Assembly: GCA_945897885.1 (NCBI GenBank)
Contig: CAMDGU010000017.1
Span: 1 to 49,231, forward strand
Source: Chitinophaga pinensis
GTDB taxonomy: Bacteria; Bacteroidota; Bacteroidia; NS11-12g; UBA9320
Length of the DNA: 49,231 bases
Direction of reading: 5' to 3'
A program made the translations under genes and the position numbers. Under the pieces are notes generated by a model, which was not told the DNA's origin, did not search any database, and saw only the letters and a program-made list of their open reading frames with translations. Position 1 is the stretch's first letter, and each line of letters opens with the position of its first letter. This document shows, piece after piece, positions 1 through 49,231 of this stretch.

Positions 1-1967
1 ATCGTAAAGGTGTGTGAGGTTGAACAATTATTGGCATCGGTTACACTTACTGTGTAGCTACCTGCTGTTAAGCCAGTACCTGTAACTCCGGTTCCACCTG
101 AAGGTGACCAACTATAAGTATAATCTTTTGTTCCGCCTGTTACGGATACAGTAGCTGTTCCATCGCTGCCGCCATAACATGATACATTCGTTGTTCCTGC
201 ATTGGTTGCTGCTAATGCTGAACCCGGTTGAGTTATCGTAAAGGTTTGGGTTGCAGCAGTACAATTGTTGGCATCGGTTACACTTACTGTGTATGTACCG
301 GCTGTTAAACCTGTACCTGTAACTCCGGTTCCACCTGAAGGTGACCAACTGTAGGTATATGTACCCGTTCCGCCCGAAGCTGAAACCGTTGCTGTTCCGT
401 TACTTCCGCCAAAACATGAAACATTGCTTGTTCCATTGGCTGATACTGAAATTACACTCGGTTCTGTAATGCTAAATGTTTGCGAACCTGTGCAGGAATT
501 TGCATCTGTTACTGTAAGTGTATAATTACCTACCGATAAGCCAGATTTTGTAGCTGAAGAGCCACCACCTGACCAACTGTATGTATATGCCCCTGTTCCA
601 CCCGTTGCAGATCCCGCAATAGAACCATCCGTTAAACCATGACATGAAATATTATTAGTTACACCTGAAACAACAATCTGGGCAGGTTGAGTTACATTGG
701 CTGTATTTGTCTTTGAACAACTATTTACATCGGTAACTGTGAGTGTGTAAACATTTGCCGTCAAGCCTGTAACCGAACGTGAACCATCACCATTAGGAGT
801 TCCCGGCTCCCAATTAAATGTTAATGAGCCTGCGCCTCCACTTACATTAAATGAGGCGGCCCCATTACTTCCTCCAAAACAATTATTATTAGTTGTAAGA
901 GGATTTGTGAATGCAATTGCTGGAGGTTGAGTTACGTTTATGAATTTTGTTATAGATCCTGCACATCCACTAGATTGAGTAACTATACATTTCCAATTAG
1001 CAGCAGAAAGATTTGATATAGTGTTGGTTCCATTACCGGTTGGGTTACCTGGCGACCAAGTATAGGTATATGGAGTTGCTCCTCCTGTGACATTAATGGT
1101 AGCCGAACCATCTTTAGCCCCATTACAAGAAATGTTAGTACGCGAATTACTTGACCAGCTAAAAACCGCTGGCTGAGTTATAGAAAACGTTTGAACAGCT
1201 GAACACGAATTAGCGTCCGTTACTGTACATGTATATGAACCAACTGCCAAACCGGTTTTGGTAGCAGTTGTATTTCCGCCAGGTGTCCAACTATAAGTAT
1301 ATCCGGGGGTTCCGCCTGAAACAGAAACTGTTGCTGTTCCGATTGCCGCCCCACCATTACACGCGATATTGGTCTGAGATGGGGTAATTGACAAAGCCGA
1401 TGGCTGTGTAATTGCAAAAACATAATTTTCTTGATCGCTATTTGCATCTGTAACCGTAACGGTATAACTACCTGCAGATAATCCACTAACTGATTGTGTT
1501 GTTTGTGCTCCAATTGACCATGAATAGGTATAAGGTGCTGAACCTGCAGTGGCTGAAACCGCAGCAGTACCATTACTACCACCATTACAAGATACATTGG
1601 TTTGTTGACCATCCAGACCTAAAGAAGGTGGTGGTGAAAAAAAAAGAGAACTTGCACGCTCTGGATTTGCATAAAAACTAACAAAACCGTTAGGACTCCA
1701 CCATGAAATTTCCAAATTTCCTAACCGATTAAAAACATCCTTAGATGTCTTTATATTTTCACTTGATACATACTTAGAGGTAGCACCTTTATCAAAATTC
1801 ACAGTTGATGCGGCTATCGATGAAATTCCCGTTAGGAAAATCAAAAGCACCATCAAAGAGGCTTTGACGTGAGTTGGAAAAGTTTTTGTTGGAACAGGAA
1901 GTATACCTGAATCGACATTGCAGTTTCCATTAGAACTTGCACAAGTAAGTAGTAGTGATTTTTTCAT
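1..1967 (-). CDS. SprB-repeat surface adhesin-like protein, 3' end beyond left edge
   Basis: An open frame on the minus strand starts with ATG at 1965-1967 and runs through the left edge, giving about 655 residues. A signal-type hydrophobic stretch lies unusually late (about residues 36-53, ending near SSIAAS) after a polar start, so the true start could be internal. From about residue 120 the protein is a row of seven SprB-type repeats of about 75-80 residues, each opening with a motif like TNVSCNGGSNGTA and closing with VTDANxC...FxITQP. The last one is cut by the window edge. SprB repeats occur in very large T9SS-exported adhesins of gliding Bacteroidota, so a cell-surface location is expected; the T9SS signal itself would lie outside the window. 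Two TMTC-like membrane enzymes are encoded just upstream on the same strand. Confidence 0.85.
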   Translation of the reverse strand, partial: MKKSLLLTCASSNGNCNVDSGILPVPTKTFPTHVKASLMVLLIFLTGISSIAASTVNFDKGATSKYVSSENIKTSKDVFNRLGNLEISWWSPNGFVSFYANPERASSLFFSPPPSLGLDGQQTNVSCNGGSNGTAAVSATAGSAPYTYSWSIGAQTTQSVSGLSAGSYTVTVTDANSDQENYVFAITQPSALSITPSQTNIACNGGAAIGTATVSVSGGTPGYTYSWTPGGNTTATKTGLAVGSYTCTVTDANSCSAVQTFSITQPAVFSWSSNSRTNISCNGAKDGSATINVTGGATPYTYTWSPGNPTGNGTNTISNLSAANWKCIVTQSSGCAGSITKFINVTQPPAIAFTNPLTTNNNCFGGSNGAASFNVSGGAGSLTFNWEPGTPNGDGSRSVTGLTANVYTLTVTDVNSCSKTNTANVTQPAQIVVSGVTNNISCHGLTDGSIAGSATGGTGAYTYSWSGGGSSATKSGLSVGNYTLTVTDANSCTGSQTFSITEPSVISVSANGTSNVSCFGGSNGTATVSASGGTGTYTYSWSPSGGTGVTGTGLTAGTYTVSVTDANNCTAATQTFTITQPGSALAATNAGTTNVSCYGGSDGTATVSVTGGTKDYTYSWSPSGGTGVTGTGLTAGSYTVSVTDANNCSTSHTFT
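76..350. repeat. Near-identical direct repeat within SprB units
   Basis: A 38-base block at 76-113 recurs exactly at 313-350, an offset of 237 bases, or one SprB repeat unit. Flanking bases are also highly similar. The other repeat units in the gene are clearly more diverged, so these two units probably duplicated or were homogenised recently. Confidence 0.85.
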
Positions 1968-2187
1968 AACTTTTTTTTAGTGGGTTATTTAAATATTTTA
2001 AGATTATTAAAGGTTGTGAAATTAAAATTGATGAGTACCATAAATGAATACTTAAGAATTGAGTTATTAAAAATTGAAGTATTTAAATTAAGTAAATTCA
2101 TTAACTATACTATTTCAATAAAATTTGCACACACAATATATTTTGCAAATATAACCCAATAATACAAAACTTTAATCAAGTTTTGTA

Positions 2188-4329
2188 TTATTTTTTTGTT
2201 GTTATATTGTTTGCCTTAGTAAAATACTGTTCGGATAAGTCAATAAAATTAGCATTTCTGAAAGCATTGGCGGCATTTAACCAAACTTGCGGATTTAAAG
2301 GATCTTGCTTACACTTAATTTGTAACTCTAGAAAATTTTTTGCAACCATAAGTCCCTGTTTGGGGCCTTGCACATTTGGATTGAGATTCATTGCTTGACT
2401 AAAAGCATATACAGCTCCTTCAAAATTACCCGCCATATACTCCGAACCTCCAAGATTATCCCAAATATCAAAATTACCGGGATCAATAATCGCTGCATCT
2501 CTTAAAACTTTGGCTGCATTCTTATAATCTTTGATTGACCCTAACTTTCTTCCGTGAGCTAATACAATTTTTGCATTTTCAATTAACGATTCATTTCTTC
2601 CTCCAAAGTTACTCGCTGCTTTTTTCCAATAAAAAATTGCTGAATCCATAATCCCACGTTTAGAATAACACAAACCTAAATTAATAGATGCAGGAACAAA
2701 CCTTTGATGAATTGAAACCGCCTTGGATAAATACATTATAGAGGTATCTGTAGTTCTATAAAAATCCAGAGTGTCGTTATGTGTTGGATTGGTAATTGAC
2801 TTTAATTTCTGATAGCCTTTATTATAATATTCAGAGCCTGCATTTCCATTAGCAAGAGCACTATTAGGCACACTCTGCACATCTTTAGCAAATAACGAAA
2901 AATTGGTTCTCCAATCTAGATTACGCGCTATAGTTTTATATCCATGCAGGAAAAGAATTATAGTAACTGAACCAACCAAATAAAAATTCTTAACAGGTTC
3001 AGAAGTTTTAATATTATTTACTCCGTAAATAAGCAACCATGCTACACCCAAACAAAAACCTAGAGAAGAATGATAAATAAGTCGTTCGCCCATTGTGGCC
3101 CCGATATCAAATAGCATATTATTAATCAACATAAAAAATGCAAAGAAAAATAAAGCAGCAAAAGCCATGATATGTTTTTTCTGCCAAAGCTTGTAGGTTA
3201 GATAAATTAAACTTCCCCAAACTAAAATAGACAACCATACTTGCCAATCGGTAAAAGAATGGTATGGAAAATTATTGTAAGAATAATCAGCCGATAATGG
3301 ATGAGGAAATATTAATAATTTTAAGTATTGATTTAACAAAGCAATCTTGGTTGCCATTTTTTCGCTACCGGATGCATACATAAAAGGATCGTTCAGCACA
3401 TCGGTAATAGCCGACTTGCTTCCCTGCCCTACCACTTGCGACCTGAACATTAAGAAAACAGCTACCAAACCTGATAAAGAAATAAAACCTGGTGTTTTTA
3501 TAGTTTCGGCTATGCTAATTTTTTTTACCAATACTATTGCCAATAAAATGATTACAGGAAGCAATACCGCATATTCCTTAGATAGCAAAGCCCCTAAAGA
3601 AAACACGATTAGTATGCCTAAATTTTTGAGACTTTTATTTTCAAAATACTTAAACGCAGAAATACAAGAAAGCAAAATAAAAATTAATGAAAAAATCTCA
3701 TCTCTACTTTTTAAATTGGCTATGACTTCGGTATGTATTGGATGAAAGGCAAATAAAAGAGTAGCTATAAACGCTACATTTTTATGATTTGGAAGTAAAT
3801 AATTATTTAGAAACCAAAATAAAATTACCATTGAAATGGCAAAATAAAAAATTTGAAACCCATGCCGTATTGGTGCCATGGCCAAGGTATTTTCAACTAT
3901 TTCTTTATTCAGTCTTTTTACCTCATTGGCTGCATCTTCTAATTCCTGCTGACTGATAGCAGTTGATTGTAGTAAAATAAATTTATTTTTTGCATCCCAG
4001 TATTCTCTACCTAATGGCTTACTGAATAATTCTTCCTCTATGGCAAATGATACAATAGACAGAGGCCTGTACCTTCCTCCTGATAAAGGATTTTTTGCGC
4101 CCATATCATCCAAAAATCCCTGATAGGAATCATTGGTCAAAATTGTTTTGATACCTGAAAAACCCATATGCATATACACATTTCTATTTATAACCATTTC
4201 ATCATCCAATGCATGAGTATTTTTAAGAGTATTAATGTTTAGTAAAACCGATGCTAAAAAAATAAAAATGGCTTTAGGCCAAAAGGAACTGATGCGATGG
4301 GTTAAAGTATTTGTAGTTGATTTATCCAT
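2188..4329 (-). CDS. TMTC-like membrane glycosyltransferase with C-terminal TPRs
   Basis: This 713-residue multi-span membrane protein resembles the TMTC/DUF1736 family, GT-C-fold proteins that in animals O-mannosylate secreted proteins. An acidic pair (D42-D43) follows the first membrane segment, an RYRPLS motif lies near residue 86, and the family motif HPIHTEVIANLKSRDE starts at residue 196. About ten hydrophobic segments follow, then TPR-like helices from about residue 490 to the end. Compared with the upstream paralogue it has about 50 extra polar, coiled residues (about 105-155) in the first large loop. It lies 21 bases after that paralogue, so the two are probably co-transcribed. Sugar donor and acceptor cannot be read from the sequence. 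Confidence 0.75.
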   Translation of the reverse strand: MDKSTTNTLTHRISSFWPKAIFIFLASVLLNINTLKNTHALDDEMVINRNVYMHMGFSGIKTILTNDSYQGFLDDMGAKNPLSGGRYRPLSIVSFAIEEELFSKPLGREYWDAKNKFILLQSTAISQQELEDAANEVKRLNKEIVENTLAMAPIRHGFQIFYFAISMVILFWFLNNYLLPNHKNVAFIATLLFAFHPIHTEVIANLKSRDEIFSLIFILLSCISAFKYFENKSLKNLGILIVFSLGALLSKEYAVLLPVIILLAIVLVKKISIAETIKTPGFISLSGLVAVFLMFRSQVVGQGSKSAITDVLNDPFMYASGSEKMATKIALLNQYLKLLIFPHPLSADYSYNNFPYHSFTDWQVWLSILVWGSLIYLTYKLWQKKHIMAFAALFFFAFFMLINNMLFDIGATMGERLIYHSSLGFCLGVAWLLIYGVNNIKTSEPVKNFYLVGSVTIILFLHGYKTIARNLDWRTNFSLFAKDVQSVPNSALANGNAGSEYYNKGYQKLKSITNPTHNDTLDFYRTTDTSIMYLSKAVSIHQRFVPASINLGLCYSKRGIMDSAIFYWKKAASNFGGRNESLIENAKIVLAHGRKLGSIKDYKNAAKVLRDAAIIDPGNFDIWDNLGGSEYMAGNFEGAVYAFSQAMNLNPNVQGPKQGLMVAKNFLELQIKCKQDPLNPQVWLNAANAFRNANFIDLSEQYFTKANNITTKK

Positions 4330-4350
4330 TTGTTTTATGCAATAATAGAA

Positions 4351-6282
4351 CTAGTTTTTTGAAAGAAGATAATATTCATTGGCCTTAACTTTATTTCCCA
4401 TATTTTCATATGACATACCTATAAAATACAAGGCTTGCTTGTTTGTCGGATTTAATGAATAGGCTTTTTCAAATGCAGCAATTGCTTTTATCAATTGACC
4501 ATCACTCGCTAAGGCATTTCCATAATTAAACCAAGTTTCGGCATAATTAGGATATAAGCTTATTCCTTTTTCGAAATTTAGAATCGCGTTTTTATACTCA
4601 CGTTTGGAAAAATAAGATACCCCAATAAAATTGTAGGTATAATCATATACAATATTTTTATCCGTGCAGAGCTTATAATAATAAAGAGCACTATCATACT
4701 GCTGATTCATAAATAAGGCATCAGCCAAATTGCTATATAATGAATAATCCCTTTCACTAAATGAAATTGCTTTTCGCGAAGTTGAAATGGAATTTTTATA
4801 ATCCTTCATTTTATAATAGGCTACTGCTAAATTAGCGTAGGAGTTTTTATCATTCCTATCAATTGATAAGGCCTTATTCAAGTATTTAATAATTTCATTT
4901 ACTTGTGCCTGCTTTTGCGTTTCATCCGTTGGCAGGTTTCCTAACAAGGCTGTGGCATAATTATAGTTTACCCGGTTACTTTCGGGAGATGTTTTTATAT
5001 CAGCTAAATACAGAGTAACATCCGATTTCCAATCTTTATTTCGGGCAAATGTTTTAAGAGAGAAAAGAGCAGCAATTCCTATGCATATATATATGTATGT
5101 CATTCTACTTAATTTCACTATTTCAGCCAATGCAAATACAAAGGCTAACAGAATTCCAAACGAAGGGATATATACTAAACGATCAGCCATAGTAGTACCT
5201 ATATTAATAACAATATTAGACGATAGTGAGAAGGTTATAAAAAAGAACAGTATTCCAAAACTAATTACAGGTTTCGTTAATCTATACTTCCAGGCCAAAT
5301 AAATTAATGCGGAAAATATACTAAGACTAATAATTACTGATGAAGATGCAAAGGTTTCGCAAGGAATTTGATTATAAGAATAATCATAAGCTAAATCAAA
5401 TGGAACAAAACATTTCATTAGGTATTTTCCGGCTATGGCAATTGCAGTAGCTGTTCTACTGAAAAAATCTCCACACCCAATGATTGAATTATCGATATAG
5501 GTTAGTTTAACCATGGGTGGCCCAATTACCTGGGTTACATAATACCTTATTCCTAACCAAATTACTGCAATAACAGCTAATGGAGCTACTCTTATCGCTG
5601 ATTGCTTCCAATCAAAACCTTTGAAAAAATATAAGATGAGTACAAAAACCGGGATAAATGTAATGGCCGCTTCTTTCGAAAATAAAGCCAATAAATAAAC
5701 CAGGGAAGACATTAAGAGATACTTAAGACCTTGGAATTTATCATTACTTACAACCCAAGTGGTTAAAATAAAAAACAAAAAGCATAAAAGTTCATCACGG
5801 CTTTTAATATTGGCAACCACTTCAGTGTGCAAGGGATGCACTATAAACAACAGGGTGGTAAAAAACAAAACCCATTGGTTTACATTTGGAAGAAGTTTCA
5901 CCAATAGCTTAAATAGAAAAATGGCTGAAACCGAATAAAGCAAAACATTATTTAAATGAAACAAAAATGTAGAATTAGTTGCCAATTGCCACTCCAAAGC
6001 AAACATGGCCAAAGATAAAGGACGATACAATCCTGTGTTCAAATCCCAAAACCCTTGCCAATAAAATGATGAGAAAATATCAGGCCACCCTGCTATCCCT
6101 TTTTGAACAAATTTATTTCGGGTAATTACAGCCACATCATCCAAGGCATATTCATGTCCTAAGGTATTGGCAAATAGCAAAAATGCTATTGCACCCAAAA
6201 TAAACATTAAACTTTTTTCACTCAATTTTAGTTCTGATTTTTGTTGAGGTGAATTAACCTTCGCTGCTTTTTGTTTAGCCAT
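4351..6282 (-). CDS. TMTC-like membrane glycosyltransferase with C-terminal TPRs
   Basis: This 643-residue protein is a paralogue of the next gene downstream. A lysine-rich cytoplasmic start is followed by a membrane segment (about 26-41), the acidic pair D48-D49, a LYRPLS motif near 85 and HPLHTEVVANIKSRDE at 149-164. Further hydrophobic segments reach about residue 400. The C-terminal 220 residues are TPRs, with typical alternations such as the segment around WFNYGNALASDGQ. In TMTC proteins the acidic pair in the first extracytoplasmic loop is thought to be catalytic. It is the first gene of a two-gene minus-strand unit; the roughly 240 bases upstream should hold its promoter, but I see no clear box. 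Confidence 0.75.
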   Translation of the reverse strand: MAKQKAAKVNSPQQKSELKLSEKSLMFILGAIAFLLFANTLGHEYALDDVAVITRNKFVQKGIAGWPDIFSSFYWQGFWDLNTGLYRPLSLAMFALEWQLATNSTFLFHLNNVLLYSVSAIFLFKLLVKLLPNVNQWVLFFTTLLFIVHPLHTEVVANIKSRDELLCFLFFILTTWVVSNDKFQGLKYLLMSSLVYLLALFSKEAAITFIPVFVLILYFFKGFDWKQSAIRVAPLAVIAVIWLGIRYYVTQVIGPPMVKLTYIDNSIIGCGDFFSRTATAIAIAGKYLMKCFVPFDLAYDYSYNQIPCETFASSSVIISLSIFSALIYLAWKYRLTKPVISFGILFFFITFSLSSNIVINIGTTMADRLVYIPSFGILLAFVFALAEIVKLSRMTYIYICIGIAALFSLKTFARNKDWKSDVTLYLADIKTSPESNRVNYNYATALLGNLPTDETQKQAQVNEIIKYLNKALSIDRNDKNSYANLAVAYYKMKDYKNSISTSRKAISFSERDYSLYSNLADALFMNQQYDSALYYYKLCTDKNIVYDYTYNFIGVSYFSKREYKNAILNFEKGISLYPNYAETWFNYGNALASDGQLIKAIAAFEKAYSLNPTNKQALYFIGMSYENMGNKVKANEYYLLSKN

Positions 6283-6525
6283 TCTTTTTTATCAGCAACA
6301 ATAATAAAGTATTTATAATTTTTCCAATGCTATTTATACTAACCAAGTTTTAAATATTAGACAAATAGACCCATAACAAGGTAAAAAATAATTAGGTGAG
6401 CTAAAACACCATAAACTTTTCAAAAAAAGTTAAATCATTATTTCCAAAAGAAATTTTGTTTTACCATTTACCTATTTCATGGAAATGTAATCTAGATTAA
6501 ATTTTCAAATTAAATTAAGCACAAA

Positions 6526-6950
6526 ATGAAAAAAATGAAATTCTTAAACATCGCCTTATTGCTTACAGTTTTTGCAGTAATATCCGGAAACTTGTTTGCA
6601 CAAAACAAAAACAAAGCCGCCGCCAAAAAGAACGCCTTTAAAGTAGAAAGTTTTGCTTAAGGCAGAGTATTATCGGAATCAGACCTTGGATTTTTGAATT
6701 CGTTGGTTACAAAAAAATCACGCGGTGCTGCAAGTGCTGATTTAACAATATTGATGGAACAACCTTTAAAGTTGGTCAAATACTTACCAATGATGATGAT
6801 GCTAAAATTTCTAAAGCTATTGCCGATTCAAAAAATGCTAAAAAAGTAAAAAACAAAGATAAAAGCTTTGGTGATTGCAACCTTTGGTGCTAATATTTAT
6901 TGCAAGATTCATACGGTAACTGTTATTACTACTACTATTGCTGTGGGTAG
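6526..6950 (+). pseudogene. Decayed small exported protein gene
   Basis: ATG at 6526 begins a clear signal peptide (hydrophobic core LNIALLLTVFAVI, cleavage after NLFA), but TAA at 6658-6660 stops it after 44 codons. The same frame continues sensibly to about 6743. Coding character then moves to another frame (from about 6744), which has another TAA at 6891-6893 and ends at TAG 6948-6950 after a Tyr/Cys-rich tail. Two nonsense codons plus a frameshift indicate a pseudogene of about 140 codons for a small secreted protein. I do not recognise the family. A strong terminator follows. Confidence 0.6.
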
Positions 6951-6973
6951 TAACCAACCATTTCATAAAAAAA

Positions 6974-6998
6974 GGGCTGATGTATCAGCCCTTTTTTT
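6974..6998. terminator. Bidirectional rho-independent terminator
   Basis: A perfect 8-bp stem (gggctgat/atcagccc, 6974-6981 with 6984-6991) has a 2-base loop, a run of A before it and seven T after it. It can serve both the decayed plus-strand gene and the minus-strand channel gene that ends at 7015. Confidence 0.85.
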
Positions 6999-7014
6999 AT
7001 GCTTTAAAATTGAC

Positions 7015-7725
7015 TTACTCATTTTTGTTAGGGTCAAAATAGCCTCTAATTTCTACCCTATTTGAAAAATAATTAATAAACAAAACTACAAAAGCCAAAA
7101 ACAATAACGATTGGCAACACACCAAGAACTTACCTATTGCTGTAACCGGATGGTAATCCCCAAAGCCAATGGTGGCCAAAGTGGTAAAACTAAAATAAAT
7201 GGGATCGTACCAGTTTACAAATGGCACATTTAAGTAATTGCCATGAGAATAAATAAGGGCAAACGAAAAAATCAATTCCATATAATTTAAAAAAAGCAAT
7301 AACATAGAACGTCTGTAGGAACTTGGGCTGGCAATACTATCGGAGGCAAAAATTAAGGAGGGAACATATAGGATGGTTTCGGCCATAAGCCAGATGATAC
7401 AACCTATTACTAAATGATTATGCGTAAATTGGAAATAGATAAGAAAAATTGGAAACATGACCTTGAACAATACATAAACATCCATGGCAAGGTCATGAAT
7501 TTGAGAACCTTTTTTGCCAAAAAAATGCTTAATGTAAATACCAGGGAATAGAAACTGGGAGGAGGCTAAAAAAAGTCTGAATATTTTTTCAATCCCCACA
7601 TCATTTTGGTGGTCGTTGTTCCAAATGGCTTTAATGTTATTAATTCGTTTAACAATAGAACCAGTGGGTTGAAATTCTCCCTGCTTCTTATCTCCTAATA
7701 CGAACTTTTTTATTATACGTCTCAT
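7015..7725 (-). CDS. Two-TM potassium-channel-like protein
   Basis: The 236-residue protein has several hydrophobic segments in its C-terminal two thirds and ends with a pore region containing TLATIGFGDYHP. This corresponds to the K+ selectivity filter and outer mouth of the Ion_trans_2 family. Four hydrophobic stretches occur between residues 80 and 225, so two helices precede the pore pair. The N-terminal 60 residues are basic and probably cytoplasmic. There is no C-terminal RCK/TrkA-N nucleotide-binding domain, so any gating must differ from RCK channels. It stands alone between convergent and divergent genes. Confidence 0.8.
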   Translation of the reverse strand: MRRIIKKFVLGDKKQGEFQPTGSIVKRINNIKAIWNNDHQNDVGIEKIFRLFLASSQFLFPGIYIKHFFGKKGSQIHDLAMDVYVLFKVMFPIFLIYFQFTHNHLVIGCIIWLMAETILYVPSLIFASDSIASPSSYRRSMLLLFLNYMELIFSFALIYSHGNYLNVPFVNWYDPIYFSFTTLATIGFGDYHPVTAIGKFLVCCQSLLFLAFVVLFINYFSNRVEIRGYFDPNKNE

Positions 7726-7847
7726 TTGGCTAACAAATATAGGATAGTTGCAATGATGACATATAAAAAATGTTCATAGAAATAAAATTCTTCCTTTTTA
7801 ATATCCAAACAGATTGTGTTGATTTGAATTTCAAATTTTAAACCAAC

Positions 7848-8996
7848 TTGTCATTACAAATTGATTCCAAACTACCCAATACCGGTATCACCATTTTTAC
7901 AGAAATGAGTGGGCTTGCCAAGCAATATAATGCTGTAAATCTTTCGCAGGGATTCCCTGATTTTGAGTGTTCAGCAGAATTGCGTGAAGCTTTAACAAAA
8001 GCTATGAACGATGGGTACAACCAATATGCCCCCATGCCGGGTATCATACAGTTAAGGGAAACCATTTCTGCTAAAACAGAAGCTTTATACGGAAAAGTTT
8101 ATAATCCTGAATCTGAAATTACCATTGTTCCCGGAGCAACATTGGCTTTGTTTACGGCAATTACAGCAATAGTGCATCCTGGCGACGAGGTAATTGTGAT
8201 AGAACCGGCCTATGATTGTTACGTTCCGGCAATAGAGCTTTGCGGGGGTATAGCCATTTACAGCAGTTTACAATATCCCATTTTTAGTATCAACTGGGAG
8301 GAAATCGAATCGTTGGTAACATCCAAAACCAAAGTGATAATTATCAATTCGCCTCAAAATCCGGGTACATCAGTAATTAATACGAATGATTTGGAACGAT
8401 TAGCTAAAATAACCCGTAATACCAATATTATTGTTATAAGTGATGAAGTTTATGAGCATATTATTTTTGATGGCGCCAAGCATCATAGTATAGCATTAAA
8501 TGAAGAATTGGCCCAACGAAGTATCATAATTTCATCCTTCGGAAAAACATACCATGTTACTGGATGGAAAACAGGTTATGTGTTGGCTCCCGATCCATTG
8601 ATGAAAGAATTTAGGAAAGTTTATCAATACAATGCATTCTGTTCCTTTGCTCCAGCTCAATGGGCATTTAATACCATGCTTCAAAATCCTGAAACTTATT
8701 TATCTGTTTCATCATTTTATCAAGCCAAGCGTGATAAAATGGAAGCATTATTAGCTCCATCTAAATTTAAAGTTTTGCCATCTAAAGGGTCTTATTTTCA
8801 GTTGTTGGATTATTCTGCTTTTTCAATTGAAAGTGACTATGAATTGGCCAAACGACTTACCATAGAGCACAAAATTGCAATGATTCCACTATCTTCGTTT
8901 TACCATGATAAAAAGGATAATAAGCTGCTGAGGATTTGTTTTGCCAAGCAGTATGAAACATTGGAAAATGCGGCAGAAATATTAAACACTTTATAA
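7848..8996 (+). CDS. PLP-dependent aminotransferase, methionine/glutamine (YbdL-like) type
   Basis: A 382-residue fold-type I aminotransferase. The N-terminus has the NLSQGFPDF motif typical of methionine aminotransferase/kynurenine aminotransferase-like enzymes. NSPQNPGTS, the SDEVYEHI aspartate region and the PLP-binding lysine K233 (in SFGKTYHVTGWKTGY) are all present. The start is TTG at 7848; no in-frame ATG lies close upstream and the reading begins correctly for the family. An omega-amidase-type hydrolase follows 77 bases downstream. This pairing is known for transaminases that use glutamine and release alpha-ketoglutaramate. The likely role is conversion of ketomethiobutyrate to methionine in salvage, but substrate specificity is inferred. 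Confidence 0.85.
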   Translation: MSLQIDSKLPNTGITIFTEMSGLAKQYNAVNLSQGFPDFECSAELREALTKAMNDGYNQYAPMPGIIQLRETISAKTEALYGKVYNPESEITIVPGATLALFTAITAIVHPGDEVIVIEPAYDCYVPAIELCGGIAIYSSLQYPIFSINWEEIESLVTSKTKVIIINSPQNPGTSVINTNDLERLAKITRNTNIIVISDEVYEHIIFDGAKHHSIALNEELAQRSIIISSFGKTYHVTGWKTGYVLAPDPLMKEFRKVYQYNAFCSFAPAQWAFNTMLQNPETYLSVSSFYQAKRDKMEALLAPSKFKVLPSKGSYFQLLDYSAFSIESDYELAKRLTIEHKIAMIPLSSFYHDKKDNKLLRICFAKQYETLENAAEILNTL

Positions 8997-9073
8997 AAAA
9001 CGAATGCCACTAATAATGACGAATAAAACAAATCCAACCAATCACCATTTCAACTTTTTTTAACCAAATATCA

Positions 9074-9874
9074 ATGAAAAGCCAGCACTCTGAAGAATTA
9101 AGCATTGCCCTTATACAACCCGATACCCTTTGGGAAAATAAGGAAGATAATTTAACACATTTAACTACCCACATTGATAAATTAAAAGATGAACACCCTG
9201 TTGTAAATATTATTATAATGCCCGAAATGTTTACCACCGGATTTACCATGAATCCAGAACCCTTTGCGGAAACAATGGATGGGGCAACGGTAGAGTGGAT
9301 GCGTGAAATAGCCACCGAGCAAGAGTTAGCCATTTGCGGCAGCATAATAATTCAAGAAAAAGGAAAATTTTATAACCGCTTTATTTTTGTAAAACCAAAT
9401 GGTGGAATAAACTTTTATGATAAAAAACATCTGTTTGGATATGCCGGTGAAAATGAAAAGTACACGGCAGGAAACAAAAATATTACGATTGATTACAAAG
9501 GTTGGAGAATAAACCCTTTTGTTTGTTATGACCTACGTTTCCCTGTATGGTGCCGCAATGTAAATGATGCTGATATTATACTGTATGTCGCTAACTGGCC
9601 CGAAATGCGAGTTGCTCATTGGCAAAAACTTTTGCCTGCCAGAGCTATTGAAAATCAGTGTTTTGTTATAGGTAATAATCGGGTGGGAACAGATTTTAAT
9701 AACTACAAATACACTGGCCAAAGTTGTGCTATAAATCCATTGGGAAATTCAATTGCTAGCATGGGAGACAAGGAAGGTTATGCATTATTTAAACTTGAAA
9801 AATCTGAAATAGAAAGTATTCGAGCAAAAATTCCGTTTTTTAAAGACAGAGACCTATTTCAGTTTATTGATTAA
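9074..9874 (+). CDS. Nitrilase-superfamily omega-amidase (YafV/Nit2-like)
   Basis: A 266-residue carbon-nitrogen hydrolase with the full catalytic triad: Glu51 (MPEMFTTGF), Lys117 (YDKKHLF) and Cys151 (VCYDLRFP). The motif set and length match omega-amidases, which hydrolyse alpha-ketoglutaramate to 2-oxoglutarate and ammonia. The aminotransferase gene directly upstream would make that substrate when it uses glutamine as amino donor, so the two probably work together in a cytosolic methionine/glutamine transamination pathway. The coupling is inferred from family and context. Confidence 0.85.
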   Translation: MKSQHSEELSIALIQPDTLWENKEDNLTHLTTHIDKLKDEHPVVNIIIMPEMFTTGFTMNPEPFAETMDGATVEWMREIATEQELAICGSIIIQEKGKFYNRFIFVKPNGGINFYDKKHLFGYAGENEKYTAGNKNITIDYKGWRINPFVCYDLRFPVWCRNVNDADIILYVANWPEMRVAHWQKLLPARAIENQCFVIGNNRVGTDFNNYKYTGQSCAINPLGNSIASMGDKEGYALFKLEKSEIESIRAKIPFFKDRDLFQFID

Positions 9875-9919
9875 TTCTACTCTAATAAAAAATATATAAA
9901 TTGCACAAAATTTAAAACC

Positions 9920-10417
9920 ATGAAATCAATTTTTAAACTTACCTCTTTAATAGCAATTGCAGCTATATTAAGTCTTACTTGTTGCAAGGATGAAGAAACG
10001 GGGCCAGCACCTGATACTAGAACAAAAACTCAATTAATGATTGCATCGCCATGGAAATGGACTGCCAGTGCTTGTGATGTAGAAATTGATGTGGATGGAA
10101 AAGACGGTGCATCAAAAGACATTTATGGCCAATACCCAGCCTGTTTTAAGGATGATTTATATACCTTCAAAGCTGATTCAACAACAACAGAAGCAAGCAA
10201 TGTAAAGTGCATTACTGAAGCTGCATCTTACAAAAATACATGGATTTTTACTAACGGTGAAAAGAACCTTCAATGGAAAGGTAAGGATTTTAAAACCAGA
10301 CAATATTTGGCGAGGGATTATACAATTCTTGAATTGACTGGTGATAAGCTGGTACTAAAATACAATGAAACAGCAGGAACCACAGTTTATGTTATAACGA
10401 ATACCTACAATCACTAA
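9920..10417 (+). CDS. Lipocalin-like lipoprotein (DUF5004-type)
   Basis: A 165-residue lipoprotein. The signal peptide ends in a lipobox-like LSLTCC, with lipidation expected at Cys21 or Cys22, and an acidic DEE follows. The mature part has a Trp-containing start (SPWKWTA) and alternating beta-strand segments ending in LELTGDKLVLKY, the pattern of small lipocalin-like Bacteroidota lipoproteins. Four cysteines in the mature chain could form disulfides. It is probably membrane-anchored on the periplasmic or outer face. It stands alone, with a terminator directly after it. Function unknown. Confidence 0.65.
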   Translation: MKSIFKLTSLIAIAAILSLTCCKDEETGPAPDTRTKTQLMIASPWKWTASACDVEIDVDGKDGASKDIYGQYPACFKDDLYTFKADSTTTEASNVKCITEAASYKNTWIFTNGEKNLQWKGKDFKTRQYLARDYTILELTGDKLVLKYNETAGTTVYVITNTYNH

Positions 10418-10440
10418 AAAAATATAGAATAAATTAAAAA

Positions 10441-10471
10441 GGCCATTTCAGAATTGAAATGGCCTTTTTTT
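10441..10471 (+). terminator. Rho-independent terminator
   Basis: A perfect 10-bp stem (10441-10450 with 10455-10464, loop gaat) is followed by seven T. It lies 23 bases after the lipoprotein gene's stop. Confidence 0.9.
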
Positions 10472-10540
10472 ATCTAAAAATTAATTCCTTTTGTCATCAA
10501 TATAAACCTTTCAATAAAAAATTGAACCTTTATTTGCACC

Positions 10541-12430
10541 ATGAAATTTCAACCTCTAAAAACTGTTACTTTAAGCCTAAGTTTATTTATGATTGGTATT
10601 AATACCTACGGACAAAAATCCATACCATTAAAAGATTTTTTTAAGAATCCCAAGAAAAGCGGATACCAAATTTCACCTGATGGAAAGTACATTTCCTATT
10701 TAGGACCTTATAAAAAAAGGATGAACATTTTTGTTAAACCTTTAGAGGGTAAAACAGCGAAACGCTTAACCAGCGTAACGGATAGAGATTTAGGGGGATA
10801 CTTCTGGAAATCAGGTTCACGTTTGGTTTATTTAAAGGATAATGGAGGGGATGAAAACTTTCACCTTTACGCTGTAAATGTGGATGGTTCTAATTTAAAG
10901 GATTTAACACCTTTTGATGGCGTAAAAGCTGATTTTGTGGATGTGTTGGAAGACAACGACAACGAAATGTTAATCCAGCTTAACAAAGACAATCGCGAAA
11001 TATTTGATGTTTACCGATTGAATATAAATACCGGAGAGATGACCAAAATTGCTCAAAATCCCGGTAATATTACCGGTTGGGTAACTGACCACGATGGCAA
11101 ATTGAGAATTGCTATTACTACGGACGGTACTAATTCCAGTATGCTTTACCGTGAAACAGAAGCAGATGATTTTAAAATTGTTATTACCACTGACTTTAAG
11201 GAATCCGTAAATCCATTATTCTTTGATTTTGATAACAAAAACCTTTTTGCAAGCTCAAATATTGGAAGGGATAAATTGGCCATTGTTAAAATGGATCCTG
11301 CTACCGGTAAAGAAATTACAAACCTTTTTGAACACCCGGATGTGGATGCAGGAAATTTATCCTACTCGAGAAAACGTAAAGTTTTAACTGCCATAACATT
11401 TACAACATGGAAAAAACAACGTAAATTTTTGGATGGTTCTACCTCGGATATGTTTAGCAACCTTGAGAAATTACTTCCTGGTTATGAAATAGCCATCACC
11501 TCCTATACCAAAGATGAAAACACCTTTATAGTAAGAACTTACAGCGACAAAACTTTGGGAGGTTACTATATTTATACCTTATCAACTAATAACATTACTT
11601 CAATTGGTGAAGTTAGCCCATGGCTTAAGGAAGACCAAATGGCTGACATGAAACCAATAACTTTTGTAACAAGAGATGGCCAAATTCTTAACGGATATTT
11701 AACCTTACCAAAGGGTAAAGACCCTAAAAACTTACCGGTTGTTATAAATCCGCATGGTGGCCCTTGGGCAAGAGATAACTGGGGTTTCAATCCAGAAGTT
11801 CAGTTTTTGGCAAACAGAGGGTATGCGGTGTTACAAATTAATTTTAGAGGCTCTACGGGTTATGGTCGTCAGTTTTGGGAAATGTCGTTTAAACAATGGG
11901 GCTTAACCATGCAAGATGATATTACCGATGGGGTAAACTATTTGATAAAAGAAGGAATAGCCGACCCAAAACGTGTAGCCATTTATGGTGCCAGCTATGG
12001 CGGATATGCTACACTTGCGGGTATTACTTATACTCCCGATTTATATGCCGCTGCTGTTGACTATGTTGGTGTTTCAAATCTTTTATCCTTTATGAATACC
12101 ATTCCTCCTTACTGGAAGCCTTATTTATCAATGATGTATGAAATGGTCGGAAATCCAATTGCTGATAAAGATTTATTGGTAGCTGCATCCCCTGTGTTTC
12201 ATGCTGATAAAATTAAAACGCCTTTGTTTGTGGCTCAGGGGGCTAAAGACCCTCGAGTAAATATCAACGAAAGCAATCAAATTGTAGAAGCTTTAAAAAA
12301 ACGTGGAGTAGCGGTGGAATATATGGTTAAAGAAAATGAAGGACATGGTTTTAGCAACGAAGAAAACCAGTTTGATTTTTATAAAGCCATGGAAAAATTC
12401 CTAAAGAAACATTTAGAAGTTAAAAATTAG
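10541..12430 (+). CDS. Exported S9-family prolyl oligopeptidase/dipeptidyl peptidase
   Basis: A 629-residue serine peptidase with an N-terminal signal sequence (cleavage near NTYGQ). Residues about 35-370 form a beta-propeller with repeated YLKDNGG- and DHDGKL-like strands. From about 385 an alpha/beta hydrolase domain follows, with HGGP (oxyanion region), nucleophile Ser485 in GASYGGYA, Asp570 in AKDPRVN and His602 in EGHGF: a complete triad. Such enzymes release dipeptides or cleave oligopeptides in the periplasm. The gene has its own upstream region after a strong terminator. Confidence 0.9.
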   Translation: MKFQPLKTVTLSLSLFMIGINTYGQKSIPLKDFFKNPKKSGYQISPDGKYISYLGPYKKRMNIFVKPLEGKTAKRLTSVTDRDLGGYFWKSGSRLVYLKDNGGDENFHLYAVNVDGSNLKDLTPFDGVKADFVDVLEDNDNEMLIQLNKDNREIFDVYRLNINTGEMTKIAQNPGNITGWVTDHDGKLRIAITTDGTNSSMLYRETEADDFKIVITTDFKESVNPLFFDFDNKNLFASSNIGRDKLAIVKMDPATGKEITNLFEHPDVDAGNLSYSRKRKVLTAITFTTWKKQRKFLDGSTSDMFSNLEKLLPGYEIAITSYTKDENTFIVRTYSDKTLGGYYIYTLSTNNITSIGEVSPWLKEDQMADMKPITFVTRDGQILNGYLTLPKGKDPKNLPVVINPHGGPWARDNWGFNPEVQFLANRGYAVLQINFRGSTGYGRQFWEMSFKQWGLTMQDDITDGVNYLIKEGIADPKRVAIYGASYGGYATLAGITYTPDLYAAAVDYVGVSNLLSFMNTIPPYWKPYLSMMYEMVGNPIADKDLLVAASPVFHADKIKTPLFVAQGAKDPRVNINESNQIVEALKKRGVAVEYMVKENEGHGFSNEENQFDFYKAMEKFLKKHLEVKN

Positions 12431-12514
12431 TTGATTTAAACTGTGTCAATAACAAAATACATATTTTTGGCTGATTTGAATCCTTTATTGCTGAAAATTA
12501 GAACTTAAAAAAAA

Positions 12515-13930
12515 ATGGTTAGATTAACAGGTCTCTTATTAATTTCATTAGGCTGGCAGTTTAGTCAGGCTCAGTCGGATTGGACGCTACAACGTGCTAT
12601 TGACCATGCATTGCAAAATAATATTACCATTAAGCAAGGGCAATTAACAGTAGCCAATAATAAATTAAATTATATTCAAAGTAAGGAGGCCTTATTACCA
12701 AGCGTTTCGGGTTTTGCCAATCACAATTTCAGCTTTGGTAGAAACATTAATCCAGTAAACAATAGTTACGTTCAACAAAATGTTCAAAGCAGTCAGTTCG
12801 GTATTAGCAGTCAGGTAGTATTGTTTAATGGATTACAAAATACAAACAACATCAAACTGAATAAATTAAATTCAGAAGTAAGTGCCAAAGATTTAGAAGT
12901 AATAAGCAATACTATTTCCTTACAAATAGCAACTCAATTTTTACAAATACTCTTTAATAGCGAAACTGTAAAAACGTATGAGATGGCTATTACTTCGACC
13001 GAAAAGCAGCTTGAAAGAGCCAATATTCTTTTTCAGGCCGGAAATACTAACCAAAGCTCTGTATTTGAGATGCAGGCCAAATTGGCTTCGGATAAGTTAA
13101 ACCTTGTAACGGCCCAAAATAACCATCGTTTGTCGTTGGTATCCTTAGCTAATTTATTGCAGGTTCCTTTTGATGAAACTTTTAAAATAGAAAGCCCACA
13201 GGTAGGCATTCCTGAAGAAGTAATACTGGAAGGAACGGCAAGTATTTATGACAAAGCCAGTAAGATAATGCCTGAAGTAGAACTCTCTATTTTGAGATAT
13301 AAGGCCTCGTTAATGCAACAAACTATTTCCAAAGGAAATTATTCTCCAACCTTAAGCTTAAATGCCAATGTTAGCACCTTATTTTCTGATAATTTTAAGG
13401 ATGTTATAAACCCATATACCACCATTGTTCCCATAGGCTATGTACAAACGACCAATGATGTTGTTTTGTCGCAAGGCTTTGGATATTATGGCACAAAAAC
13501 TCGCCCGTTTTCTAATCAGGTGAATGATAACCTTGGAAAATCAATTGGATTTAGTTTAAATGTTCCTATATACAGCAATGGTCGTACACGAACTTCAGTA
13601 AAGCAGGCAGAACTGGCAACCGAACAACAAAAGCTAAACATGCTGAAAACTCAAAACGAGCTTTACACATCGGTAGCCACAGCATTAGCCAATTATACAG
13701 GAGCTAAAGCAAAATTTAACGCTCTTACTGAAGCCTTAAATTCGCAAAAGAAAAACTATGAATTTAATAAAGTAAGGTTTGATGCAGGGGCTTTATCTTC
13801 CATGGATTTGGTTATTTCACAAACCAATTATGAAACAGCAGAAGCCAATTTGTTGCAGGGTAAATACGACCTTGTGTTCAGAAAAGTGCTTCTTGATTTT
13901 TACCGTGGTAAGCCGTTGGTTTTAAAATAA
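12515..13930 (+). CDS. TolC-family outer membrane efflux protein
   Basis: The 471-residue protein starts with a signal peptide (cleavage near FSQAQS) and the typical TolC opening DWTLQRAIDHALQNN. It has two long alpha-helical hairpin regions (about 85-230 and 350-450) rich in Gln/Asn/Ala, separated by beta segments such as GFSLNVPIYSNGRTR. Two repeats of this kind build the trimeric outer membrane channel and periplasmic tunnel. A periplasmic adaptor gene follows 78 bases downstream, so this is the exit duct of a tripartite pump. No inner-membrane transporter is present in this cluster. Confidence 0.9.
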   Translation: MVRLTGLLLISLGWQFSQAQSDWTLQRAIDHALQNNITIKQGQLTVANNKLNYIQSKEALLPSVSGFANHNFSFGRNINPVNNSYVQQNVQSSQFGISSQVVLFNGLQNTNNIKLNKLNSEVSAKDLEVISNTISLQIATQFLQILFNSETVKTYEMAITSTEKQLERANILFQAGNTNQSSVFEMQAKLASDKLNLVTAQNNHRLSLVSLANLLQVPFDETFKIESPQVGIPEEVILEGTASIYDKASKIMPEVELSILRYKASLMQQTISKGNYSPTLSLNANVSTLFSDNFKDVINPYTTIVPIGYVQTTNDVVLSQGFGYYGTKTRPFSNQVNDNLGKSIGFSLNVPIYSNGRTRTSVKQAELATEQQKLNMLKTQNELYTSVATALANYTGAKAKFNALTEALNSQKKNYEFNKVRFDAGALSSMDLVISQTNYETAEANLLQGKYDLVFRKVLLDFYRGKPLVLK

Positions 13931-14008
13931 AAAATATTAAATATTCCTCCTTCGTCGGAATGATAAAAAATAAAATATCAAAATTTTAATTTAGCAATTA
14001 ATTTCTCA

Positions 14009-15295
14009 ATGAAAAAAAGAATAATTATTATAGGAAGCATCATATTGGTGGTAGTGGCTTTACTTTTAGTGTTTAGAGGCAAAGGCCGCAAGGAACTAAA
14101 TGTATCGGTTGATGAAGCTGCCATGCGTTCTATAATTCAAACGGTAACTGCCACCGGTAAGGTACAGCCCGAAATTGAATTGGCCATTAGCCCAGATGTG
14201 TCTGGAGAAATTACGGATATTTTTGTTCAGGAAGGTGATACTGTAAAAGAAGGGCAAATGCTTTTAAAAATTAAACCGGATTTATACGTTTCATCTGTTG
14301 ATAGAGCAAATGCGGGTGTAAGCAGCGCCCAATCCGGCAAAAAATTGGATTTGGTAATGTTAACCCAAGCCAAATCGCGATTGGCTGAAACCACTGCAAA
14401 TTACAAGCGTTCAAAAGATCTTTTTGAGAAAAAAGCGATAAGCAAATCTGAATTTGAAAAAGTCGAATCGGCCTACCAGATAGCACTCGCCGATGTGGAA
14501 TCGGCCAATGAAAAAATAGCCTCATCCAACTACACCATTGATAATGCCCAGGCCAATCTTCGTGAAGCCAAACAAAATCTTGCCCGAACTATTATTTATG
14601 CTCCTACCGATGGAACGGTATCAAAAATAAATAACAAACGTGGCGAACGGGTGGTAGGAACTGCCCAAATGCAGGGAACCGAAATAATGCGAATTTCTAA
14701 TTTTACCAATGTGGAAGTGCGGGTAGATGTGAACGAAAATGATATTTTAAAAATTAAAAAAGGCGACTCGGCTTTAATAGAAGTAGATGCCTATGGCGAC
14801 AGAAAATTTAAAGGCATTGTAACCCAAATAGCCAAAGCGTCCAACAAATCAGCAGCAGCTATGAGTACCGATGCCGTAACTACTTTTGAGGTAAAAATAC
14901 GAATGCTTAAAATATCGTATCAGGATTTGATGGTAAATAATACCATTCCTTTTTTGCCAGGGCTATCGGCTAATGTAGATATACAAACCAACCGTGGTGA
15001 TGGGTTGATTAGCTTACCCATTGAAAGTGTTACTACCCGAACCGGTAAAAGCAAAGGTGGCAAAACCAAAGATGAAAAAGAAGAAATAGTATTTGTGGTA
15101 GATAAAGGAAAAGCGGTTCAACGTAAGGTGGTAACCGGCATACAAGACAATATGTACATTGAAATTAAATCGGGAATTAAACTTAAGGAAAAGGTAATAA
15201 CAGGGCCTTACGACATTTTATCAACCACCCTTGACAGCGGCCGAAAAGTGAAAGTGGTAGCTAAAGAAGATTTATTTGAACCGGAGAAAAAATAG
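14009..15295 (+). CDS. HlyD/MacA-like periplasmic adaptor (membrane fusion protein)
   Basis: The 428-residue protein has one N-terminal membrane anchor (about 4-22), then a lipoyl/barrel half (GEITDIFVQEGDTVKEGQ), a long coiled-coil hairpin (about 95-190), the second lipoyl half (ARTIIYAPTDGTVSK), a beta-barrel and a membrane-proximal domain. This order is typical of MacA-type adaptors linking an inner-membrane transporter to TolC. The TolC gene precedes it. In related clusters macB-type ABC genes usually follow, but here a HicAB toxin-antitoxin module starts 79 bases downstream, so the transporter must be encoded elsewhere or has been lost. Confidence 0.88.
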   Translation: MKKRIIIIGSIILVVVALLLVFRGKGRKELNVSVDEAAMRSIIQTVTATGKVQPEIELAISPDVSGEITDIFVQEGDTVKEGQMLLKIKPDLYVSSVDRANAGVSSAQSGKKLDLVMLTQAKSRLAETTANYKRSKDLFEKKAISKSEFEKVESAYQIALADVESANEKIASSNYTIDNAQANLREAKQNLARTIIYAPTDGTVSKINNKRGERVVGTAQMQGTEIMRISNFTNVEVRVDVNENDILKIKKGDSALIEVDAYGDRKFKGIVTQIAKASNKSAAAMSTDAVTTFEVKIRMLKISYQDLMVNNTIPFLPGLSANVDIQTNRGDGLISLPIESVTTRTGKSKGGKTKDEKEEIVFVVDKGKAVQRKVVTGIQDNMYIEIKSGIKLKEKVITGPYDILSTTLDSGRKVKVVAKEDLFEPEKK

Positions 15296-15357
15296 ACTAT
15301 TAGTAAAACTGATTAATAGATTAGAAATGTATTTCCAAAATCCAAACCCTTATTCAA

Positions 15358-15365
15358 TATATTTG
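15358..15365 (+). promoter_or_regulatory. Candidate Bacteroidota -7 box before hicA
   Basis: TATATTTG matches the Bacteroidota -7 consensus TAnnTTTG and lies 9 bases before the hicA ATG. No convincing TTG -33 element is seen. If real, the 5' leader would be very short. Confidence 0.45.
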
Positions 15366-15374
15366 TAATAAGAA

Positions 15375-15563
15375 ATGAAAGTTGGTGAATTAATAAAACT
15401 TTTAGAATCAGATGGATGGTATTTATCAAGACAAAAAGGGAGTCATAAGCAATTCAAACATCAAATAAAAAAAGGCTTAGTAACCGTTTCAGGCCATAAA
15501 CTTTCTGATGAAATAAAAACAGGAACACTCAATAGTATATTAAAACAAGCAGAATTGAAATGA
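15375..15563 (+). CDS. hicA: HicA mRNA interferase toxin
   Basis: A 62-residue protein with the HicA dsRBD-like layout: GELIKLLESDGWYLSRQKGSH, then QFKH, and a C-terminal TGTLNSILKQAEL helix. His24 in GSHKQF is the expected catalytic residue. The usual proline/histidine stretch before the last helix is replaced by SGHKLSDEI, a common variant. HicA degrades mRNA when freed from HicB. The gene overlaps hicB by 4 bases (ATGA), so the two are translationally coupled. No damage is seen, so the module looks functional. Confidence 0.88.
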   Translation: MKVGELIKLLESDGWYLSRQKGSHKQFKHQIKKGLVTVSGHKLSDEIKTGTLNSILKQAELK

Positions 15564-15772
15564 AAAGATACTTGGTAATTTTTGAAAAAACATCAACCGG
15601 CTATTCAGCCTATGTGCCTGATTTACAAGGATGCATTGCTACAGGTAGAACTAAAGCAACAACTGAAAAACAAATTTTTGAAGCTATTAAATTTCATATT
15701 GAGGGGCTTGAGGAAGAAGGATTACCTATTCCTGTTTCGGTTTCAGAGTCAGAGTTTTTGGTATTTGCGTAA
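15560..15772 (+). CDS. hicB: HicB antitoxin
   Basis: A 70-residue HicB-type protein with the partial RNase-H-like fold: RYLVIFEKTSTGYSAYVPDLQGC, then a helix with FEAIKFHIEGLEEEG and the closing PIPVSVSESE strand. It has no obvious added DNA-binding domain at this length. It overlaps the upstream hicA by 4 bases and would neutralise it. Confidence 0.88.
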   Translation: MKRYLVIFEKTSTGYSAYVPDLQGCIATGRTKATTEKQIFEAIKFHIEGLEEEGLPIPVSVSESEFLVFA

Positions 15773-15787
15773 TTGTTTAATAAAAAA

Positions 15788-16237
15788 ATGCAAAGTTTAT
15801 TTGATACAAAAACCAACGAGGAGATAATTAACCGTATAAACGCACTTATGGTAGATAGCAAAAATGAATGGGGAAAAATGAATGTTTCTCAAATGCTGAG
15901 ACATTCGCAACAGCCCTTATTGGTGGCCTTTGGTGATAAAAAACTAAAACGAGGATTGATGGGGATTCTGTTTGGCAACATGGCTAAAAAAGCATTCTTA
16001 AAACCCGGAGACTTTAAAAAAAACCTACCAACCGACCCTAGTTTTTTGGTAAAAGACCAAAAAGAATTTGAGGAAGAAAAACAAAAACTTATTGAACTGG
16101 TAAAACGATTTGCAGCTTCAGGCCCAGGCGGTATTAGCAAAGACCCACATCCTTTTTTTGGGAAACTAACTGTGGACGAATGGGATACCTTGCAAATAAA
16201 ACACTTGGACCACCACTTGAGGCAGTTTGGGGTTTAG
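15788..16237 (+). CDS. DUF1569 (DinB-like fold) protein
   Basis: A 149-residue protein starting at ATG 15788; an in-frame TTG at 15773 directly after the hicB stop is possible but less likely. The sequence fits DUF1569: an N-terminal MQSLFDTKTNEEIINRIN, the W-G-KMNVSQMLRHSQ region with a putative metal-binding His, HPFFGKLTVDEWD, and the C-terminal KHLDHHLRQFG with further histidines. This is a DinB/YfiT-like four-helix bundle with a presumed metal site. The cellular role is unknown. A terminator follows. Confidence 0.8.
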   Translation: MQSLFDTKTNEEIINRINALMVDSKNEWGKMNVSQMLRHSQQPLLVAFGDKKLKRGLMGILFGNMAKKAFLKPGDFKKNLPTDPSFLVKDQKEFEEEKQKLIELVKRFAASGPGGISKDPHPFFGKLTVDEWDTLQIKHLDHHLRQFGV

Positions 16238-16247
16238 ATAAAAAAAA

Positions 16248-16279
16248 AGAGCCGCGATAGTGAATATCGCGGCTCTTTT
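16248..16279. terminator. Bidirectional rho-independent terminator
   Basis: A perfect 12-bp stem (16248-16259 with 16265-16276, loop gtgaa) has an A run on the left and T on the right. It sits between convergent genes ending at 16237 and 16297. Confidence 0.9.
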
Positions 16280-16296
16280 GGTTATTGGCATTTTGT

Positions 16297-17118
16297 TTAC
16301 TTTATTTCAACCTTTTGGGTAGCTTGCGTGCCATTATCAAAAAACATAGTTACAAAATACAATCCTGATTTAAGACTTTCTACATTTAATTCATCCTCCC
16401 CTATATTAGCCATTACAAGCCTTCCTGTATAATCAAACAACTGAATTTTCTTAGGTTTTAAAAATGATTCATACTTAAATTTTAAAATATCAGAAGCAGG
16501 GTTAGGATATACTTCAAATGTAGATTTTGAAATTTGGTTAGTTGAAGCATAAACCCCACTTAAAAAAATCTCATCAATTACTGCCATCTTATTAAATGAA
16601 TCATAAGGATGCATAGGATTGTAATGGAATGTTATTGTCATGCTATCCACCTTCTGCCATAAGGTGTCATTTTTATCTGGCAATTGATCAGATGATCCTA
16701 TAATATTTGTGGCATCTTTATAACAATAAATTGGGGCAATAAAATAGTGAATTGATTTTTTATTTTTATCAAACAGATTATAGCTGTAAGTGAAGTAATC
16801 ACCTAAACTGTCATTTGAGAAAAAAGAGAACCTAAAATGAATGTCATTTGAAGGAATTGCTTTAAAAGTCTTTGATAAATTAAATCCGTAATTCCAGTTA
16901 AATGTAGTATCATAGAAAATGAAAAATGAATCCTTTGTGTTTTTATAAAAGGTTTTACCATTCCAGGAAAAATGATTGGTGTGAACCATCACTCCATTAT
17001 TTTTTATTTTCCATCCTTTTATAGATTGTTTGGTGTCAAAGTTTTCTAGAATGAACTTTTGACCCAATGAATTAAAATTGAGAAGTGTAAGAATTGCTAA
17101 TATTAAACTGTTTTTCAT
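16297..17118 (-). CDS. Secreted protein with type A T9SS sorting domain
   Basis: A 273-residue exported protein with a signal peptide (cleavage near FNSLGQ). A beta-rich body of about 170 residues shows no domain I recognise. From about residue 205 there is a typical T9SS type A C-terminal domain: VYPNPASDILKFKYES, KKIQLFDYTGRLV, LKSGLYFVTM and a final KVEIK. The protein should be exported by the type IX system and either released or anchored to the surface. It stands alone between a convergent terminator and a two-gene unit upstream. Confidence 0.85.
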   Translation of the reverse strand: MKNSLILAILTLLNFNSLGQKFILENFDTKQSIKGWKIKNNGVMVHTNHFSWNGKTFYKNTKDSFFIFYDTTFNWNYGFNLSKTFKAIPSNDIHFRFSFFSNDSLGDYFTYSYNLFDKNKKSIHYFIAPIYCYKDATNIIGSSDQLPDKNDTLWQKVDSMTITFHYNPMHPYDSFNKMAVIDEIFLSGVYASTNQISKSTFEVYPNPASDILKFKYESFLKPKKIQLFDYTGRLVMANIGEDELNVESLKSGLYFVTMFFDNGTQATQKVEIK

Positions 17119-17148
17119 AATTTTATAAACGTGATAGTACTAGTTAAA

Positions 17149-17622
17149 TTATATCAACTCCTCCACTTCCTTCTGATAATCAAACTGCAAATCTTCGTGC
17201 AGTTTTTCGATAGCTTTATTAATTTTTATTAGTTGTTGGTCATATAGATTAGTGAGCAAGGTATTGCTGGTATTGGCATATCCTGCGGTTTTCATTTTCA
17301 GGCTAAAGTAAATTAACAGTTCCACCTCTGTTTGTTTTATCCCTGAAAATTTGATGTATTTAGTAACCGACTTTAAAATTTTGCGCAGCGATTTTTTAAC
17401 GATATACAGATTGCCTTTGGGCATGGTTTCAAATTGTTCGTCTATCGTTTCTTTTACTTTTTCAACAAAAGCAGCTTCATCATGGGCTTCAAAAAGAAGG
17501 TAACTCAGCAATTCTTTATTTTCCCGTTTATAGCGCGATAGCCGCAAACATAATTCGGCCAATTGCTCAGGCAGTAAAAAATTTAACTCTTTTTTTATGT
17601 CGTTTAACTTGGGGGAAAGCAT
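17149..17622 (-). CDS. Hypothetical alpha-helical protein (possibly DUF6155-like)
   Basis: A 157-residue soluble, highly charged, largely helical protein with no signal peptide or membrane segment. Lys/Glu/Leu-rich helices include SLRKILKSVTKYIKFSG. I do not recognise it with confidence; the layout recalls DUF6155. Its ATG (17620-17622) overlaps the stop of the upstream membrane-protein gene (TAATG), so the two are translationally coupled. Confidence 0.6.
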   Translation of the reverse strand: MLSPKLNDIKKELNFLLPEQLAELCLRLSRYKRENKELLSYLLFEAHDEAAFVEKVKETIDEQFETMPKGNLYIVKKSLRKILKSVTKYIKFSGIKQTEVELLIYFSLKMKTAGYANTSNTLLTNLYDQQLIKINKAIEKLHEDLQFDYQKEVEELI

Positions 17623-18293
17623 TAAAAACGGATTTTTAATTTATGAAAACGGTGATAATCATTTAAGTGAACCATCATATACCACACCACCACACTTATC
17701 AAAGCTGCAAAAAAACACCAAACGGAAATTACAAACTGTGAATAAATTAATTTGGCAGCCAAAAAGGAAATAAGCGTAACCGTGCTAACCACCCACATTC
17801 GGTTAATACTGGAGAAAAAAGGTGTGAAAATAATAGCCAATAAATACATGGCCACTCCAATACTTGCAAGACCTGAAGGGTAATTAAGGGTATAATCAAT
17901 ATGGTGTTCTCTTATTTGAGCGTTTACAGGATAATTGGCTAAACAATAGCCTAAATAAATAGAAACTAAAATGCCCATTGCACCAAACACATAGAGCAGC
18001 TTTCGTCTTGTATTTTTCTTTTCCATTAATAAAATGGATAATGGCACCCAAAAAGGCCAAATGACCTGGGCAAAGGTTATAAATACATATACAAAAAACG
18101 ATTTAAGATGGGCATATTCAGGATTGCTGAGAGCCAGCCATAGCATACCTTCACAAAATTGTTGTATTCCAAAAATTAATGGAATACCTGCAAACATAAA
18201 TTGGGAGGAGGAATCTGCTTTTTTTAAAGTAATTACCCCTACCGTAGAAAGGGCTACACTTGCCGTAAAACTTGCTGTTGCTGAAAAACACAT
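17622..18293 (-). CDS. DUF6629-type integral membrane protein
   Basis: A 223-residue protein starting MCFSATASFTASVAL, with about seven hydrophobic segments and short loops. The conserved opening and the IPLIFGIQQFCEGMLWLAL segment fit the DUF6629 family of small inner-membrane proteins. No catalytic motif is visible and the function is unknown. It is the first gene of a two-gene unit with the helical hypothetical protein. Confidence 0.7.
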   Translation of the reverse strand: MCFSATASFTASVALSTVGVITLKKADSSSQFMFAGIPLIFGIQQFCEGMLWLALSNPEYAHLKSFFVYVFITFAQVIWPFWVPLSILLMEKKNTRRKLLYVFGAMGILVSIYLGYCLANYPVNAQIREHHIDYTLNYPSGLASIGVAMYLLAIIFTPFFSSINRMWVVSTVTLISFLAAKLIYSQFVISVWCFFAALISVVVWYMMVHLNDYHRFHKLKIRF

Positions 18294-18371
18294 ATTCTAT
18301 TAATTCGGGTAAAAGTACTCTTTTGTTATGGGTTAATATTTTTTGTTTTCTTGGTCTCACATAAAGGGCTA

Positions 18372-18409
18372 CGCAGAGCTGCACAGAGAAGTCACAGAGG
18401 TTCACAGAG
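18372..18409. repeat. Four CACAGAG motifs at helical spacing
   Basis: CGCAGAG (18372), CACAGAG (18382), CACAGAG (18393) and CACAGAG (18403) follow one another at 10, 11 and 10 bases. They lie in the intergenic gap between the divergent DUF6629 and alkB-like genes. Function unknown; similar CACAGAG strings are frequent intergenic filler in some genomes. Confidence 0.7.
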
Positions 18410-18483
18410 TTATTTTTGCCAGTAACCCTTGGTGTAAACTCTGAGAACCTCCCTGCAATATCTTAATTTCGCAATTGAAAAAC

Positions 18484-19086
18484 ATGATTCAAATATCTGA
18501 AAATAAATATCAAAACCTGTTGCCCAAAGACGGGGAAGTTTTTTATCTGCCGGATTTTTTTACCAAGGAAGAAAGTAAAGTATTTTATAATGCCTTGCTT
18601 CAAAACATAGAATGGCAGCAGGATAAAATAAAACTCTTTGGAAAAACACACGATGTTCCAAGGCTTACGGCCTTATATGGCAATGCTGATAAACCCTACA
18701 CCTATTCAGGCATTACTATGAAACCGACTGCCTGGCTGCCCGAACTTTTGGAAATAAAAAAGAAAATAGAAACGGTGGCACAAGTTGATTTCACTACCGT
18801 ACTGCTCAATCTTTATAGAACAGGTAAGGATAGCATGGGCTGGCACAGCGATGATGAAAAAGAATTGGGATTAAACCCTCTAATCGTTTCGGTAAGTTTT
18901 GGGGCCACCCGCATTTTTAAATTGCAGCATAACAACAACAAAAGTTTAAGACACAGTCTGGAGCTTACGGATGGAAGTTTACTTGTAATGCAAGGCCAAA
19001 CGCAACATTTTTGGAAGCATGCCATTCCTAAAACTTCAAAAATTACAGAGCCAAGGATTAATCTAACGTTTCGGGTAATTCAATAA
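18484..19086 (+). CDS. alkB: AlkB-like 2-oxoglutarate/Fe(II) DNA-repair dioxygenase
   Basis: A 200-residue protein (ATG 18484; a TTG three codons upstream is also in frame). It has the AlkB signature: NLYRTGKDSMGWHSDDE with iron ligands His121 and Asp123, third ligand His179 (WKHAIPK), and the 2-oxoglutarate-binding arginines R191 and R197 in RINLTFR. Substrate-lid segments such as PRLTALYGN are also present. AlkB-type enzymes oxidatively remove methyl groups from 1-meA and 3-meC in DNA or RNA. It lies next to an SOS-like repressor and two translesion polymerases, which fits a DNA-damage role. Confidence 0.9.
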   Translation: MIQISENKYQNLLPKDGEVFYLPDFFTKEESKVFYNALLQNIEWQQDKIKLFGKTHDVPRLTALYGNADKPYTYSGITMKPTAWLPELLEIKKKIETVAQVDFTTVLLNLYRTGKDSMGWHSDDEKELGLNPLIVSVSFGATRIFKLQHNNNKSLRHSLELTDGSLLVMQGQTQHFWKHAIPKTSKITEPRINLTFRVIQ

Positions 19087-19113
19087 TTTCAATTTTAACA
19101 ATCTTTTAGTTCT

Positions 19114-19221
19114 GCTCCTTAGGAGCTACCTGTTTGTAACAATTGAATTTGTATTTATTTTTTTGCCCCGAAGGGGCTACCCAATTGCCACCAAATTTTT
19201 TATGGGTAGCTCCTACGGAGC
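19114..19221. repeat. Cluster of three REP-like short palindromes
   Basis: Three 13-base palindromes of the form GC(C/T)CC-n3-GG(G/A)GC lie at 19114-19126, 19165-19177 and 19209-19221. Each is followed or preceded by TAcc(c) or gggTA. The second and third face each other (gctaccc ... gggtagc), so they could pair into a larger hairpin. The same family recurs at 26470-26691. They sit between the convergent alkB-like and S24 repressor genes. Confidence 0.75.
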
Positions 19222-19229
19222 ATCTGAAA

Positions 19230-20027
19230 TTATTTCATCCGCCCCAATTTTTCATCAATCCCTGTAAGTTTATAAAGCACCAGTTCATTCGTACTAAGCT
19301 CATCGGGCATTTCATTGGTAAAATAATATTTGAATTTCCAGATTTCTTTTACCTCCCCTATTTTTACTTCATAAGGGGCAAACAAAGGATTGAGCGATTT
19401 TAAAAGCAGGTTTTGTTTTTTGCGTATCTGGTTATAAATAATTTTAAATACAGCTCCGTCGTTTTCAGTAAGTACAATACAGGCATCACCATCTTTCACG
19501 CCATCCCAGTCCTGCACAAACTCACCAATCACATACGAACCCGATTTGATGGGCAGCATGGAATCTCCCTCTATTTGAAAAGCCCTGTACTTGCGGTCAT
19601 CCGATAAAAACGGCAACTGAAAAACAGGTAGCTTTTGGATATACTGCGGGTCATTATAACCTGCCGTGTATCCAGCCCGCGCTTTAATGGGAACCAATTC
19701 AATATTTTCTTTATTCTCACTGTTTACCGTAGTGGCCAGCACCCGCAGCCTGCCGCCTGATATGTATACATCCTCACCGGCCTCCAGCTGCCGCAGGTGC
19801 AGTTCGCCCAGCTTTGATAAGTCAACGGTGAGCAGGGTATCAATGGTAAATTTAAAAAATTCTGCCATTTTCATTAGTGGCTCTATGGGCGGGGTGGTAT
19901 TGCCCAATTCGTAACTGGCCAGTTGGGTTCGTTTTATTCCCAAATTGTCGGAAAGTTGTTGTTGACTTTGTTTTAGTCTGGTTCTCAGGAACTTTAAATT
20001 ATTGTTAAAAAAAAACTGGTTTGCCAT
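19230..20027 (-). CDS. XRE-family S24 self-cleaving repressor (LexA/CI-like)
   Basis: A 265-residue regulator. Residues about 10-60 form a helix-turn-helix of the XRE type (SQQQLSDNLGIKRTQLASYE). The C-terminal half is an S24 peptidase domain with nucleophile Ser156 (EGDSMLP), general-base Lys195 (AVFKII) and a candidate Ala118-Gly119 cleavage site (KARAGYTAG). LexA/CI-type repressors of this kind cleave themselves when RecA filaments form. The gene diverges from dinB, followed by a DnaE-type polymerase, so it probably controls this damage-tolerance cluster and itself. Two perfect dyads lie directly upstream of its start. Confidence 0.88.
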   Translation of the reverse strand: MANQFFFNNNLKFLRTRLKQSQQQLSDNLGIKRTQLASYELGNTTPPIEPLMKMAEFFKFTIDTLLTVDLSKLGELHLRQLEAGEDVYISGGRLRVLATTVNSENKENIELVPIKARAGYTAGYNDPQYIQKLPVFQLPFLSDDRKYRAFQIEGDSMLPIKSGSYVIGEFVQDWDGVKDGDACIVLTENDGAVFKIIYNQIRKKQNLLLKSLNPLFAPYEVKIGEVKEIWKFKYYFTNEMPDELSTNELVLYKLTGIDEKLGRMK

Positions 20028-20037
20028 TTATTTTATT

Positions 20038-20075
20038 GTTATAATTGATAACAAAATTATGTTATTTTAAATAAC
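20038..20075. promoter_or_regulatory. Two dyad operator candidates for the S24 repressor
   Basis: GTTAT-AATTG-ATAAC (20038-20052) and GTTATTT-T-AAATAAC (20061-20075) are perfect inverted repeats sharing the GTTAT/ATAAC arms, with centres 23 bases apart. They begin 11 bases upstream of the repressor ATG, where a repressor would block its own promoter. They may also act on the divergent dinB promoter. Confidence 0.7.
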
Positions 20076-20090
20076 AAAACAAACGAAAAA

Positions 20091-20135
20091 TTATCGGTTA
20101 GCTATATTTCGGTTGGTAGAGACACCAACCGATAA
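20091..20135. repeat. Overlapping inverted repeats
   Basis: TTATCGGTT (20091-20099) pairs with AACCGATAA (20127-20135). CGGTTGGT (20110-20117) pairs with ACCAACCG (20124-20131). The two hairpins share the same right arm and so exclude each other. They lie between the operator pair and dinB. Confidence 0.75.
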
Positions 20136-20175
20136 GAAAAAAATGGGAAACAGATTGAGAGCAGGGAAAATTTCA

Positions 20176-20267
20176 ATTGAACCACTTAGACAAATAGTTA
20201 AGTAAGGATTCACATAGGGAATTGCCTATGTGGTTTTCTATGTTTCTATGCTCCTATGTGGTTCAAT
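20176..20267. repeat. Nested dyads upstream of dinB
   Basis: ATTGAACCAC (20176-20185) is the inverse of GTGGTTCAAT (20258-20267). Inside it CACATAGG (20211-20218) is the inverse of CCTATGTG at 20225-20232 and again at 20253-20260. Together they form a roughly 90-base palindromic block before the dinB start. Confidence 0.75.
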
Positions 20268-20343
20268 TTTAATATTGTTTATGCAATCGCTCATCTCATT
20301 ATAACCATATGCATCATCTGCGTTCCAATTATTTAAATGTGCC

Positions 20344-21528
20344 ATGAACCGCAACATCGTCCATATTGACCTCGACTCTTTCTTCGTATCGGTAGAAAGA
20401 TTAACCAATCCTGCATTGGTGGGTAAGCCTGTGTTGGTAGGCGGCACCAGCGACCGGGGTGTGGTGGCATCGTGCAGTTATGAGGCCCGAAGCTTTGGCA
20501 TTCACTCCGCCATGCCTATGAAAATGGCGAGGCAACTGTGCCCCGAAGCCATTATTGTGAGAGGCGACCACGGCGAATACAGCAAGTATTCCGACATTAT
20601 TACCGAAATAATAAGCGAGGATGTGCCACTTTATGAAAAACCTTCCATTGATGAATTTTATATAGACCTTACCGGAATGGACAAGTTTTTTGGGTGCTAC
20701 AAACTGGCCACCGAACTGAGGCAAAAAATTACGAGGAATACAGGATTGCCTATTTCGTTTGCCCTATCCACCAACAAAACCGTATCGAAAGTAGGCACCG
20801 GCGAAGCCAAACCCAACGGGCAAAAGGAAATCCCGTTTGGCACCGAAAAAGGATTTTTAGCGCCTTTATCTATTCGCAAAATCCCCATGGTGGGTGATAA
20901 AACCTATCAGCTGCTACGGGGAATGGGAATAGCCTGGATACACACCTTACAGGAAATGCCTATGGAGCTGATGCAACAGGTATTGGGCGAAAACGGAACG
21001 GTAATCTGGCGCAAAGCCAATGGGATTGATAATTCGCCGGTGGTGCCTTACTCAGAGCGCAAGTCTATTAGTACCGAACGCACCTTTGACAAAGATACCA
21101 TTGATGTAAAAGCTTTAAAAAATTTGCTGATTGGCATGACAGAGAAACTGGCGTTTCAATTGCGGAGCGAAGACAAACTGACAGCTTGTCTAACAGTAAA
21201 AATCCGCTACTCCGATTTTAATACCTATACCATGCAAGCCCGCATTGCCTATACGGCTCTCGATCATGTGCTGATAGAAAAGGTAAACACATTGTTTGAC
21301 AAGCTTTACCAAAAACGAATGCTGATTCGCCTAATCGGAATCCGGTTTAGCCATTTGGTGCAAGGCGGCCACCAATACAGTTTGTTTGAAGAAACCATAG
21401 AACAGATAAACTTGTATCAGGCCATGGATAAAATACGGAAACGCTATGGCAAAAACTCCGTGAGCCGTGCCGCAGGTATGGATTTTGAGCCACATGATTT
21501 TAATCCGTTTAATGGGGGGAAGAAATGA
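20344..21528 (+). CDS. dinB: DNA polymerase IV (DinB, Y family)
   Basis: A 394-residue Y-family polymerase with intact catalytic acids: Asp9 (HIDLDSFF) and Asp103-Glu104 (SIDEFYIDL), plus a steric-gate Phe14. The fingers motif SYEARSFGIHSAMP, the HhH region (IRKIPMVGDKT) and the little-finger domain (ERTFDKD onward) are in normal order. QYSLF at 344-348 is a beta-clamp-binding motif. Because the catalytic acids are present it is a true polymerase, not an ImuB-type accessory subunit. The divergent S24 repressor and the downstream DnaE-type gene make this a translesion-synthesis cassette. Confidence 0.93.
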   Translation: MNRNIVHIDLDSFFVSVERLTNPALVGKPVLVGGTSDRGVVASCSYEARSFGIHSAMPMKMARQLCPEAIIVRGDHGEYSKYSDIITEIISEDVPLYEKPSIDEFYIDLTGMDKFFGCYKLATELRQKITRNTGLPISFALSTNKTVSKVGTGEAKPNGQKEIPFGTEKGFLAPLSIRKIPMVGDKTYQLLRGMGIAWIHTLQEMPMELMQQVLGENGTVIWRKANGIDNSPVVPYSERKSISTERTFDKDTIDVKALKNLLIGMTEKLAFQLRSEDKLTACLTVKIRYSDFNTYTMQARIAYTALDHVLIEKVNTLFDKLYQKRMLIRLIGIRFSHLVQGGHQYSLFEETIEQINLYQAMDKIRKRYGKNSVSRAAGMDFEPHDFNPFNGGKK

Positions 21529-21594
21529 GACGATTTGGAAATTTGGAGATTTGAAAATGAAAGAAAATTGAAAATAACGGACAAAAGTTGGTCG

Positions 21595-21729
21595 AAGCCG
21601 CTGTCCCCCTTGTGCGATTGGATGTGTGGTGGCGAAGGGGGTAGGGGGATTATTTTTAGGAATTTGAAATTTAAAAATACTTATAATAGGAAACGCATCC
21701 CCCTCCCCCCTTTATAAGGGGGACGGCTT
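21595..21729. repeat. Nested inverted repeats between dinB and dnaE
   Basis: The outer arms (21595-21611 and 21716-21729, AAGCCG..GTCCCCCTT against AAGGGGGACGGCTT) match with a 2-base bulge. The inner G-rich and C-rich arms (about 21635-21650 and 21697-21712) match with one mismatch. The block fills most of the 246-base gap and looks like a small palindromic mobile element or repeat rather than a simple terminator. Confidence 0.7.
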
Positions 21730-21774
21730 ACGCACGAGTAATTTAATTCACCAGTCATAATTCACCATTAACCA

Positions 21775-24759
21775 TTGCTCCTCAACTGCCACACATATTA
21801 CAGCTTTTGCTACGGCACTTTTTCAATAGAAGGTCTGATACTTGAGGTACAAAAAAACGGGTATGATGCCTTTGTACTAACCGATATTAATAATACCTCG
21901 GCTTGTTTGGATGCTATTCGTTTATCCCAAACCGAAGAGTATAAAGATAAAATAAAACCCATTGTTGGTATAGATTTCAGAAACAATGCCCAACAACAGT
22001 ACATAGGAATTGCCAGAAATAACGAAGGGCTTCAGGAACTGAACGAACACCTTTCTACCCATTTACACAGTGGTGAAAATTTTGATGCTATTGCCCCCGA
22101 ATTTAATAATGCCTTTATCATTTATCCGCTCAATGCTTACAAAAACTGGAAGCTAAGAGATAATGAATTTATCGGTGTTTCGATAGCTGACCTGGCCACA
22201 TTGCCTTTTTTATCGGCAAAACATCAGGCTAATAAGTTGGTAGTCCTTCACACGGTAACTTTTACCGGTAAAAGCCGCTTCAATGCCCACCGTTTGTTGC
22301 GGGCTATTGATACCAATACGATATTGAGCAAACTGCCATTGGAACAGCAAGCCAAAGGAACCGAGGTGATGCTCCCTAAAGCGGAACTCTATGCTGCATT
22401 TGCCGGCTACCCCACTATCATAGCCAATACCGAACGGCTTATAAACGATTGCTCCATAAAATTTGAATACGGCAAACTGGCCAATAAAAATTTAAAGCAT
22501 TACACGGGCAGCATTGCCGATGATGTCAACCTGTTGCGAAGCGAGTGTTTAAAAGGGTTACATTACCGGTACCCCAACCCTACTCCCGAAATTTTGCAAC
22601 GCATAGACAAAGAGTTGGACGTTATTTCCCAACTCAATTTCTCTTCCTATTTTTTGATAAATTGGGATATTGTGAACTATGCCCAACGCCAAGGCTATTA
22701 CTATGTGGGCCGCGGTAGCGGAGCCAATAGCATTTTGGCTTATTTGTTACGAATTACGGATGTTGACCCCATTGAACTGGATTTGTATTTTGAACGGTTT
22801 ATAAATATTTACCGGCAAAATGCTCCTGATTTTGATATGGATTTTTCGTGGACGGACCGGGATGATATTACCAATTATATTTTTAAAACCTTTAACCGAA
22901 ATAATAATGTGGCCTTGTTGGGGGCTTACAATACCTTTCAGCATGATGCGGTCATCAGGGAATTGGGAAAAGTGTTTGGGTTGCCGCCCGGCGAAATTGA
23001 CCGGTTGCAACTAGCGGCTAAATACCCCAACCCCAAAGTGGACGACATTGGGAAACTGGTGATACAGTACAGCCATTTAATTAAAGGCTTCCCCAGCCAT
23101 TTAACGGTGCATTCCTGTGGTATCATCATTTCCGAAAATCCCATTACCTGCTATACCGCCACCAGTATGATGCCCAAAGGCCACCCTACCACACAGTTCA
23201 GTATGGTAGAAGCTGAGGATGTGGGCTTGTATAAATTTGATATTCTTAGCCAGCGGGGTTTGGGAAAAATTAAGGATTGTATCTCAATCGTTAAAGAAAA
23301 TAAAGGCGTTGACTTGGACATCCATAATGTGGCTGCGTTTAAAAAAGATGAGGCAGTAAAAAAACTGCTGCGAGTGGGCAATACCATTGGGTGTTTTTAT
23401 GTGGAATCACCCGCCATGCGGATGTTGCTAGCCAAGTTGCAGGCCGATGATTATCTGCGATTGGTGGCAGCCAGTTCTATTATACGGCCGGGTGTGGCCA
23501 AAAGCGGTATGATGCGGGAGTACATTATACGCTACCGCGATGAAACCCTTCGGGAAAAAGCCAGAGCGGCCATGCCTGCTTTGTATGATTTATTAAAAGA
23601 AACCTACGGCGTAATGGTGTATCAGGAAGATGTGCTGAAAATAGCCCATTATTTTGCCGGCCTCACATTGGCCGAAGCTGATGTACTAAGGCGGGGCATG
23701 TCGTGGAAATTTAAAGACCGGGTAGAATTTAAGGTAATAAAAGAGAATTTTTTTGATAACTGCCGCACCAAAGGCTACGACATGAAACAGGTGGCCGACA
23801 TTTGGACACAGATTGAAACCTTTGCCAATTTCGCGTTTTCCAAAGGCCACTCGGCCAGTTATGCGGTGGAGAGTTATCAGGCTCTTTTTCTTAAAGCCTA
23901 TTATCCGCTGGAGTATTTGGTAGCCACGCTTAATAATGGCGGCGGGTTTTACCGGCAGGAACTCTACATCCACGAAGCCCGTATGCACGGGGCCACTATT
24001 GTAGCACCCTGCCTGAACAATAGCAGTGCGCTTTGCACCATACAGGGCAACACCATTTATCTTGGGCTGTGTATGATTGGCGAATTGCAACACCAAAACA
24101 TTGTGCAAATAGTGGAAGAACGGCAGCAAAACGGACCGTTTCGCGATATGTATGATTTTGCCAAACGGGTGCCGCTGTCCATTGAGCAAATGCGGCTGCT
24201 TATACGAGCTAAAGCATTTCAGTTTACCGGCCGCAATAAAAAGGAACTGCTATGGGAAATACACGCCATGCTGCAACCTGTAAAAACTCAAAAGCCCACC
24301 AAACAACTGTTTGAAACCGAAGTAAAAACCTGGAAACTCCCCACGCTTATTGACTCCAAAGTGGATGAGGCCTTTGATGAAATTGAATTACTGGGATTTT
24401 CCTTGTGTTCGCCGTTTGAATTATTAAAAGATACAATGCCTTGCCTGCTTACGGCTGCCGATTTAAAAACGTATCTACATAAAAGAGTAATGATAGTGGG
24501 CTATTTGATTACCGTAAAATACACCCGAACCAGCAAAGGCGACCGCATGTATTTTGGCACCTTTATAGATACCGAAGGTAGGTGGATTGATACGGTACAT
24601 TTTCCGCCAAGTGCCAAAGCCTACCCCTTTACCGGGCCGGGCTGTTATGAGCTAAAAGGCAAAGTAGTGGAAGAGTATGATTTTGTAAGTATAGAGGTGG
24701 AGTATATGAAACGCTTGGCTACGGTGGACAGAGAAACGATTACTTCTGATATGGTTTAA
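21775..24759 (+). CDS. dnaE2: DnaE-type error-prone DNA polymerase III alpha subunit
   Basis: At 994 residues this is shorter than replicative DnaE (about 1160) and close to DnaE2/ImuC translesion polymerases. The start is TTG at 21775, giving the expected opening MLLNCHTYYSF. The PHP domain (1 to about 220) has lost metal ligands: the HxH motif reads NCH and the usual LTDH is LTDI. The polymerase palm carries PDFDMDFS with catalytic Asp354 and Asp356, after GRGSGANSILAYLL. HhH and OB domains follow, with the OB segment near VMIVGYLITVKYTRTSKGD. Downstream of dinB and the repressor, it probably extends from lesions. Its 3' end overlaps the convergent hicA relic and is repeated twice further on. 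Confidence 0.88.
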   Translation: MLLNCHTYYSFCYGTFSIEGLILEVQKNGYDAFVLTDINNTSACLDAIRLSQTEEYKDKIKPIVGIDFRNNAQQQYIGIARNNEGLQELNEHLSTHLHSGENFDAIAPEFNNAFIIYPLNAYKNWKLRDNEFIGVSIADLATLPFLSAKHQANKLVVLHTVTFTGKSRFNAHRLLRAIDTNTILSKLPLEQQAKGTEVMLPKAELYAAFAGYPTIIANTERLINDCSIKFEYGKLANKNLKHYTGSIADDVNLLRSECLKGLHYRYPNPTPEILQRIDKELDVISQLNFSSYFLINWDIVNYAQRQGYYYVGRGSGANSILAYLLRITDVDPIELDLYFERFINIYRQNAPDFDMDFSWTDRDDITNYIFKTFNRNNNVALLGAYNTFQHDAVIRELGKVFGLPPGEIDRLQLAAKYPNPKVDDIGKLVIQYSHLIKGFPSHLTVHSCGIIISENPITCYTATSMMPKGHPTTQFSMVEAEDVGLYKFDILSQRGLGKIKDCISIVKENKGVDLDIHNVAAFKKDEAVKKLLRVGNTIGCFYVESPAMRMLLAKLQADDYLRLVAASSIIRPGVAKSGMMREYIIRYRDETLREKARAAMPALYDLLKETYGVMVYQEDVLKIAHYFAGLTLAEADVLRRGMSWKFKDRVEFKVIKENFFDNCRTKGYDMKQVADIWTQIETFANFAFSKGHSASYAVESYQALFLKAYYPLEYLVATLNNGGGFYRQELYIHEARMHGATIVAPCLNNSSALCTIQGNTIYLGLCMIGELQHQNIVQIVEERQQNGPFRDMYDFAKRVPLSIEQMRLLIRAKAFQFTGRNKKELLWEIHAMLQPVKTQKPTKQLFETEVKTWKLPTLIDSKVDEAFDEIELLGFSLCSPFELLKDTMPCLLTAADLKTYLHKRVMIVGYLITVKYTRTSKGDRMYFGTFIDTEGRWIDTVHFPPSAKAYPFTGPGCYELKGKVVEEYDFVSIEVEYMKRLATVDRETITSDMV

Positions 24760-24989
24760 TTTTGCTGAATCAATTTTAAATATTCTTCAGGAGACACTTC
24801 AATTTGTTTTAAAATTTCTCGAATAAGTGGTCTGCTCAAGTCAACTTTTCCATGATGCGGAAGGGTTGTGTATCTGCCATCAGCATGCCTGTAAAATATA
24901 TGGCTACCTTAATGTCTGACAATTTTAAAGCCAAGTTCTAATAATATTTTTTCAAATGTTTTGGCATTAATGACAGGTAATTTACTCAT
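24756..24989 (-). pseudogene. hicA: HicA toxin gene broken by a nonsense codon
   Basis: The frame from ATG 24987-24989 encodes a recognisable HicA: SKLPVINAKTFEKILLEL, then RH-stop-GSHIFYRH, then TLPHHGKVDLSRPLIREI and a C-terminal helix. TAA at codon 27 (24909-24911) sits exactly where family members often carry Gln before GSH, so a CAA-to-TAA change would explain it. The rest of the frame, with the catalytic GSH histidine, is intact to 24756. The start overlaps the hicB stop by 4 bases, and the end overlaps the dnaE stop codon. Confidence 0.85.
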
Positions 24990-25213
24990 ATATCAATCAT
25001 TACCTGTTGCATACCTACAAATTCCGGTAAATTAGCTAATTCCTCATCGCTTAATTCTTCTAAACAAAGTTCAATGACTTCTTTTAGATTAATATTTAGG
25101 TCGTCTAAACTTTTAGCCTGAGTATGGGCTCCGGGTAATGACGGAACATAGGCTACATACATTCCGCTATCTCTATCACGTTCAATTTGAGCATTAAATT
25201 GATAATGTTTCAT
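24986..25213 (-). CDS. hicB: HicB antitoxin, partner toxin disabled
   Basis: A 75-residue HicB-type protein: YQFNAQIERDRDSGMYVAYV, then PSLPGAHTQAKSLDDLNINL, a helix with EVIELCLEEL and an acidic end. It is complete. It precedes the broken hicA in the order hicB-hicA, opposite to the intact module at 15375. With the toxin interrupted, this antitoxin is orphaned unless some readthrough occurs. Confidence 0.85.
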   Translation of the reverse strand: MKHYQFNAQIERDRDSGMYVAYVPSLPGAHTQAKSLDDLNINLKEVIELCLEELSDEELANLPEFVGMQQVMIDI

Positions 25214-25273
25214 AAAACAAAGTTAGCTTGTTTTCAATAAAAAAGCATACCCAATTGTATTGCTTATTTTTTA

Positions 25274-25480
25274 GATACGGAAGGGCGGTGGATTGATACC
25301 GTTCATTTTCCACCAAGTGCCAAACAATACCCCTTTACCGGGCTGGGCTGCTATGAGCTAAAGGGTAAAGTGGTGGAAGAATATGATTTTGTAAGTATAG
25401 AAGTGGAGTATATGAAACGGCTAACTACGGTGGATAGGGAAACGATGGATAAGGAGGTGAAAGAGGCTGGGGTGGTATAA
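25274..25480 (+). pseudogene. Second copy of the dnaE 3' end
   Basis: 68 codons plus stop in one open frame reproduce the last part of the upstream polymerase (from GRWIDTVHFPP to VEYMKRLxTVDRET), then end with a different, longer tail (MDKEVKEAGVV). Over 57 comparable codons I count 16 synonymous and only 3 amino-acid differences. So this piece diverged while still part of a working gene, not as a dead duplicate. No start or promoter is present. It lies just beyond the hicBA module. Confidence 0.85.
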
Positions 25481-25506
25481 TGTTGATATCGAAGGGACGA
25501 TCTGCT

Positions 25507-25610
25507 GTCGCTCTGCCTCTGGCGAGTGACTTTATTAGCGTCCTCTGGTCAAAAGGGTTTTATAGAGGCCAAAGGCCATTTGGTTTGTCACTCGCCAGAG
25601 GCGAAGCGAC
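25507..25610. repeat. Long-armed palindrome (24-bp arms)
   Basis: The arms at 25507-25530 and 25587-25610 match at 22 of 24 positions, with a perfect 15-base core (CCTCTGGCGAGTGAC). The 56-base loop holds a smaller repeat (aggccaaaggcc). The surrounding 260-base gap up to 25740 has no gene. The block looks like a REP/MITE-like element rather than a terminator, since no T run follows. Confidence 0.75.
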
Positions 25611-25740
25611 TGCGGACAGGCAAGCGAGTGCAGAGATTCTTTATATCTTCATAAACCTCTTTGTGAATTTCCTGAACTGTCATTAAGGGAACTATCATCT
25701 TTGTGCTAATATTTTTCTAAATAGTTTTAAAATTATTCAC

Positions 25741-26355
25741 CTATTGCATAGTAGCCACCAGGTCAATCGGTATCGCTTTAAAATCCTCTATTGCACCCAG
25801 GTTTAGCCAATGGCTTTCGTAATCGGGCGGCAGTATTACCGGCATCCGCTTTTTGGTATTGTGTATTTCGGCCATCAGGTCATTGGCTGCGGTGGTTACC
25901 ATGCTGTAGGTGCGGTAAGTTTCGCCGGTTTGTTTGTTGGTGTAATCGCTGTATACACCCGCAAAGGCAAACAGTTCCTGATTGGGCAGGGTGATAAAGT
26001 ACTTTTCCTTTTGCTTGCCTTTTTCATCCAGCCATTTCCATTCATAAAACCCGTCGGCAATAATTAGGCAACGGTTTTTTACATAATTTTTAAAGGAAGA
26101 CAATTCGGTAATGGTTTCAATTTTAGCATTCAGGGTGTTTTTTTGAAACGAGGTGTCCTTGGCCCAAAACGGAACGAGTCCCCATTGTGCCAGGGTTATA
26201 AAATCACTGTCGTCCACCGGAATAATAGGCGTAAAATTATGACTAAAGCCAAGGTTAACCGCTGTGGGATGAAACTCCAACCCGGCTTTAAACTGCCGGT
26301 TAAAATGCTTTTGAATATCCTGTTGTTCTTTTTGAATACTGGTGGAGTAGCACAT
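25741..26355 (-). CDS. SOS response-associated peptidase (SRAP; YedK/HMCES family)
   Basis: A 204-residue SRAP protein. The catalytic Cys2 directly follows the initiator Met (MCYSTS). The conserved Asn (TLNAKIET), Glu in DGFYEWKW and His in EIHNTKKRMPVIL are all present. SRAP proteins form a thiazolidine crosslink between Cys2 and abasic sites in single-stranded DNA, shielding them from error-prone processing. Its position beside translesion polymerases matches the SOS association that gave the family its name. It lies on the opposite strand, between the second and third copies of the dnaE tail. Confidence 0.92.
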   Translation of the reverse strand: MCYSTSIQKEQQDIQKHFNRQFKAGLEFHPTAVNLGFSHNFTPIIPVDDSDFITLAQWGLVPFWAKDTSFQKNTLNAKIETITELSSFKNYVKNRCLIIADGFYEWKWLDEKGKQKEKYFITLPNQELFAFAGVYSDYTNKQTGETYRTYSMVTTAANDLMAEIHNTKKRMPVILPPDYESHWLNLGAIEDFKAIPIDLVATMQ

Positions 26356-26404
26356 TTTTTTAAACCTTTAATGATTCAAAAATACTAAAGAATTTGATTT
26401 TGCG

Positions 26405-26461
26405 GATTGAGAAACGGAATACATGAAACGGCTGGAAACGGTGGACAGGGACAAATTATAA
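26405..26461 (+). pseudogene. Third, very short copy of the dnaE 3' end
   Basis: The 15 codons EYMKRLETVDRDKL-stop match the end of the polymerase (EYMKRLATVDRET). Bases upstream to about 26405 still align weakly with a small indel. No longer coding stretch precedes it. It marks the far side of the SRAP gene and is directly followed by the palindromic repeat cluster. Confidence 0.75.
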
Positions 26462-26469
26462 ATTGGGTA

Positions 26470-26691
26470 GCCCCTACGGGGCAAAAAAACACAAATTGCT
26501 TTTTCTACAAATAGGTAGCCCTTACAGGGCATTGGGTTGATAATTTTTACAATTGCTTTTTAATACCTTATGGTAATTGTGCTCTCAGCCCTAAAGGGAA
26601 TTAAATTGAAGATTTTTTTAAAATGAAATGCCGCATAGCGGCTAACTGTTTGTAGAAGATTATTTGAATCTAATTTATGCCCCGTAGGGGC
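26470..26691. repeat. Array of REP-like short palindromes
   Basis: Palindromes of the form GCCCC-n3-GGGGC lie at 26470-26482, 26518-26530, 26630-26642 and 26679-26691, with a degenerate one at 26588-26599. The first two are preceded by ggTA and the last is followed by TAccc, so the ends of the array face inwards. The loops and arms vary while pairing is kept (CCCCTACGGGG, CCCTTACAGGG, CCGCATAGCGG). The 420-base gap 26462-26881 otherwise holds only AT-rich DNA and a promoter box. Confidence 0.75.
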
Positions 26692-26863
26692 TACCCAAAT
26701 AGCGGAAGTATTAATACCATTTCATTTCCCCTTTACCGAAATAAAATAGTTTAGTGGATTTTTGCAAAAAAGACTTACTTTTTTGAATACTTAAAAACGA
26801 CTAGCGAAATAAATAGGAACATACCTTTAGATAATGCTATCTAATCGGAGATAAATCAATCTC

Positions 26864-26871
26864 TATATTTG
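26864..26871 (+). promoter_or_regulatory. Candidate -7 box before lipoprotein gene
   Basis: TATATTTG fits the TAnnTTTG consensus and lies only 10 bases before the TTG start at 26882, suggesting a very short or absent leader. Confidence 0.45.
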
Positions 26872-26881
26872 CAATCACATT

Positions 26882-28003
26882 TTGAAAGTCTTTTTAGCTA
26901 TAGTTTTACCCCTCCTGCTTATATCCTGCCATAGCGGTAAAAGGTTAGTAACTGCGCATCATCAAGAATATTGCCATCCTGTAGAACCCACTAGAAATTA
27001 CAATGTTACAGTAACTTCGGTTCAGCATACCTACAGAGAATTTTTATTTGATTTATCAAAAGAAGGTCAAGGAGGGGAAGGTTATAAGCGAATTGAAATA
27101 CAGCCGGATTTGGGCGAAGGTAATTTGGTAAGTGTTTTTGAAAGGGACGTATTTATTACCAGTTTTTATAGCAAAAATTATTGCATTATCAGCCCAAAGA
27201 TTGCGATCTATCATCCAAACATGCAGCTATCAAGCATTGAGGAACTGGCCGATACCTTTAGCTCAAACAATAAAAACATAACCGGCTATTTTTATTTTTT
27301 TAAAGCTTTGAGACATGGTAAAAGCCTGTATTATTGGCCCAATGGAAACTTAGCCGGCATTACATATTATCGCCATGGGCTAAATGACACATTTGATAAA
27401 GCTTGGTACAGCAATAAAAATTTATATTATAACCGGCACAAGGATACCCAAAGCTACTATAACGAAGATGGAACATTGTTGACTAAGGAATATTATAAAA
27501 CCATAGGGAAAAACAAATTTTATTCGCAATACCTCTATTGGCCAAATGGAAAATTAAGGACTGAAAAATACTATACCAACAACACGGAGTGGATTCGCCG
27601 CCATATTTGGGTGGAGTACAATGTGAAAGGCAAGGTTATTAAAAAGACAGAATACAAAGCCGACAATCAACCTATGGCCATATCCCCCGATCATGATGAA
27701 CCCATTTATGCAACGGTTGAAACATTGCCCTGTGATTTTGAAAAAAACATATCCGATGGCCTTAAGGCTATTTTACTAAAACAAACCATTACCAAGGGTG
27801 GAAAACATGAACTCAGATTTTCGGTTAAAAATGGGATAGTTAGTTTTGAAGGAATAACCGGTAATGGGGGAAATCAATTGGCAGGTTATATTGAAAAAGA
27901 GTTGCAAAACTGGTATTGTACCGACCCTGAAAATAAAAACCGGAGCGGTAATATGTATGTTACTAACGATTTTTATAAGGTTAATTTTTGGATTGAAGAG
28001 TAA
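26882..28003 (+). CDS. MORN/YwqK-like repeat lipoprotein
   Basis: A 373-residue protein starting at TTG 26882. The signal peptide ends in the lipobox LLISC with lipidation at Cys16. The middle (about 130-260) carries degenerate MORN_2/YwqK-type repeats: YYWPNGNLAGITYY, YYNEDGTLLTKEYY and YLYWPNGKLRTEKYY. The C-terminal 100 residues resemble a small beta-rich energy-transducer-like domain but show no diagnostic motif. It is expected in the periplasm or on the outer membrane. Similar proteins are often labelled YwqK antitoxins by homology, without evidence of that role here. Confidence 0.7.
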   Translation: MKVFLAIVLPLLLISCHSGKRLVTAHHQEYCHPVEPTRNYNVTVTSVQHTYREFLFDLSKEGQGGEGYKRIEIQPDLGEGNLVSVFERDVFITSFYSKNYCIISPKIAIYHPNMQLSSIEELADTFSSNNKNITGYFYFFKALRHGKSLYYWPNGNLAGITYYRHGLNDTFDKAWYSNKNLYYNRHKDTQSYYNEDGTLLTKEYYKTIGKNKFYSQYLYWPNGKLRTEKYYTNNTEWIRRHIWVEYNVKGKVIKKTEYKADNQPMAISPDHDEPIYATVETLPCDFEKNISDGLKAILLKQTITKGGKHELRFSVKNGIVSFEGITGNGGNQLAGYIEKELQNWYCTDPENKNRSGNMYVTNDFYKVNFWIEE

Positions 28004-28106
28004 TTCAATATATGCACCAAAAGCCAGATTAGCAATGAAACATGATTCTAATCAACCTGAAGCAAGCATAAAAAATTTGTAACTAACTTAGCTGCCAATT
28101 CCACAC

Positions 28107-29783
28107 ATGGAAATTTTTTTTCCCATATTAAGACTTTTGGCAGGTATTGGCATGTTTCTTTTTGCTATGTACTTGATAGAGGAATCGTTAAAAAATCTTT
28201 CAGGTCGAAATTTCAAACTCTTTTTACAGCGAATTACTAAAAACAACTTGGGCGCTGTGGCTGGTGGGGCTATTGTTACCGGGGTGCTTCAAAGCAGTTC
28301 AATGGTTTCGCTTATGGTATTGGCATTTGTAGGTGCCGGCATATTTACCATGAAAAATGCTTTGGCTATTATACTTGGTGCCAATTTGGGAACCACTATT
28401 GATAGCTGGATAGTAGCCACCCTAGGATTTAAAGTTACTATTGAAATAATGGCATATCCTGCTATTTGTGTTGGTGGTTTTTTGTTGTTTATGGTTGGCA
28501 GTCGCAAGGTTTATAAGTATATTTCATACTTTCTTTTGGGCTTTGGCCTCCTTTTTATAGGGCTCTCCTTTATGAAAACTGCCATGGAAGCACAAACGTT
28601 TGATTTTGCAAAGTATGAATCACTTCCGGTTATTGCTTTTTTATTCATTGGTTTTGTAATAACCCTTATTGTTCAGTCAAGTTCAGTAACCATGGCCCTG
28701 GCACTAAGTGCTTTGCATTCCAATTCAATTGGTTTTTTAGCAGCGGCAGCCATTGTGCTGGGTTCGGAAACAGGAACCACCATTAAAATAGTGATTGGTG
28801 CCATCGGTGGAAATGCTACAAAAAAACAAGTGGCAGCAGGCAATTTTATTTTCAATGTACTTTTAACCGTTGTGGCGTTTGTTTTTATAAACCCCATTCT
28901 TTTTTTAATTACCAATGTATTAGGCATAAAAGATCCATTGATTGGGTTAGTAACCTTTTCTACCTTTAATAACTTTTTAGGAATTATACTGTTTCTGCCT
29001 TTTCTTAATTTTTTTGAACGATTGTTTAAACAATTTTATAAAGATAGCTATACCCTAAATGCAGGATTTATTGGCCATGCCACTATAAATGAACCCGAAT
29101 CTGCCATTGACTTATTAAGGAAAGAAGCGGCCTATTTTATTCATAATTCTATGACTTATAATTTAGCTTCCTTTGAGATAGAAGCCAAGGAAATGAGAAA
29201 CGATGAAACCTATAAGAAACTTAATAAAAAGCGTGATTATTATGCCAAAACTCCCGAAGAAAAGTATGAATTTTTAAAGCATATGCAGGGTGAGTTGCAA
29301 GTATTTTATAGTAACCTTACCCCTAAAGTTCAGGGGGAGCAAACGATTCAGATAAACCAATTGGTATCGGCAGTTCGCAGTTCCATGCATTCGGTTAAAA
29401 GTATAAAGGATATACAAAGCAACATTACTAATTTAAGCCGATCATCAAAGGACATAAAGTTTGATTTTTTTGTAGAGCATAAAAAGGAAACAGAACAATT
29501 GTATCAAAAATTGAATGGTTTTATGATATCTAAAGATACAGCATCTTACCAAAAACTGGAAAGCGTTTTTAACGAAATAGAGCATAATTATTCATCAGCT
29601 TTAGATAATTTATATAAGTCGGCACTTGTAAAACCCATTGAAGATTTAGATTTTACAACGGCTATTAATTTTAATCGCGAACTCTTTACCTCCAATAAAG
29701 CCATGCTTGTGGCTGTAAAAGATTTTTTGCTAAATGAGAAGGATGCCGAAGCTTTTAATGAACTTCCGGTTTACCGCACTTAA
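28107..29783 (+). CDS. Na+/phosphate cotransporter with PhoU-like C-terminal domain
   Basis: A 558-residue protein of the NptA/Na_Pi_cotrans family. Two inverted-repeat transport halves each carry the hallmark QSSS motif (GVLQSSSMVSLMVLAF and LIVQSSSVTMALALSA). GANLGTTID and GSETGTTIK follow them, as expected for the substrate site. About eight membrane segments end near residue 310, and a helical PhoU-like cytoplasmic domain fills the rest. It should import inorganic phosphate with sodium across the inner membrane. It stands alone. Confidence 0.9.
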   Translation: MEIFFPILRLLAGIGMFLFAMYLIEESLKNLSGRNFKLFLQRITKNNLGAVAGGAIVTGVLQSSSMVSLMVLAFVGAGIFTMKNALAIILGANLGTTIDSWIVATLGFKVTIEIMAYPAICVGGFLLFMVGSRKVYKYISYFLLGFGLLFIGLSFMKTAMEAQTFDFAKYESLPVIAFLFIGFVITLIVQSSSVTMALALSALHSNSIGFLAAAAIVLGSETGTTIKIVIGAIGGNATKKQVAAGNFIFNVLLTVVAFVFINPILFLITNVLGIKDPLIGLVTFSTFNNFLGIILFLPFLNFFERLFKQFYKDSYTLNAGFIGHATINEPESAIDLLRKEAAYFIHNSMTYNLASFEIEAKEMRNDETYKKLNKKRDYYAKTPEEKYEFLKHMQGELQVFYSNLTPKVQGEQTIQINQLVSAVRSSMHSVKSIKDIQSNITNLSRSSKDIKFDFFVEHKKETEQLYQKLNGFMISKDTASYQKLESVFNEIEHNYSSALDNLYKSALVKPIEDLDFTTAINFNRELFTSNKAMLVAVKDFLLNEKDAEAFNELPVYRT

Positions 29784-29883
29784 GAAAATTTAACACCCTT
29801 TAATAACCATTTTAAAAAGATGATTTTGGTCAGTATTATATAAAGATTAAAAGGTCTTTATATTCTTTTATTGGAAAATCTTA

Positions 29884-29891
29884 TACATTTG
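29884..29891 (+). promoter_or_regulatory. Candidate -7 box for the five-gene catabolic operon
   Basis: TACATTTG matches TAnnTTTG and ends 17 bases before the ATG of the first operon gene. No well-spaced -33 TTG is obvious. Confidence 0.45.
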
Positions 29892-29908
29892 CAAAAACAA
29901 AATTTTTC

Positions 29909-31321
29909 ATGAAAGTAGAACAAATTTATACAGGATGTTTAGCTCACGCTGCTTACTATATAGAAAGTAATGGCGAAGCCGCAATCGTTGACCCATTGAG
30001 AGAAGTTCAACCTTACATTGACCGAGCCGCAAAAGACAATGCCAAAATAAAGTACGTTTTTGAAACTCATTTTCATGCCGATTTTGTTAGTGGACACATT
30101 GATTTAGCCAAAAAAACAGGCGCACAAATTATCTATGGCCCTACTGCCCAACCGGGATTTGATGCCATAGTTGCCGAAGATAATCAGGTGTTTCATGTTG
30201 GAAAATATTCAGTAAAAGCCATCCATACTCCGGGTCATACTTTAGAAAGTACTACCTATTTATTAATTGATGAAAATGGCAAAGAACACGGAATTATTTC
30301 AGGAGACACTTTATTTATTGGTGATGTAGGACGTCCCGATTTAGCGCAGCATGTAATTGCTGAATTGACGGAAGAAAAACTGGCAGGAATGCTTTTCGAT
30401 TCGCTTCGTAATAAAATAATGCCATTGAGTGATGACCTTATTGTTTACCCAAACCATGGCGCAGGAAGTGCTTGCGGCAAAAACATGAGTAAGGAAACAA
30501 CGGATACATTGGGCCACCAAAAACAGGTGAATTATGCCTTGAATCCTGAATTAACGAAGGACGAATTTATAAAGGTTTTATTAGATGGATTAGCTCCACC
30601 TCCCGGATATTTCCCAAGCAATGTATTGTTAAATATTAAAGGGTATGAAAGTTTTGATGATGTGATTAAAAGAGGGCTTCAACCTTTAAATGTTTATGAA
30701 TTTGAAATTTTAAATCACGAACGGAATGTTATGATTTTGGATACCCGAAATGCGGAAGATTTTTCAAAAGGATTTATTCCTCATAGCGTAAACATTGGTT
30801 TGGATGGAAGTTTTGCACAGTGGGTTGGTGAAATGATAAGTGATATTAATCAGAAAATGCTTTTGATTACAGAAGAAGGAAGGGAAGAGGAAGCCATTAC
30901 CCGCCTTGCACGGGTAGGTTATGATGGGGTTGTAGGATATTTAAAAGGTGGTTTTGATGCATGGAAAAAAGCAGAAAAACCAATGGAAACCATTCATAGA
31001 ATTAGTGTTGAAGAATTTGAAAAGCAATATGCTGCAAAACCAATGGTTATTGATGTGCGCAAGAAAAGCGAATTTAAATCGGAACATGTAGTGGATGCCA
31101 TTAATATTCCGGCTAATCAATTAACAAAAAATTTAGCACAAATACCTAAGGAAACTCCATTCATAGTGCACTGTGCAGGAGGTTATCGCAGTATGATTGT
31201 TGCGTCAATTCTTAAACAAAATGGGTGGGAAAATTTTACAGAAGTAAGAGGTGGTTTTGCTGCCATATCCAAAACCCAAGTACCAACCACAGATTACGTT
31301 TGCCCAACCACATTATTATAA
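29909..31321 (+). CDS. Persulfide dioxygenase-like MBL-fold protein with two rhodanese domains
   Basis: A 470-residue protein. Residues 1 to about 245 are a metallo-beta-lactamase fold of the ETHE1/glyoxalase II-like type, with His54, His56 and Asp58 in ETHFHADFVSGH and GDTLFIGDVGRPD. Two rhodanese modules follow. The first (about 265-360) has no active-site Cys (LLITEEG). The second (about 370-460) keeps Cys422 in HCAGGYRSM. Such fusions oxidise glutathione or low-molecular-weight persulfides and move sulfane sulfur. It is the first gene of a tight operon, 19 bases before hmgA; why sulfur oxidation is tied to aromatic breakdown is unclear. Confidence 0.88.
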   Translation: MKVEQIYTGCLAHAAYYIESNGEAAIVDPLREVQPYIDRAAKDNAKIKYVFETHFHADFVSGHIDLAKKTGAQIIYGPTAQPGFDAIVAEDNQVFHVGKYSVKAIHTPGHTLESTTYLLIDENGKEHGIISGDTLFIGDVGRPDLAQHVIAELTEEKLAGMLFDSLRNKIMPLSDDLIVYPNHGAGSACGKNMSKETTDTLGHQKQVNYALNPELTKDEFIKVLLDGLAPPPGYFPSNVLLNIKGYESFDDVIKRGLQPLNVYEFEILNHERNVMILDTRNAEDFSKGFIPHSVNIGLDGSFAQWVGEMISDINQKMLLITEEGREEEAITRLARVGYDGVVGYLKGGFDAWKKAEKPMETIHRISVEEFEKQYAAKPMVIDVRKKSEFKSEHVVDAINIPANQLTKNLAQIPKETPFIVHCAGGYRSMIVASILKQNGWENFTEVRGGFAAISKTQVPTTDYVCPTTLL

Positions 31322-31340
31322 AAAATTAACTTTAAATTTT

Positions 31341-32504
31341 ATGCCAATATATCGCCAGGTAGGAAAAATACCCAACAAACGCCACGTTGTATTCCGTCAG
31401 CCAAACGGAAATTTGTATCATGAAGAATTATTCGGAACCGAAGGTTTTGCAGGAGTGTCATCGTTATTGTACCACCTTTATCCTCCAACAATTGTTAAAG
31501 AAAAAGGCCAGCCATACAGTATTAGGCCGGAAGTAGCCATTGAGGATAATTTACAAAACCGAAGTTATTTAGGTTTTGAAGCCACGCCCGAAGATGATTA
31601 TATCAAAAGCCGCAAAGTATTATTTGTTAATGATGACATGCACATTGGTATTGCCGCTCCGCGAAAAAGCGTGACCGATTATTTCTTTAAAAATGCCGAT
31701 GCCGATGAAATGATTTTTATACATAAAGGTTCTGGAAAATTGAGAACCATGTATGGCAAAATTGATTTTGAATATGGCGATTACCTTATAATTCCAAGAG
31801 GTACCACCTACCAAATGGAATTTGATACCGAAGAAAATAAATTATTATTTATTGAATCCTTCAGCGCTATTGAAACACCATCCAAATATAGAAACCAATA
31901 CGGCCAATTTTTGGAACATTCTCCATTTTGTGAAAGGGATTTAAAACTACCATACGACATGGAAACCCATGATGAAAAGGGAGAGTTTTTGATAAACATT
32001 AAAAAACGAGGTTTAATTTATCCTTACATTTATGAAACCCACCCATTTGATTTGGTAGGTTATGACGGGTGTTCGTATCCTTACGGAATCTCCATTCATA
32101 ATTTTGAACCAATTACCGGCAGAATACATATGCCACCTCCTATTCATCAGCAGTTTCAGGGAAATAACTTTGTAATTTGTTCCTTTGTGCCAAGGATGTA
32201 CGATTACCATCCACAGGCCGTTCCAGCACCATACCACCACAGTAATATTGATAGCGACGAACTTTTGTATTATGTGGCCGGCGATTTTATGAGCCGTAAC
32301 GATATTAAGCAAGGTCAAATTACACTTCACCCGGGAGGATTAACCCATGGGCCACATCCGGGAGCCATTGAGCGCAGCATTGGTAAAAAAGAAACCAACG
32401 AACTGGCTGTGATGATTGACCCGTTTAACCCAGTAAAAATAACCAAAGAAGCGTTAAACATTGAAATTAAAGATTACTACAAGTCATGGCACTATGATTT
32501 GTAA
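31341..32504 (+). CDS. hmgA: Homogentisate 1,2-dioxygenase
   Basis: The 387-residue enzyme starts at ATG 31341; longer in-frame starts would run back into the previous gene. The Fe(II) ligands appear as a His of the PYHHSNIDSDE segment (His299/300), Glu307 and His336 in LTHGPHPGAIE. The cupin-like N-terminal half includes GDYLIIPRGTTYQ. It opens the ring of homogentisate to maleylacetoacetate, the central step of tyrosine and phenylalanine catabolism. hpd follows 39 bases downstream and supplies its substrate. Confidence 0.92.
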   Translation: MPIYRQVGKIPNKRHVVFRQPNGNLYHEELFGTEGFAGVSSLLYHLYPPTIVKEKGQPYSIRPEVAIEDNLQNRSYLGFEATPEDDYIKSRKVLFVNDDMHIGIAAPRKSVTDYFFKNADADEMIFIHKGSGKLRTMYGKIDFEYGDYLIIPRGTTYQMEFDTEENKLLFIESFSAIETPSKYRNQYGQFLEHSPFCERDLKLPYDMETHDEKGEFLINIKKRGLIYPYIYETHPFDLVGYDGCSYPYGISIHNFEPITGRIHMPPPIHQQFQGNNFVICSFVPRMYDYHPQAVPAPYHHSNIDSDELLYYVAGDFMSRNDIKQGQITLHPGGLTHGPHPGAIERSIGKKETNELAVMIDPFNPVKITKEALNIEIKDYYKSWHYDL

Positions 32505-32543
32505 AATGAAAAATAAAAGGAAGAACAATTTTAAAAATTTAAA

Positions 32544-33704
32544 ATGAGCACACACGATTTAACCTCAGTTAAAAATTTTCAATACTCTGAATCAGAGAAA
32601 ATATTTTCAGAAGCCAAAGATTTTTTGCCAATAAACGGCACCGATTATGTAGAACTTTATGTTGGCAATGCCAAGCAAGCAGCCCATTATTACAAAACAG
32701 CATTTGGATTTCAGGATTTGGCCTATGCCGGACTAGAAACTGGAATCAGGGATAAAACCTCCTACGTTTTACAACAAGGCAAAATTCGGTTGGTTTTAAC
32801 GACCCCTTTTGAACCGGAAAGTGAAATTTCAAAGCATTTAACAAAACATGGCGACGGTGTAAAAGTGATAGCCCTTTGGGTAAATGATGCCTATGATGCC
32901 TTTGAGCAAACAGTTTCAAGAGGAGCTGTCCCCTATATTCAGCCCGAAACTATCGAAGATAAAGACGGAACCATTCGCCGATCAGGTATTCATACTTATG
33001 GTGATACTGTTCATATTTTTATTGAACGAAAAAACTATCATGGTGTGTTTTTGCCAGGCTATGAAAAACTGGAAACGGAATACAAACCCATTTCAACAGG
33101 CTTAAAATACATTGACCACATGGTGGGAAATGTGGAATTGGGAAATATGAATAAATGGGCCAATTTTTATGGTTCAGTAATGGGTTTTGCCAACTTGGTA
33201 ACCTTTGATGATAAAGATATTTCTACAGATTACACCGCCCTAATGAGTAAGGTAATGAGCAATGGAAATGGGTATATTAAATTTCCTATTAATGAACCTG
33301 CGGCAGGTAAAAAGAAATCTCAAATTGAAGAGTATTTGGATTTTCATAGAGGTCCAGGGTGTCAGCACATAGCAGTGGCAACAGATGACATTGTTTTCAC
33401 CATTTCAGAAATGCGCAAACGCGGTGTTGAATTTTTATATGTTCCCGGAACATATTACGATAGTGTTCTAGACAGAGTAGGAATAATTGAAGAAGATTTG
33501 AATGAATTGAAAAAATGGGGAATCATGGTAGATAGGGATGAGGAGGGATATTTATTGCAAATATTTACCAAACCTGTAGAAGATCGCCCGACTTTATTTT
33601 TCGAAATAATTCAAAGAAAGGGTGCTAAGTCATTTGGAAAAGGTAACTTTCAGGCCTTGTTTGAAAGCATAGAAGCGGAACAAGCAAGAAGAGGAACCCT
33701 TTAA
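32544..33704 (+). CDS. hpd: 4-hydroxyphenylpyruvate dioxygenase
   Basis: A 386-residue VOC-fold dioxygenase with the three Fe(II) ligands His192 (YIDHMVGNVELG), His275 (GPGCQHIAVATDDI) and Glu354 (TLFFEIIQRKG). The C-terminal helix (GNFQALFESIEAEQARRG) that closes the active site is complete. It turns 4-hydroxyphenylpyruvate into homogentisate, the substrate of the preceding gene's product. The spacing (39 bases before, 21 after) indicates one transcript. Confidence 0.95.
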   Translation: MSTHDLTSVKNFQYSESEKIFSEAKDFLPINGTDYVELYVGNAKQAAHYYKTAFGFQDLAYAGLETGIRDKTSYVLQQGKIRLVLTTPFEPESEISKHLTKHGDGVKVIALWVNDAYDAFEQTVSRGAVPYIQPETIEDKDGTIRRSGIHTYGDTVHIFIERKNYHGVFLPGYEKLETEYKPISTGLKYIDHMVGNVELGNMNKWANFYGSVMGFANLVTFDDKDISTDYTALMSKVMSNGNGYIKFPINEPAAGKKKSQIEEYLDFHRGPGCQHIAVATDDIVFTISEMRKRGVEFLYVPGTYYDSVLDRVGIIEEDLNELKKWGIMVDRDEEGYLLQIFTKPVEDRPTLFFEIIQRKGAKSFGKGNFQALFESIEAEQARRGTL

Positions 33705-33725
33705 CAAAAAAAACAAACAAAAAAC

Positions 33726-34823
33726 ATGGAAACAATTAAGTTTACAAATAGCAAAACAGAGGACAAAGATTTTGCTATGGCTCTAAGAAAAAATGTGAAT
33801 GAATATTTTAAAACCAATAAAATATCGACAAATGCCAATGCGGCAATGGTCATTAAAACGATTGTTTTAATAGCCATTTATGTGGTACCTTTCATAGTAT
33901 TGGTTACCACCCCGGTTTCTTTAACTATGGCCCTAATTTTGGTTATCATCATGGGAATTGGAATTGCCGGAGTAGGAATGGGCGTTATGCATGATGCCTG
34001 TCATGGTTCCTATTCAAAAAAACCTTGGGTTAATGATATGTTATCAGGGACCATCTATTTATTGGGTAGCAATATCGTTAATTGGAAAATCCAACACAAT
34101 GTCTTGCATCACACCTATACAAATATTTCAGGTTTTGATGAAGATATAGACGAAAAGGGACCGATTCGATTATCAGAAAATACACCTTTAAAGTGGTACC
34201 ACAAATACCAGTTTATTTATGCCTTCATCTTTTATGGTTTAATGACTTTAGTCTTATTATTTAATGATTTTATGCGTTTATTAAATTATAATAAAAAAGG
34301 ATTATTAGTAACACAAAATGTAAAAATTAGTGGTGAGTTTATTAAAATGTTTTTACGGAAATCAGCCTATCTCATAGTTGCTATTGGGTTACCATTATGG
34401 GTAACAAGTTTTACATGGTATCAAATATTAACAGGGTTTTTTATTATGCATTGGGTGGCTAGTATTATATTAAGTTTTGTTTTTCAAATGGCTCATGTGG
34501 TAGAAGGTGCAGACCAACCTACACCTGAATCTGAAATAAAAAACAATTGGTATGTTCACCAGTTCAATACCACATCTGACTTTGCCAGAAATAACAAAGT
34601 ATTGGGCTGGTATGTTGGAGGATTAAATTTTCAGATAGAACATCATCTTTTTCCAAATATTTGCCATATTCATTATCCTAAAATTGCCCCAATTGTAGAA
34701 AAAACAGCAAATGATTTTGGAATTAAATACAATCTAAAATCCACTTTTATAGATGCCATGGCTTCACATATCACTACGCTTAAAGAATTGGGTGCACACA
34801 CTAAGTTAAACCACGCTAATTAA
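33726..34823 (+). CDS. Membrane fatty acid desaturase
   Basis: A 365-residue integral membrane di-iron desaturase with the three histidine boxes HDACHGS, HNVLHHTY and QIEHHLFP. Two pairs of hydrophobic segments lie around 45-90 and 150-250. The QxxHH third box is typical of front-end acyl-CoA/acyl-lipid desaturases, but there is no fused cytochrome b5 domain. It adds a double bond to membrane fatty acids using O2. It sits inside the aromatic amino acid operon, 21 bases after hpd and 18 before the tryptophan dioxygenase. The shared feature may be oxygen dependence; any direct link is inferred. Confidence 0.88.
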   Translation: METIKFTNSKTEDKDFAMALRKNVNEYFKTNKISTNANAAMVIKTIVLIAIYVVPFIVLVTTPVSLTMALILVIIMGIGIAGVGMGVMHDACHGSYSKKPWVNDMLSGTIYLLGSNIVNWKIQHNVLHHTYTNISGFDEDIDEKGPIRLSENTPLKWYHKYQFIYAFIFYGLMTLVLLFNDFMRLLNYNKKGLLVTQNVKISGEFIKMFLRKSAYLIVAIGLPLWVTSFTWYQILTGFFIMHWVASIILSFVFQMAHVVEGADQPTPESEIKNNWYVHQFNTTSDFARNNKVLGWYVGGLNFQIEHHLFPNICHIHYPKIAPIVEKTANDFGIKYNLKSTFIDAMASHITTLKELGAHTKLNHAN

Positions 34824-34841
34824 ATAAAAACATAAACCTTT

Positions 34842-35756
34842 ATGAGAGAGCAAAAGCAATCCCTTTATAATCGCATTGACGAAAAATTTAAAGCAATAGA
34901 CCAAAATCCTAATGTACATTTGGAAGGCTTGGTTTGGGCAAAGCCCATGAATTATTGGGACTACATAATGCCTGATGCCTTATTAAATCTGCAAATTCAA
35001 CGAACAACACAACCCGATGAGATGGTATTTATTATGTATCATCAAATTAATGAATTGCTGTTTAAAATGATTTTATGGGAAATAGATCAGGTAAGTGAAT
35101 CAGAAAAAATTGAAGCAGCATTTTTTACGGAAAAATTAAGACGCGTAAGCCGTTATTTTGATATGCTTGCTACCTCCTTTGATATTATGGGAGATGGAAT
35201 GGATTTGGAACAATACAATAAATTCAGAACAACGTTAACACCGGCCAGTGGATTTCAAAGTGCCCAATATCGCCAAATTGAATTTGCCTCTACTGAACTA
35301 ATAAATTTAATTGATTACAGATTTAGAGCAACTATAAACCGCGATACCCCATACGAACATGCCTTTGAACATTTGTATTGGCAAGCTGCCGGAAAAGACC
35401 ACGCCACCGGCAAAAAAAATACTCTAATCCAATTATTTGAGAAACGCTACAAGTCAATGTTTTTGACCAATATGGAAAATTACAACACCACAAATATGTG
35501 GACCAGATTTAAGCAACTTCCGGAGGATGTTAAAAAAGATGCTGAATTAATAAAGGCCATGCGGCACTATGATTATACCGTAAATGTGAGTTGGGTATTG
35601 GCACACTATAATGCAGCAGGAAAATACATTGGAAATGCAGAGGCTACAGGTGGCAGTGACTGGCGAAAATACATGCACCCAAAATACCAACGTCGCATAT
35701 TCTTTCCCGATTTATGGAGTGAAGAAGAACTGAAAAATTGGGGTGAAAACGTTTAA
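34842..35756 (+). CDS. kynA: Tryptophan 2,3-dioxygenase
   Basis: A 304-residue haem dioxygenase of the TDO family: PDEMVFIMYHQINELLFKM (substrate-pocket region with the active-site His), LTPASGFQSAQYR and a C-terminal NAEATGGSDW..FFPDLW segment. It converts tryptophan to N-formylkynurenine. It is the last gene of the five-gene operon, so tyrosine and tryptophan breakdown are co-expressed. Its final codons and stop (…AAC GTT TAA) lie exactly at the start of a relic T9SS sorting domain, so the natural C-terminus may have been altered by that junction. Confidence 0.88.
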   Translation: MREQKQSLYNRIDEKFKAIDQNPNVHLEGLVWAKPMNYWDYIMPDALLNLQIQRTTQPDEMVFIMYHQINELLFKMILWEIDQVSESEKIEAAFFTEKLRRVSRYFDMLATSFDIMGDGMDLEQYNKFRTTLTPASGFQSAQYRQIEFASTELINLIDYRFRATINRDTPYEHAFEHLYWQAAGKDHATGKKNTLIQLFEKRYKSMFLTNMENYNTTNMWTRFKQLPEDVKKDAELIKAMRHYDYTVNVSWVLAHYNAAGKYIGNAEATGGSDWRKYMHPKYQRRIFFPDLWSEEELKNWGENV

Positions 35757-35956
35757 ATTAAAGTATGTAAGCCAATCCGATTTAGAAGCCACCGTTTCAA
35801 TTTATGGAATGACCGGTAATTTGATGGAAACAAAAACCTTAAATGGTTTAGCTAACAAAGCTGAATTGGGAAATAATTTACCAATCGGTATTTTACACTG
35901 TTTTGTTTAACCAAGGCGATAACAAGAAGGTATTTAGAATGATAAAATTGGATTAA
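35750..35956 (+). pseudogene. Relic of a T9SS type A sorting domain
   Basis: About 206 bases match the 3' end of the secreted protein gene at 37739-37944 with about 16 differences. They encode FKLKYVSQSDLEAT..IYGMTGNLMET and on, but one extra T in the block after NNLPIG shifts the frame; the other frame then resumes the correct KVFRMIKLD end to TAA at 35954-35956. There is no start or upstream gene body, since it begins in the last codons of kynA. It is the tail of a lost paralogue of the T9SS protein downstream. Confidence 0.9.
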
Positions 35957-35978
35957 AAGCCTTTAGTAAATTTCTTAT

Positions 35979-36018
35979 AAAAAGCCGTCGTAAATTTAGT
36001 TTTACGGTGGCTTTTTTT
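35979..36018 (+). terminator. Probable terminator after the catabolic operon
   Basis: An imperfect stem (aaaagccgtcgtaaa with tttacggtggctttt, short loop) is followed by a T run. It probably once served the lost T9SS gene and now ends the catabolic operon. Confidence 0.75.
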
Positions 36019-36128
36019 TATCTTATATAAATTAATTCTTCCAACCTCATTGACATAAATAAATTGTATTTTTTTAAAAAAAAAATTAATATTGCCCTAA
36101 AAATAAATAACAAACTTAAAAAACAATT

Positions 36129-36635
36129 ATGAAAAAGAAAGACTCTCAAAATCTTTTGTGGACAAAAGTATGGACCACTCTTACGTTTACACTTTTACTT
36201 TTTGCTTCCTCAGCAATTAAAGCAAATGTATCTGAACCCATGGAGAAAGAAAAATCTATTTATCTTACTCAAAACTCGAATTGGAACTTACCAAATTTTG
36301 AAAATTCAATTACAATTCAAGTAATTAACTGTTTTGATCCAAGTGCACAGTGTACCTATGTAGCTAAAGTTGAAAATTCAACCGAAACACGAGTTGCAAT
36401 ACCTTGTGATTTTCCCGTTATTCTTAAAAAGGCGGACGGCACCAATGATTATAAAACGTATTCTGAACAAATGAGTATTTGGAATACTAATCACCCGGGA
36501 ATTAATGTAGGACCAAGCCCAACAGGTAGTCCTTCTAATAGTTATGTGGAAATTCCAACGGTGGCATTTAATGTATTTTCCATTGAAAAACAGACAAGTA
36601 TTATAGCTGCACCTATTTATTATCGCGTCAAATAA
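36129..36635 (+). CDS. Hypothetical exported protein
   Basis: A 168-residue protein with a signal sequence (hydrophobic stretch TLTFTLLLFASSAI, cleavage near IKANVSE). The mature part contains Cys pairs (CFDPSAQCTY and IPCDFP) and a Gly/Pro/Ser/Asn-rich segment (GPSPTGSPSNSY). I recognise no domain and no T9SS signal. It lies 34 bases before a T9SS-secreted protein and is probably co-transcribed with it. Confidence 0.6.
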   Translation: MKKKDSQNLLWTKVWTTLTFTLLLFASSAIKANVSEPMEKEKSIYLTQNSNWNLPNFENSITIQVINCFDPSAQCTYVAKVENSTETRVAIPCDFPVILKKADGTNDYKTYSEQMSIWNTNHPGINVGPSPTGSPSNSYVEIPTVAFNVFSIEKQTSIIAAPIYYRVK

Positions 36636-36669
36636 AAAATTAAAATAGAAATCTTTACAAAAATAAATT

Positions 36670-37944
36670 ATGAATATTACAAAACAATTATTTATAAAAA
36701 AAATTGCTAAATCATTAGTAATTTTAGGAATTTTAGCTTTTTCTAGTACAAGCTTTGCTCAAGTTACCGTTGATTTTGATGATTTAGGTAATTATGTGAC
36801 ATTAAGGGGAACATATAAGGGACTAAACTGGGGATCCCCAGCCGAAGTCTTAGATGGAAATGCAGACAGTTGTAGTGGCTACTTTAGAGGTATAATATCT
36901 AATAATAATGTTGCTTTTAATGGTTGGAGTGATTTTCCTTGGGAAATTTCGTATGCTGGTTCTGGTACTACTAGTTTTAATTCGGTATATCTTACTGCAG
37001 CCTGGAACGATACTATGGTTGTTAAAATTGAAGGATTAAATGGTTCAACAGTTGTTTACACAACAAATGAAACATTAACTAGAACTCCCAATTTGGTAAC
37101 TATGAATTGGAACAAACTTACAAGTATTAAAATTAGCTTTGTATCTAGAAATGGAACATTCAGCTGCGGTAATACTGGGGATCATATTGCAATGGATAAT
37201 CTTACTTATGGTGCACCATTGTTCGATTCAATTTCGGTAACTCCTGCAAGCGGAACATATACCGGAGGAGTAAACACCAATTTATATATTGGCTACCCTA
37301 ACAATACCGCAATTGATACATTAAAAGCCATAAATGGTGGCTCTGCCACAAAATGGAGTCCTGCGACCTATTTAAGTTGCACTAGTTGTTCTACTACCGT
37401 GTTTTCACCTACTGCAGCAGGAAGTTATACAATAACTGCTAGTAGCGGAGGAATTTCTAAATCTACAACTATTTGTGTAAAAGACATCCGTGTACCAAAT
37501 ACCTCAGGAACCAAAGCTGCTGTATACATCTGCCATTTGGAACCAACTAAAACTACCCCACAAACCTTAGCAGTAGTATTGCGTGGTATTTCAGGTCATT
37601 TTCAATATCACAAAGGCGATAAGCTTGGGGTATGTGGTAATGTATGTGCTACCAGCAAACGTGATTTTGAAGTGGCTGATTTGGTAGTGGATGAGCAATA
37701 CTTAGAAGTAATGTGCACCCCAAACCCATTCCGCAATTCGTTTAAATTAAATTATGTAAGCCACTCCGATTTAGAAGCTACGATTTCAATTTATGGAATG
37801 ACCGGTAATTTGATGGAAACAACCACCTTAAGTGGGTTAGCTAACGAAGCTGAATTGGGAACTAATTTACCAAACGGCATCTACACTGTTTCGTTTAACC
37901 AAGGCGATAACAAGAAGGTATTTAGAATGATAAAATTGGATTAA
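36670..37944 (+). CDS. Secreted protein with type A T9SS sorting domain
   Basis: The 424-residue protein has a signal peptide (cleavage near SSTSFAQ). Residues about 25-185 are a beta-sandwich resembling those in secreted proteins with a VDFDDLGNYVTLRGTYKGLNW start. An Ig/SprB-like segment follows (about 190-275), then a motif KAAVYICHLEPTKT with conserved Cys and His, seen in other Bacteroidota exported proteins. The end (about 345-424) is a T9SS type A domain: CTPNPFRNSFKLNY, ISIYGMTGNLMET, LPNGIYTVSF and KVFRMIKLD. It should be exported to the surface. A partial copy of this end lies at 35750-35956. Confidence 0.85.
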   Translation: MNITKQLFIKKIAKSLVILGILAFSSTSFAQVTVDFDDLGNYVTLRGTYKGLNWGSPAEVLDGNADSCSGYFRGIISNNNVAFNGWSDFPWEISYAGSGTTSFNSVYLTAAWNDTMVVKIEGLNGSTVVYTTNETLTRTPNLVTMNWNKLTSIKISFVSRNGTFSCGNTGDHIAMDNLTYGAPLFDSISVTPASGTYTGGVNTNLYIGYPNNTAIDTLKAINGGSATKWSPATYLSCTSCSTTVFSPTAAGSYTITASSGGISKSTTICVKDIRVPNTSGTKAAVYICHLEPTKTTPQTLAVVLRGISGHFQYHKGDKLGVCGNVCATSKRDFEVADLVVDEQYLEVMCTPNPFRNSFKLNYVSHSDLEATISIYGMTGNLMETTTLSGLANEAELGTNLPNGIYTVSFNQGDNKKVFRMIKLD

Positions 37945-37965
37945 ATCCTTTAAAAATTTCAAAAA

Positions 37966-38002
37966 AAACGCTACAAACTATAGTTTGTAGCGTTTTTTTT
38001 TT
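37966..38002 (+). terminator. Rho-independent terminator
   Basis: A perfect 15+15-base palindrome (37966-37980 with 37981-37995) has ten T at its right end. It lies 21 bases after the T9SS gene. Confidence 0.9.
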
Positions 38003-38022
38003 GAATATAAAAATCATTGCCC

Positions 38023-38864
38023 TTATATCTCAGAATCTGAAAAAAATGCTAAATAGGCATAAGCAAAATGATTACTGTGCGGCAAAATCATCAGCTGTTT
38101 GTTTTTTAAAGTTCCTTCGCGGAAATAGCCTGTTATATCCCAAGTTCAATGGGTTTGGTCGTCGTAAAAGTAGTTACCCTTTTTATGAAAGGTATAATTC
38201 ATCCCTTCCAAGGTACTTCTAAAGGCAGTAGCACTCCCAATACTTCTTGATTTAGCCTATTCATCCTCATCCATCACTGATACCATGTCTTTGTGATATA
38301 AAATAACAAAATGCATATTGTCAAACACCTCATTTAATACCTGCTTTTTTGCTATGGCAGTAAATGGGTAAATCATAGTGTGTTCCTCCACGCGAATATC
38401 CAAAACCCTTTCCAAAGAAGGAAGCCTTTTGTCAACGGTTTCTGGCAAATAATATGTGGTATCAATTTTCCCGTTGTCATGATTAAGATGGTGAAACGGT
38501 TGATGATGTGTTGTTTTGTCAATAATATCAATGCCTTCGGGGGAAAGAATTTTTCCATCAGGATATCGGTCGAAGTAGTCTTTTGCTGAAATAATTAAAG
38601 CTCGCATCATTTTTTAATTCAGTTCCGGCCAGTTCTCCAACAATGGCTTCGCCCATGAGCTGTTCCCTATGGTATTGGTTTGCTTATCATACATAATCTT
38701 ATCGTTATGCATTAATAGTCCTGAGATACCAAAAGTTAGTAAAAGGTCTTTCCCGTCTTTCTTAATTTTTCTGTTAAATGCTATAGCGGCATTATACATG
38801 GGGCAAAAGTTACCCTAACTTGCTCCTCTCCTATACTATTGTTAGATAATTCAAACAAAACAAA
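38023..38864 (-). pseudogene. DUF3179 protein gene with three in-frame stops
   Basis: On the minus strand a DUF3179-like protein can be followed: VTF(C)PMYNAAIAFNRK, LTFGISGLLMHNDKIMYDKQ, SSWAKPLL, DGKILSPEG, ERVLDIRVEEHTMIYPFTA, WDITGYFREG and LMILPHSNHFAYAYLAFF. From 38799 to the stop at 38023 it stays in one frame but is broken by TAA (38614-38616), TAG (38257-38259) and TGA (38146-38148). Upstream of 38799 one lost T in a T run shifts the frame. The N-terminal part is missing. The family's function is unknown. This is a clear pseudogene next to the tRNA cluster. Confidence 0.72.
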
Positions 38865-38881
38865 ACGTACCTCTAAAAAAG

Positions 38882-38907
38882 AAAACCCCAAGAGAATTTG
38901 GGGTTTT
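38882..38907 (-). terminator. Terminator of the tRNA cluster
   Basis: A 10-bp stem (aaaaccccaa/ttggggtttt, 38882-38891 with 38898-38907, loop of 6), flanked by A/T on both sides, lies 10 bases after tRNA-Arg in its direction of transcription. Confidence 0.85.
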
Positions 38908-38917
38908 ATAGATAATG

Positions 38918-38991
38918 TGATCCGGAAGGGATTCGAACCCCTGACCCACAGATTAGAAATCTGTTGCTCTATCCAACTGAGCTACCGGACC
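38918..38991 (-). tRNA. tRNA-Arg (TCT anticodon)
   Basis: A 74-base cloverleaf. The acceptor stem GGTCCGG pairs with CCGGATC including one G-T pair. The anticodon stem ACAGA/TCTGT encloses the loop TTTCTAA, and the T arm GGGTTCGAATCCC is normal. The discriminator is A and CCA is not encoded. It is the last of three tRNAs transcribed right to left. Confidence 0.95.
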
Positions 38992-39024
38992 ATAAAAAAA
39001 CCCCCTCCGAAGCGAAGGGGGTAG

Positions 39025-39098
39025 TCGGGGTGGCAGGATTCGAACCTACGACCTCCTGCTCCCAAAGCAGGCGCGATACCGGGCTACGCTACACCCCG
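39025..39098 (-). tRNA. tRNA-Pro (TGG anticodon)
   Basis: A 74-base cloverleaf with acceptor CGGGGTG/CACCCCG, anticodon stem CCTGC/GCAGG around TTTGGGA, and a T loop with GGTTCGAATCC. The first pair is C-G, as is typical for tRNA-Pro. CCA is not encoded. Confidence 0.95.
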
Positions 39099-39112
39099 AA
39101 ATAAACTCGGTG

Positions 39113-39199
39113 CGGTGAGGGAGGGATTCGAACCCTCGGTACAGTTTCCCGTACGGCAGTTTAGCAAACTGCTACTTTCGGCCACTCAGTCACCTCACC
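39113..39199 (-). tRNA. tRNA-Ser (GCT anticodon)
   Basis: An 87-base class II tRNA with acceptor GGTGAGG/CCTCACC, anticodon loop TTGCTAA, and a long variable arm (CGTACGGGAAACTGTACCG region), as expected for serine. The discriminator is G and CCA is not encoded. It is first in the three-tRNA cluster. The gap 39200-39472 holds its promoter and that of the divergent AAA+ gene, with no further gene seen. Confidence 0.95.
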
Positions 39200-39472
39200 A
39201 GTATTTCATTTCCTCTCTGAAATTTGTAATTATGAAATTGTCATTGTTTGCTTTGGTAAGAAAATCAAGTCAATTCATACCTTAAAGTCAGATGTTTTAT
39301 CAGTTGTTAAAACTTATAAAACACGTTTTTTTAGGAGGCGCAAATATAAAGGAATTTATTTGTGACTTACAAAATAAAATTGAGCAAAATTTTTGCAACA
39401 TTTTTGCACCCATCTTTTTTTGTTGATATAATTCCCTAATCTTGCTTTCTTAAAAATTAAACACAAAATAAA

Positions 39473-42133
39473 ATGAGTCAAAACCCAGCTTTATATCAGG
39501 CTATTGATTTAAAGATATATGCTTCAACAGAATGGTTGGCCGATAATAAAAAAAAGTACAGAACAGTATTTGAGGTAGAGGAATGTACCTACGTTTACTG
39601 CGAATTTTCCTTTTATAATTTAAAGTTTAAAGAAGCCGATTGGAATCTTAACCTAAAAGTTGTTTGCATTGACAATGAGAATAATGAATTATGTAATCTT
39701 AATTGTGATCGAATTGTATCGCAAGATGACAACATTATTTATGTTCGTGAGGGTTGGGGAACAAAGAATAAAGGAACATTTTGGAAACCCGGAATTTATA
39801 AATGGCAAGCACACATTGATGGGACAATAATTATTGAAAGACCATTTTATATACAAAGTTTTGGAAAAGCGAATGATTTAGCGGAGCCATATTTTAAAAT
39901 GGAAAGCCTCAAATTGTATGAAGGCCCTGATGCAAATGTAAAATTGCATGATCGCACTTACTATTCTGTTTTTAATTTTAATTACACTCGTTATGTTTGG
40001 GTTGAATTGAATGCAAAAAATTTAATAAAAGATGTAAACTACTGGGCATGTGAGCTTACCTTTAACTTTAGAACGAGCAACCATTTATTAAAAGGATCCA
40101 TAACCAAACTATTTTTTGTTTACCCACAAGACAACGAATTTTCGGTTACCATAGGCTGGGGTTCCGACAAAGTAGGAACCTGGGGGAAAGACGATTATAT
40201 CGTTGATGTTTTATTTATGGATCAATTGTTGGTTACCAAAGTTTTTACAATAGGTGATGATTATGTTGAGGCAACAACAGAAGACTTTTTATTACCCGAA
40301 TCATTTGGTGATTTTGAAATTGAAACATTAAAAGATTCCGGATTTGATGAGGATCTAGAATCTGAAGACGAATCGGGAAAAATACACCAAACCAATGAAA
40401 CGGTAGAAGTGATAATGAAGGAATTGGAGGGGTTAATTGGTTTAAATGACATTAAAAATAAAATTAAGGAATACAGCAACTACCTTGGTTTTATTTCATT
40501 ACGCAAAGACAAAGGCCTAAAAGAAAAGGAAAAAATAAGCCTGCATGCCATATTTAGAGGAAATCCCGGAACAGGAAAAACAACTGTAGCAAGAAAACTT
40601 GGTAAAATATATCACAGTTTAGGGTTACTATCAAAAGGCCATGTTTACGAAGTAGATAGAGGCGATTTGGTGGCAGAATTTATTGGACAAACTGCTCCAA
40701 AAACTAAAGCAGCCTTAAAAAAGGCCAAAGGTGGGATTTTATTTATTGATGAGGCTTATTCATTAGCACGAAAAGACGATGATGCCAAAGATTTTGGCAA
40801 AGAAGTTATAGAAATATTATTAAAAGAATTATCAGATAATGAAGATATAGCAATTATTTGCGCTGGGTATCCTGCCGAAATGGATAATTTTTTGGAATCA
40901 AATCCAGGGTTAAAATCCAGATTTACCATGTCATATGATTTCCCGGATTATCTCCCTCAGGAACTTATAAAAATTGCGGACTATGCCTGTGAAAGAAGGG
41001 GAATACGATTAAACGAAAAAGCTTCAGAATTACTTTATAAAAAATTAGTAGAGGTATACCGTGAACGGGATAAATTTTTTGGTAATGCCAGATTGGTGAA
41101 TAGCCTTATTGATGAGGCCAAAATGAATTTGGGTTTACGAGTAATGAACACTCAGTTTCCTGAGAAATTAACTCCGGATGAATTATCGGTAATAATGCCG
41201 GAAGATATAGAAAAATTATCGTTTAAGAAAAAGCATGCTACAGCTGATATTCCAATAGATGAAGAATTATTAAAGGAATCGGTTGGAAAGATTAAACGTA
41301 TGATTGGGCTTGAAACGGTGAAGGAAGATATTGATGACCTAGTAAAATTAGTGCGTTTTTATAATGAAACAGGAAAAGATGTAAGACAATCATTTTCTCT
41401 TCATACTGTATTTACAGGAAATCCGGGTACAGGAAAAACAACTGTGGCCCGCATTTTAGCTCAAATTTATAAAGCTTTGGGTATTTTAGAACGTGGTCAT
41501 TTAATTGAATGCGATCGTCAATCTTTGGTTGGAGGTTATGTTGGTCAAACTGCCATAAAAACGGCCGAAATAATTGACAGAGCCATGGGAGGCGTTTTGT
41601 TTATTGATGAAGCTTACTCATTAACCGAAGGTGGACAAAGCGATTTTGGGAAAGAAGCAATTGAAATAATCTTGAAGCGAATGGAAGACCGCCGTGGCGA
41701 TTTTATCGTGATAGCTGCAGGTTACACTGATAATATGAAACGGTTTATAGAATCAAATCCCGGTTTAAAATCACGCTTTGACAGAACGTTCCACTTTGAA
41801 GATTTTAAATCTGCAGAACTGCTTGAAATTGCAAATAATCAAATCTCTGAAAATAATTTAAAGCCGGATGAAGCTGCCGAAACTGAACTTAAACGCGTTA
41901 CGGAATTAATGTATACCAGCAGAGATAAATTTTTTGGAAATGGTCGTGCCGTTCGAAAACTAGTAGAAGAGGTTGTGCGTCACCAGCATCTCAGAATGTC
42001 AGAAATTGCAGCATCCAAGCGTACTATTGAATTAATTTCAACCCTTACGGTAGATGATATTAAGGAAATAAATCTTAAAGAAATTATACAGAAAACTAAG
42101 ACTACAGGTATTGGGTTTCAACAAAATTCTTAA
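39473..42133 (+). CDS. Tandem CbbX/SpoVK-like AAA+ ATPase with duplicated N-terminal domain
   Basis: An 886-residue cytosolic protein. Residues about 11-130 and 145-261 are two copies of a beta-rich domain I do not recognise, sharing a GWG..K.GT[FW] core (GWG at 94-96 and 228-230). An acidic linker (262-305) follows. Two AAA+ modules come next: Walker A GNPGTGKTT at 363 and again at 649, Walker B LFIDEAYSL near 423 and 705, sensor/arginine-finger segments with SNPGLKSRF in both, and C-terminal lids containing RDKFFGNxR. Both ATP sites look active. CbbX-like enzymes remodel protein complexes by pore-loop threading. The partner is unknown, and the N-terminal pair is the likely adaptor. Confidence 0.85.
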   Translation: MSQNPALYQAIDLKIYASTEWLADNKKKYRTVFEVEECTYVYCEFSFYNLKFKEADWNLNLKVVCIDNENNELCNLNCDRIVSQDDNIIYVREGWGTKNKGTFWKPGIYKWQAHIDGTIIIERPFYIQSFGKANDLAEPYFKMESLKLYEGPDANVKLHDRTYYSVFNFNYTRYVWVELNAKNLIKDVNYWACELTFNFRTSNHLLKGSITKLFFVYPQDNEFSVTIGWGSDKVGTWGKDDYIVDVLFMDQLLVTKVFTIGDDYVEATTEDFLLPESFGDFEIETLKDSGFDEDLESEDESGKIHQTNETVEVIMKELEGLIGLNDIKNKIKEYSNYLGFISLRKDKGLKEKEKISLHAIFRGNPGTGKTTVARKLGKIYHSLGLLSKGHVYEVDRGDLVAEFIGQTAPKTKAALKKAKGGILFIDEAYSLARKDDDAKDFGKEVIEILLKELSDNEDIAIICAGYPAEMDNFLESNPGLKSRFTMSYDFPDYLPQELIKIADYACERRGIRLNEKASELLYKKLVEVYRERDKFFGNARLVNSLIDEAKMNLGLRVMNTQFPEKLTPDELSVIMPEDIEKLSFKKKHATADIPIDEELLKESVGKIKRMIGLETVKEDIDDLVKLVRFYNETGKDVRQSFSLHTVFTGNPGTGKTTVARILAQIYKALGILERGHLIECDRQSLVGGYVGQTAIKTAEIIDRAMGGVLFIDEAYSLTEGGQSDFGKEAIEIILKRMEDRRGDFIVIAAGYTDNMKRFIESNPGLKSRFDRTFHFEDFKSAELLEIANNQISENNLKPDEAAETELKRVTELMYTSRDKFFGNGRAVRKLVEEVVRHQHLRMSEIAASKRTIELISTLTVDDIKEINLKEIIQKTKTTGIGFQQNS

Positions 42134-42257
42134 TAGGATAACATAGGGTAAAAGTTTTTCGTCCCGGAGAATTCAAATATTTTCCTGAAAAATCGTTTTT
42201 GCCTAAATAGAATAGAAAAGCTATTTTCGCGGACTTTTACAATTCTTATATAATAAT

Positions 42258-44738
42258 ATGCATTCAATAATTTATTTAGTCCCTGCATTAGGGATAGTTG
42301 GCTTAATTGTAATGGCCATTAAAAGTGCTTGGGTTAGCAAGCAAGATGCCGGTGATGCCAATATGCAAGAACTTGCAGGCTACATTGCTAAAGGTGCAAT
42401 GGCTTTTTTAAAGGCAGAGTGGAAAGTTTTAGGAATTTTTGTTGCTTTTGCAGCAGCATTGTTAGCCTATTCAGGTACTATTCATGAAGTGAATGGTAAA
42501 GAAATTCATTCAAGTTGGATAATATCAATTGCATTTATTATTGGTGCAGTTTTTTCAGCTACAGCGGGTTATATTGGTATGAAGGTAGCTACAAAAGCAA
42601 ACGTTCGTACTACTCAAGCCGCTCGTACTAGCTTAAAACAAGCGCTTAAAGTTTCATTTACAGGCGGAACTGTAATGGGACTTGGTGTTGCGGGTTTAGC
42701 GGTTTTAGGTTTAGGAGGATTATTTATTGTTTTTCTTGGAGTATTTGCTGATTTAGGTGAAAATACTGTAAAAACAGCCATAGAAGTTTTGACAGGATTT
42801 TCATTGGGTGCTGAATCGATTGCATTGTTTGCGCGTGTTGGCGGTGGTATTTACACTAAAGCTGCTGACGTAGGAGCTGACCTTGTAGGTAAAGTAGAGG
42901 CAGGTATTCCTGAAGATGATGTAAGAAACCCTGCTACAATAGCAGATAACGTAGGAGATAACGTAGGGGATGTGGCCGGTATGGGAGCTGATTTATTCGG
43001 TTCTTATGTTGCCACAATTTTGGCCACTATGGTTTTGGGACAAGAAATAACTGTTGAAGATAAATTTAATGGCATGTCACCAATTTTATTGCCAATGGTA
43101 ATTTGTGGTCTTGGTATTTTATTTTCAATTGTAGGAACTTGGTTTGTAAGAATAAAAGATGAAAAATCAAGTGTTCAAAATGCTTTAAATTTAGGAAATT
43201 GGTCTTCTATTATACTAACGGTTGTTGCTTCCTTTTTTGTTGTAATGTGGATGCTTCCTGAAACTTTAAGTTTAAGAGGATATGAATTTTCAAGTATAAA
43301 TGTTTTTTATGCTATCGTTGTAGGTTCATTGGTTGGGGCAATTATGAGTATTGTTACTGAATATTACACTGCTATGGGCAAACCTCCGGTAAATTCAATT
43401 ATTCGCCAATCAGCTACCGGACATGCAACAAATATAATCGGAGGATTAGCAGTAGGTATGAAATCTACCGTTATTCCAATTATAACTCTAGCTGCTGGTA
43501 TTATGGCTTCTTATTATTTCGCAGGATTATATGGTGTGGCTATTGCTGCTGCAGGTATGATGGCAACAACAGCTATGCAATTGGCTATTGATGCATTTGG
43601 TCCTATTGCAGACAATGCAGGTGGAATTGCTGAAATGAGTCAATTACCTCCTGAAGTTCGTGAACGTACAGATAACTTAGATGCCGTTGGAAATACAACT
43701 GCTGCAACCGGAAAAGGTTTTGCAATTGCTTCTGCTGCCTTAACTTCATTGGCATTGTTTGCTGCCTTTGTTGGTATAGCAGGAATAGATAGTATCGATA
43801 TTTATAAAGCTCCTGTTTTAGCAGGTTTGTTTATAGGTGGTATGATTCCATTTATTTTCTCAGCCCTTTGCATTCAGGCTGTGGGAAGAGCAGCCATGGA
43901 TATGGTTCAGGAGGTTCGTCGCCAGTTCAGAGAAATTCCGGGTATTATGGAATATAAAGCCAAGCCAGAATACGAAAAATGTGTTGCTATTTCTACTAAA
44001 GCTTCAATCCGTGAAATGATGATGCCTGGTGCTATTGCTTTAATAACTCCTTTAATCGTTGGATTCATTTTTGGACCAGAAGTTTTAGGCGGATTGTTAG
44101 CAGGTGTAACTGTTTCAGGGGTGTTGATGGGAATATTCCAAAGCAATGCAGGTGGAGCTTGGGATAATGCAAAAAAATCATTTGAAAAAGGTGTGGAAAT
44201 AAATGGTGAAATGTTTTACAAAAAATCGGAACCACATAAAGCATCAGTAACTGGTGATACAGTTGGTGATCCATTTAAAGATACATCAGGTCCTTCTATG
44301 AATATTCTTATCAAATTAATGAGTATTGTTTCATTGGTTATAGCCCCTTATATTTCAGGAATTGGAAGTACAGCTTCAACCGAGAAAGACTGCTGTGACA
44401 AGCCTGAGGCTAAAACAGAAATGAGTTGCTGCGGTGCTGAGCATGAGGCAATGAGTGAAGGTTGCGACATGGATAAATGTGCCACCATGACCAAAGAAGA
44501 ATGTGCTAAAATGTGTGATGATAATAAATGTTCGCCTGAGCAACGCGAAAAATGCTTAGCAATGTATGATAAGGATGGTAAATTTATAGGTAAAGGCTGT
44601 GACATGGATAAATGCGCTACTATGACCAAAGAAGAATGTGCCAAAATGTGTGAGGATAACAAATGTTCGCCAGAACAAAAAGCTAAATGCATGAGCATGT
44701 ACGATAAGGACGGTAAGTATATCGGTCCTAAAAAATAG
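42258..44738 (+). CDS. hppA: K+-dependent membrane pyrophosphatase with Cys-rich C-terminal tail
   Basis: An 826-residue ion-pumping pyrophosphatase. Residues 1 to about 710 are the normal 16-helix core with the PPi-binding segments [35 protein letters not shown] and [24 protein letters not shown] has Ala where K+-independent enzymes have Lys, so it should be K+-dependent and pump Na+ and/or H+ while splitting cytosolic pyrophosphate. From Cys712 on there are 115 extra residues with 16 Cys, including two 45-residue repeats. This extension is not part of the family's usual length. The pRiA4b-like gene and miaA follow. Confidence 0.9.
44460..44729 (+). repeat. Two 135-bp repeats coding the Cys-rich tail units
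   Basis: Units at 44460-44594 and 44595-44729 encode [19 protein letters not shown] and on, with Cys spacing C-x4-C-x7-C-x3-C-x4-C-x7-C in each. Most base differences between the units are synonymous (about 12, against about 7 changed residues, none at Cys). So the repeats have been kept under protein-level selection. Confidence 0.9.
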
Positions 44739-44812
44739 TAAAGAGTTAAAAACTAAATGTTAAAAGTAGTTTGATTTCTTTTAACTTTTAACTTTAAGCT
44801 TATAACCTAAAA

Positions 44813-45607
44813 ATGCAAATAATATATAAATTCAGGGTACATTTTGAAGACCACGATGATGTGGTAAGGTTTATTGATATTGATTCTACTTCAAGTTTCG
44901 CTGATTTTCATAAAATAATACAAGAGTCCGTTGGGTTTGATGCTACAAAGGCTTACACGTTCCACATGTCGAATGATTTTTGGAGAACTGACGCTCAAAT
45001 TTGTGATTCGGAACCTCGTGAAGAATCCTCCTCTAAATTACCTAAGCAAACGATCCTTAATAAATTTATAAATGACCCACATCAACGGTTTATTTATATG
45101 TTTGACCCTGATTTGGTTTGGACATTTTATATCGAATTGGTAAAAATTCAGAAGGCTGAACCGCATAAAAATTATCCCCTTGTAGCCCGCAAAGAAGGTG
45201 AAGCACCAAAACAATACAAGTTAAAAGGTAAATTACCCGGTGCCACAGCCAATCTTACAGAATATGATAAAATGGCTGAAATGCTTATTGCAAGCCGTTT
45301 GATGGAAGATTTGGCTAAACCCGAGGAAGATTTTGAGGCTGATGAAATTGATTTGGATGAAACAGAAGGTGAAGAAATGCCGGATATTAAAATTCCTGAA
45401 ATTACAAAAGCCCCAATCATTAAAGAGCGTGTTTCCTTTGATTTAAAATTTGATGAAGAAGAATTGAAAATTGATTCAGATGATTTGGATTTCTTGGAAG
45501 GTGAAGAAGTAGATGAAGAGGAAAAGGAATTGGGTGAAGACGATGACCTTGGGTTTGACGACTTAGGTTATGGTGGGTCTGATGATAATAATGAAGATGA
45601 TTATTAG
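44813..45607 (+). CDS. pRiA4b ORF-3/TnpR-passenger-like protein with acidic tail
   Basis: A 264-residue protein. Residues 1 to about 135 fit the plasmid pRiA4b ORF-3 / IS1096 passenger family fold (YKFRVHFEDHDDVVRFIDI, then YTFHMSNDFW, then FIYMFDPDLVWTFYIEL). The rest is a very acidic, probably disordered region rich in Glu/Asp with short LDFLEGEE-type stretches. It is not itself evidence of a mobile element: there are no terminal repeats and it lies 8 bases before miaA, as in a stable operon. Function unknown. Confidence 0.78.
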   Translation: MQIIYKFRVHFEDHDDVVRFIDIDSTSSFADFHKIIQESVGFDATKAYTFHMSNDFWRTDAQICDSEPREESSSKLPKQTILNKFINDPHQRFIYMFDPDLVWTFYIELVKIQKAEPHKNYPLVARKEGEAPKQYKLKGKLPGATANLTEYDKMAEMLIASRLMEDLAKPEEDFEADEIDLDETEGEEMPDIKIPEITKAPIIKERVSFDLKFDEEELKIDSDDLDFLEGEEVDEEEKELGEDDDLGFDDLGYGGSDDNNEDDY

Positions 45608-45615
45608 CCAATGCG

Positions 45616-46515
45616 ATGGCTACCTTTCAACCAACTTTAATTGTAATTTGCGGCCCTACTGCTTCTGGCAAAACAGATTACGCAATACAATTAGCCCGCT
45701 ATTTTAATACCGAAATACTTTCTGCCGACAGTCGCCAGGTTTACAAAGAAATAAGTATTGGTACTGCTAAACCTTCAGCTCAACAATTATCCCTAATTCC
45801 CCACCATTTCATTAACCATTGCTCCATTCATGATACCTACAATGCGGGTATTTTTGAAAGGGAAGCTTTACTATTATTAGAACTTTTATTTACAAAACAT
45901 AAGGTAGTAATAGCTGCCGGCGGTACCGGTTTGTATATAAAAGCCCTATGTGAAGGGTTAGATGATTTACCAAAAGCGAATGACATTCTTCGACAGCTAC
46001 TTCAAATAGAATTGGATGAATATGGTGTTGATTATTTATTTAAAAAGCTTCAAAATTTGGATAGTGAAGGGAGCAAAACCATTGACAGCAAAAACCCTCA
46101 CCGTGTTATGCGGGCCTTGGAATTAACAATAACTACCGGTAAATCAATCCTCGAACTTAAAACCAATCCCATTCAATCCCGCCCCTTCAAAATTGTTAAA
46201 GTAATGATGGACGTTGATAGGCAAACGCTTTACCATCGAATAAATACAAGGGTAGATGAAATGATAACGGCAGGACTGATGGAGGAAGTAAAATCGGTTC
46301 ATCTTTATAAAAATCTTAAAGCCTTGCAAACGGTAGGTTATAGTGAACTGTTTGATTATTTTGATGATAAATGCTCATTACCGGAAGCCATTGAAAAAAT
46401 AAAGCAACATACCCGAAACTATGCCAAGCGGCAATTAACTTGGTTCAGGAATGAAAAGGATTTAATACCTCATAAACTGTTTTCTGAGAATAATTTAAAG
46501 GAATCTAAAGAATGA
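45616..46515 (+). CDS. miaA: tRNA dimethylallyltransferase
   Basis: The 299-residue enzyme has the P-loop GPTASGKTDYA near residue 12, then LSADSRQVYKEISIGTAKPS, AGGTGLYIKALCEGL and the C-terminal TRNYAKRQLTWFR motif, all diagnostic of MiaA. It adds a dimethylallyl group to A37 of tRNAs reading UNN codons. The ATG at 45616 was chosen because it gives the correct family start; another ATG 5 bases upstream is out of frame. It lies 8 bases after the acidic-tail gene. Confidence 0.95.
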   Translation: MATFQPTLIVICGPTASGKTDYAIQLARYFNTEILSADSRQVYKEISIGTAKPSAQQLSLIPHHFINHCSIHDTYNAGIFEREALLLLELLFTKHKVVIAAGGTGLYIKALCEGLDDLPKANDILRQLLQIELDEYGVDYLFKKLQNLDSEGSKTIDSKNPHRVMRALELTITTGKSILELKTNPIQSRPFKIVKVMMDVDRQTLYHRINTRVDEMITAGLMEEVKSVHLYKNLKALQTVGYSELFDYFDDKCSLPEAIEKIKQHTRNYAKRQLTWFRNEKDLIPHKLFSENNLKESKE

Positions 46516-46565
46516 TTCACAACAACAATCCTGAATAAATTTAGTTCTATGAATTGAGTTATGCC

Positions 46566-49231
46566 TTATCTTATTAAATGAAAAACTCCTTTGTGGAAAT
46601 GCCTAAAATAGTCTTGGTCAAAAACCTCAACGGTATAAGCATATACTCCAACTGGAGCATCTTTTCCATTCCAGTTATTTTCAGGATTATCAGATTCAAA
46701 TAATACACCACCCCATCTGTCATATATAATAAGCTTAAACTGTTTAACCCCTCGAGTACTTATTAGCAATTCATCATTAAGACCATCACCATTAGGTGTA
46801 AAAGCATTAGGTACATAAAATTTAAAAATATCTTTTATCCTAATTCTTATGATAGTATCATCCAAACATCCTTCCTTACTTGTTATCTTAAGCGTAACGA
46901 AAAAATTCCCGGTATCTTTATACTCCATTTCTATGTCCTGCCGTGAATCTGTTTTTAAAATTTGACCATTCCCAAAATCCCAACTATTTATAATAGAGGG
47001 AGTACTAAGGTTTTTAAAAACAATGATAGGGTTTTCTATATCTGTAATTTCAGGCAAAGCTTTAGAAATAGATTTTACAGGAGGAATACTCACGGTGCAA
47101 GATGCAGTGTCGCTTTTTGACGTGCAGTTATCTTTTAAAATTACTCGGTAATAGTTGGTTTTTAATGGTGAAACCACTTTGTTTTTTCCTTGCCCCAAAT
47201 TATTATTCCAAGCAAATGAATAAGCCAAACTATCACCACCGCTGCCATCAGTAAATAAAACAACAGATTGTCCAAGGCAAATAGATGTATCTTTTAAATA
47301 ACTTATTTTTAAAGGAGGCCTTACATTAATATTTACAAACTTGGTTATCGTGTAATTGGTGCAACTGTCTGTTATCAAAAGCTTTACTTTTGTAGATATG
47401 GCAAAAGTTCGAAAAAGGGTTTCACCTATTCCCAACCAATTATTTTTATCATCATACCATTGTATGTTATAACTATCTGTTTTACCGCCTTGCACCTTTG
47501 CATAAAGTTTTGCTATAGCCCCTTTACAAATAAGTGTATCGGGCATTATTGTAGCTTTAAGACTATCGCGATAGTGAACACTAAATTTTAAAGTATCTTT
47601 GCATCCGTATGAATTGTTCATTGCCAAAATGTAATTCCCTTTTACATTTATATTTCGTTTGCCAATTGTAATATTATCGTTCCACTTATAATTCGTAATA
47701 AAATTTTGTTTTGCTGTAGCATCTACCAATAATTTGCTTCCTATACACAACACGGTATCTTTTGGTAATTTAAGCTTTCTAATGTTTGCAAATACTACCT
47801 TTAAACTATCTATGCTTTCACACTGACCCTTTACCGTCCGCAATTTATAAACCCCCGTTTTATTTACGGTAATTGTATTGGTTGTAGCACCGGTATTCCA
47901 GTAAAACTGGCTACTTTGCCCTGGATTCATTGTGCTAATAGTATAATTGGTATCATTGCAAACAACGACAGAATCCTTTCCAATATTTATGCCAATTCCA
48001 CTAAATGGTTCCTCGGTAGTGCAAATTGTTTGCAATCTAAATTTAATTATGGTTTCCGTTATCTCAGGCATATAATCTTCCATCCTTATATTTATATTAT
48101 TTCTAGATAATACAAAGCTGCTATCAGGCAGTGCATCTATAGGTGCTTGCTTAGGAAAATTTATGGCAGCAGGTTGGCTTGAACAAAAAAATGGATTATC
48201 CAATTTTGATTTGGTTAATATTGGGTACTCTCCCTTTTTATTGCCACCTATGCTAATAGAAAGTACATCCTTATTATTATTCACCAGTTCAAAATCACTA
48301 ATTTTCCAAAATGATTTGCCGACAATTTTACCCTCTATATTTTTATTAATAAAACTTCTTGGTTCAATACATACAATTGTTCCAATATTCCCTCCTGCAC
48401 CATAACCTCCTCCAAAAATATAATTAGAAACGTTCCTCCTCTCATAAGAACCGCCTGGAACAAATTGTTCCTTAATACTCATTAATATCTTGTTATTCTT
48501 ATAATCGTATAAAGTAGAACCTCCATAAAACAACAAACTATCGTTAACTTGAGAAGCCACTTCACCTCCCATATAAATTGGTGGAGCATCAAAACGATAA
48601 CTCTTTATTTGTGACAAATTGGTATCAATTGTAGAATAGAATTGTCTATTGTGAACTAATGTAATTTTGCCATTTAAATAATAAATACCAAAACCAAATG
48701 TTTGATTCCTAATATTAAATTTATTATAAATTTTAGCCGCATTAAGGAGCATAAAATTATTATCTAAAATTAATATTAAGCCAAAACTAGTATCTGAATT
48801 GGATTTATAATTGGGTAAATAAATAGCAAACTTATTATCTGACATTTTACATATACCTGATTCTGAATAACTTTCAATTAAATAATCATTAAAATATATT
48901 TTTCTTGAGGATACCAATTTCCCGTTGGAATCAAATTTTAATAAAGGGGAAAAAATCGAAGAATTACCTTTGCTTGGGAAAGAAATTAAATTGTTCTCCA
49001 AGATTATAGTTTGATTAGTTTCTATATAATTAGAATAATAATTTTTCAAATCATACCTAAATGCAATTTTATAGTTTCTACACCCGTCTATTTTAAATAA
49101 ATATATGTTAGACCTATTTTGATGATCATAACCATAAATTAGTATTGATGAATCAGGAAATTGATGTATTTGTTTGAATGATGAATAGCTTATAACTTTA
49201 TCAGCCACAAATTCCTTTTGAAAATATTGTG
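46566..49231 (-). CDS. Large T9SS type B surface protein, 5' end beyond right edge
   Basis: The frame is open from the right edge to TAA at 46566-46568, about 888 residues, with no start codon or signal peptide visible inside the window. A GTG at 49206-49208 is in frame but upstream codons remain open, so the true start is outside. The first ~300 residues look like beta-propeller-like repeats. A series of Ig/SprB-like modules follows (for example SICLGQSVVLFTDGSGG), then a PKD-type domain (SWDFGNGQIL). The end is a gliding-motility-associated type B sorting domain: FYVPNAFTPNGDGLNDELL, YDRWGGVLFES and WNGKDAPVGVYAYTVE. It should be exported by the type IX system and held at the surface. Confidence 0.9.
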   Translation of the reverse strand, partial: QYFQKEFVADKVISYSSFKQIHQFPDSSILIYGYDHQNRSNIYLFKIDGCRNYKIAFRYDLKNYYSNYIETNQTIILENNLISFPSKGNSSIFSPLLKFDSNGKLVSSRKIYFNDYLIESYSESGICKMSDNKFAIYLPNYKSNSDTSFGLILILDNNFMLLNAAKIYNKFNIRNQTFGFGIYYLNGKITLVHNRQFYSTIDTNLSQIKSYRFDAPPIYMGGEVASQVNDSLLFYGGSTLYDYKNNKILMSIKEQFVPGGSYERRNVSNYIFGGGYGAGGNIGTIVCIEPRSFINKNIEGKIVGKSFWKISDFELVNNNKDVLSISIGGNKKGEYPILTKSKLDNPFFCSSQPAAINFPKQAPIDALPDSSFVLSRNNINIRMEDYMPEITETIIKFRLQTICTTEEPFSGIGINIGKDSVVVCNDTNYTISTMNPGQSSQFYWNTGATTNTITVNKTGVYKLRTVKGQCESIDSLKVVFANIRKLKLPKDTVLCIGSKLLVDATAKQNFITNYKWNDNITIGKRNINVKGNYILAMNNSYGCKDTLKFSVHYRDSLKATIMPDTLICKGAIAKLYAKVQGGKTDSYNIQWYDDKNNWLGIGETLFRTFAISTKVKLLITDSCTNYTITKFVNINVRPPLKISYLKDTSICLGQSVVLFTDGSGGDSLAYSFAWNNNLGQGKNKVVSPLKTNYYRVILKDNCTSKSDTASCTVSIPPVKSISKALPEITDIENPIIVFKNLSTPSIINSWDFGNGQILKTDSRQDIEMEYKDTGNFFVTLKITSKEGCLDDTIIRIRIKDIFKFYVPNAFTPNGDGLNDELLISTRGVKQFKLIIYDRWGGVLFESDNPENNWNGKDAPVGVYAYTVEVFDQDYFRHFHKGVFHLIR

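Follow-up and report, generated by a model that had tools for sequence, protein, structure and literature searches.

The window analysed here, a 49,231-nt stretch of DNA, comes from a 3.0-Mb assembly of 126 contigs. Its near relatives are freshwater Bacteroidota metagenome bins, and the assembly looks like a metagenome bin itself; nearly all genomes used for comparison are metagenome assemblies. Pfam matches in the region 18475–26355 identify, from left to right, AlkB, an S24/LexA-like repressor, DinB, a 994-residue DnaE-type polymerase and an SOS response-associated peptidase (SRAP). The repressor gene (19230–20027, minus strand) contains HTH and Peptidase_S24 domains and marks the left end of the exchanged cassette. 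The dinB gene (20344–21528, plus strand) carries the IMS domain of the DNA polymerase IV family, and its product is 98–99% identical in amino acid sequence to those of two congeners of the window's genome, G006 (locus L039) and G004 (locus L040). It is followed by dnaE (21775–24759, plus strand), a C-family polymerase gene by Pfam and NCBIfam whose G006 and G004 alleles are 93% identical at the nucleotide level. The gene starts with TTG, which fits the conserved MLLNCHTYYS N-terminus. Two further congeners that are 99–100% complete have no match to this gene, so we regard its product as an accessory polymerase. The SRAP gene (25741–26355, minus strand) lies directly downstream of dnaE in both G004 and G006.

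The dnaE gene is a member of an S24/LexA-like repressor–dinB–dnaE–SRAP cassette. As in SOS mutasome cassettes, dinB and the accessory dnaE form an operon beside an S24 regulator, and the S24–dinB–dnaE order is found in many relatives. Of the published operator motifs, GGA-N5-TCC is absent between the repressor and dinB, and CTAA-N5-TTAG is absent from 20001–20400; LexA control of the cassette is therefore only putative. The position of SRAP varies among relatives. It lies between dinB and dnaE at seven other loci (L102, L103, L106, L112–L114 and L116) and just ahead of dinB on plasmid NZ_CP055155.1 (L161), which suggests that SRAP regularly accompanies the cassette; it may be a functional partner and not random cargo. 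Short palindromic repeats of the GTAGCCCCTACGGGGC type occur near both outer ends of the cassette (19125–19186, 26463–26487 and 26674–26698). They are REP-like, have further copies elsewhere in the genome and could possibly serve as portable homology.

The most conspicuous feature of the locus is that the 3′ end of dnaE occurs three times, with hicBA between copies 1 and 2 and SRAP between copies 2 and 3, as the first-pass annotation of the window had proposed. The locations given there hold, but the starts shift to 24562, 25268 and 26388 and the end of copy 2 to 25482, so that copy 3 is slightly longer. Copy 1 (24562–24759) is the current end of the gene and has an unusual C-terminus, DRETITSDMV. 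Copy 2 (25268–25482) forms a 179-nt direct repeat with it (24562–24740 versus 25268–25446, 87% identical), keeps the reading frame open until a stop of its own at 25480 with the C-terminus DRETMDKEVKEAGVV, and aligns with the true dnaE ends of two relatives up to 25481/25482. A recount agrees with the earlier figure of 16 synonymous and 3 amino acid changes over 57 codons; over 60 codons the numbers are 16 and 5. As at rhs loci, the intact gene is thus followed downstream by a detached end that is homologous to its own. The rhs arrangement of a non-homologous variable tip on a conserved core is not seen, however: the two ends are homologous alleles that differ strongly only in the last ~7–15 residues.

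Copy 3 (26388–26461, plus strand) is decayed. It is 75% identical to the dnaE end over 64 nt and is recovered by tblastn with an E-value of 9e-7; its 48 identities in 64 positions were reached in none of 1000 dinucleotide shuffles, the best of which gave 36. A decayed counterpart, 80% identical, is present in G006 (L039, 8926–8999), and none was seen in G004. Copy 3 is too short and decayed for placement in a tree, and the trees described below cover copies 1 and 2.

The cargo between copies 1 and 2 consists of two minus-strand genes. The stop codon of hicA (24756–24989) overlaps that of dnaE, and hicB (24986–25213) encodes a HicB-like antitoxin matched by the Pfam family HicB_lk_antitox. The hicA reading frame is interrupted by an in-frame stop in translation (LGFKIVRH*GSHIFYRH, the asterisk marking the stop), whereas hicB stays open. 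An intact homologue in G006 (L141, 9946–10170) matches HicA_toxin in Pfam, reads KVRQKGSHSFYRH and has unrelated genes on both sides. This is the sole other copy of the pair among 107 genomes, in which no donor with dnaE running directly into this hicBA was found. Pfam thus bears out the gene names assigned from the letters alone (C-family polymerase, HicB-like antitoxin, SRAP), with two refinements: dnaE is the accessory gene of an SOS cassette, and hicA is interrupted.

The origin of copy 2 is revealed by the congeners. In G006 and G004 the dnaE coding sequence is 93% identical to that of the window and runs directly into SRAP, without hicBA and without a second intact dnaE tail. Their dnaE C-termini, DRETMDTKVKEAGVV and DRETMDKEEKEAGVV, respectively, fit copy 2 and not copy 1. 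The end that is displaced in the window is therefore the attached end in other strains, as described for rhs, and copy 2 is the former dnaE end of the window's lineage. These data uphold the proposal that copy 2 evolved within a working dnaE, together with its prediction that strains lacking hicBA would end in copy 2.

A comparison of four alleles (copy 1, copy 2, G006 and G004) leads to the same conclusion. Across 59 codons, 23 nucleotides separate copy 1 from copy 2 and 19 separate copy 1 from G006; every other pair differs at 13. None of 10,000 bootstraps makes copies 1 and 2 the closest pair and 89% make them the most distant, which rules out a recent local duplication of the dnaE end in the window. 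Silent divergence between them is high (dS 0.71); G006 is the nearest allele to copy 2 at silent sites (dS 0.16). By our own count, eight sites that divide the alleles two against two oppose the pairing of copies 1 and 2, and one supports it. A tree places copy 1 with the G004 allele, and copy 2 outside the group of copy 1, G006 and G004, so copies 1 and 2 do not cluster, in line with the first-pass expectation; an AU test on 177 columns does not reject a clade of copies 1 and 2 (p = 0.11, not significant). Copy 2 is a true dnaE end of allelic origin and no recent local duplicate, and copy 1 is an imported allele.

Two tails derived from different alleles could also arise if reads of two strains, one with dnaE–hicBA and the other with dnaE–SRAP, had been merged in assembly, and a 126-contig assembly that resembles a metagenome bin, as do those of its near relatives, gives this explanation some purchase. 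We consider such a chimera highly improbable: copy 3 is common to two separately assembled genomes, the joint at 25268 is in unique sequence, and the same kind of scar recurs in other assemblies, one of them a 674-kb contig.

Of the 77 dnaE genes followed by 1 kb or more of sequence, five, that of the window included, have a detached tail. The cargo differs at each of the other four: MBL-fold, TetR and SocA-Panacea genes at L048, a Y1 transposase at L055, a PKD/T9SS protein at L071, and at L107 a SIR2–HerA defence pair (8661–12082) between dnaE and the displaced tail, where part of the next gene is duplicated too. The scar thus recurs independently with other cargo. Control genes gave no such tail among ~210 genes from 349 kb of the window's own genome and one doubtful partial tail among ~227 in six related genomes (~437 in total); the difference is significant (Fisher p = 4e-4) with the window itself counted as one of the five. 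Tandem paralogy was rejected as a general explanation, since matches outside dnaE in the own-genome control are paralogues that span most of the gene. The first gene downstream of dnaE belongs to 51 families in 69 loci, a figure that has no baseline but points to fast turnover at this junction. Detached tails are present in 3 of 81 genomes in a wider survey of the order, and a class sample of 138 genomes holds none besides that of the window. These surveys rule out an ancient phylum-wide arrangement, as the first-pass annotation had anticipated. Displaced dnaE tails are real but uncommon, and short remnants would escape the surveys.

The dnaE end is not the only gene end affected. L039 and L048 have a displaced repressor 3′ end, and the repeats at L079 and L092 involve the convergent neighbour. 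The dnaE 3′ end, seen earlier as a repeated entry point for cargo, is thus not the sole one. In L079 the neighbour is a ComM-like (Mg chelatase) gene whose tail adjoins dnaE (7964–8133 and 11465–12322). The ComM-like family is linked to natural transformation.

The layout of cargo between long direct repeats is also that expected from insertion with long target duplication, as for Helicobacter pylori restriction-modification genes, in which the two copies start out identical. Direct repeats of 63–306 bp do flank cargo that includes TA-like and SIR2–HerA genes, and at L048 the dnaE copies show no difference across 63 bp. Silent-to-replacement differences between remnant and live copy are 9:1 in L071, 14:0 in L079 (the ComM-like tail against its full copy) and 5:2 in L107; silent changes thus dominate in L071 and L079, and the pairwise distances between the two L071 copies and a third allele are roughly equal. 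Copies 1 and 2 of the window have diverged further than alleles from separate species, which refutes target duplication there unless gene conversion from another allele later overwrote copy 2. As an account of the locus it is improbable. At L048, and at L055, where the remnant has decayed from the live copy, local events are a possible origin.

Integrases insert at tRNA genes and some protein genes and can supply a replacement gene end. Site-specific integration of such an element into the dnaE 3′ end would preserve gene function and leave the displaced end downstream, both of which are observed. We give this explanation almost no weight. Each locus has its own left repeat edge, with no common core site, no integrase was identified in the cargo and only that of L055 holds a transposase, and the repressor and convergent neighbours are affected as well. 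The varying edges and the single transposase disfavour site-specific insertion and a fixed attachment site alike.

Species have exchanged the cassette more recently than the DNA around it. Among the three congeners, S24, dinB and dnaE have dS values of 0.27–0.67, compared with 0.74–3 for the upstream efflux, TolC and peptidase genes; at the nucleotide level S24–dinB–dnaE is 91–94% identical, and flanks and backbone are mostly 70–87% identical with some higher stretches. The genes left of AlkB (15783–17622; DUF1569 and others) are 94% identical to G006 and 88–90% to G004, so the tract exchanged with G006 reaches further left. An Adhaeribacter plasmid carries SRAP–dinB–dnaE near a replication gene, which indicates that vehicles exist and that such cassettes can travel. 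A search of viral contigs for a carrier of the dnaE end found nothing.

The three ends belong to layers of different age. The SRAP–copy 3 stretch is 82% identical to G006, like the backbone, and copy 2 belongs to the ~93% allele pool; copy 3, common to G006 within the near-backbone stretch, is therefore the older remnant. This order fits the earlier idea of stepwise replacement that leaves old tails behind like growth rings. The idea is largely supported, with copies 1 and 2 conforming to it and copy 3 plausibly doing so. It also included displacement of the whole gene at each step, but import of the gene's end alone would suffice, and the foreign stretch seems to start near the 5′ edge of the repeat. 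The window dnaE departs from G006 at about 24573, where the difference rises from 3.8% to 11.3% (permutation p = 0.008, for a hand-chosen region and with wide limits), although differences are already dense from about 24320. This change point adjoins the repeat start at 24562 and suggests that the last step brought only the dnaE end and hicBA, not a whole new dnaE.

Taken together, these observations probably reflect a stack of displaced 3′ ends at an SOS cassette exchanged among related freshwater Bacteroidota, built by one-sided homologous recombination coupled to illegitimate joining. At least twice, DNA from a related lineage would have recombined through homology in the dnaE end, bringing a dnaE 3′ end and whatever stood downstream of it in the donor, probably SRAP first and hicBA later. 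The other end would have joined inside the resident dnaE tail, without homology to the resident end. The new end would complete a working polymerase gene, and the resident end, pushed downstream, would become a silent, decaying remnant. The non-homologous joint is visible at 25268; the homologous joint is only suggested, near 24.3–24.57 kb. HFIR-like joining, the length of the tract replaced and the earlier arrival of SRAP as cargo are our inferences from this pattern. HFIR is known in competent bacteria, where it is rare and usually deletes resident DNA (PMC3240628).

The same tail–cargo–tail layout would result from Campbell-type integration, by a single crossover, of a circle carrying a dnaE end and cargo. 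Short repeats of variable length surround cargo at several loci, the resident sequence appears to be complete between copies 1 and 2, and circle integration is the published model for rhs C-terminal displacement (PMC2935791). Beyond roughly its 11th base, however, copy 2 resembles G006 and not copy 1, so that a crossover within the repeat would have had hardly any space. This argument, which depends on few sites, mildly favours HFIR, and we regard the circle as unlikely but deserving of serious consideration.

A broader reading is conceivable, which we offer tentatively: both outer ends of the cassette, at the 3′ terminus of dnaE and at that of the LexA-like repressor gene, may be recurrent docking points, with the mutagenesis module and linked toxin–antitoxin or defence genes passing as one unit between related bacteria. 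Were this true, the damage response and selfish or defence cargo would travel as a single recombining unit.

Displaced gene ends, known mainly from toxin loci, make it possible to read the order in which genes arrived by ordinary recombination, with no integrase involved. Their occurrence at an SOS polymerase shows that unrelated genes can be drawn in through homology to a conserved DNA-repair gene. They also suggest a simple genome-wide test for this kind of gene gain: a detached copy of a gene's own end whose silent-site divergence is at least at the level of alleles.

The closest parallels are rhs C-terminal displacement, for whose tips circle integration was proposed (Jackson et al. 2009, PMC2935791), and mafB silent cassettes. 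There, as here, newly arrived 3′ ends become joined to a conserved gene body, and old ends with a body piece of variable length stay downstream in stacks. Their displaced ends are variable toxin tips, however, and the exchange itself is selected; the dnaE locus displaces a conserved polymerase C-terminus and gains unrelated cargo (HicBA, SIR2–HerA, a Y1 transposase, a T9SS protein). Sequential displacement of Vibrio cholerae T6SS effector genes, for which HFIR was proposed (Kirchberger et al. 2017, PMC5361080), resembles our case in its stepwise 3′-end insertion and downstream shift of old genes, but whole, useful immunity genes are kept there and only gene-end scars here. Insertion with long target duplication (Nobusato et al. 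2000, cited in PMC1643837) likewise places cargo between long direct repeats of the target; the dnaE repeats are diverged alleles, not fresh duplicates, in the well-testable cases. The Bacteroidetes SOS regulon under a non-canonical LexA (PMC8565304, on regulation) and the ImuA–ImuB–DnaE2 mutasome share with this locus a dinB–dnaE operon, an S24, phage-repressor-like regulator and SRAP as SOS genes, and a search of the text of PMC8565304 turned up no account of cassette exchange or displaced ends. The dnaE locus thus works like rhs and T6SS effector displacement, yet is a member of neither system, because its ends are homologous alleles of a conserved enzyme.
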